The notes under the pieces are model-generated. The model was given only the letters and a program-made list of their open reading frames with translations. It was not told the origin of the DNA and did not search any database. 64,000 nucleotides of DNA, from contig NZ_CP036299.1 in NCBI RefSeq assembly GCF_007752345.1, positions 1,364,001 to 1,428,000 of the forward strand, read 5' to 3'. The translations under genes were made by a program, and so were the position numbers. This document shows positions 1 to 64,000 of this stretch, piece by piece. This stretch comes from Planctopirus ephydatiae. GTDB taxonomy: Bacteria > Planctomycetota > Planctomycetia > Planctomycetales > Planctomycetaceae. Positions within the stretch are counted from its first letter, which is position 1. The number at the start of each line of letters is the position of its first letter.

Positions 1-376
1 CCGGCCCGGCCAGTAAAACCTGGGCACCGTGCGAGAGAAGATAACTTTCTGCCTGCTGGACCAGCGCTCGTCCAATCCCGCGCCCGCGAAAAGCCGGGTG
101 CACGACCAGAGCACAGATTACACCGGTCGTCGAGTCCACCGTGGTGCGATTGCTGCCGACACCAAAGCCCGCATGGACGAAGCCAGCCGGCTGACCATCC
201 ACAAACGCCAGGATTAAGCCATTCCGGTCAAAGTGAGGCTGCGAGAGTACAAAAAAGTCGAGCTCGTCTGTTCCGTGCATGATCACCGCACCACGACCCA
301 GCTCGGCACTATTCCATAGTTCGGCTATCACGGGGACATCATGGTTTCGAAACGAACGAAACTCCAACAAACTCAC
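1..376 (-). CDS. GNAT-family N-acetyltransferase, C-terminus cut by the window edge
   Basis: Reading the minus strand from 376 gives about 125 residues of a GNAT acetyltransferase before the left edge. The acetyl-CoA pyrophosphate-binding loop RGRGIG is at about residues 97-102, after the usual beta-4 strand (ALVVHP), so the core fold is present. The family transfers acetyl from acetyl-CoA to an amine; the substrate here cannot be read. The start is uncertain: GTG at 376 has AGGG immediately before it, while an in-frame TTG at 370 has GGGAG about 5 bases upstream and may be the true start. The gene stands about 170 bases upstream of nothing on its own strand and its promoter must lie in 377-548. 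Confidence 0.8.
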   Translation of the reverse strand, partial: MSLLEFRSFRNHDVPVIAELWNSAELGRGAVIMHGTDELDFFVLSQPHFDRNGLILAFVDGQPAGFVHAGFGVGSNRTTVDSTTGVICALVVHPAFRGRGIGRALVQQAESYLLSHGAQVLLAGP

Positions 377-548
377 TCCCTGGTTTTGATTGCAAATCAG
401 TCAGATCAACTTCACGCGGAGAAGATGTCTTTCTGAACCTTTTCCATTCCACACGATGATCATCAATCACAGTTTAATCATGCAACAAGGTCGCATGGAA
501 TGTCCACGCGACCTTGCTGTCATCGACAAGTTTTCACCGATTTCTCGC

Positions 549-1508
549 TTAGCGGCTGCAAACCTTCTCAGCAGCAGCCACGATCGCTTCGGCAGTCAGA
601 CCGTACTTCTTGAGCAGGCCTTCCGGATCGCCACTCTCGGCATAAGTGTTGCCGATGTTGACGAATTCAATCGGGCAAGGTGCCAACTGGGCAGTGACTG
701 ACGCCACAGCCGAACCCACACCGCCATGTGGCAGGTGTTCTTCGGCAACGACCAGGCGACCAGTCTCTTTGACTGCCTTCACGATCGCTTCCTGGTCAAT
801 CGGTGAAACAGTATGGAGATCGAGCACGCGAGCCGTGATTCCCTTGGCTTCAAGTGCGACAGCTGCATCGAGAGCAATACCTACCATCAGGCCATTAGCA
901 ATGATGGTGAGGTTCTTACCATCCCGCAGCTGATTGGCTTTGCCAATTGTCAGTACCGAATCCGGGCCATAGATTTCAGGCACATCGATACGGCCACAAC
1001 GCATGTAGACCGGGCCCTTGTGCTCGAGCATGCCTTTCACAAGGTGCTTGGTGCTCGGAGCATCGGCAGGGACAACGACTGCCACACCTGGCAAAGCCGA
1101 CATCAAGGCGATGTCTTCAATGGCCATTTGCGAGGCTCCGTCTTCGCCAATCGAAATCCCCGCGTGAGAACCCACCATCTTCACATTGAGATGCGGGTAA
1201 GCCACGCACATACGAATCTGGTCGTAGGCATTGCAAGTCAGGAAGGCAGCGAAGCTGGAGACCACCGGGATCTTGCCGGCAGCAGCCAGACCAGCCGCCA
1301 CGCCCACCATATTGCTCTCGGCAATACCAACGTTGAATCCACGCTCAGGGAACGCTTTGGCAAAGACTTCCGTGCGTGTGGAGTTACCCACGTCGCCATC
1401 GACAGTCACGACAGTGGGAAATTCATTGCCCAGTTCTTTCAGCGCGGTTCCGAACGCATCGCGTACGGCTTTGCCCAGCTTCAGACCGGCTGCTTGTCCG
1501 ATAGTCAT
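549..1508 (-). CDS. transketolase, C-terminal subunit (split enzyme)
   Basis: The 319-residue protein has the transketolase pyrimidine-binding domain followed by the C-terminal domain. The catalytic glutamate that activates thiamine diphosphate is in GIAESNM (Glu64), and GISIGEDGASQ marks the following conserved loop. A full-length transketolase has about 650 residues; here the pyrophosphate domain is a separate gene immediately upstream (start 2424), as in other split transketolases. The two subunits should form the active pentose-phosphate enzyme that moves two-carbon units between sugar phosphates. AGGA lies 8 bases before the ATG. The gap between the two genes is 73 bases, so they are probably one transcript. 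1-deoxyxylulose-5-phosphate synthase-like activity is less likely because the N-terminal half matches transketolase. Confidence 0.9.
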   Translation of the reverse strand: MTIGQAAGLKLGKAVRDAFGTALKELGNEFPTVVTVDGDVGNSTRTEVFAKAFPERGFNVGIAESNMVGVAAGLAAAGKIPVVSSFAAFLTCNAYDQIRMCVAYPHLNVKMVGSHAGISIGEDGASQMAIEDIALMSALPGVAVVVPADAPSTKHLVKGMLEHKGPVYMRCGRIDVPEIYGPDSVLTIGKANQLRDGKNLTIIANGLMVGIALDAAVALEAKGITARVLDLHTVSPIDQEAIVKAVKETGRLVVAEEHLPHGGVGSAVASVTAQLAPCPIEFVNIGNTYAESGDPEGLLKKYGLTAEAIVAAAEKVCSR

Positions 1509-1581
1509 TTGAAAAATCCTGTTCTACAGGCATGAACTTGAAGTACGGGAAAACAACAGCAGCAACAAGAAATTGTGCGAA

Positions 1582-2424
1582 CTAATCAGCCAGCAGAGCC
1601 AATGCCTTTTCGGCCAGCTCTTTGGAAAGTGGCTTGCCGTGATAGTTCAGATCGCCGGTGGGGGCCAGGATCGGCAGGATGCCAAAGCCCTTCTGTGTCT
1701 GCGAGACAATCGCTGTCGGACGATCTTTGATCGAACGGGCGATCGTCAGAGCGGCGATCACCTGCTCGATATCGTTGCCGTTAATGGTCTGAACGTGCCA
1801 GCCGAAAGCTTCAATCTTGGGTTGGAATTCGGTGAGCTTGAGAACATCTTTGGTGGCTCCCGTCTGCTGATAGCCGTTCTGATCAACAATCGCCGTCAGG
1901 TTCGCCAGCTTGTACTTTTCAGCCGAAGCGAGAGCTTCCCAAACCTGGCCTTCACCCATTTCCCCATCACCGAGCATGACGTAGGTATGAGCTGAAAGAC
2001 CATCCATGTGGCAGGCCAGTGCATGTCCAACGCCGACGGAAAGACCTTGCCCCAGCGAGCCCGTTGAAGCTTCGATGCAATCGAGTCGCTTCATATTGGG
2101 ATGACCTTCGAGCCGGCTTCCCAGCTTGCGGAGTGTCATCAGTTCTTCGACAGGGAAGTAACCACATTCTGCCAAGGCGGCATAGAGCACGGGAACTGCA
2201 TGCCCCTTGCTGAGAATGAAGCGGTCACGGTTATTCCAGCGAGGCTGTGCAGGGTCGTGCTGCATAAACCCGCCAAAAAACAGTGCGGTCACCATCTCCA
2301 CGGCAGACATACTACTGCTGGGATGGCCACTGCCAGCTTCGGTGGTCATGCGGACAATGTGTCGACGCAGCACCTTGGTTTTGGCTTTCATCTCGTCCAG
2401 CGACAGCGGCTTGAAAATGGCCAC
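1582..2424 (-). CDS. transketolase, N-terminal subunit (split enzyme)
   Basis: This encodes about 280 residues of the thiamine-diphosphate pyrophosphate-binding domain. GHPSSSMSAVEM near residue 33, KGHAVPVLYAAL near 73, and the diphosphate motif GDGEMGEGQ at 152-160 with its closing Asn183 are visible. I start at GTG 2424 because AAGGA is 7 bases before it and because conservation begins there; the open frame extends to 2640, but that extension is Arg-rich and reads like noncoding sequence. It pairs with the C-terminal subunit downstream (stop 1582, next start 1508). Together they would run the non-oxidative pentose phosphate pathway in the cytoplasm. Confidence 0.9.
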   Translation of the reverse strand: MAIFKPLSLDEMKAKTKVLRRHIVRMTTEAGSGHPSSSMSAVEMVTALFFGGFMQHDPAQPRWNNRDRFILSKGHAVPVLYAALAECGYFPVEELMTLRKLGSRLEGHPNMKRLDCIEASTGSLGQGLSVGVGHALACHMDGLSAHTYVMLGDGEMGEGQVWEALASAEKYKLANLTAIVDQNGYQQTGATKDVLKLTEFQPKIEAFGWHVQTINGNDIEQVIAALTIARSIKDRPTAIVSQTQKGFGILPILAPTGDLNYHGKPLSKELAEKALALLAD

Positions 2425-2640
2425 TCGATATTCCTTCGATGGGAGGCGACGGGAAAATTTGTTCAATAGCAGGTCTTCAGGCAGCCGGTGGACACCACGT
2501 CTCCAGAGATTCACCCAACCGCCTGTCAGCAGTCTGGGGCGAAATGGTTGACATACTGCCAATTCCGCTTGATTCCTTGCCCGCCGAATCCTAACGCTGA
2601 AGAAAACCAGCAGCAAGCCTGCACGGCTGAACCCATGCAA

Positions 2641-2958
2641 ACTTGGCAGGTTTCTGCTTCCAAAAATGAATTCACGTTAAAATTCAGCCTTACATTCCAA
2701 AAACCCGTGACATCAGAAATTCAAGAGGGATGCAAAATCGCTCGTGGAAACTCAGCAGATAGGGTCCTCGCTGCGAACTCCACTCCTTCGGGCGGCTGCG
2801 TGATGGAATTTCCAGTTCCTGGCAATCAATGATTGAATGAACGATATCGATGTGGCATTGTGACGAACGAGTTTACTGCAGGATTTCTCGAATCCTGACT
2901 GTCATCAGCGATTTTGACTGTCCTCTATCCTTATTGACGGATTGGATCTCTTCGAGCG
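2641..2958. other. intergenic stretch between divergent genes
   Basis: About 300 bases between the transketolase operon (minus) and the small plus-strand gene at 2959. Promoters for both must lie here. I see no RNA gene, no strong hairpin and no convincing ORF. Confidence 0.4.
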
Positions 2959-3381
2959 ATGACACTTCGCCACCCCACCGTCACCAATCCCGAACCAACA
3001 GACGAAGAGCTTCTGGCCTGGCTGGATGAGACCGTTTCGTTGGCACGCAGTGCTCAAATTGAACATCTCGTAAGGCAGTCGGCTGAACTCCAAAGCCGAC
3101 TGAATGGACTGCGGCGAACTCGCCAGAACGGCTCATTAACGCTGGGTGAAATCTGGCGATGCCATCGCGTGGGGTGTTTTTCCTGGGAAATTCTGGCTCG
3201 TTACGCGAGAAATGAGAGCGGGGCCGGTCTCTCGGAACAGATTCGTTTTCATCTCGAAACGGTGGAATGCGTCTGGTGTCAGGCGGTCTGGGAATCACTC
3301 TCGGAAGACGATCTTTCACGAACTGACCGCGTTTTTCAGACCTCAGCCGGCCAATGGAACCATCAGGACGGAAGTCGCTGA
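2959..3381 (+). CDS. small unknown protein with Cys/His motifs
   Basis: I do not recognise a named family. The 140-residue soluble protein starts with an acidic helical segment (EELLAWLDE), then a charged helix (EHLVRQSAELQSRLNGLR), then a region with RCHRVGC and a later HLETVECVWC. The Cys and His spacing could bind a metal and recalls zinc-finger-like ends of anti-sigma or adaptor proteins, but the match is too weak to name it. No signal peptide or membrane segment is seen. It lies about 250 bases upstream of csrA on the same strand. The ATG at 2959 is the only reasonable start; no strong ribosome-binding site precedes it. Confidence 0.6.
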   Translation: MTLRHPTVTNPEPTDEELLAWLDETVSLARSAQIEHLVRQSAELQSRLNGLRRTRQNGSLTLGEIWRCHRVGCFSWEILARYARNESGAGLSEQIRFHLETVECVWCQAVWESLSEDDLSRTDRVFQTSAGQWNHQDGSR

Positions 3382-3634
3382 AATTCAGGCATTGAGTGCA
3401 AAACCAGTTCCTCACAGGTCGGATAAATCCGATGTGGAGGTCGTTAGTGCAAATTTTCAGTGAAAATTTGCCAAACTTGAGGAATATCAAGGAATTTAGC
3501 ATCTTGACGAGCGAATTTTTTCTCTTAACAATTGACGCATTGAACGTTTCTCACGGTTTTGTCAAGGCTGAGGCGAAAGTTGTCGGTGAAGTTGACGCAG
3601 CATCGCGGAACTGCGATTGCCACGGAGTATGGTC

Positions 3635-3889
3635 ATGTTGGTTCTCTCACGAAAAAAGCTTGAAAGCATTGTAATTGATGAGCAGATCATCATTACTGTG
3701 GTCGAGATTCGGGGAGACAAAGTCCGGCTGGGGATCGAGGCCCCCCGGGACATTTCCATCAAGCGCTGCGAACTCGAGGATCGCCATCAGTCTGAGCCTC
3801 CCGTCGCGGGTGAAGCTGCCGACAATGGCGGTCAGCCAGTGCCCGATCATTCGCCACTGGAAAAAGCTCAGAATTCACCAGCCGCCTGA
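3635..3889 (+). CDS. csrA: carbon storage regulator CsrA (RNA-binding regulator)
   Basis: The first 50 or so residues are the classic CsrA fold: MLVLSRKKLESIVI, a central ITVVEIRGDKVRLGIEAP, and DISIKR. CsrA dimers bind GGA motifs in mRNA leaders and repress or stabilise transcripts. I chose the ATG at 3635 because GGAG lies 7 bases upstream and family members begin MLVLSR; an ATG two codons earlier has GGAG only one base away. At 84 residues it is longer than the usual 60-70, with a hydrophilic Pro/Ala-rich tail from about residue 52. The tail is common enough to be harmless but is variable. The gene is followed after about 160 bases by tRNA-Glu. Confidence 0.93.
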   Translation: MLVLSRKKLESIVIDEQIIITVVEIRGDKVRLGIEAPRDISIKRCELEDRHQSEPPVAGEAADNGGQPVPDHSPLEKAQNSPAA

Positions 3890-4051
3890 GTCACGTCGTT
3901 TTTTCGCTCTGATTTTCGAAGCAAACGATTCCCCAGCTGGCGAACAGTCTTCACTCCGAACGGCAGAATTCTCGCGATTCAAAAATCCAGTACGGGAATC
4001 TTGCCGGAACACTTGCCTGCCTCCCACATAGCAGCTACATTTCTGGTGCTG

Positions 4052-4124
4052 GGCCCCATCGTCTAGAGGCCTAGGACATTGGATTTTCAGTCCAAGAACT
4101 GGGGTTCGAATCCCCATGGGGTCA
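4052..4124 (+). tRNA. tRNA-Glu (anticodon TTC)
   Basis: A full cloverleaf is readable. The acceptor stem GGCCCCA pairs with TGGGGTC at the 3' end. The anticodon stem TTGGA/TCCAA encloses the loop TTTTCAG, giving anticodon TTC. The T-arm CTGGGGTTCGAATCCCCA is canonical. CCA is not encoded. The discriminator base is A where many bacterial tRNA-Glu have G. The 73-base length is standard. Confidence 0.96.
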
Positions 4125-4168
4125 GTAATTGCCTTTGCTGTTGTCCTCGGCAAATGCTTAACGAATTG

Positions 4169-4197
4169 AGCTCCTGATGTTTCAGGAGCTTTTTTCG
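4169..4197 (+). terminator. rho-independent terminator after tRNA-Glu
   Basis: AGCTCCTGA (4169-4177), loop TGTT, TCAGGAGCT (4182-4190), followed by TTTTTTC. A perfect 9-bp stem with a U-run, 45 bases after the tRNA, so it should end the tRNA transcript. Confidence 0.9.
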
Positions 4198-4319
4198 TTT
4201 TCACGGGGCAATCTGCGGAGCATGATGATCGTCGATGATTGCTCCGTGTTCTGACAGCAGATAACTCTTGCTTGGGCGGGAAGTTCTATCGCTTCCATTA
4301 TGATCTCAAACGTTCTGCA

Positions 4320-5420
4320 ATGAGTGTCGCCATGGCAACTCATCCTGCATCGACATTTTCTCCTGATCATGCCGCCGCCCGGCAGCGATTTCAGCAATCA
4401 GCGTCTCGGCTCGGCTGGAGGTTGGAGTCCTATTCGATCGGTCTTCATGGCCCGACTGGCGAAGAGTTAGAGTTCGACGTCGCCATCTCACAGGGCGAAG
4501 TGACCGACAAGGTCCTGGTGGTTTCATCGGGTCTGCATGGCGTCGAAGGATTTTTTGGATCTGCCGTGCAGGTGGCCTGTATGGAGCATTGGCTCAGTAC
4601 AGAACCTCCCAACGTGAAATGCGTTTTTCTCCATGGGCTCAACCCCTATGGATTTACCTGGCTTCGTCGCTTCGATGAAAGCAATGTAGACCCCAATCGC
4701 AACTTTCTGCTTCCTGGCGAACACTTCGAGGGCGCTCCCGATGGTTATCAGCAGCTGGATCGATTTCTGAACCCGCGACATTTCCCATCATCATGGGAAC
4801 CATTCACCTTAAAAGCTTTGTGGCTGATTACTCGATACGGCATGCCGGCACTGAGACAGTCGATTGCCGGCGGACAATACACGTTCCCTCAAGGTCTTTT
4901 CTTCGGTGGAGATGGGCCATCCCGCTCACAGCAAATTTTACGCGAACACATGCCACGCTGGCTCAATGGATGCCGGCAGGTCGTTCATCTCGACTTCCAT
5001 ACGGGATTAGGCCGCTTTGGTACTCACAAACTGTTGATCGATTACCCTTTGAATGAAGCGCAGCGAAACTGGTTCTCCCACTGGTTCGGTACAGATTCCT
5101 TTGAAGCCATCGACTCGGCTGAGATGGCTTACGAGGCCCGCGGTGGATTTGGCCGCTGGTGTACATCGCAAGGATTAGCTGCCAACTACCTATTTGCCTG
5201 TGCTGAGTTCGGTACTTACGGTGGGATTCAGGTTCTTGCTGGCTTAAGGGCTGAGAATCAGGCTCACCATTGGGGCAGCCCGAATGATCCATCGACCATC
5301 CGGGCGAAACGACGCTTGATGGAGCTGTTTTGCCCGGCGTCGCCAACCTGGCGATCCCAATGTGTCAGGTCTGGTCAGTTATTGATTGACCGAGCCCTGC
5401 AAGGATTATTGCAATCATGA
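4320..5420 (+). CDS. DUF2817 zinc carboxypeptidase-like protein (M14 fold)
   Basis: The 366-residue protein matches the DUF2817 group, relatives of zinc carboxypeptidases. The first zinc pair is in SGLHGVEGFFG (His73 and Glu76 from this start), NVDPNRNF supplies the substrate-binding Arg/Asn region, and VVHLDFHTGLG carries the third zinc histidine. No signal peptide is evident, so it is probably cytoplasmic. The physiological substrate is not known. I start at ATG 4320; the open frame extends to 4239 without a better start and there is no clear ribosome-binding site. It is the only gene between the tRNA terminator and the repeat patch at 5421. Confidence 0.85.
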   Translation: MSVAMATHPASTFSPDHAAARQRFQQSASRLGWRLESYSIGLHGPTGEELEFDVAISQGEVTDKVLVVSSGLHGVEGFFGSAVQVACMEHWLSTEPPNVKCVFLHGLNPYGFTWLRRFDESNVDPNRNFLLPGEHFEGAPDGYQQLDRFLNPRHFPSSWEPFTLKALWLITRYGMPALRQSIAGGQYTFPQGLFFGGDGPSRSQQILREHMPRWLNGCRQVVHLDFHTGLGRFGTHKLLIDYPLNEAQRNWFSHWFGTDSFEAIDSAEMAYEARGGFGRWCTSQGLAANYLFACAEFGTYGGIQVLAGLRAENQAHHWGSPNDPSTIRAKRRLMELFCPASPTWRSQCVRSGQLLIDRALQGLLQS

Positions 5421-5829
5421 ATTGCCGGCAGTCGTTCACCAGCCTCACGAGCCGGAAGCGTCAGCGACGGACATTTTCCTATTCCTCTTGACGATCAAGT
5501 TCGGCGATCAAATCGACTTGCCATGGTTCTTACGGAAACGGAGAGTCCCCGTCACCGAAGAATCAAAGGGGTCATCGTTGTTGGCGGGGTGACTCAGTCG
5601 TAGCTTTGAAGGAGGAAAAGGGGGCAGGAGGAAAAGGGGTCAGGACTCGTTTCTGCTTCCCGCTGCGATTGCTGCAGGGCTGGAGGTGACGGACGTACGT
5701 CGGGTCGAGATTGTGAAGGTTGCGGCATCGCATGGTGGCCAAATGCGGTGTAACATGGGATTCCAGCTGGCAATCCGTCGCAACTCATTTGACAGTCCGA
5801 CGCATCAAGATTGACAAGTCCATACCACA
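5421..5829. repeat. intergenic patch with short repeats
   Basis: No convincing gene. A 16-base unit, GGAGGAAAAGGGGGCA (5611-5626), is followed directly by a second copy with one change (5627-5642), and then by CAGGACTC. Near 5445-5475 lies GAGCCGGAAGCGTCAGCGAC, which resembles short high-copy repeats I associate with planctomycetes from memory (not verified). From 5811 a segment beginning TTGACAAG and ending ACCGCCAA recurs, reverse-complemented and with two differences, at about 33985-34010. The whole reads as a place where small elements accumulate. Confidence 0.5.
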
Positions 5830-5867
5830 CCGCCAAACAGCGGTAAAATTCTACCGCACTTCGGCGG
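5830..5867. repeat. two-tier hairpin just before the cassette-like WD40 gene
   Basis: CCGCC (5830-5834) pairs with GGCGG (5863-5867), and inside it GCGGTA (5840-5845) pairs with TACCGC (5852-5857). The arms are separated by matching 5-base internal loops. The function is unknown. It lies just upstream of the GTTCGGCGG at 5878 and could be the inner part of an eroded attC-like palindrome. Confidence 0.55.
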
Positions 5868-6020
5868 TCGAATACCTGTTCGGCGGCAGGCGGCAAAGTG
5901 ACCGGGCGCTTGGAGGCTGAAGTCCGTGTCTGAAAGCGATCTTGGGTGGTTTATTGCATCTGCCAAATGCCTAACTGCGAATGAACCTTCGATACTGTTT
6001 CGTTCAGGAGTTCATGACCC

Positions 6021-7298
6021 ATGCCTAAATTCTTCTCTCCGCTCGTCGCGGCATTCGTCGGCCTGCTGGCCGTGTGCCCCGCTCGAGGAGCAGACCTTCC
6101 CATACTTGCCGCACTTGGCGAGCCCGGCAAACTCCTCGCCGAGTACAAGTCTGAGGCTTCGCAGGGTTCCAACGCCTTCAACAGGGAGCTGTCGGTCTCC
6201 TTGGCAGAAGACCTGATCATCGTCACAGAGTTCGGTGCACCGGCCGCCTTGCCCAAGCTCCAAGCATTCCCGGTTCAAATACTCCGACTGAAACTCACGC
6301 CCAGGATAGAGATCAGTCAGGGGCCGCCGCTCGACGCGCCGCCCGATTACAAGGGCAATCTGTATCGGTGTTCCGCCTTCAGCCCGGGTGGGAAAATCGT
6401 CGCGGTGTCCAGCCAGCTTGTGAAATCCGATAAATGGGACGACAACTGGGCGGTGATCGACTTCTACCGCACCGAAGATGGGGTGCGGTACAAGAGTCTG
6501 CACCGCGAGAAAGGGCCTGACTTCGTGGCGGGCCTGCGGTTCAGCCCGGACGGAAAGTCGCTGGCGGTTGGATACTCCGTGCATAATGCCGGCCTGGAGG
6601 GCAGTTTTGGCTTGTGGGACTTGGGCACGGACACCTTTCGTCAGTTCGGGCGAGTGATGCCCACGGACATCTGCTTCAACGATGCCGGAACGCGAATTGC
6701 CACCAGCGAATCCTACAATGGGATCGTGCAGATTTGGGATGTCAAGAGTGGCAAAGAGTTGGTGAAGGACGACCCGATCCGCGATCCGGATGCCCCGGTG
6801 GGTGCGATGGGCGCACCTCGTTCCATGCGTTTCAGCCAAGATAGCAACACCCTCTTCAGCGCGAGCGTTGAGGCAAGACCCGGACTTCGGACCCGTGAGT
6901 ACAATCTGATCGAGCGGAAGAAAGTCGCGGCTTGGAAGATGCCCAAGAAAGAAGAAGTTGGCGTAAAACGTGAGATGCGAGCGTGCTTTCTATCGCTCGA
7001 CGGGGCGCTGATGCTGACGAGTGAAGAAGCAATACGAAGACGCGACCCGCAGGATCAAGAGTGCGATCTGACCATAAGCTGCGAATTGATCGACATGAAG
7101 AGCCGCCGGCCGCTCGTCAGGATCGATACCTACTCGGGACGGATTAAGAACGCACCGGGAGCAGAGGGTTTCTCCCCCGCATCCGTTCAGAGTCTATATC
7201 TGAGCCGCGACGCCCGTTTTATTGTAACACTTGGCGGCCCCCGAGACGGCAGCGTCAACCGGCTCAAGGTGTGGGCGACCGGTCTGTCGGCTCGCTGA
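6021..7298 (+). CDS. secreted WD40-like beta-propeller protein, likely a mobile gene cassette
   Basis: The 425-residue protein has a signal peptide (hydrophobic stretch to about residue 22, cleavage near ARG-A). WD40/PD40-type blades follow: SPGGKIVAVSS, SPDGKSLAVGYS, GLWDLGTD, DAGTRIATSES, IVQIWDVKSGKEL. It is probably a periplasmic propeller used for binding; no enzyme motif is seen. It is richer in G+C than its neighbours (40 of 60 bases in the line at 6481). Its stop codon lies one base before an attC-like palindrome (7299-7395), and GTTCGGCGG occurs both at 5878 and at 7388. This layout suggests an integron-type cassette. No integrase gene is in the window. The start is the ATG at 6021 with AGGAG about 10 bases upstream. 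Confidence 0.85.
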   Translation: MPKFFSPLVAAFVGLLAVCPARGADLPILAALGEPGKLLAEYKSEASQGSNAFNRELSVSLAEDLIIVTEFGAPAALPKLQAFPVQILRLKLTPRIEISQGPPLDAPPDYKGNLYRCSAFSPGGKIVAVSSQLVKSDKWDDNWAVIDFYRTEDGVRYKSLHREKGPDFVAGLRFSPDGKSLAVGYSVHNAGLEGSFGLWDLGTDTFRQFGRVMPTDICFNDAGTRIATSESYNGIVQIWDVKSGKELVKDDPIRDPDAPVGAMGAPRSMRFSQDSNTLFSASVEARPGLRTREYNLIERKKVAAWKMPKKEEVGVKREMRACFLSLDGALMLTSEEAIRRRDPQDQECDLTISCELIDMKSRRPLVRIDTYSGRIKNAPGAEGFSPASVQSLYLSRDARFIVTLGGPRDGSVNRLKVWATGLSAR

Positions 7299-7395
7299 CG
7301 CCGAACCAAACGCTGCAGCAGACGGCGGGGCATGAATCGTTTCTGGGGCTCCAAGGCTCAGTAGACCCGCCGGTGCTGAGCTTAGTCGTTCGGCG
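7299..7395 (+). repeat. attC-like recombination site behind the WD40 gene
   Basis: The outer arms CGCCGAAC (7299-7306) and GTTCGGCG (7388-7395) are perfectly complementary. The inner arms GCTGCAGCAGACGGCGGG (7312-7329) and CCCGCCGGTGCTGAGC (7366-7381) pair with a few unpaired bases on one side, and the terminal loop is about 36 bases. This two-box arrangement with extrahelical bases and the AAC...GTT ends is the architecture of integron attC sites. It differs from the textbook right box GTTRRRY at the fourth base. The position directly after a stop codon is also typical of attC. A closely related 5' half is present behind the pectate-lyase-fold gene (34339-34346 side, minus strand). Confidence 0.65.
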
Positions 7396-7407
7396 GAGAA
7401 GCATCTC

Positions 7408-7539
7408 ATGACTGACGGTCTTCAACCCGGCGACCGCGTTCTGGACCTACGGGCGGTGTCCCGGTCCGGAGCACTGTTTGCCGGTTTGGTCGCTGCTCCC
7501 CTCGCTGCCGTTCTGTCCGAGCCCGGTAGGGTGGGTTAA
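7408..7539 (+). pseudogene. truncated ORF after the attC-like site
   Basis: An ATG 12 bases after the attC-like right box opens a 43-codon frame (MTDGLQPGDRVLDLRAVSRS and onward). Its TAA lies inside the REP hairpin that begins at 7526. The simplest reading is the 5' end of a following cassette gene interrupted by the REP/RAYT element. I recognise no family. It could also be chance. Confidence 0.4.
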
Positions 7540-7560
7540 GGCTTCGCGCAACCCACCATC
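7526..7560 (+). repeat. REP hairpin, left partner of the RAYT element
   Basis: GTAGGGTGGGTTAAGGCT begins the element. GGTGGGTT (7530-7537) pairs with AACCCACC (7550-7557) over a 12-base loop. It matches the reverse complement of 8170-8203 almost base for base, so the two copies flank the transposase in inverted orientation. Confidence 0.85.
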
Positions 7561-7601
7561 ATCTCACACATCCCGCAATTGTGATGAACACATCCCCGGC
7601 A

Positions 7602-8150
7602 TCACTCAAAATCACTGAATTCGTCGTCGTCCCATGAACTCATGCGGCCCCACTCCAAGGGATATTCACCAGCTCGCGCGAACCGATGAAATGAACTCCA
7701 AGGCCAATCGGTAACTCGGTCCACCAAGCCGTGCTTAAGCGGATTGGCATGGACGTAATCCACGCAACGCTTCAAATCCTCCTCGTCGCGGCAGGTATGT
7801 TCGTAAAAACGTCGTTGCCAGACTGCTTGCTCGCCTCTCGACTGGCGGCGGTGGCTGGGCATGACATCGGCGTTTCCTATTTGAAGCCACGCCCTCGTGA
7901 AGTACATTTTGATCAGCCTCCAGCGGCGTGAATAGTCAACATCGGCGCGAGGTAATGTCCACACGGTGTGCAAGTGATCGGGAAGCAGCACAATCGCAAC
8001 AATCTCAAAGGGATGCTTTCTGCGAACAGTGCGAATCGCCTGACGCAAATGGTGACGGCCAGCGTCTGTGGTCAAGATCGGACGACGGCCTTCTGTCACG
8101 ACCGTGAAAAAGAACGTGCGGCCGTGGTAGTTTCTGCGGTAATCGCTCAT
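7602..8150 (-). CDS. REP-associated tyrosine transposase (RAYT, Y1 family)
   Basis: The 182-residue protein has the Y1 transposase HUH motif in LLPDHLHTVWTLP (His59 and His61). The RAYT-typical C-terminal block is RRFYEHTCRDEEDLKRCVDY followed by VHANPLKHGLV, and the likely catalytic tyrosine is Tyr132. RAYTs are single-copy domesticated relatives of IS200/IS605 transposases that cleave and join single-stranded REP hairpins. Two inverted REP copies (7526-7560 and 8170-8203) flank the gene at distances of about 40 and 20 bases, as expected. The frame is intact, so the protein may be functional. The start is the ATG at 8150. Confidence 0.92.
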   Translation of the reverse strand: MSDYRRNYHGRTFFFTVVTEGRRPILTTDAGRHHLRQAIRTVRRKHPFEIVAIVLLPDHLHTVWTLPRADVDYSRRWRLIKMYFTRAWLQIGNADVMPSHRRQSRGEQAVWQRRFYEHTCRDEEDLKRCVDYVHANPLKHGLVDRVTDWPWSSFHRFARAGEYPLEWGRMSSWDDDEFSDFE

Positions 8151-8169
8151 TGGAATTCTGGGTTATGGG

Positions 8170-8203
8170 TTGGTGGGTTGCGCAGAGCCTTAACCCACCC
8201 TAC
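8170..8203 (-). repeat. REP hairpin, right partner of the RAYT element
   Basis: GGTGGGTT (8172-8179) pairs with AACCCACC (8192-8199), and the element ends CCCTAC. It is the inverted counterpart of 7526-7560, differing at a few loop positions. Confidence 0.85.
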
Positions 8204-8475
8204 GATTCCAACGACTCCACTACACTTTCATACCTTTGCAGCTTCCCTTCTGATGGCCATTGGGCAAGCCGAGCGACTGATTTGTCATCCGCTGCTTGCG
8301 GGAATCATTCCTGCCAAACTTTTCATCATTCACTCGACGGTTATGGATTATCGACTCCCGAACAGCTAAAACATTGACAGTTGTCGATATGTGAAAGTCG
8401 TCTGTTGATCCATCGATGATTTCATCACGTCAGACCGATTTCGACATCTGAATCACAACTCTGGCAGTCAACCGC
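8204..8475. other. intergenic stretch before the giant redox gene
   Basis: No convincing ORF. TTGACA at 8374-8379 could be a -35 box for the plus-strand gene, but I do not see a good -10 box at the right spacing, so no promoter is claimed. Confidence 0.3.
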
Positions 8476-11400
8476 ATGACAGATCAGACGTGCCAGAAAA
8501 CAGTTTGTAGAAGGGTTTTCATCGAGATGTACCAGTCTGTATGGCCTTCGTTAACGTTTTCTTTGTGCTTGCTTGCGTCAACTTCAGCGAATGCTGGCGA
8601 AGCGGTTCTAGTGGAAGCACCACCTGAGCAATCGGCCGGGATCGTGGTGGCAAATGTTCAGCAAACCCCGGCGAAACAGCCGGCTCAAACGGCGGCAGCC
8701 AGTCAGCCACCAGCTGCTCCACTTAAGCAGCCGGTCCGTTTCGTACGCATCGAGCTGCCCGGCGAAAAACGCATTCTCACGTTGGCGGAAGTTGAAGTCT
8801 TCAGCTCGGGGAAAAACATCGCCCGCGAGGGAAAAGCCACACAGTCCAGCACGCATGGCGATGGGGTGGCTTCCCGGGCTGTGGATGGCAACAAACACCC
8901 CGATTGGAACAAAGGCGGGCAGACTCACACTTCCGATGATGGAGAGCAGCAACCCTGGTGGGAACTCGATCTCGGCAAGCCAGCCAACATTGAGAAGATT
9001 GCTGTCTGGAACCGCACTGGTTTTGAAAACCGTCTGTCAGGCTTCTCTCTGATACTGCTCGATGCTGATCGCAAGGAACTCTTCCGTAAGGCCGATATTG
9101 CCGCCCCGCAAGGCCTCGAAATCGACCTCGGCAAGAGTGGTGAACTCCGCTATCTCGCTTACGATGGCAAGCCCGGCAAAGCGATGCCGAAGGGCGGGGA
9201 CTCTTCTTCCGGGGCATCTTCTGAACCGCCATTAGCCAATGTCCCGGCTGATTATCGAGACCCCGTCCCTTTTGCCTTTCAGAAAGACGATGTCGTCGCC
9301 ATTCTGGGCAACGGATTGGCAGATCGCATGCAGCACGATGGCTGGCTGGAGACGCTCCTGCAGTCGCAGCTCGTGGGGAAAAATGTACGCATTCGCGATA
9401 TGAGTGCCAGCGGCGACCGTCCCTACAGCTTTCCAAGAAGTTCCGGCCAGATCTCGATCACTTCATATTTGCAGCATGTTAAACCCACTGTCGTTTTTGC
9501 ATTCTTTGGCTACAACGAATCTTTTGATACCAAGCCGGAAGAGTACAAGCGGCAACTCCTGGAGTTTGTCAAAAAGACGCGTGGTGCCAAGCCGGATGGC
9601 AAGAACTTTCCGCGGATTGTCCTCTTCAGCCCGATTGCTCAGGAAGATACCCGCAATCCCAATGTGCCCGATGGCCGCGCTCAGAACGTGCGCCTGGCTG
9701 CTTTGACACGTGCGACGCAAGAGGCGGCTCAGGAAGCTGGTGTCGCCTTTATCGATCTTTTCCATCCATCCCTGAAACTGTATGAGAAGGCCTCGCAGCC
9801 GCTCACGATCAACAGTGTGCATCTGACTGAAGAAGGAAATCGTCAACTGGCGGAAGTGATTGCTTCTGAACTTCTGGGCAAGCCTGTCAGTTCGTCACAG
9901 GCTTCGGAAAAGTTACGCCAGGCTGTCCTTGATAAGAACCTGCATTGGTGGAATCGCTATCGAGCCTCGGATGGCAACGATGTCTGGGGAAGTCGTTCGA
10001 CGTTGACGTTCGTCAACAATCAGAGCAACGCCGATGTTTTGAAGCCTGAACTCGAGATGCTCGATATGATGACAGCCAACCGAGATGAAGTGGTGTGGGC
10101 TCGTGCCGAAGGGAAAGACAAAGCGGTCGATGACAGCAATGTTCCGCCGGCGGTGCCTGTCATTTCAAATGTGGGTGGTGGGAGTAAAAGCTCCAGTGCC
10201 ATGAAGGAAGGCACACTCAGTTACATCAGCGGTGAAGAGGGGTTGAAGCAGCTGGCTGTCGCGAAAGGATTCGAAGTCAATCTCTTCGCAGACGAGCAGC
10301 GATTTCCTCAGTTGGCAAATCCCGTCCAGTTGCAGTTCGATACCAAAGACCGTCTCTGGGCAGCCGTCTGGCCAACCTATCCCAAGTGGGAACCACATCA
10401 GGAAATGACGGATGCGCTCATCATTCTGCATGATGACAACGGCGATGGTGTGGCTGATCGTTCGACCGAGTTTGCCAAAGTTCAGAATCCTCTGGGTTTC
10501 GAATTCTGGAATGACGGGGTCATTGTGACCTGTCAGTCAGAGCTGCTTTTCCTGCAGGATACCAATGGCGACGATGTTGCTGATCGCCGGATCACTTTGC
10601 TGCAGGGGCTTGATTCTTCCGATACCCACCATGGTGCCAACAATCTGATCTATGGCCCGGATGGTGGAATCTACTGGCAAAGCGGTGTCTTCATGGTACA
10701 TAACCACGAGCATCCGTGGGGGCCTTCGCTGCAATCGACGGCTTCAGCCATGTACCGGTTTGATCCGCGTCGATTTACGATCTCCATGCATGCGATTAAC
10801 TCTCCCAATCCCCACGGGACATCCTTCGATTACTGGGGTTATCAGTACGCGACGGATGGAACGGGTGGAAATGCTTATCAGGTTCGACCCGAAGGCAATG
10901 GCTTCAAGATGCACCAGCTCCTGAAAAAGGAAGTGCGCCCAGTCACTGCCAGTGAAATTGTCAGCAGCTCGCACTTCCCCGAATCGATGCAGGGTGATTT
11001 CCTCATTTGCAATGTGATTGGCTTTCTGGGCATTAAGCATTACGACCTGGAACGCAATCCAGAAACAGGAACAGTCTGGGGTGAGCCAGCCGGTGATCAG
11101 CTCACAGTGACCGTTACCAACGCCAATGGAAGCAAAACCGAAGACAAGTCGCGTGGCCTGTTAATGAGTGGCGACAAGAACTTCAGACCCTCAGATGCCA
11201 TTTTCGCACCTGATGGCACGCTCTACTTTGCTGACTGGCACAATGCGATTATCGGTCACATGCAGCACAACGTGCGCGATCCTAATCGCGATCATTCGCA
11301 TGGCAGGATCTATCGCGTGAAAGCGGTGGATCGACCACTGCAGAAACCAGTGCCCATCGATGGCCAGCCGATTGCCAAACTGCTCGATAACCTCAAATCG

Positions 11401-12699
11401 CCGGTCGATGGCATTCGCCATCGTACACGGGTGGAATTGAGCGAACGTGATTCAAAAGAAGTCATTGCAGCTACGAAAGAGTGGATCAAGCAGTTCGATC
11501 CTAACAAACGTGAAGATGCCCATCATCTGCTGGAAGCACTCTGGCTGCATCAGCAGCACAACGTCAAGGATCTGCAGCTTCTGGAAATGGTGTTGAATTC
11601 GCCTGAGCCTCATGCCCGCAATGCCGCCAAGACGGTCAAGCATTTCTGGTTCAACGTCGAGAAGACTTTGCGCGGTGGCATTGTCGCAGGTGCGGAACTC
11701 GCCTCGTCACAAAAGTCGGGCATTCTGAGTGATACGCCCGAGCTGACCACAATTCGCATCGCCACGATTCCCGAGAAGATGATGTACGATGTGAAAGAAC
11801 TCACCGTGAAGCCGGGCAAGAAGGTGAGCCTTAAGTTCGCGAATTACGACTTCATGCCCCACAACATTCTTCTGGTCAAACCCGGCACGGCTGATGATGT
11901 CGGAATCGCGGCGATCAATCTGGGTGCACGCGGATTTGATAAAGGCTTCGTGCCTGAAAGTACCGACATCCTCTGGCACAGTTCGCTGGTTGATTTTGGT
12001 CAGGAGCAGGTCATTGAGTTTACTGCTCCCACCGAAGAAGGGGCTTATCCTTACATCTGCTCGTTCCCTGGTCATCATCGACTCATGCGCGGCATGCTGT
12101 TTGTGACGAATGATCTCAAGGCGTTTCTGGCGAAGAATCCGCAGCAGGAGATCAAAGTGACCGAGTGGAAACTCGACGATTTTGCTGCTGATCTGAAGCG
12201 AGTCAGTCAGCATCGCAACTTTGCCGAAGGGAAAAAGCACTTTACGACCTTAGGCTGTGTGCAATGCCACCGTCTCGGCAAAGACGAATCAACAGCAACA
12301 CCGACACTCGAAGGTCTTACTCAGGCCGTGGGGCCGAACATCGATGAAGTGGTCAAGAAGTACAAACGCGATCCGAATGTGCTGTTGCGAGAAATTCTCG
12401 AATCCTCGCGTAACATCGACGAGAAGTACCGTCAGGTCGTCGTGGTACTCGATGATGGAAAATCTTATACGGGTGTTGTCGCGGCGGAAGACAATAAAAC
12501 GTTAACGCTGCTCGCTGGCAGCCCGCCGAAGCGCGTTGATATTCCCAAGAAGTCGATTGATGACCGGGTCGCTTCTCCGGTTTCCATCATGCCCAGTGGC
12601 CTGCTGAATACGCTCGATAAAGAGCAGATTCTGGATTTGATGGCTTATCTATTGGCTGCCGGGAATGCACACGATTCCGCCTTCCATCATGGGCATTAA
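8476..12699 (+). CDS. multidomain secreted redox protein: discoidin, SGNH, propeller, azurin-like, cytochrome c
   Basis: The 1407-residue protein has an N-terminal export signal ending near SANA-GEA. An F5/8 type C (discoidin-like) domain covers about 75-220 and an SGNH-hydrolase-like domain about 265-480. The propeller of planctomycete membrane-bound dehydrogenases covers about 590-960 and helical HEAT-like repeats about 970-1070. A cupredoxin covers about 1090-1215 with ligands His1129, Cys1195, His1200 and Met1204, which is azurin spacing. A cytochrome c has CVQCH at 1261-1265. It probably binds a carbohydrate or other polymer and passes electrons from the propeller through copper and heme, outside the cytoplasm. 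The substrate is unknown. The start is either ATG 8476, which gives Arg residues before the hydrophobic core, or ATG 8527. Confidence 0.88.
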
Positions 12700-12713
12700 A
12701 TGCTGACGGGATG

Positions 12714-12758
12714 AGGCTGGTCATGATCTTGTCTTTGATGATGGCCAGCCTGTTTTCC
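12714..12758 (+). terminator. terminator after the multidomain redox gene
   Basis: AGGCTGGTCATGAT pairs with ATGATGGCCAGCCT (two mismatches) and is followed by GTTTTCC. It lies 15 bases after the stop codon. Confidence 0.7.
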
Positions 12759-12842
12759 CTTCGGAATGGATATCTGTTTTCTGGCAGTCACATCCATCGC
12801 GGATTGGTGACATTGTGACGATTCGTTCAAAAGGCCCTTGCC

Positions 12843-14324
12843 ATGCCGCTATATCTGGCCATGACTCTGTTGATTCTGCTGATGGGAAGTCCATGGGTGC
12901 AGGCGGCACCACCGAATATCGTGATTCTGTACGCCGATGACATGGGCTATGGCGATCTTCACATTCAGAATCCAGAGTCCCGGATCCCCACACCAAATCT
13001 CGATCGACTCGCCCGGCAAGGGACTCGCTTTACCGATGCTCACAGTTCGTCTGGCATCTGTACACCGAGTCGATATGCACTGCTGCAAGGTCGTTATCAC
13101 TGGAGAAAGTTTCACGGCATCGTGAACTCGTTCGACTCTCCTGTGCTTGACGATGAAAAGCTGACGATTGCCGAACTCTTGAAAACCAAGGGATACCGAA
13201 CTGCCTGTATCGGTAAATGGCACCTGGGCTGGGATTGGAATGCCATTAAGAAACAAGGTGTAAAGCCGACTGACAAAGCCGGTTTTGCCGCTGATGCTTT
13301 TGACTGGAGCCAACCCATTCCGGGTGGGCCTCGATCACACGGGTTTGACTACTACTTTGGCGATGATGTCCCGAACTTTCCGCCCTATGCCTGGTTTGAG
13401 AATGATCGTGTCATTACGGCACCAACCGTCACTTTAAAAACGACTGCACCCACTGCAGAAGGAAGTTGGGAGGCTCGCCCAGGCCCGGCCGTTCAAGACT
13501 GGGATTTCTGGGCTGTCATGCCCACACTCACTGAAAAAGCTGAGCAGTGGATCAGCGAGCAGAAAGCCGATCAACCGTTCTTTCTCTACTTCCCGTTCAC
13601 TTCGCCGCATGCCCCGATTGTGCCCACTCCAGACTTCGCTGGTAAATCGCAGGCTGGTGGCTATGGCGACTTTATGTTCCAGACAGACGACACGGTCGGC
13701 CGCGTGCTGGCGGCTCTTGAGAAGCATGGGTTTTCGGACAATACACTCGTGATTTTCTCAGCCGATAATGGCCCTGAGCGCTATGCTTACGACCGGATTC
13801 GAAACTTTAGTCATCGCAGCATGGGCCCACTGCGCGGGCTGAAACGCGACATCTGGGAAGGTGGACACCGTGTTCCCATGATTGTTCGCTGGCCGGGTGT
13901 AGTCCCCGCTGAAAAGGTTTGCGATGAACTCATCAGTCAGATCGATCTCTTCGCAACCATTGCGGCTGTTGTTGATGCCGAAATCCCTCCAGGCTCAGCA
14001 GAAGACAGCTACAATCAGCTGGAATTGTTCCAAGGGACTGGTTCCAGTGCTCGCCGAACTCTGGTTCATAACACCAATCCTAAAGGCTATGCCCTCCGGC
14101 ATGGTGACTGGGTACTGGTTGATGCCAGAACCGGTGCTGTGAGTCAGGTTCCCAAGTGGTTCGACGAAGCCAATGGTTACACCAGCCACTCATTGCCGGG
14201 TGAACTCTATAACTTGAAGGACGACCTCGCTCAGCGTCAGAATCTGTATGCTGAGAATCCTGAAAAAGTTGCTGAGTTGAAAGCTCTGCTCGGAAAAATT
14301 CAGGCACAGGGCCAAGTCCGCTGA
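12843..14324 (+). CDS. secreted arylsulfatase-type sulfatase
   Basis: The 493-residue protein starts with a signal peptide cleaved near VQAA. It has the sulfatase N-terminal metal site [14 protein letters not shown] and the FGly motif CTPSR with Cys73, plus IGKWHLG and SADNGPE. Cys73 must be converted to formylglycine by a separate enzyme not seen in this window. Family members hydrolyse sulfate esters, usually of polysaccharides, in the periplasm. The length is normal for the family. AAAGG lies about 8 bases before the ATG. It follows the multidomain redox gene after a terminator, so it is probably separately transcribed. Confidence 0.95.
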
Positions 14325-14554
14325 CCTTTCTTTCGAAGGTTCCCGGTTTGGTGATCTCCGTACAAGTTTGCCTCTGCTGATAGAGTATTCGAGTCACCGA
14401 TAGCAGCATCATCAGCTGTGGTCACAGCGGACGATGTTGATTCCTCGCGTGCAATGGCTTTTACTGTTCTTGAGTGGTGCTGAAGATTTGCAGTTCTGGG
14501 ACTTCAGCTAACCTTCGACATGGTTCATATTCTATCCGATTGAAAGTGACTTAA

Positions 14555-15247
14555 GTGGAGACTTTGGCGGAGCCAGCTTCTGCAACTAAAGGTGATCTGC
14601 AGCTCCTGGTGGCTGGTGAAACCCTTCGGTTACTTCCAGAAAAAGCCATCTATTGGGAGCGATGCTCGACATTGCTGGTCGCTGATACCCACTGGGGCAA
14701 GGCAGCTAGCTTTCGGGCTGCATCGATTCCCATCCCCCAGGGAACGACTCAGGCCGATCTGGAACGACTGAGCCAGGTCATTGAACGAACTCACGCCACT
14801 CGTCTGATTGTGCTGGGCGACTTATTGCACAGCCGCGAGGGAAGATCGGCGGCGACATTCGAGAAAGTCACGCAGTGGCGCAGGAGGCACGAAAATCTCC
14901 GCATCGATCTCATTCAGGGGAACCATGACCTGCAGGCGGGATTGCCACTGGCTGACTGGAAGATCGTTGTCGCACGTCCTCCCGTTATCGAGTTGCCTTT
15001 TGTCTGGCATCATGAGCCACAACCCCATGCCGAGGGGTTTGTTCTCGCAGGGCATGTTCATCCTTCAATCGTACTGAAGGGTCTGGCCCGGCAAACGTTG
15101 CGGCTGCCATGCTTTCATCTGCAGCAGAACCAGTTAACGCTCCCGGCATTCAGCAGTTTCGCTGGTGGGTACAACATTAAGCCTGGCCGGGGAGACCGGA
15201 TCTTTCCAGTGGCTGACACAGGCGTTGTCGAAATTCCTTGCCAGTGA
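14555..15247 (+). CDS. pdeM: PdeM-like metallophosphoesterase
   Basis: The 230-residue calcineurin-type phosphoesterase has metal ligands in VADTHWGKAASFR (Asp44, His46), GDLLHS (88-93), GNHD (122-125) and AGHVHPS. The AASFR and GDLLHSREGR blocks are those of the ligase-associated DNA damage response endonuclease PdeM. In other bacteria this family usually sits with a DNA ligase, an exonuclease and an Lhr-like helicase. None of these is adjacent here, so the gene is an orphan. The start is uncertain: GTG 14555 follows an in-frame TAA directly, and TTG 14564 has GGAG 3 bases upstream. Confidence 0.85.
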   Translation: METLAEPASATKGDLQLLVAGETLRLLPEKAIYWERCSTLLVADTHWGKAASFRAASIPIPQGTTQADLERLSQVIERTHATRLIVLGDLLHSREGRSAATFEKVTQWRRRHENLRIDLIQGNHDLQAGLPLADWKIVVARPPVIELPFVWHHEPQPHAEGFVLAGHVHPSIVLKGLARQTLRLPCFHLQQNQLTLPAFSSFAGGYNIKPGRGDRIFPVADTGVVEIPCQ

Positions 15248-15370
15248 TTGTCAGGCTGAATTGTCTTGGCCACACTTGTGCCATGCTTGCGGCTCGGAGC
15301 AAGCATGCTTGGTAGACTTTCTGCACTATTGGTTTCTGGGAATGGCTATCATCCAAAAGCCAACGAAAAA

Positions 15371-15408
15371 GTCCGACCTCGACATTCACACTCGAGGTCG
15401 GACTTTTT
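15371..15408. terminator. bidirectional terminator between pdeM and rplU
   Basis: GTCCGACCTCG (15371-15381) pairs perfectly with CGAGGTCGGAC (15393-15403). TTTTT follows and AAAAA precedes, so it can stop transcripts from both convergent genes. Confidence 0.92.
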
Positions 15409-15448
15409 ATTAATCAGCGTAGCTGAAAGACATTCAGCCTGCAGTGAG

Positions 15449-15790
15449 TTATTCAGCAACTGCCAGGCTAGGCACGTTGACTGCCGTCACCTTGATCTGG
15501 GTGTGCTTCTGGCGGTGACCTGTATGACGCTTGCTGCTCTTGCGGCGGCGGAGCTTCTGAATTTCCAGCTTAGGTCCTTTGAAGAGGTTGTTCACCACTT
15601 CGGCTGTGACGGTGGCACCCGCCAAGGCTGGTGTGCCAATCAGGCTGTCAGTACCACCGTTGGCCAGCAGGACGTTATCAAAAGTCAGTACGTCACCCAG
15701 ATTGGCTTCCTTGCGGTAATCAACCACAAGCACATCGCCCACCGAAACGCGATACTGACGGCTACCATCTTCGAAAATTGCAAAAACCAT
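15449..15790 (-). CDS. rplU: 50S ribosomal protein L21
   Basis: The 113-residue protein has the L21 core: FAIFEDGSRQYRVSVGDVL, the LLANGG loop, and the basic KLRRRKSSKRHTGHRQKHTQ with IKVTAV near the end. It binds 23S rRNA. I start at the ATG at 15790 because GGGAG is 7 bases upstream; the frame continues to 15814. The gene is 108 bases downstream of ribonuclease E/G on the same strand, a common partnership. The usual companion rpmA (L27) is not next to it; the bidirectional terminator follows instead. Confidence 0.96.
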   Translation of the reverse strand: MVFAIFEDGSRQYRVSVGDVLVVDYRKEANLGDVLTFDNVLLANGGTDSLIGTPALAGATVTAEVVNNLFKGPKLEIQKLRRRKSSKRHTGHRQKHTQIKVTAVNVPSLAVAE

Positions 15791-15898
15791 TTCATGACTC
15801 CCGGGGCGGTGCACCAGCCAGCCCGTCTCTGATGTTCAGTCTTTGTCCAGTCAAGGTGCAACTGGCACTTTTTCAAGTGGAAGAGGAGTTTTAACCGA

Positions 15899-17512
15899 CT
15901 AGCGACGCGCTTTCGAGTCTTCCGGGGAAGAAAAGCGAATCTCGGTTCCCGATTCACTCGTACAGAAGAATCGCAAATGTTCAGGTGTCACATTCGAGAG
16001 TGAGTTGATGCTGATCGCAACTTCATACTGCTCTTCGAGTTGGCTGATTTCTCGTCGCTTTTTATTGTTCAGGTAAGCTCCCACTCGTTCCTGAACATCG
16101 ACGACAATTCTCGTCACTTCCTGATGGTTGGCATGGAACATGAGCAGCCGCATGACTTCAATCGCCATGCTTTCGGCGGTCTTGACCTGACCAGTTCCGG
16201 CACAGCAGGGGCAGTCTTCGTAGACACTGCGGCGAAGCGAAGGGCGAATCCGCTGCCTTGTCATTTCCACAAGACCAAAGGGGCTGGTCCTGAGAATCTT
16301 GGTACGGGCACGATCGCGGGCCACGGCATCGGCCAGTGCCCGCTCAACACCCCGGCGATGACGTTCTTCACGCATGTCGATGAAGTCGTTAACGATCACG
16401 CCACCTAAGTCGCGGAGACGAATCTGCCGGGCGATTTCTTCGGCTGCGCGCAGATTCATCTGGTAAGCGTTTTCCTCGGCATTCTCATCCTGACGGAAGC
16501 TGCCGCTGTTGACGTCGATGGCCACCAGTGCTTCAGTCTGATCGATGACAATCGATCCGCCACCTTTAAGTGGTACATGGCGGCGTTGAATGCGGGCAAT
16601 TTCTTCTTCGACACCATGCTTATGGAAGAGGGGTTCTTTGCCATCGTAAAGCTGCACACGATCTACAGCCCGCGGCAAGACGATCTTCATGAACTCTTTG
16701 GCCCGTTCATAGGCCCGAGGTTCATCGATCCAGATATTTTCAATTTCACTGTTGTAGATGTCGCGAATCGTGCGGATCATCATGTCGCTCTCCTCGTAGA
16801 TATCCACGGGAGCGGGGAATTTCCGAATTCGCTTGACGATCACGTTCCACAATCGCAGCAGATAGTTCATGTCACGCTGCAGGTCTTTCTGCGAGCGATC
16901 AATCCCTGCTGTGCGAATGATAAATCCCAGACCTTCCGGTGGGCTGAGCTCTTTAAGCTGCTGGCGCAATCGGCGTCGAATCGAGTCATCACCAATTTTG
17001 CGACTGACTCCCACACGCTGCAAACCGGGCATCAAGACCAGGTATCGCCCGGGGATACTGATGTAAGTCGAAAGGGTTGGGCCTTTGTTGCCAATTCCTT
17101 CTTTAATGACTTGAATCAGGACTTCACTGCCCCGGCGAAAGATCTCCTGGATGGGAGGCTTGCCGCGGGATGTCCGATCCAGTCCACGTGGTGCCCGCGA
17201 ACGACCACGAGGCTTTTCATCCTCATCCTCGTCCTCGTCGTCGAAGCTTTCGTCGGGACCGTCGACCAGATGCTTGTAGTACTGGTATTCAACATCACTG
17301 ACGTGGAGGAAGCCATTGCGGCCAACGCCAAAATCAACAAAGGCGGCTTGAATACTGGGCTCGATATTAACAATCCGGCCCTTATAGATGTTGCCGACAT
17401 AATTCTCGAGACTGTTGCGTTCAACATACAACTCTTCGAGAACGCCATCTTCGAGAATGGCAATTCGGCTTTCCTCCGGCTGGAGGACGTTCATCAGCAT
17501 TTCTTTACGCAT
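15899..17512 (-). CDS. rng: ribonuclease E/G with an acidic insertion in its S1 domain
   Basis: The 537-residue protein matches the catalytic half of RNase E/G: the S1 domain near 38-150, EEIARQIRLRDLGGVIVNDF followed by IDM for the metal site, and the zinc-link motif CPCCAGTGQVKT. It cleaves AU-rich single-stranded RNA and matures rRNA. A stretch of about 35 residues (84-118: DESFDDEDEDEDEK, then RGRSRAPRG) interrupts the S1 domain and is absent from typical homologues. The start at 17512 has AAGG 6 bases upstream. It lies upstream of rplU and probably shares a transcript with it. Confidence 0.93.
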   Translation of the reverse strand: MRKEMLMNVLQPEESRIAILEDGVLEELYVERNSLENYVGNIYKGRIVNIEPSIQAAFVDFGVGRNGFLHVSDVEYQYYKHLVDGPDESFDDEDEDEDEKPRGRSRAPRGLDRTSRGKPPIQEIFRRGSEVLIQVIKEGIGNKGPTLSTYISIPGRYLVLMPGLQRVGVSRKIGDDSIRRRLRQQLKELSPPEGLGFIIRTAGIDRSQKDLQRDMNYLLRLWNVIVKRIRKFPAPVDIYEESDMMIRTIRDIYNSEIENIWIDEPRAYERAKEFMKIVLPRAVDRVQLYDGKEPLFHKHGVEEEIARIQRRHVPLKGGGSIVIDQTEALVAIDVNSGSFRQDENAEENAYQMNLRAAEEIARQIRLRDLGGVIVNDFIDMREERHRRGVERALADAVARDRARTKILRTSPFGLVEMTRQRIRPSLRRSVYEDCPCCAGTGQVKTAESMAIEVMRLLMFHANHQEVTRIVVDVQERVGAYLNNKKRREISQLEEQYEVAISINSLSNVTPEHLRFFCTSESGTEIRFSSPEDSKARR

Positions 17513-18414
17513 GGATGACCTTTCAAGGGTCATCCGCATGTCAACACGACAGACCGACTATCAGTCCCCGACAACATTGCCTGGAATCTTCAACTGACAA
17601 CCAGGATCGATCTCGACCTGTCCAACCAGGGTAGCCTTGAATGCAAAGGCTGCCGGCTGATTCCTGCCATCTCGAAGCCATCTGACCATTTCTCGCTTCG
17701 AAACGACGAAGGCGATTTTGTCTGATGTCAGGCACTGTATCCCTCTTATGCGAACTCTCGAAATCCATTGGGAACTGCTGCGATTGCAGGGCAGGCAGTA
17801 TCGACACCGGTTTCGTCGAGCAAAAAGCAGAAGAGGAATTTCCGAAGGGTTGCTGGTGGTGCAGGTTGTCTCGAAGCAGAACGGGCCTTTTCCTGCGATT
17901 GCAGTCAGACCGGAACGAGCAGAGAGCAAACACCACCGGTCCCTGCCCGGAGGCAGTCCACAACCGAAGGGAAGAGCAATTCGAGCAAAGACTGGAAGGA
18001 CAGTGCACAGAAATCATGGCAGCATTTGCTGGCCCACCGTATGCACTGGCGACGCCAATCTCGTGAGCAGGAAGACAACCATTCTTTAAAGAGACGTAAC
18101 AGCCCATGGGCACTTTTCTCTGCACATCGCAGAGCGCCGGGGCATCGTCATCAGCAGGAGACTGGAGAGACAGGTTGTTCACATGCGGACTAACTAGAGG
18201 AATAACTTTCATTGGCCTGGTTGTTCGCACCAAGGCCAGTTAGACAAAACAAAACTCAATGATCTTTGACTGTTTTACGGACTTCGAACTCTCCCGAATG
18301 CGATAATGCAATGGCATGGCAACTCACGGTGCTATTGCATGATTCCTGCATTCGGCTTTTCAGAGATCACAGACTTCCGAAAGTATGTCAGAAAATCAAA
18401 AACACAAAACCTGA
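17513..18414. other. long stretch without a confident gene
   Basis: About 900 bases between two minus-strand genes. Several frames are open but look shuffled. The most protein-like is on the minus strand, ending at 17561: the last 50 or so residues include SKREMVRWLRDGRNQPAAFA and end IPGNVVGD. It has no good start codon and matches no family I know. It could be a degraded gene upstream of rng. No RNA gene is recognised. Confidence 0.4.
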
Positions 18415-20163
18415 TTACGCTGGCGATTCTGGAGACAACTTCCGGTGCTCTCCGCGAAGAAAGCTTTCCACATCGTTCGCTGTTTCCATTCGCAAAACGC
18501 GATTTGCCAGGTTTTCTGCTTTTGAAATTGTGAGCTTACGGATCAGCTCTTTAATTTCCGGAATCAGATGGGGTGTCACACTCAGTTGCCTGAGGCCTAA
18601 TCCCACCAAAAGCGGAACAAAAAGCGGATCTGAACTCATTTGACCACATACTGATACAGGAATTCCCCGGCTTTGGCCAGCCTTGACCACAATTTGAATC
18701 AGCCGAATGATGGCCGGATCTCCTGCCCGGTACAGATTGGCAATCCTTGGATCGCCGCGATCAGAGGCCAGCGTATACTGAATCAGATCGTTGGTTCCGA
18801 TGGAAAAAAAGTCGACTTCGCGGGCAAACTGCTCGGCCATAATCGCTGCCGAAGGGACTTCCATCATCATGCCGACCGGGATTTCACGTCGATAGGTAAT
18901 CCCTTGTTCTTCCAGATCTTCAAGGACATCTCCGAGGATCATTTTCGCTTGCCGCAGTTCCAGTAACGTGGAAATAAGCGGGAACATGATGCGGAGATCA
19001 CCATGACAGGCAGCCCGTGCAATCGCACGAAGTTGAGTGCGAAAAAGATCCAGATGCTGCAGGCTGAGACGGATGCTTCTTAAACTCAGTGCCGGATTCA
19101 CCCCTTCAGGATATTCCATGCGGAAGCCAATCGGGAGTTTATCGGCCCCCAGATCGAGGGTACGAATCACAACAGGACGATCTGGAAACGCTTTCAGCAC
19201 TTCGCAGTACGAACGGTAATGATCTTCTTCTGTGGGCTCGGCGCTCGCATCGAGATAAAGAAATTCGGTGCGATAAAGGCCAATTCCTTCGCCACCCCGC
19301 TGACGGGCCGAGGCCGCTTCGTGCGGAAATTCAATATTACCGTAAAGTGAAATCGCTACTCCATCGAGAGTGACGCTGGGAAGAGTGCGGATCGCTTCCA
19401 ATCGATTGGAAAAGTTGCGATGTTCCTGCTCAACAGCCCGGTAGCGAGCCAGAGTTTCTGCATCGGGATCGATAATGACAGCACCGTGGCTGCCATCGAT
19501 AATAACGGTGTCGGCTCCGGCAACATCCGAAAGAAAATTCCCGACTCCCACCACAGCCGGAAGTTCCAGCGCGCCGGCCAGAATGGCTGTATGGCTGGTG
19601 GTACCGCCAACTTCTGTCGCAAACCCCAGGACATAGGCTTTGTCCAGACTCGCTGTCTCACTGGGAGTCAGGTTATGCGCCAGAATCAGTACTGGCGCCT
19701 GGATGTTTCGCAGTTCTTCCCGCCGTTCTCCCAGCAATTGCCGGAGAACTCGCTTTTCGAGATCAAAAATATCGGTGGCACGCTCAGCCAGATAAGGCAC
19801 ACCAAGGTTCTGGAATTTCTTGGCGTATTGACGGAACACTCGGCTGACAGCAAATTCGGGTGAGAAGCATTTCTGCCGGACGAGCAATTCGATTTCGTCG
19901 ACAATCCGATGATCCTGCACCATCATCAGATGAGCTGTGAAAATCGCTGCATACTGATTGCCGAGGCGCTCGCGGGCGACACGCTCGTTTTCTTCAATTT
20001 CGGTACAGACGGCCTGCAAGCAGATTCGAAAGCGATTGATCTCAGCATCGACGGCTGAGACACTTACGAAGCGTTGAGGAATTCGAAAAGACTCAGCCCC
20101 GAGCACCATCGACTGACCAATGGCTACTCCTGGAGAGACGGCAATCCCGTGTTTCACCAGCAT
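18415..20163 (-). CDS. ptsI: phosphoenolpyruvate-protein phosphotransferase (PTS enzyme I)
   Basis: The 582-residue enzyme I has the phospho-accepting histidine in GGTTSHTAILA (His191, against His189 in E. coli). The PEP-binding barrel includes GIGLYRTEFLYL, IGTNDLIQYTLASDR and the catalytic Cys in VCGQMS. It takes phosphate from PEP and passes it to HPr. GGAGGA lies 8 bases before the ATG at 20163. It is the last gene of the hpf-ptsN-ptsH-ptsI row, 90 bases after ptsH. With no sugar permease nearby, the pathway is probably regulatory rather than for transport. Confidence 0.96.
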   Translation of the reverse strand: MLVKHGIAVSPGVAIGQSMVLGAESFRIPQRFVSVSAVDAEINRFRICLQAVCTEIEENERVARERLGNQYAAIFTAHLMMVQDHRIVDEIELLVRQKCFSPEFAVSRVFRQYAKKFQNLGVPYLAERATDIFDLEKRVLRQLLGERREELRNIQAPVLILAHNLTPSETASLDKAYVLGFATEVGGTTSHTAILAGALELPAVVGVGNFLSDVAGADTVIIDGSHGAVIIDPDAETLARYRAVEQEHRNFSNRLEAIRTLPSVTLDGVAISLYGNIEFPHEAASARQRGGEGIGLYRTEFLYLDASAEPTEEDHYRSYCEVLKAFPDRPVVIRTLDLGADKLPIGFRMEYPEGVNPALSLRSIRLSLQHLDLFRTQLRAIARAACHGDLRIMFPLISTLLELRQAKMILGDVLEDLEEQGITYRREIPVGMMMEVPSAAIMAEQFAREVDFFSIGTNDLIQYTLASDRGDPRIANLYRAGDPAIIRLIQIVVKAGQSRGIPVSVCGQMSSDPLFVPLLVGLGLRQLSVTPHLIPEIKELIRKLTISKAENLANRVLRMETANDVESFLRGEHRKLSPESPA

Positions 20164-20253
20164 GCCGTCCAATCCTCCATCGATCCAATTATCAGAAGAG
20201 CTCACTCAATTGCAGAGAAGTTTCCTCCGCATGAGTCATGCAGGAGGAATTCG

Positions 20254-20538
20254 TCAGGACGAGGCACTGACCAGATCATACTCGAACAGATGTAGAATCG
20301 CTTCCACTGCCTCAGGAGCGTCATCACCAGTGACTTCCAGCGTCAGTTCGGCTCCCGGGCCAGCTGCCAGAGTCATCAGATCCAGTACGCTCTTGGCATC
20401 GGCTCGAACAGAACCTTTTGTCAGCCAAATTTGCGAACGAAACTTCAGAGCCGCCTGAGCCACACGCGAACAAGGGCTCAAATGGAGTCCATGCTCTGTT
20501 CGTACGATGACATTTCTGCGGTGAATCATCTGGCTCAT
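20254..20538 (-). CDS. ptsH: phosphocarrier protein HPr, atypical active-site loop
   Basis: The 94-residue HPr has active-site His19 in EHGLHLSPCSR and a Ser50 in AKSVLDLMTL at the position of regulatory Ser46. Most HPr proteins read GLHARPA; here Ser21 stands where the conserved Arg17 should be. That Arg normally stabilises the phosphohistidine, so phosphotransfer could be altered. GGAG lies 8 bases before the ATG at 20538. It sits between ptsN and ptsI and should take phosphate from enzyme I and pass it to PtsN. Confidence 0.93.
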   Translation of the reverse strand: MSQMIHRRNVIVRTEHGLHLSPCSRVAQAALKFRSQIWLTKGSVRADAKSVLDLMTLAAGPGAELTLEVTGDDAPEAVEAILHLFEYDLVSASS

Positions 20539-20693
20539 ACCGGCTGCTCCTTTCAGCAACACGGATCAGATCAGTAACACGAATCGGATCAATGATGATC
20601 TCGCCAGGTTTTTCAGCCGTCTGTCAGCAAGTACCGGTCAGGGTCTTCTCTCCAACAGATTTTGCTCCCAAGGAAATGATTCTTGATCAAAAA

Positions 20694-21164
20694 CTAGATT
20701 TCGTTGTTGTCAGCTTCCTTGAGCAACTCAAGAACCGCTTCATGTGTTTTTGATTGCCTCAAAAACTTACAGAAGTTGTCATTCCTGAGATGTCGCGAAA
20801 TGTTTTCCAACCCACGAAGATGATCGCCCGGGCGATCAGGTGGCGAAATCAGCAAAAACATGATGTAGACTGATTCACCATCAAGGCTTGCAAAATCTAC
20901 GCCAGTGTGAGAAAGAGCCACTGTGGCAATCAGTCGATCCACCGAAGGATGCTTCGTGTGAGGCACAGCTACACCACGGCCAATCCCGGTAGAACCAAGC
21001 TCTTCACGCTTGAGAATCGCCGAAACAATGCCTTCTTCATCACTGGCCGGTACTACTCCCGACTGACAGAGGCTGGACACCATGGCTCGAATGGCCGCCT
21101 CTTTAGTTGTTGCCTGAAGATCGGGCACAATTGCCGCAGGAACAACGAAGTCGCACAACTTCAT
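20694..21164 (-). CDS. ptsN: PTS IIA-like protein (PtsN / nitrogen-PTS type)
   Basis: The 156-residue IIA domain of the fructose/mannitol/Ntr type has its phospho-histidine in [14 protein letters not shown] (His69) and [11 protein letters not shown] downstream. It has no membrane domain. Such proteins sense the PTS phosphorylation state and control other proteins. AGAGG is 6 bases before the ATG at 21164; the frame runs on to 21320 without family similarity. The gene lies 155 bases upstream of ptsH, on the same strand. Confidence 0.92.
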
Positions 21165-21460
21165 GAAACACCTCTGCTTCGGACAACCGGACCCGTTGGA
21201 CTTTGACCAGCCGGGAATATGATAAAAACGGAAAACGTATGAAGCGTTTTGACCAGCAGTTTTCCACTCGACTGGCGTCGTGTGATGAAACTCCAATCCC
21301 TGTCTCAAACCTGGTACCACGATTCAGTACCACCACCAACTACTGCAACGAAACAGTGTGCCCAGATAGCGAGTGCAATTCCATCCAGAGGCAGCACTTT
21401 CTCTGTTTTCTTTGTTGAAGATCGTTCTTCCCGGAAATGATCATCAACAGGTGATGCGAA
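21165..21460. other. gap between hpf and ptsN
   Basis: No rpoN or other gene is found in this gap, although rpoN commonly accompanies hpf and ptsN in proteobacteria. Only short chance frames are present. Confidence 0.4.
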
Positions 21461-21805
21461 TTACTTCTCACCATCAGCAGGGAGCATGGCCACATCGGCG
21501 GCAGTCGGCCCCCCCTTATGATCCTGCACTTTTTCCTTATATTTATGAATCTGCTGCTCCATCTTGTGCAGAGCAGCATGGAATACGGCAATCACATCGT
21601 CGCCGGTATCTGTCGCCACAAAGTCATGCTTGTGCTCGGCATCCACCAGAATTTCCACGGTCGCCCTGTGATGCTCGAAACTTACGGTGACATTGATCGA
21701 AGTCACGCGGGCGAAGTAGGTCAACAGCTTTTCGGACTTTTCGCGAATCAACTCTTGAGCTTCGGGACTGATCGAACCATGTCGGGTCGTAATCGCTATT
21801 TGCAC
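21461..21805 (-). CDS. hpf: ribosome hibernation-promoting factor / RaiA family
   Basis: The 114-residue protein begins MQIAITTRHGSISPEAQELI and has VSINVTVSFEHHR-like strands followed by DVIAVFHAALHKMEQQIHKYK. This is the short HPF/YfiA fold that occupies the tRNA and mRNA channel of the 30S subunit in stationary phase. The dimerising C-terminal domain of long HPF is absent. The start is GTG 21805 with GGAG 9 bases upstream. It heads the minus-strand row hpf, ptsN, ptsH, ptsI. Confidence 0.93.
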   Translation of the reverse strand: MQIAITTRHGSISPEAQELIREKSEKLLTYFARVTSINVTVSFEHHRATVEILVDAEHKHDFVATDTGDDVIAVFHAALHKMEQQIHKYKEKVQDHKGGPTAADVAMLPADGEK

Positions 21806-22125
21806 AGTTGAAAACTCCTCAAGAGCGACATCGGCTCGTCACACAAAATCTTTTGAATACTCAAATCGACCGATAAAACTGTGTCAGGACTGCATCCAAA
21901 ACGCATGGCATCGATGCCGCCAGACGTAACGAACCCACAGGTTCAAAGACGCCGTTCACTGAAACAATGTTCGCCGATTGTATTGGCAGTCGAACTTGCG
22001 TCAATGCAAATCAGCGATTGCAACTCAATGCCAATTCTTCAGTTGCAACTTGCTTACCACAATCGGCCCGGCATCAGCGACGGCTGGATTACCTGACGAT
22101 CACCGCTTTATGTTGGATTTCAAGC
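21806..22125. other. gap between hpf and the sugar dehydrogenase
   Basis: 320 bases with no gene I can support. The promoter of hpf should lie near its right-hand start at 21805. I see no strong hairpin after the dehydrogenase stop at 22126. Confidence 0.35.
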
Positions 22126-23394
22126 TCAGTGAGAAGCACCTGGCTGGAAAGAGTAGATCCCCTTGCCGCTACCAGTGACTGTCATGAAATAGACCTCACC
22201 CTTTTCGTCTTCTCCAAAGCTCACAACAGGGAGCTGTTGACTGGGGATGAGATGATTGCCCACGACTTTCTGAGCCTTGCTGTCATAATCCAGCGCCCAC
22301 AGTTTGCCCGAAACGTAATCGGCATAGAGGTACTTCCCCTGCAATTCGGGTACTTTTTCGCCGCGATAGACAGATCCACCGGTAATGGATTTTCCCACAT
22401 CATGGTTGTACTCGAAGATCGGGTCGATCATCCCCTGGCTGCTGCGATTTCCATTTTTCCCAAAAGGATGCAAACCCTCACGGACACTCCAGCCGTAGTT
22501 GCCACCTTTCTGAATGATGTCGATCTCTTCCCACAGATTCTGACCGACATCTGCAGCCCAGAGCACTCCTGTCGCTCGATCAAATGCCATTCGCCAGACG
22601 TTTCTCAATCCCAGTGCATAAATCTCAGGGCGGGCACCGGCCTTTTTGACAAATGGATTATCAGCCGGGATCGCGTAAGCCTTCCCTGCTTCCCGCTGAT
22701 TGACATCAATCCGAAGAATTTTGCCCAGCCATGTTTCCAGGTTCTGGCCGTTGTTGTGAGGATCACCACCACTGCCACCATCACCTAACGCGATATACAG
22801 ATAACCGTCCGGTCCAAAGGCAATTGTTCCGCCGTTGTGATTCCAGTAAGGCTGCGGAATCCGCAGGATTTCTTCTTCACTGGCCAGATCAACCGTTTGT
22901 GGCTGAGTTCCTTTGGCTTTGAATCGGGAAACCACAGAGGTGTGAGGGGCGTCTTTCGTCGTGTAATACACGAAGAGTTCCCCGTTTTCACGAAAGTTCG
23001 GATGGAATGCCATCCCGAGAAATCCTTCTTCGTTCTCTTTGTCTTTGTAAACGACTTTCGAACTGAGATCGAAGAGGATGTGCGACTTTTGCTTAGCCTG
23101 CGTATTCTCAATCACATGGACCACACCTTGTTGTGTGGGGACCACAATCCGGTTGGATCCATCGCCAAAGTTGGTCAGCAGAATCGGGCGAAATGTCTGC
23201 GAAAGACCATCTTCACTGACCGCTTCCCAACCCGACCATTCCACGTTCTCAAAAACCGGGACAACCTTGACTGGCAGTGGTTTTGTGGAAATTGCCTCTT
23301 CTGCTGCGGAACTGCTGGCCATCCAGGCCTCGCCGACACACAGGGTGAACAACAACGCCATCACAAACAAACCGCATCGATTCTGAATCAGCAT
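22126..23394 (-). CDS. secreted PQQ-dependent sugar dehydrogenase-like protein
   Basis: The 422-residue protein has a signal peptide (CGLFVMALLFTLCVG, cleavage near SSSAAEE) and the glucose/sorbosone dehydrogenase propeller. Motifs seen include EEGFLGMAFHPNF, WNHNGGTIAFGPDGYLYIAL with GDGG, GLRNVWRMAFD, ADVGQNLWEEIDI, NYGWSVREG and YLYADYVSGKLW. Family members oxidise sugars with PQQ in the periplasm; activity here is not proven. AGGGA lies 6 bases before ATG 23394. Confidence 0.92.
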   Translation of the reverse strand: MLIQNRCGLFVMALLFTLCVGEAWMASSSAAEEAISTKPLPVKVVPVFENVEWSGWEAVSEDGLSQTFRPILLTNFGDGSNRIVVPTQQGVVHVIENTQAKQKSHILFDLSSKVVYKDKENEEGFLGMAFHPNFRENGELFVYYTTKDAPHTSVVSRFKAKGTQPQTVDLASEEEILRIPQPYWNHNGGTIAFGPDGYLYIALGDGGSGGDPHNNGQNLETWLGKILRIDVNQREAGKAYAIPADNPFVKKAGARPEIYALGLRNVWRMAFDRATGVLWAADVGQNLWEEIDIIQKGGNYGWSVREGLHPFGKNGNRSSQGMIDPIFEYNHDVGKSITGGSVYRGEKVPELQGKYLYADYVSGKLWALDYDSKAQKVVGNHLIPSQQLPVVSFGEDEKGEVYFMTVTGSGKGIYSFQPGASH

Positions 23395-23738
23395 ATCTGT
23401 TCCCTGGATAGAAGCCGTCGTTACTGATTGCACATCATTGAATAGCAGGCGATCAGACCCGGGCAGTTCCTTGAATGACTTAAAGCACGATTGATCTCAA
23501 CAAGAAATGCAGGCTCCTGCAAGCCGGTACCGGAGATTGAGAAATACTCTGTTGATATAGGCGGTATTGACACCACTCGAAAATCAATTTCGCGCGTTAC
23601 AAAAGCAAGTGCCTGGGTGAAAGTAATGTTCACACCCAGGCACTTGAAGATGGACTCTATTCTGTTGGCTTCTGCCTTGATCTGACTGTCGAAACCAGAG
23701 TCGACCCATCAGCCACAGGAAATCGGATGGCAGCATGC
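23395..23738. other. intergenic stretch with a terminator
   Basis: Besides the hairpin at 23609-23643 I see no gene. The promoter of the sugar dehydrogenase should lie at its right-hand side. Confidence 0.4.
23605..23643 (-). terminator. terminator for the SDR reductase gene
   Basis: GTGCCTGGGTG (23609-23619) pairs perfectly with CACCCAGGCAC (23633-23643). Read on the minus strand, the hairpin is followed by TTGCTTTTGT, which suits the gene ending at 23739. Confidence 0.8.
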
Positions 23739-25220
23739 CTACTTCTGTACGCCAGCCACTTCCTGCTGGGAGAGTTGGTCAAGGACTGAAAGGAGGTCTT
23801 CTTCGGCTCGCTCCTGACTGGTCCGTGCCAGAGACTCAGCCACCAGCTGGCTGATCGCTTTCTGACCCGCGACCAGTTGAGCAAAGCTGTCGATCGTCAT
23901 TTCCACCAGTGCATCGGAATCGTCATTGAGACCAATTTCGGCTCCAACGATGTTCCCCTGGCGAATTCGTAAATGCCATTGACCGCCACCATTCCCTACA
24001 AGATTCAGGCTGATGCTTCGATCCTGCTCGTCATACTGAGGATCTCGGGCCGCTTGATCCACCATCTGCTGAAAGAACGCCGCCGAATCGAATTCAGGAT
24101 CGACAGGACGCTTGCTGGGAGATGGAAATCCATCGCGAATGACGATCTTCGAAAGCTCGACGAGCCGACGTCGATTCACCGCCGGGCAGGGTAGGTGTGG
24201 AGCGGCTTTAAGAGTATTGGTCCGATCAAAGCTCGGGTCATTCTTCCAGTAGGAGTTGTAAACCCGGATATGCTCGTAGAAGATGCTTTCGGCTTCGCTC
24301 ATCTTGTCGAGAGTCGTTCCGACTCCCACGAGATGTGTGTCATAGAAATGACAGGTCTCTTCCAGAATGTCGCGGATCATGCGGATTGTGACCGGATGCT
24401 GTGGCGTGAGATGATATGTCTGGCCATGATGTTCCGGGTGTGTGATCACATGGGCCATGACTGCCGAGACCCAATCGACAGGCACCAGATGTTTGGTTTC
24501 ATTGCCATTGAGTGCCAACCGTACCTTTTGAGCTCCGACCAGGCCTGTTTCGTCAGCATTGAAGGTCTTCACAATTGTGTTGCAAAGCTGCAGGGCGGCG
24601 TAGTAGCCATGGTAAGTCGTTGTGTACCCGGTGACCGAATCACCAATGATGATCCCGGGCCTGAAGACTGTCGGTGAATCGAGAAAGTCAGCTTCGCGAA
24701 CCATCTTTTCCGAAGCGAGCTTACTTTCTTCATAAGCGTTGGAAAGCTCCTGACCGACATCCAGTTCTGTCTCCAGAACTCGCCCTTGACGCTGGCCGGC
24801 AATGTAGGCTGTCGAGACGTGGAAGAATTGTCGAATTCCCAGGCTCCGGCAAAACTCGAGAACATGTCGAGTCCCACCAATGTTTGATCGGTAAGGCTCG
24901 CCATCTTCGCTGGTCGCCACAAACGAGAGGCTGGCAGCATTATGAATCACACCGGTGACATGCTCCGCCACCCAGCGCATGCTGACAGCATCGAGCCCCA
25001 GGTCGGCCTGCGAAATATCTCCTTCGAGCACGACTGGGCGGGGAAGTTTTGTCCCCAATGTTTCATCCCAGTAGGTCATTAACGTTTCGACTCTCTGGCG
25101 AACGTTCTGTCGACGGTTGGGTCGTACAACCACAGCCACCCGCGTTCCTGCCATCAGCAGATCGCGCAGAAGGTATGTTCCCAGCAGACCTGTCGCACCC
25201 GTCAGAAGTTGATAACTCAT
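23739..25220 (-). CDS. SDR-type fatty acyl-CoA reductase-like protein with SCP2-like tail
   Basis: The 493-residue protein opens with a Rossmann fold, LLTGATGLLGTYLLRDLL (GxxGxxG near residues 6-12). NAYEESKLASEKM supplies the Tyr-x3-Lys pair, and VFRPGIIIGDS and HLVPVDWVS follow. This is the NAD-binding_4 (male sterility) group that includes acyl-CoA and carboxylate reductase domains. A C-terminal stretch of about 110 residues resembles an SCP2 sterol-carrier fold. It may reduce a lipid thioester; the substrate is unknown. The start at ATG 25220 is fixed by similarity and by overlap (ATGA) with the stop of a small upstream ORF. Confidence 0.85.
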   Translation of the reverse strand: MSYQLLTGATGLLGTYLLRDLLMAGTRVAVVVRPNRRQNVRQRVETLMTYWDETLGTKLPRPVVLEGDISQADLGLDAVSMRWVAEHVTGVIHNAASLSFVATSEDGEPYRSNIGGTRHVLEFCRSLGIRQFFHVSTAYIAGQRQGRVLETELDVGQELSNAYEESKLASEKMVREADFLDSPTVFRPGIIIGDSVTGYTTTYHGYYAALQLCNTIVKTFNADETGLVGAQKVRLALNGNETKHLVPVDWVSAVMAHVITHPEHHGQTYHLTPQHPVTIRMIRDILEETCHFYDTHLVGVGTTLDKMSEAESIFYEHIRVYNSYWKNDPSFDRTNTLKAAPHLPCPAVNRRRLVELSKIVIRDGFPSPSKRPVDPEFDSAAFFQQMVDQAARDPQYDEQDRSISLNLVGNGGGQWHLRIRQGNIVGAEIGLNDDSDALVEMTIDSFAQLVAGQKAISQLVAESLARTSQERAEEDLLSVLDQLSQQEVAGVQK

Positions 25221-25414
25221 CCGTCGCGTTCCCTCATCGCCTCGCACTGAAGTTGCAATTCACGCTGCAACTCAAAACTGGCGGAAGTGAGGCTTGATCC
25301 GCCGATCCAGATTCTATTTCTAATGAGCTTGCCACGTTGTACGTTGGCATAAACCTGTTTCGTGAAATCCTCAAATCGTTCGCGCACTTTCAGTTTATGA
25401 AGCATTCTTTTCAA
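25217..25414 (-). CDS. small basic protein, translationally coupled to the SDR gene
   Basis: The 65-residue frame starts MKRMLHKLKVRERFEDFTKQ and its TGA overlaps the ATG of the SDR gene. It is basic at the N-terminus and acidic/helical at the end, and matches no family I know. The 4-base stop/start overlap is the main evidence that it is real. There is only a weak purine stretch upstream of the ATG. Confidence 0.45.
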   Translation of the reverse strand: MKRMLHKLKVRERFEDFTKQVYANVQRGKLIRNRIWIGGSSLTSASFELQRELQLQCEAMRERDG

Positions 25415-25920
25415 ATCGCAACATCACCGACCTGTGCATTCTCCATAATCACCATTGGAAATTGACGTTTGCACCAGATGTACTGGTTCAATACTTGTCA
25501 CATATGAACTGGCCGCGATAACGCCCATGGCATTCGCCAATGGGCAGTTAGCCCCAACACATTTCAACAACGTATTTTAGCAAACATTGTCGAAACTGTG
25601 GCATGCGTGTTCTTCGGACGGTCAGAGCCCGTGACGCCACATGCTGTCAATCTTTTCCCAATTTACCGAATGTAACATTTCTTTCCGGTCGTCGCCAAGC
25701 CAGGTGTGTGAACGCCTGGATACATGGCCAAGCTCTCTGGAAGTCATCAACATTCCTTCAGGTAAAGTGCTGAAAGTGAAGTGCTGACATTTCATTCAGA
25801 AATCGGAAACAACTAAACTTTTTCACATGCCATAGATGCAGATTGTTGTGAACACGATTATATGGGAGACTACGCTAAGTTCAGTTTGCCCAGTACCTTC
25901 ACGAGTTCCAGTGTCATTAG
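25415..25920. other. divergent intergenic region
   Basis: About 500 bases between divergent transcripts. GCCCAT (25523-25528) and ATGGGC (25540-25545) form a hairpin with GGC/GCC inside it. No ORF is convincing. Promoters for both sides should lie here. Confidence 0.45.
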
Positions 25921-27066
25921 GTGAGGGAACGCGTGCTGTTTCGATCCCGTGCACAAGTTCGATCTGTCGATTGTTGCGAAGTCAGGCACAACGAGGAGAT
26001 TGTGTTCTACCCCTCGTATGTCGCCCCTGATTCCACGGGCGAGCAGTGGACGATGCACATTCAGGGCTGCATCTACAATTTGAATCTCCCCTGGCTCAGG
26101 CATCCCATTATGGGTGCCATTCGCAGGGCTCTGCGGATTGACGCGGAATTCACCGAGACTTTTGCCAGTCGCTTGAAGCCTTTTCTTGTGGGAGTTGAAG
26201 AGAACCGGCAAATTGTGGTGCGTGTGGGTCAGGAGTTGGTCGATGCGGGGAAAACTTCCGCCGCTGGTCTCTTCAATGGAGCGATCACACTCTCAAAAGA
26301 AACGCTGGAGAGTATCACTGGAGAAGCGGTTCGTCCCGGTCTCTGGGTTCCCTGTCAGGCGGTTCTCGATCCATCCGATAATCGCCAGTTTGATGGAGCC
26401 TCGATTGTCGTTGATCGTCGGGGGCTCTCGGTCATCTCGGACGTCGATGACACCGTCAAACACAGCAATGTTTCCAATCGTCGGGATCTCTTTCAGAACA
26501 CCTTTGCCCGCGTCTTCTCCCCTGTCGATGGTATGGCCGAAATCTATCGGGATCTGGCCGCCCGAGGGGCTGTGTTTCATTATGTTTCTGGCAGCCCCTG
26601 GCAATTGTATCGACCCTTGCGTGAATTCTGGGAGACCTATCAATTCCCGGTCGGCTCATTTCATCTCAAGCGATTTCGCCTGCGAGACTCGGCTCGCAAG
26701 TTAAAAAAATCGCCCCAGATGCAGCATAAACGGACTTCGATCGATCCAATTCTCGCCGCTTTTCCTGATCGAAAATTCGTTCTGATTGGTGATACAGGCG
26801 AGCAGGATCCGGAAATCTACGCCAGTGTTCTCCGCGACTTTCCCCAGCAGATTCTGGGTGTCTACTTGCGTGCCCTCCATGGTGAAACGGCCGACTGGCC
26901 GCGATTCCAGCAGGGATTTTCCGATCTGCCGGCCGACAAATGGCACTTGTATCCGCACCACGAAGAACTGCGTTCTCGAGTGCTGGAAAGTGTCGAGAAG
27001 TACGACGGCTTTCGATCACAGGTTGTTCTCCCGGAACCACCGCCACTTTCGATGCCGGATACCTAG
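25921..27066 (+). CDS. APP1-type phosphatidate phosphatase (DUF2183)
   Basis: The protein has about 381 residues. The C-terminal half carries the HAD-like catalytic motif SDVDDTVKHSNV (Asp174 and Asp176), FHYVSGSPWQLY and KFVLIGDTGEQDPEIY, which define the APP1/DUF2183 phosphatidate phosphatase domain. Yeast App1 dephosphorylates phosphatidate; the bacterial substrate is not established. The N-terminal half (to about 160) is a beta-rich domain typical of this group. The start may be GTG 25921 or GTG 25933. Its stop is 2 bases before the ATG of the next gene, so the two are surely co-transcribed. Confidence 0.88.
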   Translation: MRERVLFRSRAQVRSVDCCEVRHNEEIVFYPSYVAPDSTGEQWTMHIQGCIYNLNLPWLRHPIMGAIRRALRIDAEFTETFASRLKPFLVGVEENRQIVVRVGQELVDAGKTSAAGLFNGAITLSKETLESITGEAVRPGLWVPCQAVLDPSDNRQFDGASIVVDRRGLSVISDVDDTVKHSNVSNRRDLFQNTFARVFSPVDGMAEIYRDLAARGAVFHYVSGSPWQLYRPLREFWETYQFPVGSFHLKRFRLRDSARKLKKSPQMQHKRTSIDPILAAFPDRKFVLIGDTGEQDPEIYASVLRDFPQQILGVYLRALHGETADWPRFQQGFSDLPADKWHLYPHHEELRSRVLESVEKYDGFRSQVVLPEPPPLSMPDT

Positions 27067-27068
27067 TC

Positions 27069-29279
27069 ATGATCTCGGGCGGTCTCTTCCTCCGTACCGA
27101 TGTGGAATGCATCCCCTTCGCGGGCGGCCAGGCAGGTGATCATTATCTGTACGACCCCCTGGCACTCAAGTACTCGCTCGTCAGTGAGAAAGAGACTTTT
27201 CTGCTGGAAAAACTGGAACAGGGCATCGAGATTCCCAGCCTCTGCCACCTGTTTGAAGAGCGATTCTCAGAAACCATCAGTCCACAGGCCCTCGAACAGT
27301 TCATGCAGACTCTCAGGCAGCAGGGCTGGGCCATAGAATCACCCTACGATGCACAGACAATGACCATGATGGCTCACAGGTTGCGTGTCCGCAGGCTTTG
27401 GGCGAAATTTGCCAACCCGCTGGCGATTCGTTTTCGTGGGATAGATCCCACTCACCTGCCTGGCGAAATTGATCTGTTGCAGGTTGCCAATTGTCTGATG
27501 GGTTGGATCTTCCAATGGCCGTGGATCGGCATGGGACTCCTGCTGGCGATCACGTCCTTAACCATCGTGCTCACACATCCTGCTGAACTTTTCGTGGCGG
27601 TTCGTCTGGCAACTGGTCAGGAACTGGTCTTCTGGCAGCTGGCCATCTGCCTCTGCCTGGTCAAAATTCTCCACGAGTTGGCACATGGAGTCGCTACTTT
27701 AAGGCATGGTGCCCATTGCCATGAACTGGGGGTCATGCTCTTTGTCGGAACCCCCGTCCTCTACTGCGATGTGACGGACAGTTGGCGATTACCTTCCCGC
27801 TGGTCACGGATGGCGATTGCTGCTGCAGGAATTTATATCGAACTCTGGATTGCGTCACTGGCCACACTGGTCTGGTGGCTGGCTGAACCTGGCCTTGTTT
27901 CCAACATAGCTTTGCAACTGATGCTGATTTGTGGCATCAGTTCGCTGATATTCAATGGCAATCCACTCCTGAAATACGATGGATACTTTATACTTGCCGA
28001 TGCACTCAAGATGCCCAATCTTGCTGATCGTTCGCGTCAGACGATGACGGTCTTTCTCGACTGGTGCTGGTTAGGTCTTTCTCGACCCTGGCCGCGCGGC
28101 GTTTCTTATCATAATGCGGCGGGTTTGATCGGATATGCCGTGGCTTCGAGCCTGTTTCGTCTGGGGCTGATGACTTCCATACTCATCGCCATGCACACCT
28201 GGCTCAAACCCTACGGCCTCGACATCATTACCTGGGTCTTGGGCTCTATGCTGCTCGTGGGAACAGGAACTTCCTTTGTGAATCGATCTCGAAGATATTT
28301 CACTGATACCCAGCGGCGGAACGCTCTCCGAACAACGCGTGCCCGTCTGATCGCTCTGGCGATTGTGCTGTTGGTCACTGGCGGATTGCTCTGGCCATGG
28401 CCAGCTTCGATGACTGCTGATGGATACGTGATCCCCCATGAAGGTGTGATTGTCAGATCCCCTGTCTCAGGTCGTGTCATGTTCGCCACCAGCAAATCGA
28501 TTCTTACACAAGGCGAGATCATTCTCGAACTGGACGATCTTTCCCAGAAGCAAAGACTCCTCCGGCAGAAAGCGCGCGTCGCCACCCAGAAACTACTGTT
28601 GGAAGGCCTGTTGCAACGACAGGTGTTCGAGCCAGCCGTTCAGGCGATGATTCCCACGGCAGAGCAGGAACTTCAAGATCTGGAAGAGCAGTTGGCTCAG
28701 TGGGAAGCCGAAGAGCAACGTCATCAAATCAAAGCTCTCGTCTCCGGAAGGTTGATCACAATTCCTCGCGTAGAAAGTCAGGCCAGATCTGCGATTCAAA
28801 TGGAGGATCAACTGCGGAGTGAACTGGCTTTGCCCACCTGGAGTGGTTCAATCCTGGATCCTTCCAATCGCGGAGCTTTTGTCGAAGCAGGAGCCGAGCT
28901 GGCATGGATCGCGCCCCAGTCTGGGTATGATGTCCTTATGAGAGTCAGTCAGAGCGATATTGTCAGGGTCTCCCCCGGGCAGGAAGTGATCATCTGGCCG
29001 CAAAGTGCGACGCGGCGCCTGCTCATAGCGACGATCACAGCGATCTCAAATGCTCCAATCGCTACAACCGGTACAGTCAATAGAGCCTCGGGTTCGAAGT
29101 GGGGCTTCCCAGCCTTCACATCCGATCAGCGGGTTTACGAAGTCAAAGCCACACTGAACGATGCTTCAGAGCAAGTTCTCACCGGGATGCCAGTATCAGC
29201 GAAGATTCAACTTCCTCCCGAATCCTGGTTTCGCTGGCTGATGAGAGAATTCCGGCGGATTCTGCGGATCGACTGGTAA
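27069..29279 (+). CDS. M50-type membrane metalloprotease fused to HlyD-like adaptor
   Basis: The 736-residue protein starts with a small PqqD-like or winged-helix-like region (to about 95). A membrane zinc protease follows: HELAH at 202-206 inside a transmembrane segment, and NPLLKYDGY as the second M50 metal motif, with about 6-7 further membrane spans to about residue 450. The C-terminal third is a HlyD-type periplasmic arm: a biotinyl/lipoyl-like half motif (GVIVRSPVSGRV), a coiled coil (AEQELQDLEEQLAQWEAEEQ) and a closing barrel. This architecture is known as a putative peptide zinc metalloprotease and is often linked to peptide export or processing. The stop of the preceding phosphatase is only 2 bases upstream. 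Confidence 0.85.
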   Translation: MISGGLFLRTDVECIPFAGGQAGDHYLYDPLALKYSLVSEKETFLLEKLEQGIEIPSLCHLFEERFSETISPQALEQFMQTLRQQGWAIESPYDAQTMTMMAHRLRVRRLWAKFANPLAIRFRGIDPTHLPGEIDLLQVANCLMGWIFQWPWIGMGLLLAITSLTIVLTHPAELFVAVRLATGQELVFWQLAICLCLVKILHELAHGVATLRHGAHCHELGVMLFVGTPVLYCDVTDSWRLPSRWSRMAIAAAGIYIELWIASLATLVWWLAEPGLVSNIALQLMLICGISSLIFNGNPLLKYDGYFILADALKMPNLADRSRQTMTVFLDWCWLGLSRPWPRGVSYHNAAGLIGYAVASSLFRLGLMTSILIAMHTWLKPYGLDIITWVLGSMLLVGTGTSFVNRSRRYFTDTQRRNALRTTRARLIALAIVLLVTGGLLWPWPASMTADGYVIPHEGVIVRSPVSGRVMFATSKSILTQGEIILELDDLSQKQRLLRQKARVATQKLLLEGLLQRQVFEPAVQAMIPTAEQELQDLEEQLAQWEAEEQRHQIKALVSGRLITIPRVESQARSAIQMEDQLRSELALPTWSGSILDPSNRGAFVEAGAELAWIAPQSGYDVLMRVSQSDIVRVSPGQEVIIWPQSATRRLLIATITAISNAPIATTGTVNRASGSKWGFPAFTSDQRVYEVKATLNDASEQVLTGMPVSAKIQLPPESWFRWLMREFRRILRIDW

Positions 29280-29427
29280 AGTCGTTGCAACTGCCCCCGC
29301 AGAGTTTACCCAGCTTCTATCTCGAAGGAGGTTCACTTCCTGCTCAAGCCGCGCGACAAGCGGCGACGATCAAAGCCAACGCGAAGGACTTGTTTCCCAT
29401 TTCTGAGCTTTCTGAGGATTACTCTGG

Positions 29428-29937
29428 ATGTCGGATCAGGCCAAGAAGGATCAGCTCCGCCTCGGCTTTCTGACGGCCGTGGAAGACCCCGAGCGGGGTT
29501 ATGTCGGCGGCTTGCTGGTCACGAACCGGTACGGTCGCCCGCTGGAATTTCAGTGCACCACGCCGGTGAAACCCAATCGAACTCAGCAGATTCTCTATGG
29601 CCCGACACTCAGGCCTTACCTGCTCAGTGAATTGATCGGGAAGACTTTGATCGAAAAGGTGGGGGTGAAGCCTCATCTTGTCCTTACTGAGGACGAAAGT
29701 CTTTGCGAGTTACGCGAGCATGTCGATATCCCCGTGGGCTGCTTCAGTGATGAGTCAAGTGCCACCTTACGGATCGGCAACCGTCATCTCGAGTTCCATT
29801 CCTCGCATGCCAGCGAAATGGATCATGTGCGGGATCAATGCAAAGACGTCCCCACATCAGCCGACTTGAAAGAGCCTTTTGATCGCATACGGGAAGCCCT
29901 TCAGGAAACGATGAAAGCGGCTCTCAATCGCAGCTAA
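29428..29937 (+). CDS. unknown protein conserved-looking in the APP1/M50/SNF2 row
   Basis: I do not recognise the 169-residue protein. It begins MSDQAKKDQLRLGFLTAVED and has GYVGGLLVTNRYGRPLEFQ and QILYGPTLRPYLL, and ends in an amphipathic helix. No signal peptide, membrane segment or metal motif is seen. It lies about 150 bases after the M50/HlyD gene and 75 bases before the helicase gene on the same strand. Between 29279 and 29428 another frame (SLQLPPQSLPSFYLEGGS) stays open and overlaps this start, but I do not call it a gene. Confidence 0.7.
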   Translation: MSDQAKKDQLRLGFLTAVEDPERGYVGGLLVTNRYGRPLEFQCTTPVKPNRTQQILYGPTLRPYLLSELIGKTLIEKVGVKPHLVLTEDESLCELREHVDIPVGCFSDESSATLRIGNRHLEFHSSHASEMDHVRDQCKDVPTSADLKEPFDRIREALQETMKAALNRS

Positions 29938-30011
29938 GTATCGAAACAGGCGGCCCATGATGGAACGGGCAGTCGCTCACGAAAGGCCGGAGCCTGGGAG
30001 CCCAGAAGATC

Positions 30012-32036
30012 ATGGACGAATCTTCAAAAACAACGAGCGTGGCTCATACCCTTCGCACTGCTTCGGAACGTACCAGTTCAGAGGACTTGCACGAAGGGAT
30101 CGAGCAAAATTCAAGCTCATCAGCAGTTCCGGCTCCCCATTGGTTACCGCAGGTTCTGGAGTCGATTGCTCAGTACGACAACCAGAATGTGGCTCCGCCT
30201 GATACAAAAGATGTGCCTCTCTCCATGGGTACAGACCTGCATCTGGCAGGGATTAACAGTGCTCTGCAGCGTTTACCGAAAATTGATGCCGAGCCTGTCA
30301 CTCTGATGAAAACGATCCCATTGGGGCCAGCCTGGAAGCCGAGCCGGCCACGCATTCAGACCTTTGGACTCAAGTTTCCCGAAGGTCTGGAGTTCTTGCC
30401 TCCACCGAAACCGAAAGAAGAATTTCGTCAAGAATCGGCGGCTGAAAACGCCACTGCATCCGAAGCTGCCGCTGCACAGGAATCCGTTGCCTCGTCTGCG
30501 GATGTCACTGCTGCTGATCTTATTGAGAAATCCGCGGCGGCACTGGGCGAGAAACCCGAGACCAAGCTCACGCGCATCAAGCCACCCGCTGGCGTCCTGA
30601 CTCTCGAAGATCGACTGTTCTATCTTTTGCAGCCCCCTTTGCAGACATGGCTCAAAGGACAAGAGCTGATCATGCCCTTCGAGCCATTCCCTTACCAGTA
30701 CGAAGGGATTGCCTGGCTTTTCTCGCACGATGCAGCACTTCTCGCCGACGAGATGGGTCTCGGGAAAACAATGCAGACTATAACCGCCATTCGTCTGCTG
30801 GTGCGGAGCGGTCAGGTTCGCCGGGTGGTACTGGTTTGCCCGAAGCCACTTTTGCCCAATTGGCAGCGTGAGTTTCGCACATGGGCAGAAGAACTCCCCT
30901 TTGTAGTGGTCGAAGGGGATACTGATCGCCGCCGTATTACCTGGACGATGCCAGGTGTCCCTGTACTGATCGTCAATTATGAAACTCTGGTTCGGGATGT
31001 CGCCAATTTTGGTGACGAGTTTCCGAAGTTCGACCTTGTGGTACTGGACGAAGCTCAGCGGATTAAAAACCGCACTTCGCGCACTGCCGAAACAGCGCGC
31101 CGGATTCCTCGCCGCAGAGCCTGGGCACTCACAGGAACACCCATCGAAAATCGGCCGGAAGAGCTAGGTGCACTCTATGAGTTTCTGGAACTCGTTCCTC
31201 CAGGCAGCACGCCCGATCTCAAGCAGTTACAGTCGCTCTCCAAGGAGTTCATTCTTCGGCGGACCAAAGACCTCGTGATGAAAGACATGCCTCCGAGACT
31301 GGATCGCGATGCCATTCTCGAATTGAGCCCCGCCCAGAGATACTCCTATGACACCGCCGAGAAAGAGGGGGTCGTCCAACTCAACGAAATGGGTGACAGC
31401 ATTTCGATTCAACATGTGTTTGAGCTGGTATTACGCCTCAAACAGATCACCAACTGGGATCCTCTGACTGGTGAGAGTTCCAAGTTCGATCGCCTCGAAG
31501 CTGATATGGAGGAGGTTGCCGCCAGTGGTGGCAAAGCCATTCTCTTCAGCCAGTGGACCAAGACGCTCGATTTTCTGAAAGAAAAACTGGAACGCTTCGG
31601 CCCCCTGGTCTACCACGGTGGAATACCCAACAAACTTCGCGAACCGGTACTCAAGCAGTTCAAGGAAGACCCCACCAATCACATTATCTTGATGAGCTAT
31701 GCCACCGGGGCCGTAGGACTCAACCTGCAGTTTGCCGGCTATGTCTTCCTCTATGACCGCTGGTGGAACCCGGCGATTGAAGATCAGGCCATTAATCGCG
31801 CCCATCGGATTGGCTGCAAGAGCCAGGTGATTGTGACGCGGTTCATTTCCAAAGACACCATCGAAGAGAAAATCGATCGCGTCCTGACCGAGAAACGAGA
31901 ACTATTCCGTGCGATACTCGGGGATGGAGATAACCTCAATGCATCGCTCTCGATGACCGCGTCGGAAATCTTTGGCCTCTTCGATCTGAAGGCCCGACAC
32001 GGTAAGGGCACTCGCTCCATTGGCCCCAAGCCATAA
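30012..32036 (+). CDS. SNF2-family DNA translocase/helicase
   Basis: The 674-residue protein has a variable N-terminal 220 residues. The SNF2 ATPase core follows: ADEMGLGKT at 245-253 (motif I), DEAQR near 346 (motif II), [13 protein letters not shown] (III), and the second lobe with [17 protein letters not shown] (V) and [10 protein letters not shown] (VI). It uses ATP to move along double-stranded DNA or remodel protein-DNA complexes. It lacks the zinc-finger SWIM domain of some bacterial relatives, and no nuclease domain is seen. It ends the plus-strand row that begins with APP1; the cysH-like gene converges from the right. Confidence 0.93.
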
Positions 32037-32044
32037 AATCTGGA

Positions 32045-32836
32045 CTAGATGGTGAAGTCCGTGGAGCGACCCAGGATCCGATCGACCACTTCTTGACTCA
32101 AGTCGATCGAAGGAAATATTCCGCCATCCACGTCGGTGGCGTTGATGCCGCAATACATGGCCCAGGGGCCCAGATGACGCCAGCGGCCGGCACGTTTGGG
32201 TTCATTCGGCAACACGGGCGTGGTACACCGGTTACAGCCAATGGTCGAGTAGCCTTGATAGTGCAAGGGGTTGATGATGACGTTGTGCGTGGCGATATAC
32301 GCGTCCATTTCGTCATCTTTGAGATTCGCCAGAGGATTCAGCCGAAGTGAGTTCATCGGCGGATCGACCGAGAGGATGGGCACATTATCTCGTTTGCCCC
32401 CTTCCGCACGTCGCAAGTTGCTGACCAGGCAGTCGAACTGTCCTTTGGTTCTGGCCAGCGGGAGTGTCTTCCGCAGGTGGCAGCAGCGCTCCTGGCCATC
32501 AGGAGTCAGGTAAAGGACCCCCAGTTCCCGGGTCTGTTCTTCCATCGACATTGAGGGAACGAGCGTCCGGACTTCCACTCCATATTCAGCAGCAATCCTG
32601 TCGCGCGTGTCGAGAGTTTCCTGGAAGTTGACGCCGGTATCGACAAAGAGAACCGGCAGTGCGAGCTTTTGCCGACTGATGATGTGGCAGAGGACACTTC
32701 CCGCCATCTGCATGGCGGAAATCGCAGCCACGCGGGTGCCAAACATTTCTGTGGCCCAGCGCAGCAGTTCTTCGGGAGTCCGCTCCTCAAAGTTGCGATT
32801 GAGTTCAGTCAGATCGGCCTGCGAAAGCTTCGCCAT
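32045..32836 (-). CDS. cysH: phosphoadenosine/adenosine phosphosulfate reductase
   Basis: The 263-residue PAPS reductase-family protein has [16 protein letters not shown] for nucleotide binding and an iron-sulfur cysteine set, CC in QERCCHLRK and CNRC in [10 protein letters not shown]. The double-Cys pairs indicate the 4Fe-4S APS reductase type rather than the E. coli type. It reduces activated sulfate to sulfite for cysteine synthesis. Length is normal. It stands alone; no other sulfur assimilation gene is in the window. The stop is 8 bases from the SNF2 stop, and the genes converge. Confidence 0.93.
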
Positions 32837-33211
32837 ACAAACGATTTCAGCTAAGGAACCACCTCATCACCACGAACTGACAGGAAGTCTAGCAAACGGC
32901 TTCGAGAATCGGCAATGCGAGCCTGCCCAGCGATCTCTTCTCACGTTTTTCAATGGATTTCTTTGCCAGGCGTTTTCGAGAATGAACTCTGGCGAATCGC
33001 TGCCCATCAGACCAGACCATCTCGCACGGCAATTTCGAGAATCCAGCTGCGATGGTGTGAGGGTTGAGTTTCAACTTGCAGACGATTTTGCCTGCAGGCG
33101 ATTTTGAAAGTCGAGAATCCTCGGAGCATCAGCTGAACGCTGGAAGTACCCCAGAGCCCAATCGAAGGTGGGAACGATCACTCCACTGGCTGGTTTCCTC
33201 CCTTCCCAAAG
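32837..33211. other. gap with two short tandem frames
   Basis: On the minus strand a frame beginning VIVPTFDWALGYFQ (about 33187-33077) is followed by a second beginning LKLNPHTIAAGFSK and ending at 32889. Both look moderately protein-like, have weak starts, and match nothing I know. They could be small genes or a decayed gene. No RNA or hairpin is seen. Confidence 0.35.
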
Positions 33212-33922
33212 CTAGACCTTCACTGCCACAATCTGAGTAGCGCACCCAAAAAAGTGGCTATAAAATTTGGTCTGAAAACCAACCCGCTCGAAGTTCTGAA
33301 TGACACCTCTGCAGCTTTCGAACTCTGAAGTATACTCCCAGAGCATGCGATAGTTGTCTGGATTGCCTAGCAAAATTCTTCCAAGAAGTGGAACGTAGTG
33401 CTTAACGTAGAGCTTAAAGAAAGGATACAAGAATCTGGACCTGGGTACTGAAAACTCAAGTAGTGAAACCGTACCATTTCTTTTGGTCACTCTCCATAGT
33501 TCCGCAGCGAACTGATCGACCTCATTCATAGTCAAGGTCTTGAGGCCAAAAGAACAGGTGACTGCATCAAACTCCTCGTCAGGACAAGAGAGACTGAGAG
33601 CATCTTCATTCACTATCTCAAGACGTTGCCGCCTCCAACGCTTCGAGTTCTTTTGCGCTTTTTCGCACATACCCCTTGAGAAGTCTACCAGTCTTATCCT
33701 TGCGTCAGATCTGATATGACGGATCAGAATTGGAACCATCTCGCCAGATCCTGACATCACGTCAAGAATAGCACTGCTCTCTTGATCGATAGCCTTTGCG
33801 CACTCCCGTCGCCAGAAGAAGGCAAATCCTAGAGAAGAGATGACATGGACAATTCCATAGGTTTTCGCCATTTCGTCAAATAGTGCGCGTGGTTCTAGTC
33901 GCGGTCTCACTTGGGGCTTCAT
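33212..33922 (-). CDS. UbiE/COQ5-type SAM-dependent methyltransferase, AT-rich
   Basis: The 236-residue protein has SAM motif I ILDVMSGSGEM, a second acidic loop at RIRLVDFSRGM, SFGLKTLTM and LLEFSVPR, in the layout of UbiE/COQ5 C-methyltransferases of quinone biosynthesis. Neighbouring genes do not define its substrate. G+C is low: 24 to 29 of 60 bases in lines at 33241, 33301 and 33361, compared with about 30 or more in ordinary genes. It lies beside a repeat patch, so transfer is likely. I start at ATG 33922; the frame continues to 33988 without similarity. Confidence 0.82.
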   Translation of the reverse strand: MKPQVRPRLEPRALFDEMAKTYGIVHVISSLGFAFFWRRECAKAIDQESSAILDVMSGSGEMVPILIRHIRSDARIRLVDFSRGMCEKAQKNSKRWRRQRLEIVNEDALSLSCPDEEFDAVTCSFGLKTLTMNEVDQFAAELWRVTKRNGTVSLLEFSVPRSRFLYPFFKLYVKHYVPLLGRILLGNPDNYRMLWEYTSEFESCRGVIQNFERVGFQTKFYSHFFGCATQIVAVKV

Positions 33923-34278
<356 letters not shown>

Positions 34279-34346
34279 TCCGAAAATACTGCTGAGCAGG
34301 TCAGCATTGCACCCGGCGAACATCCGCTGCAGAGTTTGATTCGGCA
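34279..34346 (-). repeat. second attC-like site, behind the pectate-lyase-fold gene
   Basis: Read on the minus strand, GCCGAATCAAACTCTGCAGC begins 8 bases after the stop codon at 34355. Over its first 25 bases it differs from the site at 7300 at only four positions. It ends TGCTCAGC, AGTA, TTTTCGG, matching the 3' half pattern of the first site less well. The right end is degenerate relative to GTTCGGC, so this may be an eroded attC. The position, directly after the gene and on the same strand, is the same as for the first site. Confidence 0.55.
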
Positions 34347-34354
34347 CTCGGTGA

Positions 34355-36271
34355 CTACTTCGCAGCCGGCACGCCGACGTACGGTGTGACCGCTCCATCT
34401 CCGCTTTTCACTTCCCTTGTGACGCCGTTGCGTGTCTCCCGGATCAGCATCGCGAACGGATCGCTGCCGTAACAGACTTCGGAGAAGAACGCGAACACGC
34501 TGGCGTCCTCGGTCACGAACATGGGCGCCAATTTGCCCGCGGTCGTGGTGTAACTGAAGGTGCCGAACACCTCGCTCCGACCCCCACCCTTGGTGTGCAA
34601 CAGTGTGCCACCCCGTTCGGTTTTGTAACCGAGAACCCAGAGTTTACCGCCGTCGTTGGTGACATGAGTGCCCTCGTTCTCAACGTTCAGTTGCCGCGCC
34701 CATACCTGCTGATCCTTCTTGAACCGCAGATCGTTGGTCGTCACATCCTCCAGAAAGAGCAGACCCTTTCCGTTGTGCGTGATTCGGGGACACTGAACGC
34801 TCCGCACGATGACGGCCCGGTCTGTAGCGATTTCGATCCCGCCGCCAATCGGTGCGAAGTATTCGACCACGACCGCCTTCGCGTCACCGTCGGCGATGAT
34901 GAAATCGGGCTTGGACTTGGCGGTGTAGTCGATCCACGCACCTGTCCCGAGTATCCGCCGCACCTTTCCGCGAACTCTGACCGACTTTTCCACGGCGTAG
35001 AAGCCAGGGAAGAAGACCGTCGTCGCGCCCGAGTCGATGGCCTTCTGAATCGCGGCGGACGAGTCCTTCTGCCCCGTCGGGTCGGCCCCGAATGTGTCCA
35101 CCACCGCCCAGGTTTTCGGATTATCCCAAGGCACGTCCGGTGTTTCCTGAACGGGCAACCGGAGCGACTTCGCGGGCGCATCGAACGGACTTGTCGCGGC
35201 GTGCGAGAAATACTCCGCGACCTTCGGCCCTTCGCTCCCAGCCTTGTCCACACCCGTTACCCGAAGCGCAGCGAAGTAGTCCGGCGTCCCGACATCGGCG
35301 ACCGCGCGTGCGTAGCCGGTGGTGGTGATATCGCGGAGGGACATCCGCCCGCCGTTGTAGTTGACGATCGCCGGGAGCAGGTTGGTCCCATCACGGCCAG
35401 TGAGATTCGCTTCGATCAGCGACAGCGTGCCGTAACTCCGGATCGCTGGAACCACGTTGACGCTGGTCAGTCCGCGAATGCTGATTGCCTGCCCGTGGTT
35501 GTCGAAACCGAACTCTGTTTGACCAGTGAGAGTGAGGTGCTCGAAGGTCTGGCTGTTCACCGCCCGAGCCGTTACGACGCCACGACGAAATCCCTTCACG
35601 CTGACTCGTTGCACCAGAAGCGGCCCGTTCATATCGCGGTGCGCGAGGTCGAGGCCGACGTCTCCCTGACCGTCCTGGGAGACGATCGCGCAATCCCTCA
35701 ACGCTCCGGTGTTGTTCGAGTAAAACTGCAATCCAATAGCACCCGCGTTCCCCTTCCCCACGTCGAACGTCATGCCTTGAACGTAGTTGTGGAACCAGTC
35801 GGCGGACCCGAAGCCGCCACACCACATGATTGCTTTGGGTTTCGTGGCGTCGGCGAAACTGCCGTCCTTGAGGCGAAGCACAGTCTTTGACGTCGATTGT
35901 CCTTGCAACCAATTGAACCCGTAGGCATTGCCACCTTCCGAGTTTTTGTTCGCCCAGTTGAGCGTATCGGTTACAAGGTAGGTGCCGTTCGGGAAGTAGA
36001 CGACTTTGTGCTTGCCCATCACATCATTAATGGCCTTCTGAATGGCGGCGGTGTCGTCGGTCTTGCCGTCGCCCCTCGCACTGTAAGGTGGTTTGGTGAC
36101 GTCAATGACGAAATCACAGACCGGAAACCGACGATCGGCCTGCTCTTCGATCTTGGCTCGTGGCACCTCGGCGGCACGAGACGAAGCGGAGTCGCCCAGC
36201 CAGACCGAGAGTCCAAGCAGGCAAGCGAAGGCAAGGTGATCCCAACAAGTTCTAGACGGCATCCTCTGCAT
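34355..36271 (-). CDS. secreted two-domain pectate lyase-fold protein, likely a gene cassette
   Basis: The 638-residue protein has an export signal (CLLGLSVWLGDSASSRAAEV) and a pectate lyase superfamily domain, YSARGDGKTDDTAAIQKAIND, then right-handed beta-helix blades. A second copy of the start motif is FGADPTGQKDSSAAIQKAI. It probably binds or cleaves a polysaccharide outside the cell; no catalytic assignment is possible. It is GC-rich, about 39 of 60 bases in the line at 35041, unlike its flanks. An attC-like site lies 8 bases past the stop, supporting cassette origin. The start is ATG 36271, with AGAGAGGATGCAGAGG before it. Confidence 0.87.
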   Translation of the reverse strand: MQRMPSRTCWDHLAFACLLGLSVWLGDSASSRAAEVPRAKIEEQADRRFPVCDFVIDVTKPPYSARGDGKTDDTAAIQKAINDVMGKHKVVYFPNGTYLVTDTLNWANKNSEGGNAYGFNWLQGQSTSKTVLRLKDGSFADATKPKAIMWCGGFGSADWFHNYVQGMTFDVGKGNAGAIGLQFYSNNTGALRDCAIVSQDGQGDVGLDLAHRDMNGPLLVQRVSVKGFRRGVVTARAVNSQTFEHLTLTGQTEFGFDNHGQAISIRGLTSVNVVPAIRSYGTLSLIEANLTGRDGTNLLPAIVNYNGGRMSLRDITTTGYARAVADVGTPDYFAALRVTGVDKAGSEGPKVAEYFSHAATSPFDAPAKSLRLPVQETPDVPWDNPKTWAVVDTFGADPTGQKDSSAAIQKAIDSGATTVFFPGFYAVEKSVRVRGKVRRILGTGAWIDYTAKSKPDFIIADGDAKAVVVEYFAPIGGGIEIATDRAVIVRSVQCPRITHNGKGLLFLEDVTTNDLRFKKDQQVWARQLNVENEGTHVTNDGGKLWVLGYKTERGGTLLHTKGGGRSEVFGTFSYTTTAGKLAPMFVTEDASVFAFFSEVCYGSDPFAMLIRETRNGVTREVKSGDGAVTPYVGVPAAK

Positions 36272-36646
36272 CCTCTCTTACGCCACATAACGACTGCCGT
36301 AACCGCGCACGCGCCATGACGGCCTCCATTTCATAACGTCGGTTCACGTGCTCCGGTTCAAGGCTTTGTTCGGCCCCACATTGCCTTGGCAATATGGATT
36401 CACGCACGAGTAATACTGTGTGGAAACGCGATGGAAAATGATAGCTCCGTCATTTTCGAACCGGCGGCTCGTGAAGTGCGATTCGGTTGCCTTCTATGTC
36501 GATCAACTCAGCGACAAATCCCCTATGTGCCGACGGGCTGAGTTGTACAACACAACTCAGCCCGCCAGTTGAATTCAAATTGAGTAGATATCGCCTGTGA
36601 CTGGTACCCCAAAGGAGAATGGCATGCAGGACACCATCAAACGTCT
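36272..36646. other. intergenic stretch with an attC-like half site and a hairpin
   Basis: On the minus strand GCCGAACAAAGCCTTGAACC (ending at 36374) matches the left half of an attC site, but its right partner is unclear, so it may be the eroded site of a preceding cassette. GGGCTGAGTTGT (36535-36546), loop ACAAC, ACAACTCAGCCC (36552-36563) is a perfect 12-bp hairpin without a U-run. No gene is supported. Confidence 0.45.
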
Positions 36647-37696
36647 TTAGTTATCAAGCGAAGCAATCTGACCATCGCTGCGACCGCCTAATCTTTGCCA
36701 CGTTGTGTTGTCAATATTGTCACTTGCAAAACGGACAGCACCGTCAGCCATGAGAACATGCACACCGCCTGTATGTCGACTTCGAGCGGTATAAACTCCA
36801 ATATTGTCGGTCGACCAGCAACCGCTGCATGCCACACAATTAGGAAAGATAGAGTTCGGATTATAAACCGTGTTGAATACGGTCTGCCCACCAGTGCCGA
36901 CAGCCCAGTAAATCTGCTCTTTCAAATTTCCTGACCGGCGATGCACAGACCCCGTCGCTGAAGCAGCATCAGAAAGAGCTTTGCAGGCCGCCCCCAGAGC
37001 CTGCATTTGGGTCTGCGTGGGAAAGGACAGATTGATGGTGCTGAAGTCACTTGGCCCCCAGCTTTCCGCGAGTTTCGAATCGGGTGAACCACTGCCCGAG
37101 GCAATCTGCTCGCTGGCGGCGATGGTGTTCGAGGTCCCATCGGTAATATCACCAATTCTCACTCGGGAGCGAAAGTTAAAGACACCCACTTGCTCCGCAA
37201 TTGGTACACCACCCCGCAAAGCACCACTGAAGCCCCAGTAGAGGGTCGGGCCTGCGCTGACCACATAGCTGTTTCCACCACCGCGAGGATCGCTCGGCCC
37301 TTGATCAGATGGGCATAAGAAAACCGGTATTCGGCGAGTAATCATTTGCCAGTTGGGAGTTCCTGCGCCGGATTCATTCACGGCCAGTGAAAAATCAAGA
37401 TCTCCAGTGATGTTCGCCTGCTCAAAATAGGGCAACAGCATCGAGTGAGCACTCCAGCCCCAGAAGGAGTTATCACCGGTACTGCGAGTTTCAAAGTTCG
37501 CACGAGGAAACATGTTGTAGACATCGTGATAATTGTGAATCGCGAGGCCGAATTGCTTGAGGTTGTTTTTACAAGCAGACCTTCTGGCCGCTTCGCGTGC
37601 CTGTTGTACCGCGGGGAGCAATAAGGCAATCAGAATGGCAATAATCGCAATGACCACGAGCAATTCAATCAAGGTGAAACCATGTTTTTGCCGCAT
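36647..37696 (-). CDS. DUF1559 domain protein with prepilin-type N-terminus
   Basis: The 349-residue protein has the prepilin cleavage/methylation motif GFTLIELLVVIAIIAILIALLLP at residues 6-28, the tail AVQQAREAARRSACKNNLKQ, and the closing DG motif in HVLMADGAVRF. DUF1559 proteins are abundant in planctomycetes; their type IV pilus/secretion-type role is presumed, not proven. It is a single copy here with no pilin machinery gene beside it. The hairpin near 36535 lies beyond its 3' end. Confidence 0.93.
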   Translation of the reverse strand: MRQKHGFTLIELLVVIAIIAILIALLLPAVQQAREAARRSACKNNLKQFGLAIHNYHDVYNMFPRANFETRSTGDNSFWGWSAHSMLLPYFEQANITGDLDFSLAVNESGAGTPNWQMITRRIPVFLCPSDQGPSDPRGGGNSYVVSAGPTLYWGFSGALRGGVPIAEQVGVFNFRSRVRIGDITDGTSNTIAASEQIASGSGSPDSKLAESWGPSDFSTINLSFPTQTQMQALGAACKALSDAASATGSVHRRSGNLKEQIYWAVGTGGQTVFNTVYNPNSIFPNCVACSGCWSTDNIGVYTARSRHTGGVHVLMADGAVRFASDNIDNTTWQRLGGRSDGQIASLDN

Positions 37697-37908
37697 ACGC
37701 TCTCTCCAGTCGCCAACAAAAAAATGAACAAATAGACAAGTCGTTAGACATCATTGACATCATCAATGGGAATGGCAACTAAAAACAGGTCAATCATTAC
37801 ACGGTGCGACGAATTTACGCGGATTGCATCGTTGAGAACTTCGGATCATTCCAATGGATGATCAAAGCAGTCAGGTTGTGAGCAGGTATTCCGAACGTCA
37901 CGACAAGG

Positions 37909-40900
37909 TTATCTCGAAACGCCATCATCGTGGCTGAACAACAGCAGGATGACCTGGGTGAGAGCGGCGTGCTGAGCCGGAGAGACTTTGCCTGAGGCTG
38001 GCTTCTCGCCGATCTTTAAGAGTTCGGCTGCCGTCTCTGGCTGAGATTGATAAATGGCCACCTGCTGCTCGTAAAATGCCAGTAGCAACTCCAATTCGCG
38101 AGAACTCGGTTCGCGTGTGAGAAGTGACGTATAGGCGACTTTCACCCGATCAGCAGGAGCTGCATGCGCAAGGCTGAGATTTTCGGCATAAACTCTCGCG
38201 GCCTCGATGAACTGGGGATCGTTCATCAACACCAGTGCCTGGAGCGGCGTGCTGGTGCGCTCGCGTTTGGCAATGCAGCTTTCACGGCTCGGGGCGTCAA
38301 AAGTGCTCATGGATGGTGGCGGCAGAATCCTCCGCCAGAATGTGTACATACTCCGGCGGTAAAGGTGCTCTCCTCCCACTTTGGGATAGCTTTTTCCTGT
38401 CCCCGCTTCTTCCCATAATCCAGCCGGTTGATAGGGGTAAACGCTGGCCCCCCCCACTTTTGTGATCAAGAGGCCACTCACCGCAAGTGCCTGATCGCGG
38501 AGCATTTCCGAGGAAAGTCGAAACCTGGGCCCACGAGCCAGTAATCGATTTTCAGGATCTGCCAAATAGTAGGCGACATCGACCGGGGTTGCCGATCGCG
38601 CATAGGCATCCGAAAGGACAATCTGCCGGAGAGTGTGCTGAAGATCCCAACCATGATCCATGAAATCGCGTGCTAACCAGTCGAGGAGTTCGGGATGGCT
38701 CGGAAGCGCTCCCTGGCTGCCATAATCCTCCGGGGTGGCCACCAACCCTCGCCCAAAAGCAACTTGCCACAAGCGATTGACGGCCACACGAGCTGTCAGT
38801 GGGTTGGCATCATCGACCAGCCAATTGGCAAGGCCCAGTCGATTGCGTGGCCATTCGGCTTTCAACGAACCAATTGCCTGCGGGACATCCGGCTGCACGA
38901 CTTCGGCCGGTTGAAGATATTCACCGCGCTTGAGCAGATGGGTGGGTCTCATGCCGGGAAGCTCTTCCATCACCATGATCTGTTTGACGCGAGTGATGAA
39001 GTTGTCTTCTGCTACTCGAGCGGAGGCGAGTTTGGAAAAGGCCTCCTTCCATTCAGGTTGAGCCCTGAGCCAGTGAAGTGGTCGCGAGGAGTTTTTTGCG
39101 AGGGAAAGATTTTCTACTGTCGATTCGGCCAGTTGAGCAACTTCGGCCTGTGACAATTCCACCTCAAAGACCTTGAGGTCATCAAGCTGTCCTTGGGCGA
39201 AGCCGATATCTCGAAAGCGGGCACCCAGTGATAGAGATAAACTTCCAGCAGCCGAATCGCCCCATTCGGATCGATGGCGGATATCGCGCGTGAGTTTATC
39301 GCGCTCGACAACCAGCGAAAGTGGCTGGCCATCGAGATAGATCTGCACACCGGAGGCTTTGCTGGAACCATCATAAGTGATGGCCACATGCGACCATTGA
39401 CCCAGCGGTAAAACGTTGGGAGCCTGAACTCGAATGGCATTTCCTGGCCAGAAATGAATGAGTGCAAACGTGGGTCGGCCTTCATCGAGCGTGAATGCAT
39501 AACCTCGGAAGGCAGAGTCTTCAGCCGCTTGTGAACAATGAGCAACAACCATGCGGGGTTTATGCTCAGTGGGCTTCAGCCACATGGAAAGGCTGAACGG
39601 CGAGGTTCTGGCAAAGTTCCCCACTTCTTTAAGTTTGTATTCGTCGTCGCCACTGAACTCGATCGCCTGGCCACGATCTTGTCCGCTCGCGGTCTTGCGA
39701 CTGTCGACCAGCTTGTTAGTGCCGCCCGGTGAAATACCCTCAAAATCAAACTGAGCGACCGGTTCAACTGGTTGAAGTGGCGTGAGTTCCTCTTCGGCGT
39801 TGACCTGTGACTGCTCACGCTGAACGAGCAACCGGCTCTCGATATCTTTCAAAGCTGTGGCGGCCTGCTGGATTTCTTGCAGCAGTTTTTCGTGCTGTGC
39901 CTGCTGCCCATCGGCATAGAGTGGCATGGCGGGCGTGGGGGCCGTTTCTGTGAAATGCGAGTACAGGCCGTGCTCGTCGATATTCGCGAAGAAAGCACTG
40001 AGTGCGTAAAACTCCTTTTGGGAAATCGGATCGTACTTATGGTCATGACAGCGGCAACACTCCATGGTCAGACCTAGTGCCGCAGTACCAATCGTTCGCA
40101 CGCGATCTGAGACATATTCGATACGAAACTCTTCTTCGACACTGCCCCCTTCATTTGTTTGCCGATGGAGACGATTGAAAGCGGTTGCCAGCTTTTGATC
40201 TTGTGTGGCCTCGGGAAGCAGATCTCCAGCGACCTGCCACTTGAGAAAATCGCGGTAAGAAAGATTCTTTGAGAAGGCGCGAATCACCCAGTCGCGCCAG
40301 GGCCAGACATGCATTTCCCGGTCGGCCTGATAGCCGAAAGTGTCGGCATAGCGGGCGAGATCGAGCCAATCGTTAGTCATCCGTTCGGCATAGGCAGGCG
40401 TTGTAAACAGGCGATCGACCGCAACTCGGCGAGTTTCAGGAGAATCGGCCAGCGAGAGAAACTGCTCGATTTCGGCGGTTGATGGGGGGAGTCCCGTGAG
40501 GTCCAGCGTGACGCGACGCAGCCAGGTCAGTCGTGATGCCGGAGGAGATGGTTGCCAGCCGACTTCTGCCAGGCGGGCTTCAACGAACTGGTCAATGGGC
40601 TGCTTCTCAAGAAATTTCGATTGAGTTTCTGCAGGTATAGAGATTGTTTTGGGGATGGGAATAAAGGACCAATGAGGCTGATACTCGGCTCCTTCGAGCA
40701 CCCATTGTTTCAAGGTGGCCTTTTGAGTCGTCGAAAGAGGTTTCTTCAGTGAGGGAGGAGGCATGACCAGATCGGGATCGTCGGATGAGATCCGTACCAG
40801 CAACTCGCTCTGGTCCAGTTGATCGAGTTGAATGGCTTTTGCCCGGACGGCTTCTACTCGTTGATCGAGTCTTAAGCCGGCGGCCCGGGTGGCACTATCC

Positions 40901-41115
40901 GGCCCATGGCAATGAAAACATCGATCAGAGAGAATCGGACGAATATCGCTATTGAACTGCAGCTTCTTAGACGTTTGAAGATGTGCAGGAAGCTTTGGAG
41001 GATTTTTTTCATCCTGGCCCTGTGCTTTTTGGACTTCCAGGTTGCTGGAGGCAATCACTGTCGCAATCAGCAGTGTGGTCAGGTTGCTGATTAAAAAACG
41101 ATAGAGAAAAGGCAT
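37909..41115 (-). CDS. DUF1549/DUF1553 protein with c-type heme motif and LamG-like domain
   Basis: This has about 1068 residues: an export signal ([20 protein letters not shown]), a planctomycete cytochrome c domain with CFHCH near residue 67, DUF1549 (about 150-360), a LamG-like jelly-roll region ([14 protein letters not shown] and [15 protein letters not shown]) at about 440-640, and DUF1553 (about 730-1040). The group is thought to act on polysaccharides outside the cytoplasm; the enzymatic step is unproven. DUF1501 genes often pair with it, but none is adjacent. I start at ATG 41115, which makes the first residues a signal peptide; the frame is open to 41355. Confidence 0.9.
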
Positions 41116-41561
41116 GGGCAGGCTCGCGAGAGGGATGGCATTTGATGGAGGGAGGCAATTCAATATCAGCGGTTCGATTCGGATCTGAATGCGGGTGGAG
41201 GAGTAGGTGATTGTTCGAAATTCAATCATGAAATCATGAGTTGCCTCGATGTATCTATCTGTAGAGGTTGACCTTACAGCATTCTCCAGTATTGCTGACA
41301 GCTGATTCGATGCCGGAGTCGCAGGAACTCTCTGCCAACACACTGAACAGAACAATGTGACTATGTTTATTCAATCGAAAACGTCTGTCCAAAAGCAATG
41401 GTGTCTTTTTGATCAGATTTGAAAGTCGTTACGATTGAAAGTCTGTGACAGAAAGTTAGACTATTCATCATCAATGATTGGGAAAAACCAGGGTTGCTCC
41501 CCAGTTCGTCGCGACGGCTGGATGTCCCGAGAAGTATCGGGTGGAGCGAAGAGGAACAGAA
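41116..41561. other. divergent intergenic region before rpsO
   Basis: No gene is supported. It must hold promoters for rpsO and the DUF1549/DUF1553 gene. No hairpin stands out. Confidence 0.4.
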
Positions 41562-41831
41562 ATGTCGATCACAAAAGAGCGTAAAACACAGGTTATCAAG
41601 GACTTCCAGCGATCAGAGTCAGATACTGGCTCGCCTGAAGTTCAGATTGCTGTGCTGTCTTCACGAATTGCCGAGCTGACCGAGCATCTGCGCAGCCACA
41701 AGAAAGATCACGCCAGCCGGCGTGGTTTGTTGATGCTGGTGAGCAAGAGACGACGGCAGCTCGATTATGTGAAGGCGAAGTCTCCAGCCAAGTATTTTGA
41801 GCTGCTCGAACGACTGAGTCTCCGCAAGTAG
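41562..41831 (+). CDS. rpsO: 30S ribosomal protein S15
   Basis: The 89-residue protein matches S15 end to end: [59 protein letters not shown] and [19 protein letters not shown]. It binds 16S rRNA early in 30S assembly. GAGGA is 6 bases before the ATG at 41562. It precedes pnp, an old pairing found in many bacteria, but a terminator and about 870 bases separate them here. Confidence 0.98.
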
Positions 41832-41840
41832 TTTCAATAT

Positions 41841-41878
41841 CCGCCTCGACTCATCCAGAGTTCGAGGCGGTTTCTGTT
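41841..41878 (+). terminator. terminator after rpsO
   Basis: CCGCCTCGA (41841-41849) pairs with TCGAGGCGG (41862-41870), followed by TTTCTGTT. Confidence 0.85.
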
Positions 41879-42702
41879 GAGACGGGTGGTTTTACAGAAT
41901 GATTAGGCCTTGCAGGAGAATTTGCAGGGCTGGTTAGTTCAGGTTCTCAGTGAAGTTCAGATTCTAGCACAGATGCAGTAGTCAGAAGTGACTGATGAAT
42001 CTGTGCGATCGCAGTAAGAAGTACTGTCTGGTTGCTTGCGAAGATTTGCAACCAATGAAAACGACATGCCTGTCTGGGGCATCTCGTTTCTGCGGTCGAC
42101 AGTCAGGGTATGGGCATTCCGGTTTTGCAGCAGAGTCAGACCTCCTGTTCGATTGTGCGATTGATGCCGCAGCACCAGCAATTAGGGCTGGCGAGCTCAA
42201 GTGCCCTGTCGTCTCATGATCGGGGATTTGCCGCAGGCTCTTTGTCTCGACGCTCACTGCCTCAACTCTCACTGGCATTTCGCACGAAGATTAAGCCATT
42301 GGCTCAGAGCCTCTGGCTGGGCCAATCGAGTCTGAGCCAGTTATCAACAGGCTTTATTGCCAGTCTGACTTGTCTCTCGATGGGCAAGCGAAACAGCTTG
42401 TGGCAGACAAACTTCAGCCAGAAGTTTGCCAAACCTTCGACATGTCGATTTCTCGACAGTGGCGGTTTCCAGCCAAATCACCAGTTCCAGGTAATCGGCT
42501 TTTCCGACCAGACAAAGACCTGCAGAGAGAGTGACTTCACTCGCCTGAAGGTGATAAGTCATTTCCCGTCAAAGACCATCTGGCTCAAAACCAGGGGTGA
42601 ATCTGCAGCCAAAGCAATGGCTCAAGTTTCGCTCCAGAGCCTGTGTGTATGAATACAAAAGTTGTTTGTTGAAAAGTGTTTGTTGTTGAAGGATTGAAAC
42701 GT
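41879..42702. other. long gap between rpsO and pnp
   Basis: About 820 bases. A frame of 180 codons (42110-42652) is open but reads as low-information sequence with many Ser and Gln and no motif, and I do not accept it. The pnp promoter and leader should lie here. No structured RNA is recognised. Confidence 0.4.
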
Positions 42703-44814
42703 ATGAAAGTTACTGTAGAGCGTCAGTTTGCAGGTCGCACCTTATCCATCACTACCGGCGAGTTAGCCAAGCAGGCTGCTGGTGCTGTGACAATTCAATA
42801 TGGCGAAACAATGGTTTTCGTCGCTGCTCAGAATGGTCCTTCCCGCCCGGGGACAGATTTCTTCCCATTGACCTGCGACTATCGGGAGCGTCTGGCTGCC
42901 GCTGGGAAGTTTCCTGGTGGATTCATTAAGCGAGAAGGTCGGCCGACACTTCGCGAAGTGCTGACCAGTCGCCTGACAGATCGTCCAATTCGGCCACTCT
43001 TCCCGGAAGGGTACATCGAAGAAGTACAGGTCATGTCGAACGTCCTCGCCTCAGATGGCGTGAACGATCCCGATGTGTTGTCGATTATTGCTGCCAGTGC
43101 CGCTCTTTGCCTCGCTCCGGTTCCCTTCCAGGGGCCACTGGCCGCTGTGCGGGTGGGCTTGATCGATGGTGAATTCATTCTCTTCCCGACTCAGGAACAG
43201 ATTGCCGATTCCGAACTGGATCTGGTGGTGGCAGGTACTGAGAAATCAGTGCTGATGATTGAAGGTTTCGGTAAGCAGCTTCCCGAAGATCAGATGGCCG
43301 ATGCCATTATGTTCGGGCACCGGACCATCGTTGAATTGTGCCAGTTGCAACTGGAACTGGTTGCGAAGTCGGGCCGCGAACGATTTGTGCTCCCTGCTCC
43401 CGAAGCGAATCCTTTCGAAGCGATTCTGCTCGAAAAGGCCTATGCTAAACTGCGTGAAGTCAAGCAGTCGAGCGTCAAGAAAGAGCGTAGCAGCCAGACA
43501 TCGGCCTACAAGAAAGAACTTCTTGCCGAATTCTTTCCCAATGATGCCGAAACAACGGCCAATGGTCTGACGAAGACTCAGTTCTTCGCCGCCTTTTATG
43601 CAGTTGAAACTAAGGCTGTGCGTGATCTGATTCTCGACGGCGTGCGTCTTGATGGACGTAAGCACGACGATCTGCGCGCAGTCAGTTGTGCCGCCAGTGT
43701 CTTGCCACGAGTGCACGGCTCTTCGCTCTTCACACGGGGTGAAACTCAATCGCTCGCCACAGTGACATTGGGAACGATTCGCGATGTCCAGCGTGTCGAA
43801 GGGCTCTTTGGTGAAGAAGCCAAAGCCTTTATGCTCGACTACTACTTCCCGCCTTACTCAGTCGGTGAATGTAAGCCTTTGCGTGGCCCTGGTCGTCGCG
43901 AATTGGGTCATGGGGCTTTGGCTGAACGATCCGTTGCGAGCGTTCTGCCCTCGCCGGAAAAGTTCCCCTACACGATTCGAGTGATTTCGGACATTCTCGA
44001 ATCGAACGGATCGAGTTCGATGGCTTCGGTCTGCAGTGCAACTCTGGCACTGATGGACGCCGGTGTGCCCATCAGCCAGCCAGTGGCCGGGATTTCGATT
44101 GGCCTGGTGAAGTCTGCTGATCGATTCATTCTCCTGACAGACATCATGGGTGATGAAGATCATTTTGGTGATATGGACTTCAAGGTGGCCGGTACTCAGA
44201 AGGGCGTAACTGGTATCCAGCTCGACCTGAAGATCGATGGCATCAGCGAAGAAATCGTGCGGGCGACACTCGAGCAGGCCAAGAAAGCCCGTATTGAACT
44301 GCTCAAGACAATGCTCAGTGCCATTCGTCGGCCTCGCCCCGAGATTTCGACACACGCACCAAGACTGCTTCGCACCAAGATCGACCCCAGCAAGATCGGT
44401 CTGCTGATCGGGCCTGGCGGCAAGAATATTCGAGCCATTCAGGAACAGACCGGTGCGACAATCGACATCGAAGATGATGGGACTGTCGTTATTGCCAGCA
44501 GTTCGAGCGTAGGTGCCGAAGACGCACTGGCCCGAGTCGAAGCGATTGCTGAAGAGATCAAGGTCGGCCGGGTCTATAACGGGACGGTCAGCTCGATCAA
44601 GGATTTCGGTGCCTTTATCGAAATCGCTCCGGGCAAAGATGGGCTCTGCCACATCAGCGAACTCTCGGACGGCTTCGTGAAGAATGTGAACGAAGTTGTC
44701 CAGGTGGGCGAGAAGATTCAGGTGAAAGTCATCGCCATCGACGAACAGAACCGTGTCAAGCTTTCGCGTAAGGCTGTATTGGCTGATGAAGCCGAGAAGC
44801 CAGCCGCTGAGTAA
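42703..44814 (+). CDS. pnp: polynucleotide phosphorylase
   Basis: The 703-residue PNPase has two RNase PH domains (about 10-140 and 320-460; SLFTRGETQSLATVTLG and DEDHFGDMDFKVAG in the second), a KH domain near 555-615 (GLLIGPGGKNIRAIQEQTGA) and an S1 domain near 620-690 (GRVYNGTVSSIKDFGAFIEI). It degrades RNA 3' to 5' using phosphate and can add tails. I start at ATG 42703 because AAGGA lies 9 bases upstream and conservation begins there. Confidence 0.98.
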   Translation: MKVTVERQFAGRTLSITTGELAKQAAGAVTIQYGETMVFVAAQNGPSRPGTDFFPLTCDYRERLAAAGKFPGGFIKREGRPTLREVLTSRLTDRPIRPLFPEGYIEEVQVMSNVLASDGVNDPDVLSIIAASAALCLAPVPFQGPLAAVRVGLIDGEFILFPTQEQIADSELDLVVAGTEKSVLMIEGFGKQLPEDQMADAIMFGHRTIVELCQLQLELVAKSGRERFVLPAPEANPFEAILLEKAYAKLREVKQSSVKKERSSQTSAYKKELLAEFFPNDAETTANGLTKTQFFAAFYAVETKAVRDLILDGVRLDGRKHDDLRAVSCAASVLPRVHGSSLFTRGETQSLATVTLGTIRDVQRVEGLFGEEAKAFMLDYYFPPYSVGECKPLRGPGRRELGHGALAERSVASVLPSPEKFPYTIRVISDILESNGSSSMASVCSATLALMDAGVPISQPVAGISIGLVKSADRFILLTDIMGDEDHFGDMDFKVAGTQKGVTGIQLDLKIDGISEEIVRATLEQAKKARIELLKTMLSAIRRPRPEISTHAPRLLRTKIDPSKIGLLIGPGGKNIRAIQEQTGATIDIEDDGTVVIASSSSVGAEDALARVEAIAEEIKVGRVYNGTVSSIKDFGAFIEIAPGKDGLCHISELSDGFVKNVNEVVQVGEKIQVKVIAIDEQNRVKLSRKAVLADEAEKPAAE

Positions 44815-44859
44815 TCTTTGGCTGAACAGGTCAACCCACGGGTTTCCTTAAAAAATGAC

Positions 44860-44896
44860 AAAGCCCGGCAAGCACAAATTGTGTTTGCCGGGCTTT
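44860..44896. terminator. bidirectional terminator between pnp and the sigma gene
   Basis: AAAGCCCGGCAAGCACA (44860-44876) pairs with TGTGTTTGCCGGGCTTT (44880-44896), with one G-U pair and a 3-base loop. T-rich and A-rich flanks serve the two convergent genes. Confidence 0.88.
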
Positions 44897-44978
44897 GCTG
44901 CTTAACCACAATCGTTCTGTGACAAGGTCTCGCGACTGAATCGCTGCCGTCAGGACTGACGACGACTTGATGATCGGC

Positions 44979-46640
44979 TTAGATCCCGGGGATATCGAGA
45001 CGTTCATCAGTGGCAATACGCTTCAACTTCTTCAAAGCGCGGGCCTCGATTTGTCGAATTCGTTCTTTCGTGACACCTAAACGATGCCCGACCTGTTCGA
45101 GAGTTTGCGGTTGCTGGCCAGTTTCCAGGCCATAGCGATGCATGATGATATCGCGTTCTCGCAATTCGAGCTGTCCCAGAATTCCCATGAGGGCTTCCCG
45201 CTGACGATAGTTCACGATTTCGTCTCGGAACTGATCGGTGCGCGGATCCATCGACTGCACAAAGACTTCTTCGCTCCCTGTTCGGAAACGATCGAGCCGA
45301 GTGTTCTCAGCGGGAATCGATCTGGCGAAGTTCTTCATGATGGCCCACGAGGCGTAAGTGGAGAACTTAAAGCCGCGTGTGTAATCAAATTTTTCAATCG
45401 CCTTGATGAGAGACATATTCCCATCACTGATCATCTCAAAAAAATTGGCTGTCGGATGCGAGTGCTTTTTGGCAATCGACACGACCAATCGCAAATTGCT
45501 GCGAATCAGGAAGTTCTTGATCTCGGTTGATCTGGCGAGCAGCGATTCAATTTCATCCATGAGCTTCACGCGAGGCTGCGCTAACGAAATCGTTTTGCGC
45601 AGATTGTCAGCAGCAAACTTCAGGTAATTCATTTTGCGGAAGTAATGATGCTCCTGCTCCCGGGTCAGCAGTGGAGTGGTATACAAGCTCGCCAGATAAG
45701 GAGGCAAACCGGGTGGTGGCTTAGTTACTCCCTGATCGATAACAGCGGGCGGTTCTTCAGACTCGATCGCTTGAGCTGCTTCCTTGTGAAATTCGGGCGC
45801 ATCCATGTAATCGATCGAGCGACTCAGGAGATGCCGGGCTCTCACTTCGGCAATTGTTCGATAAAGACTCGACTTGGTCCGCTTGAACTTCGTTGCGAGA
45901 TCTTCGACAGCCACACCCTGATGGTAGGCCTCGTAAACTTCTTCGCGTTCTGTTAGTGAAAGCACATCGGAATCATCGGGAAACAATGCGATCTCGGGCT
46001 GTTCTCGATCAAAATCTTTCAACATCAGGCGAATCGTTTCGGGAGAACGATGGAACTTCCTGGCCAGCCGACGATTGATTTCTGTCGGGCCGGCACCGAA
46101 GCGTGCCAAACGCCTGGCACGACCAAGAATCATCCGTCGTTCATCCTCCGTGACATGGCGAAAATTCCCCACACGGCCGATGTCTTCGTGATTGGCCTCC
46201 ACAAATTGATCCACCGATGACCTGAGAAAGGCCACTCGCTTACGACCACCAAAGAGGAATTTGCGACTGATCAAGCCACGATCCCGCCAGCGGTCAACGG
46301 TTTTTGTGCTCACGTTATACTGTCGGCTCACATCTTCGACGGTCAGCACATCTTCAGTCATCTGCTCTGGGCGTAGTTCAATCGACTCCGACAGGTCTTC
46401 AATAAAGACCCGCAGATCATGCAGCAGATCAGACCCGGTGATGAGCAGATCCGGGTATGACTCAGGTCGATACGAAGTCACTTCCTGACAGACTTTCTGC
46501 CACGGATATTCAATCTGCGGATCGACACGATGAGCCAGCCGTTCAGCACGTTCAAGCTGCTGCAGGCGGACATCGCGAGGTGAATAACGCATCTGCTGTT
46601 CGGCCAGAAGTCTCAAGGCCGGATGGCGGTAATTCGACAT
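44979..46640 (-). CDS. sigma-70 family factor with N-terminal HTH segments
   Basis: The 553-residue protein has group 1/2-like sigma regions at its end: region 2 (RSNLRLVVSIAKKHSHP and FDYTRGFKFSTYASWAI) and region 4 (LEQVGHRLGVTKERIRQIEA). In front, at about 99-148, is a MerR/excisionase-like winged helix (LTVEDVSRQYNVSTKTVDRW, then SSVDQFVE). Two more HTH-like segments follow near 185-212 (TEINRRLARKFHRSPETIRL) and 240-270 (EDLATKFKRTKSSLYRTIAE). No region 1.1 is seen. It should bind core RNA polymerase and direct promoter use; the extra HTHs may bind DNA or partners. AAGGG is 6 bases before ATG 46640. Confidence 0.87.
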   Translation of the reverse strand: MSNYRHPALRLLAEQQMRYSPRDVRLQQLERAERLAHRVDPQIEYPWQKVCQEVTSYRPESYPDLLITGSDLLHDLRVFIEDLSESIELRPEQMTEDVLTVEDVSRQYNVSTKTVDRWRDRGLISRKFLFGGRKRVAFLRSSVDQFVEANHEDIGRVGNFRHVTEDERRMILGRARRLARFGAGPTEINRRLARKFHRSPETIRLMLKDFDREQPEIALFPDDSDVLSLTEREEVYEAYHQGVAVEDLATKFKRTKSSLYRTIAEVRARHLLSRSIDYMDAPEFHKEAAQAIESEEPPAVIDQGVTKPPPGLPPYLASLYTTPLLTREQEHHYFRKMNYLKFAADNLRKTISLAQPRVKLMDEIESLLARSTEIKNFLIRSNLRLVVSIAKKHSHPTANFFEMISDGNMSLIKAIEKFDYTRGFKFSTYASWAIMKNFARSIPAENTRLDRFRTGSEEVFVQSMDPRTDQFRDEIVNYRQREALMGILGQLELRERDIIMHRYGLETGQQPQTLEQVGHRLGVTKERIRQIEARALKKLKRIATDERLDIPGI

Positions 46641-47336
46641 GATCGGCCCTTTCATTTCTGGCCCGAGGATATTGGATTCAAAAACCTGGAATTCGTTCAA
46701 ACAAAAAGTATTCAACAAAGGCGATTGTGGATTTCCCTCAGGAAAGACATTTCATGGAGGTTTTCTTCAGGACGGTCGTCCATCGAGACAGTTGTTCCAT
46801 TATGAACCGATGAACGTTGCAATCTGTCTCACTCCGTTCAATTTTCGCTGAAAGATCGCGACAGAAACCCGTCCTTCCTACCCCTTACCATTGAGAGTGC
46901 AGATTTCAGGCCGGAAAAGCCGCATGCCGGAACATCTGAGAACCCCACCTGTCTGAAAACCATGCTTGAAGCCGAGTTGTGTGTCTGACCCATGTTGTCT
47001 GGTCGTCAAACTCTCTTCCCTTCTCTACGAACGAATACCTGACATTACTGGATCATCTTTCGCGCTGAGAAAGAATTCTGAAGTCAGAAAAGAGTTTCCG
47101 TCCGTAACGACGCAACGGCAGATCAGTGGGTTAACCGAGTCGTGGCCTCAGCACAGACACAACAAATGGTTTGCGACGTCTTCATTCCAGGAAATAAGCC
47201 TCACTTTTGACACGTCACGCTCAGAGAGGTTCGCGGAGAATGTCATCTGATCTCAACCTGCTCAAATGCCATTGACTGTGATTTGATGACAAAGTGATTT
47301 GCTGACAAAGCCGTCATCTGTTGAGGCGGAACGACT
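46641..47336. other. gap upstream of the sigma gene
   Basis: About 700 bases holding the sigma gene promoter. Short open frames on both strands show no family features. No RNA gene or strong hairpin is seen. Confidence 0.4.
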
Positions 47337-47801
47337 TTAATCTTCTGCCAGAACTTCGCCGGGTTTTTCGAGGTAAGAAGGGCGTGTCTGATAGAACAAG
47401 GCTTTTCTTTCGCCAGGAAGCGTGAAGTCAAAACCACACTTTCTGAAGAAATCCTCGGTCGAAGTAATCGCCAGAACTTCGAACACATTCTGTTCCCGTG
47501 CTCGATCAATCACAGCCTGCACCACGGCACGACCGACGCCGCGCCCTTGATAGATGGGACTGACCGCCAGACTTCGCAGCTCTCCGAGTTTGGGTGAATA
47601 AATTTCTAAGGCGGCAAAACCGGCAATTCTGCCGCCAATTTCTGCGATAAAGCCATGCTTGGTAAGAATTTCAAGTTCGTCATGAGTTCGCGGCAACAGT
47701 CGGCCGACGGCGACAAAGGGTATCAGAAACTCGGCCAGCGCCGGCACATCGGCCGGCAGTGCCTGCCTGACAGTCAGTTCGGACATTCCTGTTTCACTCA
47801 T
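47337..47801 (-). CDS. GNAT acetyltransferase, ArgA-like
   Basis: The 154-residue protein carries VSPIYQGRGVGRAVVQAVID for acetyl-CoA binding, with LGELRSLAV before it and TSTEDFFRKCGFDF after. The latter resembles the acetyltransferase domain of N-acetylglutamate synthase (first step of arginine synthesis). No arginine gene is near, so the substrate assignment is only likely. The start could be 47801 or 47786; neither has a good ribosome-binding site. Confidence 0.8.
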   Translation of the reverse strand: MSETGMSELTVRQALPADVPALAEFLIPFVAVGRLLPRTHDELEILTKHGFIAEIGGRIAGFAALEIYSPKLGELRSLAVSPIYQGRGVGRAVVQAVIDRAREQNVFEVLAITSTEDFFRKCGFDFTLPGERKALFYQTRPSYLEKPGEVLAED

Positions 47802-47906
47802 GACGTATGAATACCCTCGATTCCGCATCAGCCGAAAGTCTTGAATGCGATCGCTGCTTTATCGTCAAAAAACTTCAGGCCAGCAATCGTCTTCAGTTCT
47901 CAATCA

Positions 47907-48776
47907 TCAGTCGTGTTCAGGATTCGCGATAAGTTGCTGGAGTGTCTGCAGATTAATCAGATCGAGATCCACGCCATTCCGCTCCCCTTTTTCGGTCTCC
48001 AGATACTTGGGGATGTGAGTCAACCGAGCGTCATGGAGCAATCTCGAAAAAGGGATGCGACCAAGTTGTCCTTCGCCAATATGCGCATGTCGATCCACCC
48101 GGCTGCCCAACCCCTTCATACTGTCATTAACATGAAACGCACGCACGCGGCCTAAGCCAATCTTTTGTGAAAACTGCTCCAAAGTGTCCGCGTAATCATC
48201 AGCCGTATGCAGCGGATAACCAGCGGCGAAAATGTGACAGGTATCGATGCAGATTCCAATTCGATCCGGTTCCCGCACACCATCGAGCATCTGAGACAAC
48301 TCTTCAAACCGGGCGCCGAGGCAACTTCCCTGTCCGGCAGTCGTTTCGAGCCAGACCTGAGTTCGAAATCCTTTGCACTTCGAATGGACATCGTCCAGGG
48401 CTTCAATCACGCGGACAATCCCGGCTTCGGGTGTCGATTTGACGGCACTGCCGGGATGCAACACAACGCCGGGAATCCCCAGCGCTTCGGCTCGCTCCAG
48501 TTCATCCCGGAGCGCATCGCAGGATTTATTCCATAGCACGTCATCAGGACTGGCTAAGTTGATCAGATAACTGGCATGAGCGCAGGTGGCCTGAATCCCG
48601 GTCGACTTCCACGTCGTCTGGAATTGGCGAATGTCGTCCTCTGTCAGCGGTTTCCCCCGCCATTGATTGTTATTCTTGGTGAAGAGCTGCACGCAGCCCA
48701 TCCCCAGGCGATGACCCGCTTCGAGGGCTTTGTAATAGCCCCCCGCAATCGACATGTGCGCACCAAGGATCGACAC
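47907..48776 (-). CDS. nfo: endonuclease IV (AP endonuclease)
   Basis: The 289-residue TIM-barrel enzyme has the AP endonuclease 2 motifs: GAHMSIAGG, QLFTKNNNQW, ASYLINLASP, VLHPGSAV, IGICIDTCHIFAAGY and FHVNDSMKGLGSRVDRHAHIG for the three-zinc site. It cleaves 5' to abasic sites in base-excision repair. The start GTG 48776 has GGAG 7 bases upstream; an ATG two codons earlier has it only 1-2 bases away. Confidence 0.94.
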   Translation of the reverse strand: MSILGAHMSIAGGYYKALEAGHRLGMGCVQLFTKNNNQWRGKPLTEDDIRQFQTTWKSTGIQATCAHASYLINLASPDDVLWNKSCDALRDELERAEALGIPGVVLHPGSAVKSTPEAGIVRVIEALDDVHSKCKGFRTQVWLETTAGQGSCLGARFEELSQMLDGVREPDRIGICIDTCHIFAAGYPLHTADDYADTLEQFSQKIGLGRVRAFHVNDSMKGLGSRVDRHAHIGEGQLGRIPFSRLLHDARLTHIPKYLETEKGERNGVDLDLINLQTLQQLIANPEHD

Positions 48777-48876
48777 TGGCATTCTCCGGACGGATCTGAT
48801 TTTGCTCAAAGAATACCTTAACGCTCATCGGACTCACATCGAATGACTCGATAATCATCGTGGTCTGAGTTTGCCC

Positions 48877-49725
48877 GTGGAAAGTGAATCGACAGTGACG
48901 CAGTGGTACCAGGTTCTGATCATCGGTCTGGCGATGGGGGGCATGCTCCTCGGAATCGCAGTCGCGATTGTCTCCACAAAGCGAACCCGCACGGAAAAGA
49001 ATCGGGGAGGCTCAACTTCCACTCCTTCATACTCAAAAAATGAGATCTCGCCCGTTGATCAAGATGTTTCGCACCACTCGCCGACTGTCGGTGCCGGGTC
49101 GAATGTGTTTGCTGATGCCACATGGGCGGCAAATTCGGATCAACATGATGGGGCCGACCAGCAGATTGATGCTGAAATACTGACTGCAGCCGAGCACGAT
49201 ATCCTTCTGCATTGGAACAGCCTGGCCCTTACTGCAGAAGAGTATCTACACAGGGGAGGCCATCGTGGCATATGCTGGCAGATCATGGGGTGGCAACCAG
49301 AGATCGTGTTGGCAAAAGCGTCTTCCACCATTGGTGTGTGGGCAGTAGCGGGGATTGAGTTGCTTCCTGATCTATCAAACAATGAGGAGTTGCTCGATGC
49401 TCCTGGTGCTGATCAGATCAAGCAGGCCAGTCTGCTGTTTCACTATGCGGCAATCAATTTATCGGAGCCCATGGAACCGCAGTTTCATCGCCCCGATCAC
49501 CCTCTCCCCCACCAGAATACAGATTCAAAAACTGGAACTGTTGATCTGCTAACTGAAGCAGATAGAGCTTCCGATCAAGCCTCACCTCTCCGCTGGAATT
49601 CCTTAAGAGCTGAACCATTGCGGTGGCGATTTGCCGGTCGATTGCTCATGAATCTCTCCCCTCAACAGGCGGTTGAGCGGCTGAACTACCGTCTTCAAGC
49701 AAAAGTCCTACGCCCTGATCGTTGA
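48877..49725 (+). CDS. unknown protein with one N-terminal membrane segment
   Basis: The protein has about 282 residues. One hydrophobic segment (VLIIGLAMGGMLLGIAVAIV) is near residues 13-32, followed by a low-complexity Ser/Thr/Asp stretch and a helical C-terminal half rich in Leu. I recognise no family. It may be anchored in the membrane with its bulk in the cytoplasm. Divergent from the nfo gene, it starts about 100 bases away. The start is uncertain between TTG 48871 and GTG 48877. Confidence 0.6.
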   Translation: MESESTVTQWYQVLIIGLAMGGMLLGIAVAIVSTKRTRTEKNRGGSTSTPSYSKNEISPVDQDVSHHSPTVGAGSNVFADATWAANSDQHDGADQQIDAEILTAAEHDILLHWNSLALTAEEYLHRGGHRGICWQIMGWQPEIVLAKASSTIGVWAVAGIELLPDLSNNEELLDAPGADQIKQASLLFHYAAINLSEPMEPQFHRPDHPLPHQNTDSKTGTVDLLTEADRASDQASPLRWNSLRAEPLRWRFAGRLLMNLSPQQAVERLNYRLQAKVLRPDR

Positions 49726-50108
49726 CTTGTTTCGGCAGAAGTTGCCATTCGCGGGGCTTGAACGGTCTTTCGTCTTGGTGAAATGGAACGAGGGTGCTTA
49801 CAAGCCATAAAAGCGGCACGAAACGCACGACTTTGATGTGAATCTGTATGGCCTGTATCGATGTTGCGGAATCAGTAAACCTGACGCCCTGAGCATTGGA
49901 CCATGTGTTGATTCGGTTAACGATTCCGATACGTTCGACGAGACCATGGCAGACGCTCGCGCTCAAGAGGCCTGCCAGTCGCGAATTTCGGAATGGATGC
50001 CGGTCGGCATCATCCCCATGACTCTGCAAGGCTCGCAGGGAGTTTGGCGGTGGGACATCGCCAGGCTCGGGATTTTCCGAACACATGGAACGTGTGATTG
50101 AGGAGCGC
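49726..50108. other. gap before the porin gene
   Basis: An 87-codon frame (49838-50101) runs to just before the porin start but has no ribosome-binding site of its own and no family signal. I leave it as unproven. It must hold the porin promoter. Confidence 0.35.
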
Positions 50109-51422
50109 ATGATGCAGTTTTCTCTCCCAAAGTCCTGGCGGACATCGCTGGCTCGCGCCGGTGTGCTGCTGGGTGCTTTTGGCGCGATGGCAATGCCGGT
50201 GTTTGCTGAGGATGCAACTACGATTGCCGAACAGGCCAAAAAGCGTTTGAACGGCGAAGTGGTGGCAGCCCCTGCCTCACCGATTTACCAGGTCAGCGCC
50301 ATGCAGGAGCAGGTGCCCCCACCTGTTCCAGGTGCCAACGTTGGTCAACCAGACCAGATTTTCGTGGATCCTGGTTACTACGCCGCACCAGCACCTGCTG
50401 AAGAAGAAGGCCCCTGGACACTCCAGAGCGTGATGGGCTCTGGTCTGGCCGATAAGGGTATCGTCTTTGGTGGATGGGCCGACATTGGCTACTCCAGCAA
50501 TCCCGACCTGTCGTTTACCAGCGCTGCTGAAGACGACAACGTCAACCTCAGCCAGTTCTACATGTTCCTGAAGAAGGAAGCTGACGGCTCCAAAGGGATC
50601 GATTGGGGTTTCCGCTTCGACGCCCTCTACGGTACTGACGGTGACGACGCTCAGTCTTTTGGTAACCCTAACCGTACCTATGACAACTCTGCTGCGTTTG
50701 ATCACGGCATCTACGAGTGGGCCTTGCCACAGCTCTACGGCGAAATCGCTGTGGGCGATGTCTCGGTCAAGCTGGGTCACTTCTACACAATCATTGGTTA
50801 CGAAGTTGTGACCTCGCCTGACAACTTCTTCTACAGCCGCCAGATCATGTTCTGGAACAGTGAGCCCTTCACTCACACCGGTGCTCTCGCCACATGGAAA
50901 GCCAGCGATAAGCTGACTGTCTGGGGTGGTTGGACTGCTGGCTGGGATACCGGCTTTGCCCAGTTCGAAGGTGGTAGCAACTTCCTCGGTGGTATGAGCT
51001 ATGCTGCTACCGACAAGTTGAGCCTTGTTTACACCACAGCACTCGGTGATTTCGGTCTCCGTGGTACAGGTGCGATCAACAGCTTCATCCTCTCCTACAT
51101 GATTACCGACAAGCTCCAGTACGTTGGCCAGTACGACGTGCTCGGAACGAATAACGACGTTGATTTCCAGACAGACGGTGTCGTTCGCGACTCGAACGGT
51201 CTGGTCAACTACCTGTTCTACACGATCAACGATCAGTGGAAAGCCGGTTCTCGATTCGAATGGTACAAGCCCGATGGTGTTTCGTACTACGAAATGACCT
51301 ACGGTGTGAACTACAAACCAACTCAGAACTTCGTTCTGCGTCCTGAAGTCCGCTACCAGTGGGCTCCTGGAATCAGCTACGAAGAGTTCATCTTCGGCGT
51401 CGACGCTATCTTCAAGTTCTAA
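50109..51422 (+). CDS. outer membrane beta-barrel porin
   Basis: The 437-residue protein has a signal peptide cleaved after VFA (residue 33). A short linker with Pro and Ala follows, then a barrel whose strands show alternating aromatic patterns (GIVFGGWADIGYS, VNLSQFYMFLKK, LYGEIAVGDVSVKLGHFYTI). It ends in FKF, as outer membrane barrel proteins do. Such porins diffuse small solutes. The start is one of two adjacent ATGs with GAGGAG 4-7 bases upstream. A strong hairpin follows at 51458. Confidence 0.9.
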   Translation: MMQFSLPKSWRTSLARAGVLLGAFGAMAMPVFAEDATTIAEQAKKRLNGEVVAAPASPIYQVSAMQEQVPPPVPGANVGQPDQIFVDPGYYAAPAPAEEEGPWTLQSVMGSGLADKGIVFGGWADIGYSSNPDLSFTSAAEDDNVNLSQFYMFLKKEADGSKGIDWGFRFDALYGTDGDDAQSFGNPNRTYDNSAAFDHGIYEWALPQLYGEIAVGDVSVKLGHFYTIIGYEVVTSPDNFFYSRQIMFWNSEPFTHTGALATWKASDKLTVWGGWTAGWDTGFAQFEGGSNFLGGMSYAATDKLSLVYTTALGDFGLRGTGAINSFILSYMITDKLQYVGQYDVLGTNNDVDFQTDGVVRDSNGLVNYLFYTINDQWKAGSRFEWYKPDGVSYYEMTYGVNYKPTQNFVLRPEVRYQWAPGISYEEFIFGVDAIFKF

Positions 51423-51457
51423 TCTGAAGATGGTGGAAATGATTTGACTCGATACTG

Positions 51458-51486
51458 CTGCCGGAAGAATTGCGGTCTTCCGGCAG
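51458..51486 (+). terminator. terminator-like hairpin after the porin gene
   Basis: CTGCCGGAAGA (51458-51468), loop ATTGCGG, TCTTCCGGCAG (51476-51486), a perfect 11-bp stem with a weak U-run. A second hairpin with U-run follows at 51529. Confidence 0.8.
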
Positions 51487-51528
51487 CGTGTTTGGCCTCA
51501 TCGCGTTCACGGATGTCCTGCGAGCCGC

Positions 51529-51565
51529 GGGGACGAGAATTTATCTCGTCCCCGTGTCTGTTTTT
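51529..51565 (+). terminator. second terminator after the porin gene
   Basis: GGGGACGAGA (51529-51538), loop ATTTA, TCTCGTCCCC (51544-51553), followed by GTGTCTGTTTTT. The U-run makes it the better rho-independent candidate. Confidence 0.85.
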
Positions 51566-51583
51566 ATGGGTGGAAATTATTGG

Positions 51584-51631
51584 TTGGAAGTTGGAAGTTG
51601 GAAGTTGGAAGTTGGAAGTTGGAAGTTGGAA
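51584..51631 (+). repeat. heptamer tandem repeat TTGGAAG
   Basis: Six exact copies of TTGGAAG (51584-51625) plus a partial seventh. The array sits in the leader of the gene starting at 51660, about 30 bases upstream, and has no coding role. Confidence 0.95.
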
Positions 51632-51659
51632 ACTCGTGGTGGCTGGTTGAGAGCCTGCA

Positions 51660-52244
51660 ATGGATCATTTCAGTAACGCGTTGCTATGCTTTGGCCTTTT
51701 CTTCCCCGTGGTAAGTTTCGTATCGCTCATCCTGGCAGCCATTGAGAGTCGCCGTACGGGACGAAACTGCTCAGCAATACTCATCCCTTTCGTCGGCCCT
51801 ATCGCTTTGACGGGCTGGATCCTGATCACCGGCCGATCCAGTTGGTTCATCCCGCTGATCTGGATCACTGATCTGGGCACAATCCTCTTTCTATGGGTCT
51901 TGCCCAGGCTCATCACAGAAGCATGGCGGATTTCGCGCTGGACATTATTGATGCGATTTGACGCCACTCACCGCCAATCCATGGCCACTCTCACACTGCA
52001 TCGCCATGGTTACTATTTCCTGCGACGCACTTGGGTGCGAACGACAAGTTTCGGGCCTCTTTCAGCAGGCGAAACGGGGCGATACCTGGAAAGTCATGAC
52101 CGGATCGTGTTGACTTCAGACGATGGAACAGAGCGCCGCCAGCTCCATCACCAGTTGGATTGCATCTGGATCATGAATGACTCCAATGATAAGAAAATCC
52201 GAGGAGTCGAATCACTGGATCGCTGGAGGTTCCAGCAGCGTTGA
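51660..52244 (+). CDS. small membrane protein, unknown family
   Basis: I do not recognise the 194-residue protein. Three hydrophobic segments occupy the first 85 residues (LLCFGLFFPVVSFVSLILAA, ILIPFVGPIALTGWILI, LIWITDLGTILFLWVLP). A soluble tail of about 100 residues follows, rich in Arg and His. It probably sits in the inner membrane. The ATG is 28 bases after the heptamer tandem repeat, whose copy number could affect its translation or transcription. No neighbouring gene on its strand suggests a role. Confidence 0.65.
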   Translation: MDHFSNALLCFGLFFPVVSFVSLILAAIESRRTGRNCSAILIPFVGPIALTGWILITGRSSWFIPLIWITDLGTILFLWVLPRLITEAWRISRWTLLMRFDATHRQSMATLTLHRHGYYFLRRTWVRTTSFGPLSAGETGRYLESHDRIVLTSDDGTERRQLHHQLDCIWIMNDSNDKKIRGVESLDRWRFQQR

Positions 52245-52279
52245 GTTTACCTGATCACTCGCGACGAACTCATCGGAGA

Positions 52280-53263
52280 TCAGGCAGCGTCTCGCAGGGA
52301 TCTATTGGTCACTGTCGAACGATCTTTGTTGAAGCGGGCCATTTTTTTTTCATGTAGCACGCGTTCCAGTTCCGCGATCTGCTGGTGCAGCGATTCCAGC
52401 TTTTGTGCGGTTTCGATCGCCTCTTCTTTTAGCTGCGACAGCCGACCTTCGGTCGCCGGTGCCATCAGTTTCTGAATGGCCTTCATCAACAACAGAACTC
52501 GAAACATGCGCATGGCCACGCCGCGCAGCCGGTAGGCTCTGCCAAGTTTTGAAAGCTGCTGCAGTCGCAAGAGGCCGCTGATCTGAGCAGCCTGGGCGAA
52601 CATGGCCAGCGGCATGAGAATAATCGCCAGGTCCAGCCAGTTCGTACGGATATACTTGGTCTGCCTCTCAGTCAGGCTGATCATCGTGAAGAATTCGAGC
52701 GTAAAGGCGAGCCACACAAAGGCGGTACCACAGCGAATGGCAGCATCCAACCGGGCATCGGCAGCAATCCGTTCATGGTAGGCAAACTCAATCCCAATGA
52801 GTGGCAGAACGGCCAGAGCCACCACGAACAGCGGGCCTGAAAGTCGCCCCTGCATGGCAACAAATGAAGTGGGCCCGACGGGCGTCCAGCCGATCTTCGG
52901 AAACCAGACGGCATTGCGTGATTGATTTCGGGCAGTCAACCGCAAAGGGGGTAAAAGGCAATACAGGAAGAATCGAGTCCAGCGGGGATCACCTGCTGCC
53001 CAGCGTGTGAGCAATTCAGCCCAGTACAACGGATAAACTGCCAGTGAGCCCGCTAAACAGCCCACGAAAATCGGGAGAAATTCGGGGCGATCATGAAGAT
53101 GGAGCACTCCGCTGAAACAGACAAGCGATGCCACTGAGGCAAAAAACATCAGCGGTGCCCAGCGCTGTTCCAAGGCTGTCACTTCGATAGATGATGGATG
53201 TGGAACGGCAGCTTTGAAAGCGCTCTCTTCCTCAGAGAGTGGCCGTTGTGTGTTGTCATCCAT
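52280..53263 (-). CDS. multi-pass membrane protein, S4-like segment and coiled coil
   Basis: The 327-residue protein has about six membrane segments. The part TMISLTERQTKYIRTNWLDL followed by IILMPLAMFAQAAQISG and LGRAYRLRGVAMRMFRVLLLMK resembles the voltage-sensor S3-S4 region of ion channels, with regularly spaced Arg. No pore loop (TVGYG-type) is seen. The end is a charged coiled coil (about 275-315). It could be a sensor or channel-related protein; the function is not established. The start at ATG 53263 has GGTGG 4 bases upstream; the frame runs on to 53353. Confidence 0.6.
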   Translation of the reverse strand: MDDNTQRPLSEEESAFKAAVPHPSSIEVTALEQRWAPLMFFASVASLVCFSGVLHLHDRPEFLPIFVGCLAGSLAVYPLYWAELLTRWAAGDPRWTRFFLYCLLPPLRLTARNQSRNAVWFPKIGWTPVGPTSFVAMQGRLSGPLFVVALAVLPLIGIEFAYHERIAADARLDAAIRCGTAFVWLAFTLEFFTMISLTERQTKYIRTNWLDLAIILMPLAMFAQAAQISGLLRLQQLSKLGRAYRLRGVAMRMFRVLLLMKAIQKLMAPATEGRLSQLKEEAIETAQKLESLHQQIAELERVLHEKKMARFNKDRSTVTNRSLRDAA

Positions 53264-53424
53264 GATTCCACCCTGAATTGGCAGGTCTTGGTCGATACGG
53301 GCATGCTGAACGAGATTGCTTCGTTTGTGCTTGTCTGAATCTATGCGAAACATCGCAATTGCTGAACAGATCTCCCATCGGCAGGAATCGCCGTCACTGA
53401 GATTTCAAACATCTTTGTCAGCCA

Positions 53425-54597
53425 TCAATTGATTGAGGCGGGGTTTCGATAGATCCAGACAAACGCATGACCGCCTTCATCCTGCAGTAACTCTCGCGAA
53501 AGTCCCACTTGAGAAACGGCACCCCGAATGGCCACACTCCAGCTCGTTTTGCGCGCAGGGTACTTCACAAGTGGCGTCACAATGTCGATATTTCCGCGAT
53601 CGATCGCTGCAAAATCAAAGTGAATGGGAACTTTGCTTTCCGTTTGAGCTTTAATCAAAACCTCACCCAGGGGCATTCCGTCCAGCATCATGGCCTGAAT
53701 ATCAAACAAACCCGGTGCCAGCTTTTGAGGAGAGGCCTTGACGGCCCAGCCGACCGGCCAGAAGTCGGCGGTTTCCATCTGGGGTGTCTGCAATTTTTCA
53801 GGTAAAGGCTCGATCAGAAGTTCAATATCACCAGCGGGAGTGCGGCGCGGGTGAAACCCCAGTTCCAGATCACGCAGGGCCATGGCAAGTCCCGTCCCGA
53901 TCGTGAACCTGCCGACGCTTTGCCGCACGACGCGACGATCCTCGGGCCGCTTGGAGATCGCTAACGCCGCCGCCTCAGCGACGCGCCACTGGTAGCGCTC
54001 TTTTCCCGGAATCAGTGGCAAAATCTCGCCTAGTGTTTTCCCTTTCAATTCCACTCCCAGTGGCTGGCTGAGCGTGTCGTACAAGGGGTTGAACTGCAGT
54101 TCACTCAAGCCCCACAGCGGCTGGCCTTGAGGTGCTCCCTGGGCACCATAGACACGAAGTTCATCAATCCACTCTTTGAGAGCAGCCACATCCTTCTGGG
54201 CAAACGTCCGGCGATCCGTCTTGATCGAGCCATCTCGGGTCAAAATCGCCATGATGGTGATCTTCCGCAGAGTCCCCAGCATCTGCTGCTCAATGCGCGG
54301 CTTATCGTCGAGAATCGGTTTGCGAGTGCTGAGGGTGACATCCAGCTCTTCGAGTGTTGTTCGCCACGCATGCGCATGAACCGCCGCAGCCGGATCCGAA
54401 GTCAATAGTTCCATCCCAATCAACGTCGTGGGAACTTTTTCGTTACGTGGAGCCGTCGGCCCACCAGCAGTTTTTGGTTTGGCGGTGGCCTGCCCATAGC
54501 AGTTCTGGTCATGCAGCATGAACAGCACCAGACTGCCCACAAGGATCAGGCCCGATGGGAAAGCGAATCGTTGCCGATTATCAAGTCGTCGCCTCAT
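53425..54597 (-). CDS. secreted protein of unknown function
   Basis: The 390-residue protein has an N-terminal export signal (RRRLDNRQRFAFPSGLILVG, then SLVLFMLHDQNCYGQ). The rest, with alternating alpha and beta character (DLELGFHPRRTPAGDIELLI, PLGEVLIKAQTES), matches nothing I can name. The region near 53490-53600 may resemble a secretin- or STN-like domain (VPIHFDFAAI), but I am not sure. GGAG is 8 bases before ATG 54597. It lies divergent from 54775, so it is separately regulated. Confidence 0.6.
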   Translation of the reverse strand: MRRRLDNRQRFAFPSGLILVGSLVLFMLHDQNCYGQATAKPKTAGGPTAPRNEKVPTTLIGMELLTSDPAAAVHAHAWRTTLEELDVTLSTRKPILDDKPRIEQQMLGTLRKITIMAILTRDGSIKTDRRTFAQKDVAALKEWIDELRVYGAQGAPQGQPLWGLSELQFNPLYDTLSQPLGVELKGKTLGEILPLIPGKERYQWRVAEAAALAISKRPEDRRVVRQSVGRFTIGTGLAMALRDLELGFHPRRTPAGDIELLIEPLPEKLQTPQMETADFWPVGWAVKASPQKLAPGLFDIQAMMLDGMPLGEVLIKAQTESKVPIHFDFAAIDRGNIDIVTPLVKYPARKTSWSVAIRGAVSQVGLSRELLQDEGGHAFVWIYRNPASIN

Positions 54598-54774
54598 GGC
54601 CCAATCTCCTACAAAGGACCTTCCGTCCTGCAGGTCTTGTCTCTGGCAAGTGAGGATGCGAAAGACCAGAATCTGATGACGCCCGAAATCTGAAAAAGTC
54701 CATTTGATCACCTTGAACTTACGCGAGAATTTCGCAATCAGGCAACAGGAATTCACCTTATTGGTCTATCGAAC

Positions 54775-55491
54775 GTGAATTCTGAGCCGCTGGAGCACCG
54801 GTTGAACTATTTTGCCCATGCACTCCCTCATCTGGCCGACCCGTGGTTTGTCGCAGGGACGGCAGTCCCCGACTGGCTGGGAGCCGTCGCCAGGCGAACT
54901 CGCCCGCGACCGGAAAAACTATTGCCAGAGACCATCAGCAACGCATTTCCCCACGCACCCGCCCGGCAGCAGGTGCAATCGATTCTGTCAGGGATTGAGC
55001 AGCACCATCACGATGACGACTGGTTCCATCGCACAGCCGCCTTTCAGGAAGTGCAGGCCCAGCTCACACTCGATTTTCGGCAGGCCTTCGGGGCTCAGGA
55101 TGGATTTCGTGGCGGGTTTCTCGCCCATCTGGCACTCGAACTTCTGCTCGATGCCAGCCTGATGGAGCGGTATCCCGGCAAGATCAATCAGTATTACGAA
55201 TCCCTCAGGCTGGTGGATGCGGAGGTCGTCGAACTGGCAGTCAACGTCGCGTCCAGGCATCCGACGACCGTCTTTGACTGGTTCATTCCGGCATTTCTGG
55301 AAGAACGGTTTCTTCCCGATTATCTCGATGATACGCTGCTCTCGTGGCGACTTCGGCAAGTCTGGAAACGGATCGGTCTCGATCACATGCCCGATCAACT
55401 GGAACAAGCCATTCCCGCAGCACGCAAGCTCGTCAGGCACCGAACTGATGAACTCTTGCCCAAACATTTGTACGCTTGGCCCATTCGTTAA
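54775..55491 (+). CDS. AcpH-like metal-dependent phosphodiesterase-type protein
   Basis: The 238-residue protein begins LNYFAHALPHLADPWFVAGT and carries IEQHHHDDDWFHRTAAFQ and GGFLAHLALELLLDASLMER. These resemble acyl carrier protein phosphodiesterase (AcpH) helices with metal-binding His and Asp. AcpH removes the phosphopantetheine arm from acyl carrier protein. The match is partial and could be a relative with another role. The start GTG 54775 has no strong ribosome-binding site. Confidence 0.6.
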   Translation: MNSEPLEHRLNYFAHALPHLADPWFVAGTAVPDWLGAVARRTRPRPEKLLPETISNAFPHAPARQQVQSILSGIEQHHHDDDWFHRTAAFQEVQAQLTLDFRQAFGAQDGFRGGFLAHLALELLLDASLMERYPGKINQYYESLRLVDAEVVELAVNVASRHPTTVFDWFIPAFLEERFLPDYLDDTLLSWRLRQVWKRIGLDHMPDQLEQAIPAARKLVRHRTDELLPKHLYAWPIR

Positions 55492-55559
55492 GTGGCAACG
55501 CAGATTGCCATGAATCTAAGTCATCCCTTCACCTGAACAACTCCCGGAGAGAAACTGCA

Positions 55560-56399
55560 ATGAAGTACGGCATGAACATGCTCCTGTGGACTTCCGACGT
55601 AAACGAAGAGCACTTTCCTCTGCTCGAGCAACTGAAGACGATTGGCTACGACGGCGTCGAATTGCCGATTTTCGATATGGATGTCGCCCGCTTCGAAAGA
55701 GTGGGCAAAGAACTTTCCCGTCTGGAACTGGGGCGGACTGCCGTCACAATCTGTACCGACACCGAGAACCCGATTTCACCCGATGCGGCGATTCGTGCAG
55801 CCGCACTGGCTCGTTTGAAGAAGGCCATTGATTGCTGTGCCGCCGCCGGGGTTTCTCATTTGTGCGGGCCCATTCACTCAGCCATTGGCTCTTTCAGTGG
55901 CCAGGGCGCTACTCCTGACGAATGGAACTGGGCCAAAGAAACGCTCTCCAAAGCGGCTGATTACGCTCAGCAGAACAAAGTCACTTTGGTTTGCGAATAC
56001 CTCAATCGTTTTGAGTGCTACTTCCTCACCTGCGCTGCCGACGATGCCCGCTTCTGCCGCGAAGTCAATCATCCAAATCTGAAGATGATGTATGACACCT
56101 TCCACGCCAACATTGAAGAAAAAGATCTGGCAGCCGCCATGAAGGGATGCTGGGATCAGGTTGTTCACGTTCATATTTCCGAAAACGATCGCTCAACACC
56201 CGGCGAAGGTCACGTCGATTTCGACACCACCTTCAAAATGCTCAAAGAACTTAAGTACGACGGCTGGCTGATGGTCGAAGCTTTTGGCCTGGCACTCCCG
56301 GCGATTGCAGCCGCCACCAAGATCTGGCGCCGCATGTTCCCCGATGAAACCTACCTCGCGACCAATGCCCTCAAGTTCATGAAGCAAGGGATGGCGTAA
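55560..56399 (+). CDS. sugar phosphate isomerase/epimerase (AP2EC fold)
   Basis: The 279-residue TIM-barrel protein resembles D-tagatose/D-psicose 3-epimerase. GYDGVELPIFD carries one metal-binding Glu, VCEYLNRFECYFL and MMYDTFHANIEEKD two more ligands, and HVHISENDRSTPGEGHVDF a fourth. The family isomerises or epimerises keto sugars and inositol derivatives; the substrate cannot be read. GGAG lies 10 bases before ATG 55560. A terminator follows at 56439. Confidence 0.88.
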   Translation: MKYGMNMLLWTSDVNEEHFPLLEQLKTIGYDGVELPIFDMDVARFERVGKELSRLELGRTAVTICTDTENPISPDAAIRAAALARLKKAIDCCAAAGVSHLCGPIHSAIGSFSGQGATPDEWNWAKETLSKAADYAQQNKVTLVCEYLNRFECYFLTCAADDARFCREVNHPNLKMMYDTFHANIEEKDLAAAMKGCWDQVVHVHISENDRSTPGEGHVDFDTTFKMLKELKYDGWLMVEAFGLALPAIAAATKIWRRMFPDETYLATNALKFMKQGMA

Positions 56400-56438
56400 C
56401 ATTCACTGCAATCTGCATGCGGTGATATAATCACAAAC

Positions 56439-56475
56439 AATCCCCGGCACGATTTCGTGTCGGGGATTTCGTTTT
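56439..56475 (+). terminator. terminator after the isomerase gene
   Basis: AATCCCCGGCACG (56439-56451) pairs with CGTGTCGGGGATT (56456-56468) with one G-U pair, followed by TCGTTTT. Confidence 0.85.
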
Positions 56476-56645
56476 CCGCGTTAAATCGTAAATGAACATC
56501 GATATGCGTGCGACTGGCAAATCATCAGGGGGGCTGCGAGAATCGTGGGTATCTGTGGAGGCTCTTCATAGAATCCAGCAGGGATCGCCATGCGATCTCA
56601 TTCTCTCCGACATCAACATTCACTGGCAGATAGAAGACTTTTCCT

Positions 56646-57710
56646 ATGGCTGATGAACAGACCTGGCTTTCGACACTTTCTCGCTTGAAAGAACCTCACC
56701 TTGGGCGAACTCTGGGCGAATTGAAGCTCGTTCGCGGAGTTTCGCTGGGGAGCGACAAAATCATCGTCTCGCTCGATGTCCCTTTCCCGGGCTTTGTCAA
56801 AGCCAACGCCCTCAAGGAACATGTTCGCAGTGCCACCGTGGAACTGGCCCAGGGCAAACCCGTTGAGTTCGATCTGGAATTGAACATCAAGGGGAAAAAC
56901 TCGGGGGGATCGATTGGTCTGAGTGTGAAAAACGTGATTGCCGTCGGCAGTGGGAAAGGTGGTGTTGGCAAAAGCACCGTTGCTGCCACGTTGGCTTACG
57001 GCCTGCAGGAACTGGGGGCCAATGTCGGGTTGATGGATGCCGACGTGTATGGCCCGAGTGTGCCGCATCTAGTGGGAGTCAATGAGCAACCCGTCGCTCT
57101 GGAAAGAACAGCCCCCGATGGCAAGAAGATGATGCGGATCCAGCCTGTGCTGGCCAGTGGGTTGCCAACGATTTCGATGGGTTTTTTTGTCCAGGCCGAT
57201 CAGGCGGTTATCTGGCGCGGGCCAATGCTGCATCAGGCCATTTCCCAGTTTTTGCAGCAGGTCGATTGGGGCCCGCTCGACTATCTGATTATCGACATGC
57301 CTCCAGGAACTGGCGATGTCTCATTAACACTTTCGCAGCTGTTAGGCCTGGCGGGTGCAGTCGTTGTCTGCAGTCCTCAGCAGGTGGCACTTCTCGATGC
57401 TGTGAAGGCCGTCAGCATGTTCCGGCAGGTGAAGATCCCTGTCCTGGGCATGGTCGAAAACATGTCGGGTGAGATTTTTGGGCGCGGCGGTGCTCAGGCC
57501 AAAGCTGCTGAACTTGGCATTCCCTTTCTGGGCGAATTACCCATGGATGCGGGCATTCGAGTGGCTGGAGATGCCGGTGAAATCGCCCGCCTTGTCCGGG
57601 AAGAGAATCCCTCGCGGGATGCCCTGCTGACGATCTGCGAAAATGTGGCGGAGCAGGTTGCCAAAAGCCTCCTCAGTGCGCCGTCGATGCCGACACTGGA
57701 AATCCTCTAG
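56646..57710 (+). CDS. Mrp/ApbC-type P-loop ATPase without the CxxC cysteines
   Basis: The 354-residue protein has an N-terminal MIP18-like domain (about 1-85) and a P-loop ATPase domain with GKGGVGKS (103-110), DADVYGPSVP and YLIIDMPPGTGDVSLTL. Mrp/ApbC proteins carry Fe-S clusters for delivery to target enzymes. In typical members CPxC cysteines follow VENMS; here VENMSGEIFGRGGAQ has none. It may use other ligands or not bind a cluster. It precedes the YfhO-like gene by 66 bases on the same strand. Confidence 0.9.
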   Translation: MADEQTWLSTLSRLKEPHLGRTLGELKLVRGVSLGSDKIIVSLDVPFPGFVKANALKEHVRSATVELAQGKPVEFDLELNIKGKNSGGSIGLSVKNVIAVGSGKGGVGKSTVAATLAYGLQELGANVGLMDADVYGPSVPHLVGVNEQPVALERTAPDGKKMMRIQPVLASGLPTISMGFFVQADQAVIWRGPMLHQAISQFLQQVDWGPLDYLIIDMPPGTGDVSLTLSQLLGLAGAVVVCSPQQVALLDAVKAVSMFRQVKIPVLGMVENMSGEIFGRGGAQAKAAELGIPFLGELPMDAGIRVAGDAGEIARLVREENPSRDALLTICENVAEQVAKSLLSAPSMPTLEIL

Positions 57711-57776
57711 TTTCGAAGGAATGTGTCAGAAAGGATTTTCTTCGACTCGATCCTCCACCTTCAGATTTATGAGAGT

Positions 57777-59951
57777 ATGCCACCACGTTCTGCCGCCAAA
57801 GCTGTTGCCGAACGATCAACTTCTGAACGCGGGAAGCGGGCCCCATCATTCCTGATTCCTGAGTGGCTCTGGGCTCTGGGCGCAGCGATCCTGGCCTCAT
57901 GGCTGGCGTGGGCTTCGTTCTACGAAGGTTCCACGCTGATTGGTGGCGATCTTTACACGTATCTGCTTCCACAAAAGGCTTTTTTCCAGCAGGAATTGGC
58001 GGCTGGCCGCTGGCCACTCTGGAACAATCTCACAGGTCATGGCTACCCGGTGCTTGCCGAAAGCCAGACGGCGGTCTTTTATCCGCCACGTCTCTTATCG
58101 CTGAGCCTTTTTACGGCAGACCACGCTTACTCCGCAGAACAGCTCGCCCATTATGTGGCCGCGTTTTTTTGTATGTGGCTTTATTTGAAGCAAATTGGTG
58201 TTTCCATACCGGGCACGATCTTTGGCTGTGTGGTCTATGTCTACGGATGGTTTCCCACACGCATTATTCTCGAATGGGCCATTATTGGCGGTCTCTATCT
58301 GCCTTTAGGCTTGTGGCTGATCGAACGATTTCTTCAGCGAAAGAGCTGGAAGTACGCGATTGCTCTGGCCGGTGTGCTGGGGCTGCATCTGCTGGCAGGG
58401 CATTACAACCTGGCCTTTATCGAAGTGCTAGTGTGGCTGGTTTACATTCCCGTTCGTCTGTGGCTGTTGCCCACGATCGAACAGTCGCCACAAGCATCTG
58501 AAGTTTCGGCAAGTACACGTCTGCCGTTGGCAATCGCCCTCTTTTTAGCCATTGGCTTTGGATTTGGTTTAGGTGCCGCGCAACTGTTGCCGACCTGGGA
58601 ACTGAAGGGACAATCCCAGCGCGCCGAGAAAGGGCAGGACTTTCAGCCGGGATATGGCCACATTCCGCCACAGTTTCTGGGCCAGTTGTTTGCCCCCACC
58701 TGGTGGAATCCGGCCAAGCATAACATCGACGAAGAACTTTCGCAGATGTGGTCACCCACCGGAGCAGGGACAAACCGCGTTGAAGCCCATTTGTACGTTG
58801 GACTCGCTGTCTGGATGGGGCTTGTTGGTGCAGGTTGGCTGGCCTATCGAAAGACGGGGAATAGCAACGCTTTCCGCTGGATTGGAGTTTTCTTACTCGG
58901 CAGCCTCGTGGCGATCATTTTTGCAACCGGTTTACCACTTTTCATTACTGCTTCACTCCCTGGATTCTCGTATTTCACGGGGCCGGGTCGGTTTGGAATT
59001 GTGGCCACGTTCTGCTTGGCGGTCGCCGGGGCATTCGCCTGGGATCAGATACTGAGTCATGTGGCTGCGAGGTATCGCTGGATCTTGTGGTGTCTTGTGA
59101 TCGGGTTCACCTGGTTCGATCTGCAGATTGTGAGCATGCAGGCCACTTATGGGGTGATCATTGAGAAGTCTCCTTACTCGATGATTTCGAAAAGCGAAGT
59201 TCGCCGCATCCTCCTCGCCGATGCCAGGCAACCTGTGCGGGTTTACGCTCCCGGGGCCAATCTGCCAAATCTGCTGGGCGTTTCCACAACACCGGTTTTT
59301 CTCGGGATTGGACCGGCAGCTTACTTTTCCCCTGCAGCGAGATTCCCCGCAGAAGCCCCACTCTCTCAACAGATCGAGTTTCTCTCCAAGCAAGGAGTCA
59401 CACACTGGCTGACGATGACTCCGTTAACTTTACCTGCTTCCGGAAGCAAAAATTCTCCCACAGGCGGATCGACAAATGAGGAATCACTGCGACTGGTCTG
59501 GAGTGGCTTTGATGAATTCCTCAATCGGGCCTGGGGCCGCTTTGATGAACCGCTTTACCTCTACAGCCTGCCCGCGGCGCCAGGTCGCTGTTACATGGAA
59601 GGCATCGGTTCCCAGCCAGCCCGAAAGCTGACCATCGTGCAACATGGCTCCCAGCGAATTGAACTCAAAGTCGAGGCCGGCCCCCGACAAACGCTGGTAC
59701 TGACGGAACTCGCTGACCGTGACTGGAAGCTGACCATCAACGGTCAGCCCGCATCCTGGGAAGCAGCTGGGCTTTCCCGAAAGGTTGAAGTGCCAGAAGG
59801 TGAAGCGATTCTCGTCTGGAGTTACCAGCCTTGGTCACTCGGGTGGGGAGTGGGAATCAGCCTGTTCACTGCACTGATTCTGGCAACGATCGGCCACATC
59901 CGTTTCTGGCATCCGCAATGGACACGCGGGTGGTTGCCGCAAGCACCGTAA
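57777..59951 (+). CDS. YfhO-like multi-pass membrane protein
   Basis: The 724-residue protein has about 10 membrane spans in residues 25-430. It has features of the YfhO/GT-C glycosyltransferase group: a first loop GGDLYTYLLPQKAFFQQEL with Asp, GRWPLWNNLTGHGYPVLAES, and VYVYGWFPTRIILEW. A periplasmic C-terminal domain follows. Such proteins act in lipid-linked sugar transfer at the outer face of the membrane; the substrate here is unknown. I start at ATG 57777 with GAGAG just upstream; the frame begins at 57723. Confidence 0.85.
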   Translation: MPPRSAAKAVAERSTSERGKRAPSFLIPEWLWALGAAILASWLAWASFYEGSTLIGGDLYTYLLPQKAFFQQELAAGRWPLWNNLTGHGYPVLAESQTAVFYPPRLLSLSLFTADHAYSAEQLAHYVAAFFCMWLYLKQIGVSIPGTIFGCVVYVYGWFPTRIILEWAIIGGLYLPLGLWLIERFLQRKSWKYAIALAGVLGLHLLAGHYNLAFIEVLVWLVYIPVRLWLLPTIEQSPQASEVSASTRLPLAIALFLAIGFGFGLGAAQLLPTWELKGQSQRAEKGQDFQPGYGHIPPQFLGQLFAPTWWNPAKHNIDEELSQMWSPTGAGTNRVEAHLYVGLAVWMGLVGAGWLAYRKTGNSNAFRWIGVFLLGSLVAIIFATGLPLFITASLPGFSYFTGPGRFGIVATFCLAVAGAFAWDQILSHVAARYRWILWCLVIGFTWFDLQIVSMQATYGVIIEKSPYSMISKSEVRRILLADARQPVRVYAPGANLPNLLGVSTTPVFLGIGPAAYFSPAARFPAEAPLSQQIEFLSKQGVTHWLTMTPLTLPASGSKNSPTGGSTNEESLRLVWSGFDEFLNRAWGRFDEPLYLYSLPAAPGRCYMEGIGSQPARKLTIVQHGSQRIELKVEAGPRQTLVLTELADRDWKLTINGQPASWEAAGLSRKVEVPEGEAILVWSYQPWSLGWGVGISLFTALILATIGHIRFWHPQWTRGWLPQAP

Positions 59952-60077
59952 ATCGATGCTATTAACGTCCGATTTCTGGTCGAACTTCGCCTTCTCCAGA
60001 GCTTGCAGGAGCGTTTTTCCAAACCAGACAACTTGAGAACTCAGCCTTGGTCGACGATCGTTCAGCGCTTTTTGTCT

Positions 60078-60950
60078 TCATTGAGATGGAGGTAATTCCA
60101 CTGCTTGAGCTAGGCCTGAGTGATAACTTTCATAGCGAAACTCGTATTGATCGGAAAATTGAGAACGAACCCGTTTATTGAGCCCGCCGGAGCCTCGTTT
60201 CGGTAGAGAGGCTTCATCGAATACTGGTGGTGCCGATCCAATTCTGCGGGCCAGTTCGCTGTAATAGTCAATCCGCCGAACAGGTTCTCGATCAACCCCC
60301 ACCATAACTTCTGGCCCTCCTTCACAGAGTAATCGATAGGCTAATGCAGCCGCATCGGCCTGATGGATGAGGTTGAGCCATGCCTCTCCTGAACCGGCAA
60401 TCGGCTGCTGATGTTTCAGTGCCTCCACTTTCGCCAGCAAACGCCCGGGGCCGTAAATTCCCGCTAATCGCAGAATGGTAAACTTGCCAGCAGGGCAGAG
60501 AGTTCTCACAACCTCTTCGGCTGTCGCACAGATTTCGCCACCTTCAGTTGATGGTGCGACTGGCGTCAGTTCATCGACCCAGCGTCCATCGTCAAACCCC
60601 CAGACACTGGTACTGGAAATGGATACGACAGACTCAGCGGCAGGAGCCGTCGCGATCAGTGCATTTCGCAAGCCATCGACGTAGACCTCACGCTTACTGG
60701 CGGTGGAATTGCGATCATAACCAACGGCCCAGAGGATACGTTTAGCTGCAGGAAGCACTGCGAGTGATTGGGCTTCAGTGATTTCCGCCAGAACCGGTTC
60801 GATCGATTGGCTTTTCAAAATCGCCGCCTTTTCCTGGCTGCGTGTCACCGCAGCACAGCTAAGCCCGGCTGAGACAAACTGGCGAGCAACCTGCAATCCC
60901 ACATAGCCACAGCCAAAAATCAACACGTCAACCTGAGGGAAATTCGTCAT
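60078..60950 (-). CDS. NAD-dependent epimerase/dehydratase-like SDR
   Basis: The 290-residue protein has a Rossmann nucleotide-binding loop VDVLIFGCGYVGLQVARQF near residues 7-24 and an extended-SDR body with SISSTSVWGF and ILRLAGIYGPGRLL. The extended SDR Tyr-x3-Lys motif is not clearly present. It looks like the YeeZ group of SDR proteins. The substrate is unknown. AGG is 6 bases before ATG 60950. Confidence 0.8.
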   Translation of the reverse strand: MTNFPQVDVLIFGCGYVGLQVARQFVSAGLSCAAVTRSQEKAAILKSQSIEPVLAEITEAQSLAVLPAAKRILWAVGYDRNSTASKREVYVDGLRNALIATAPAAESVVSISSTSVWGFDDGRWVDELTPVAPSTEGGEICATAEEVVRTLCPAGKFTILRLAGIYGPGRLLAKVEALKHQQPIAGSGEAWLNLIHQADAAALAYRLLCEGGPEVMVGVDREPVRRIDYYSELARRIGSAPPVFDEASLPKRGSGGLNKRVRSQFSDQYEFRYESYHSGLAQAVELPPSQ

Positions 60951-61013
60951 AACGAGCCTGGCAATCAATTTCTGTTTGTTCAGCGACAGTTAGCGAGTCC
61001 ATTACGAATGGAC

Positions 61014-62213
61014 TTATTTGCTGTCTTCAGAGGCGAGGGCAGGTTTCGGTTTCGCAGCGAAAATTCGTTCGAGATACTGCTTGGTGACATCTTCGGGGAT
61101 CACACCATCTGTGGGAATGAACTCAAACGTCTGGTCATCAAGTGGTTCATCGAGAACGACCTGGGAGAACTCCATCGAGAAAATAGGACGCAAAGATTTC
61201 TCGGGGCCGGTCGTACGCTTGAGATAGAGCAGGCGGAGCGGGAAAAGTGTCTCGGCTGAGTAGGTGATACGGACGACCTCAGGAAAGAAGGGAAGCGTGG
61301 ACAGAGGTTTGGAAGGAAACCATTTGGCAGGAAATTCGGGTTTCCATTCCCCCTGAACATGGAAGACTTTGCCTTGTTCGGTTTCCTCGGGTTTGAGTGC
61401 GGTAAAGTTCATACAGCGCTGAATCGAGGCCATGATCCCAGGGAGACCACCCAGCCCCAGTTCGGAAAGCATTAATGTTTCGGCGGTGCCACCTGCAGCT
61501 CCCGCATTGAGAATCTGCCGCACATCCCGGCGGGTATAGCGTTTGATGTCATCAATTACCGTGCGGTTCCAGAGTGTTTCGCCATCGCAGACTTCGAGCG
61601 TTTCCCCCGTGATTCCGGATTTGAGTTTGAGCTGGGTCGTCAGTCGCAGCTTCAATCCCTCCGCTTCATACCGACCTGTGGAAATGATTGTCTGCTCTCC
61701 GAACTGGACGAGTGTCTTCACATTCGCCTGAATCGATTTCCGCCGGGCCAGCGAAACCTGGGCCTCTTGTACCAGTGCCAGCACTCGAACAGATGCCTCA
61801 GACGGTGCGAGTGCATTGGGAGCAAGTTCGCTGGAAGTTGTCGTCTCTAATGTCCCCTTGGAGCTGGATGCGGATTGATCGGCACTCTTTGCAGGCTGGA
61901 GAGGTTGAACAGAACCAGTCGCTCCACTCAACAGGGCGGGAGTTTGGCCTGCGCCGGGGACGGATCCTGGGAGGATTTGCGGCTCGGCTGCTTTTGTAAA
62001 AGCGGCCTGTTCGATGGTGTCATTTTTTGACGTAACATTCTCTTGAGTATCAACTTGCGCGGCAAAGGCGATCTTCCGAAGCTGAGGTGTTACCGTCCAG
62101 ATTCCTCCAATGACCACTAAGCCGGCGACGAACAGAGCCGCGTACCTGTGCATTGAGGCTCTTGTCTGTTTCTGCGTGTTTGTTGGGGTTGGTCGAGTTT
62201 GCTGATTATGCAT
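61014..62213 (-). CDS. LolA-like secreted lipoprotein-carrier-type protein
   Basis: The 399-residue protein has a membrane anchor or signal (YAALFVAGLVVIGGIWTV) at residues 24-41, a Ser/Thr/Ala-rich linker, and a LolA/outer-membrane lipoprotein-sorting-type beta domain from about 150 on (TLVQFGEQTIISTGRYEAEG, LKLRLTTQLKLKSG, GETLWNRTVID). It is probably periplasmic and may bind lipid or lipoprotein. The start is ATG 62213 with GGGA 5 bases upstream; the frame runs further but that extension is His-rich and in antisense to the next gene. Confidence 0.75.
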   Translation of the reverse strand: MHNQQTRPTPTNTQKQTRASMHRYAALFVAGLVVIGGIWTVTPQLRKIAFAAQVDTQENVTSKNDTIEQAAFTKAAEPQILPGSVPGAGQTPALLSGATGSVQPLQPAKSADQSASSSKGTLETTTSSELAPNALAPSEASVRVLALVQEAQVSLARRKSIQANVKTLVQFGEQTIISTGRYEAEGLKLRLTTQLKLKSGITGETLEVCDGETLWNRTVIDDIKRYTRRDVRQILNAGAAGGTAETLMLSELGLGGLPGIMASIQRCMNFTALKPEETEQGKVFHVQGEWKPEFPAKWFPSKPLSTLPFFPEVVRITYSAETLFPLRLLYLKRTTGPEKSLRPIFSMEFSQVVLDEPLDDQTFEFIPTDGVIPEDVTKQYLERIFAAKPKPALASEDSK

Positions 62214-62495
62214 TTCGTTCCCAAATTGACGGATTTTCCAAAGCTGCATGCCCTGGAGTTCCGAAAACAGGTGTGTCAAGTGCTTTTGCGCGTGGCCTTC
62301 AGAGGCATTCCCGAACAGCAGACATCCCTTCAGGGATGCCGGTCTGGGGATGGTATGCAATTGAGGCCACGAGGTGAACGGGAAGTTCATCCGGAGGTAA
62401 AAGCATGTGCGCGTCATATGTTCGGACACGAGGTCTGTCCTATTTGGCAGCCCGGCGTCCCCAGGCGGTGCGTTGGATAGCAAAGAGGGGTCGCG

Positions 62496-63752
62496 ATGAA
62501 GTTTTACTTCCTGGCATTGGGGACGGTCGTCGTCGTGTGCGTCGGCTGCGCCATGGACGGACAGCAAGTGATGAACAAGGGCGAGTACCATGCTCCCCCT
62601 GCCGCTATGATGATGCGGCCGGGCCCCATGGTCGATGGCCCGGGACCTGGCGTGATGCCAGCACTTCCGACAGGTATGGGTGGCCCCATGATGGGCGGCC
62701 CGATGATGGGTGGCCCTGCTGGTGGGATGATTCCTCCCGGGATTCCCACCACGACTCAGGTTCGCTTTGTCGGGCCGGACGGCATGCACGTCGGCTGGCA
62801 GATTCCGGATGGATATGCTGAGAACCAGCTCGTGGCTCCCGCTCGATTTAACTTCCAGCAGGCTGCAACTTATCGCCTCAAGCTGACCAATATTCCTGGT
62901 CGTGCTGGTTTGAACCTGTATCCAACCTTACAGGTTTACCCCAGCCACCCGAATACAGTTGGTTACCTGTCTCACAACAGCGTGCCACTGCAGATTACCG
63001 TTGAAGATCTCGATCAGGTCGAAAGCAACAACTTTGTCACCAAGGTGATCTATCTGCCCGATGCCAAGTATCAGGAACTGGCGATTGCCAACGTGGAAAC
63101 GCTTGTTTCGACTCGGCTCGACCCAGGTGTGGATCCCGTCCAGGAAGCCGACAAGCGTGGTACGATCATGGCGATCCTTCGCTTAGGCAACATGGATCTC
63201 GAAATGCCCGGTGCCCCAGGTGCTCCTGGCGCAACAGTCGGCGGTCCCAACGGTGGTGTGAATCAGGTCGCCTACAACGTGGTCGATGGTGACAAAGGTC
63301 AGCATGTTCCTCCTATGCCCATGAGCATCATGCCCGGATATGGCCCAGGTGTTCCAGATGCGATGATGGTCGCTGGTTATGGTATGCCCGGACAGCCAGC
63401 AGGCAGCCCTTATGTGAGTGGTGTTGGTATGCCAATGTGGGGTCAACCTATCACGGGGACACCAATCGGACTCGCTGGCCCTCCCCACCTGCCTTATGGT
63501 GGTCCAGCCGGTCTCAAAAGCCACACCATTCGTAACCGTACCAAAATGGATATCCCAGAACCTGTGGACCACATGCTGATCGATGTTGAGCATGCCCCTG
63601 GTCTGAGCCTGCCAAAACCAGTTCGCTATGTCGAATACAAGGAAACTCATCCTGTGTACTCACCCGGCGAACTGAGCAACCCAGCCTGGAATGCTCCCGG
63701 TGCTGGAGCAGGTGGAGACGGTGCTTACTGCCCACCCGGCATGCAGCGATAA
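62496..63752 (+). CDS. predicted lipoprotein with Gly/Met/Pro-rich segments
   Basis: The 418-residue protein has a lipobox at the end of a signal (VVVVCVGC, lipidated Cys18). A low-complexity region follows from about 35-80 with repeated GGPMMGG. A folded domain (about 85-245) includes [20 protein letters not shown] and [17 protein letters not shown]. More Pro/Gly/Met-rich sequence follows. I recognise no named family, although the conserved middle is typical of planctomycete envelope proteins. The GGGG of AGAGGGG lies 5 bases before the ATG. A terminator follows. Confidence 0.75.
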
Positions 63753-63771
63753 TTGAATGGAGATTCGCCCA

Positions 63772-63807
63772 CCCCGGAGAACTTGCTTATGTCGGTTCTC
63801 CGGGGTT
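63772..63807 (+). terminator. terminator after the lipoprotein gene
   Basis: CCCCGGAGAAC (63772-63782) pairs with GTTCTCCGGGG (63795-63805). The U-run is weak (TTCAG), so termination is likely but not certain. Confidence 0.65.
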
Positions 63808-63867
63808 CAGGCGTTCCTGCTGAATGAAATTCTGCTCGCGTTTTCTCCCGTCGTTCTGTTCAATTCG

Positions 63868-64000
63868 ATGGTTTCCTCTTCTCGAAATGAGTTTCCTGCC
63901 ATGCGATGCCTAGCCCCCCAGGCAAACTCGAAAGTTGTGGCTCTTGGATGGAAAACTATCCTTTGGATGCTCCTGTTGGGCTGTCTGCCTATGGTGGCTT
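63868..64000 (+). CDS. start of a secreted protein, cut by the window edge
   Basis: From ATG 63868, or the in-frame ATG 63901, the frame is open to the end of the window. It encodes a signal-like stretch: basic KTILW followed by MLLLGCLPMVA. Nothing can be said about the mature protein. Confidence 0.6.
   Translation, partial: MVSSSRNEFPAMRCLAPQANSKVVALGWKTILWMLLLGCLPMVA

Follow-up and report, generated by a model that had tools for sequence, protein, structure and literature searches.

A gene cassette with an attC site behind a repeated attI-like module in a Planctopirus chromosome without a detected integron integrase

Introduction

The chromosome of Planctopirus ephydatiae carries a GC-rich gene for a WD40-like protein that is followed by a palindrome, and this locus raises the question of whether a gene can be an integron cassette in a chromosome that holds no integron integrase. 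Integrons have been described from Planctomycetota and Verrucomicrobiota (PMC8618304). Clusters of attC sites without an integrase are known as CALINs (IntegronFinder 2.0, PMC9024848), and their cassettes can be mobilised in trans (PMC12444791). The window analysed here is the whole stretch of 64,000 nucleotides around the gene. An initial annotation had proposed that a secreted-protein cassette was captured in the chromosome, and this proposal is supported by the attC score, the junctions, the exchange found in a congener and the absence of IntI. The data presented below indicate that positions 5879-7388 are very probably an integron cassette, made of the gene and its attC, which was inserted at an attI-like G|TT by an integrase that the genome no longer encodes.

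Results

An attC site and two G|TT junctions bound the WD40 gene

The gene (6021-7298, forward strand) encodes a secreted-looking WD40 protein of 425 aa (Pfam WD40, 38.6 bits), whose AlphaFold model from single-sequence input has a pLDDT of 44.5, too low for the model to be of use. Directly 3' of its stop codon (TGA, 7296-7298) stands CGCCGAAC (7299-7306), which pairs with GTTCGGCG (7388-7395) at the far end of the palindrome. Of the inner arms, TGCTGAGC (7374-7381) pairs with GCTGCAGCA (7312-7320) and leaves one extrahelical base, G7315. On the forward strand this gives the boxes R'' (7300-7306), L'' (7312-7320), L' (7374-7381) and R' (7388-7394). The palindrome had been described as having the layout of an attC site from its complementary ends and its inner arms with unpaired bases, and both the fold and covariation agree with that description. 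As a single strand the palindrome folds with z=-4, and none of 200 shuffles was equally stable. A covariance model from which the site had been left out still recovered 7300-7394 significantly, with 42.5 bits and E=3e-10 for the 64 kb, an E-value that comes from a short calibration and from a model trained partly on the P. ephydatiae genome itself. Across 13 aligned sites there were 42 double-change cells vs 17.9 in shuffles; 0 of 500 shuffles reached 42 and the slid controls were all far lower than the real alignment. These compensatory changes show that the structure of the window attC is common to attCs elsewhere in the genome, and 7300-7394 is a genuine attC site. At the cassette locus, Rfam produced no useful match.

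The gene ends beside this attC, and G|TT bounds the unit at both ends. At the left junction the R' box GTTCGGC lies at 5878-5884 (forward strand), with the crossover G|TT between 5878 and 5879, and it is conserved in the congener G001. The direct repeat of GTTCGGCGG that had been reported at 5878-5886 and 7388-7396 is present, and its left copy is the R' box of the cassette abutting a repeated attI-like module. A third copy lies at 60273 on the reverse strand. Because the window thus holds three copies vs 0.72 expected, the repeat alone is weak evidence, and what makes the case for a cassette is the covariance match of the attC together with the comparisons between genomes.

To the right, positions 7395-7519 (forward strand, with an ATG at 7409) have no homology to G001, and reading of the sequence suggests that they are probably the remnant of a following cassette, cut by a RAYT element. 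Synteny with G001 restarts at 7520. The RAYT-like Y1 transposase (7602-8150, reverse strand, Pfam Y1_Tnp) lies between inverted copies of GTAGGGTGGGTTAAGGC, and synteny shows that this element is the right border of the variable region and is common to the window and G001. The inverted repeats that flank the RAYT region (7520-8230) are REP-like and are found in many copies in all congeners.

The window holds another cassette-like locus on the reverse strand (33940-36374). An independent model found a second attC at 36285-36374 (49.9 bits, E=1.8e-12), and about 20 nt past its R' starts a gene for a pectate-lyase-like protein of 638 aa (34355-36271, Pfam PF12708, 87 bits). After this gene there is a decayed half attC, GCCGAATCAAACTCTGCAGC, at about 34345, and then a decayed copy of the attI-like module at 33940-34023 (44 bits with module model R3), followed by GTTCGGAA.

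Cassettes are found across the genome, an integron integrase is not

The genome is a complete, single contig of 5.21 Mb, in which the genome-wide counts given here are lower bounds. A pattern search found two further sites with the same layout as the window attC, surrounded by runs of small same-strand genes with an attC after each. The full covariance model found at least 32 attCs, and a locus-level search added one weak site (L088 4577-4665). They form arrays of 12 at 3.48 Mb and of 8 at 2.49 Mb in addition to small clusters, and the three congeners have at least 24, at least 15 and at least 17. Of the 53 sites checked, most have an upstream ORF whose end is no more than about 50 nt from R''. 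The window cassette is therefore one among several cassette clusters of the genome and not an isolated case. Within a large array, the repeated segment GGTGGCACAGGT[TG]GCTCGTC ... GGGCCACACTGCG occurs twice beside cassette starts (L011 11400-12400, reverse strand).

No match to IntI (TIGR02249) over the cut-off was found anywhere in the complete genome, which confirms the earlier remark that the window lacks an integron integrase and extends it to the whole chromosome; the intI gene that a complete integron would have is absent. The best TIGR02249 matches were XerD and XerC, both over their own cut-offs, and the third was a generic tyrosine recombinase elsewhere. IntI over the cut-off was also absent from the three congeners, less certainly in two of them because these are draft assemblies. 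Among the 99 genomes searched, 24 had it.

A repeated module occupies the attI position

The cassette is preceded by a module (5624-5877, forward strand; conserved core 5801-5877) that ends in TTCTACCGCACTTCGGCGGTCGAATACCT, then GTT. There are at least 13 copies in the genome, at least 14 to 23 in each congener and a few in other genera. Of 30 distinct copies read, 26 continue with GTT, an R' box that varies and then unique sequence. The peak of conservation is at G|TT, with 95-96% in the last 20 nt of the module and 35-40% from about ten nt beyond the junction. In the two complete genomes, an attC follows on the same strand within 2 kb downstream of 18 of 26 modules (0.09 expected) and on the opposite strand in none, and 12 of 17 attC clusters are headed by the module, including all four large arrays. 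The module thus occupies the attI position, at the head of arrays with the junction G|TTRRRY. Copies with differing left ends are found inside arrays too, and in G035, a relative that bears IntI, one copy stands in place of the right half of an attC.

Three other identities for the module were considered and rejected. It does not lie near intI in any of the 15 IntI-bearing relatives searched, and the attI of G035 differs from it, so it is not the attI of those relatives. It is not a canonical attC, as it has no conserved R''/L''. As for a sigma-70 promoter, the module has a TTGACA, but no site was called as promoter-like. In its behaviour the module resembles an attI or delta-attI that lacks an integrase gene; it presumably is one, a label that refers to this behaviour because none of the relatives examined has the module beside intI.

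Different cassettes stand behind the same modules in different species

In G001 (a genome of two contigs), the left flank with its DUF2817 gene is syntenic with the window as far as the junction, and the two align again from near the RAYT element (window 7520). Between these points seven attCs and unrelated genes, with products that include Schlafen/AlbA_2, glyoxalase and Imm35 proteins, replace the WD40 cassette. The 200 bp leading up to the junction are 85% identical; past it, identity drops to 52%, as between random sequences. As a presence or absence comparison with a close relative, this result bears out the proposed cassette: the gene is absent at the orthologous site of G001, where another array follows a left junction that matches base for base. 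Beyond the last attC on the right, G001 and the window remain dissimilar as far as the RAYT border, which insertion of a single cassette is insufficient to explain. A second locus behaves in the same manner. In three species (L088, L118, L120) a module follows the same tRNA-Ser(GCT) gene at a distance of about 230 bp, with different cassettes after it, and identity is 87-89% before the junction and 53-59% after it. Exchange at exactly the left junction is thus seen at two loci. Since the cassettes behind the same heads differ between species, exchange went on after the genus had formed.

Additionally, a stretch of 2187 bp occurs twice in the genome, 330 kb apart and 100% identical (L010 10578-12764, reverse complement, and L086). 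It comprises an ORF for an esterase-like protein of 645 aa and its attC, divergence of the two copies sets in one base beyond the crossover point of the attC, and the pair is a recent duplication.

The main rival to an attI-like identity holds that a transposable element inserts itself where cassettes begin and that the module is its end, the true attI of the array being gone. Its dispersal and repetition fit this explanation, as do a REP-like sequence at its left end and its presence, inside array A, within a 665-bp repeat with HTH-transposase-like remnants. However, only the junction end of the module is conserved and the other end is variable, the crossover is at G|TT in every case, the module heads arrays and is never on the strand opposite to the attC, and it stays in place while the first cassette changes between species. 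We regard this rival as a minority possibility of real weight and prefer the attI-like reading.

The cassette looks like a slice of a larger donor locus

The G+C content of the gene had been given as about 65%. That figure did not hold for the whole gene, which has 59.2%, but the contrast with its surroundings did: GC3 is 0.70 in the gene and 0.54-0.59 in its neighbours, and the window has 53.6% G+C. No match at E<=1e-10 was found in 98 relatives of the host. A scan of GTDB r220 contigs gave one relative, on a MAG contig (L122) titled Akkermansia muciniphila, a label that is doubtful, and no further WD40 relatives were found in 146 genomes of the order of this MAG. Residues 1-423 of the cassette protein have 81% amino-acid identity to about residues 1-421 of the L122 protein, which has 872 aa with WD40 followed by leucine-rich repeats (LRR), so that the cassette protein matches its N-terminal half. 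The L122 gene has 59.7% G+C and a GC3 of 0.72. The deviant composition of the cassette gene is explained by this match, as its values are those of the L122 relative and not of the window.

At the DNA level, 5888-7288 (forward strand) has 84% identity to a two-gene locus on the L122 contig. The homology ends at both att junctions, leaving out nine bases at the start of the cassette and eleven bases just ahead of R'', and it takes in the last codons of the LRR gene that lies upstream in L122. From these limits and codons, it seems that 1.4 kb of a two-gene donor locus, cut mid-gene and closed by an attC, gave rise to the cassette, a reading drawn from one relative in a MAG of doubtful label. The L122 locus would then represent the putative donor type, and comparison with this one relative suggests that the 872-aa form is older than the 425-aa form.

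Alternatively, the 425-aa gene could be complete and ancestral, and the L122 gene a later fusion with an LRR gene. Only one relative is known, and residue 423 is near a plausible propeller end (LKVWATGLS), both of which leave room for a fusion. It is nonetheless unlikely, given that the homology extends into the upstream LRR gene, that the C-terminal half of the L122 protein resembles that native upstream LRR neighbour (30% identity) and that no attC was found anywhere on the L122 contig. A slice therefore remains the preferred origin of the cassette. In G035, an intact integron of some 29 attCs lies on contig C28 (L111), and its ORFs often extend into the attC, ending in DAEPGAA-type tails. 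As these ORFs run into attCs, truncated genes closed by an attC may be more general.

Discussion

Two further explanations fare less well than those above. The module could be an unusually long attC of a repeated cassette family, as in Vibrio integron repeats, and three module copies do close a 665-bp cassette that starts at the R' of the preceding attC. This is quite unlikely, because the module is without a conserved R'' or L'' box, the 5' arm of its hairpin decays while the 3' arm keeps its sequence, and upstream of many copies there is a chromosomal gene or a tRNA and no cassette. The three copies of the 665-bp cassette (L010, C1 2489000-2503000) are 85-87% identical and carry the HTH-transposase-like remnants in antisense. 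That the palindrome is an ordinary terminator or a chance hairpin after a native gene, with a coincidental GTTCGGCGG repeat, is exceedingly improbable and counts as already refuted, since the frequency of the 9-mer in the window is in its favour but the attC match with the site left out, the covariation, the absence of any terminator-like site call and the other cassettes in the place of the gene in G001 are against it.

The model favoured here suggests that an IntI, now absent, recombined the attC of the cassette with the head module at G|TT. Such an enzyme would have acted in trans on several dispersed attI-like heads, and would have been lost or have come with another replicon. The cassette itself may have been born by the joining of an attC to 1.4 kb of donor chromosome that had been severed within a WD40-LRR gene; the stop codon of the sliced gene would then have come from the flank of the attC. 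The full picture, a genus with many dispersed attI-like heads, exchangeable cassettes, no intI and traffic in trans, together with a cassette sliced mid-gene and closed by an attC, is in our judgement evenly poised between right and wrong.

Known systems resemble this arrangement in part. As in CALINs, attC cassettes stand without a neighbouring intI, often at conserved chromosomal positions. However, intI is missing here from an entire complete genome, and most clusters begin with a common attI-like module. With arrays of 12 and 8, the genome has the clustered attCs (two or more) without a nearby intI that define a CALIN, whereas the window locus, with a single attC, is below the usual threshold of two. 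Delta-attI sites, known from class 1 and 2 integrons (PMC12901181), are likewise left attI fragments of variable length with a fixed G|TT end that replace an attC in arrays, but the module is found mainly at array starts and is chromosomal and multicopy. Sedentary chromosomal integrons resemble this genome in having arrays (here with as many as 12 cassettes), attCs related to one another and a head that is attI-like, but here the integrase gene is absent. Insertion of cassettes outside integrons at attG sites has reportedly been described by Loot et al. in 2024 (cited in PMC12444791). There, too, cassettes lie in the chromosome away from an integron, but the sites described here have one conserved module in common and not diverse sequences. 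No description of repeated attI-like heads, or of a slice cassette with a known relative, was found among the open papers searched.

A donor-type relative whose homology ends at the att junctions makes the question of how integron cassettes first arise testable. The L122 relative is a rare clue to cassette birth, as it suggests that the interior of a larger gene was excised to form a cassette. Cassette exchange continued after the genus had formed, despite the absence of an integrase from all four genomes searched, two of the congeners being drafts. If the attI-like heads are indeed such sites without an integrase, landing sites would have been multiplied and kept apart from intI, and surveys based on the integrase would miss them.
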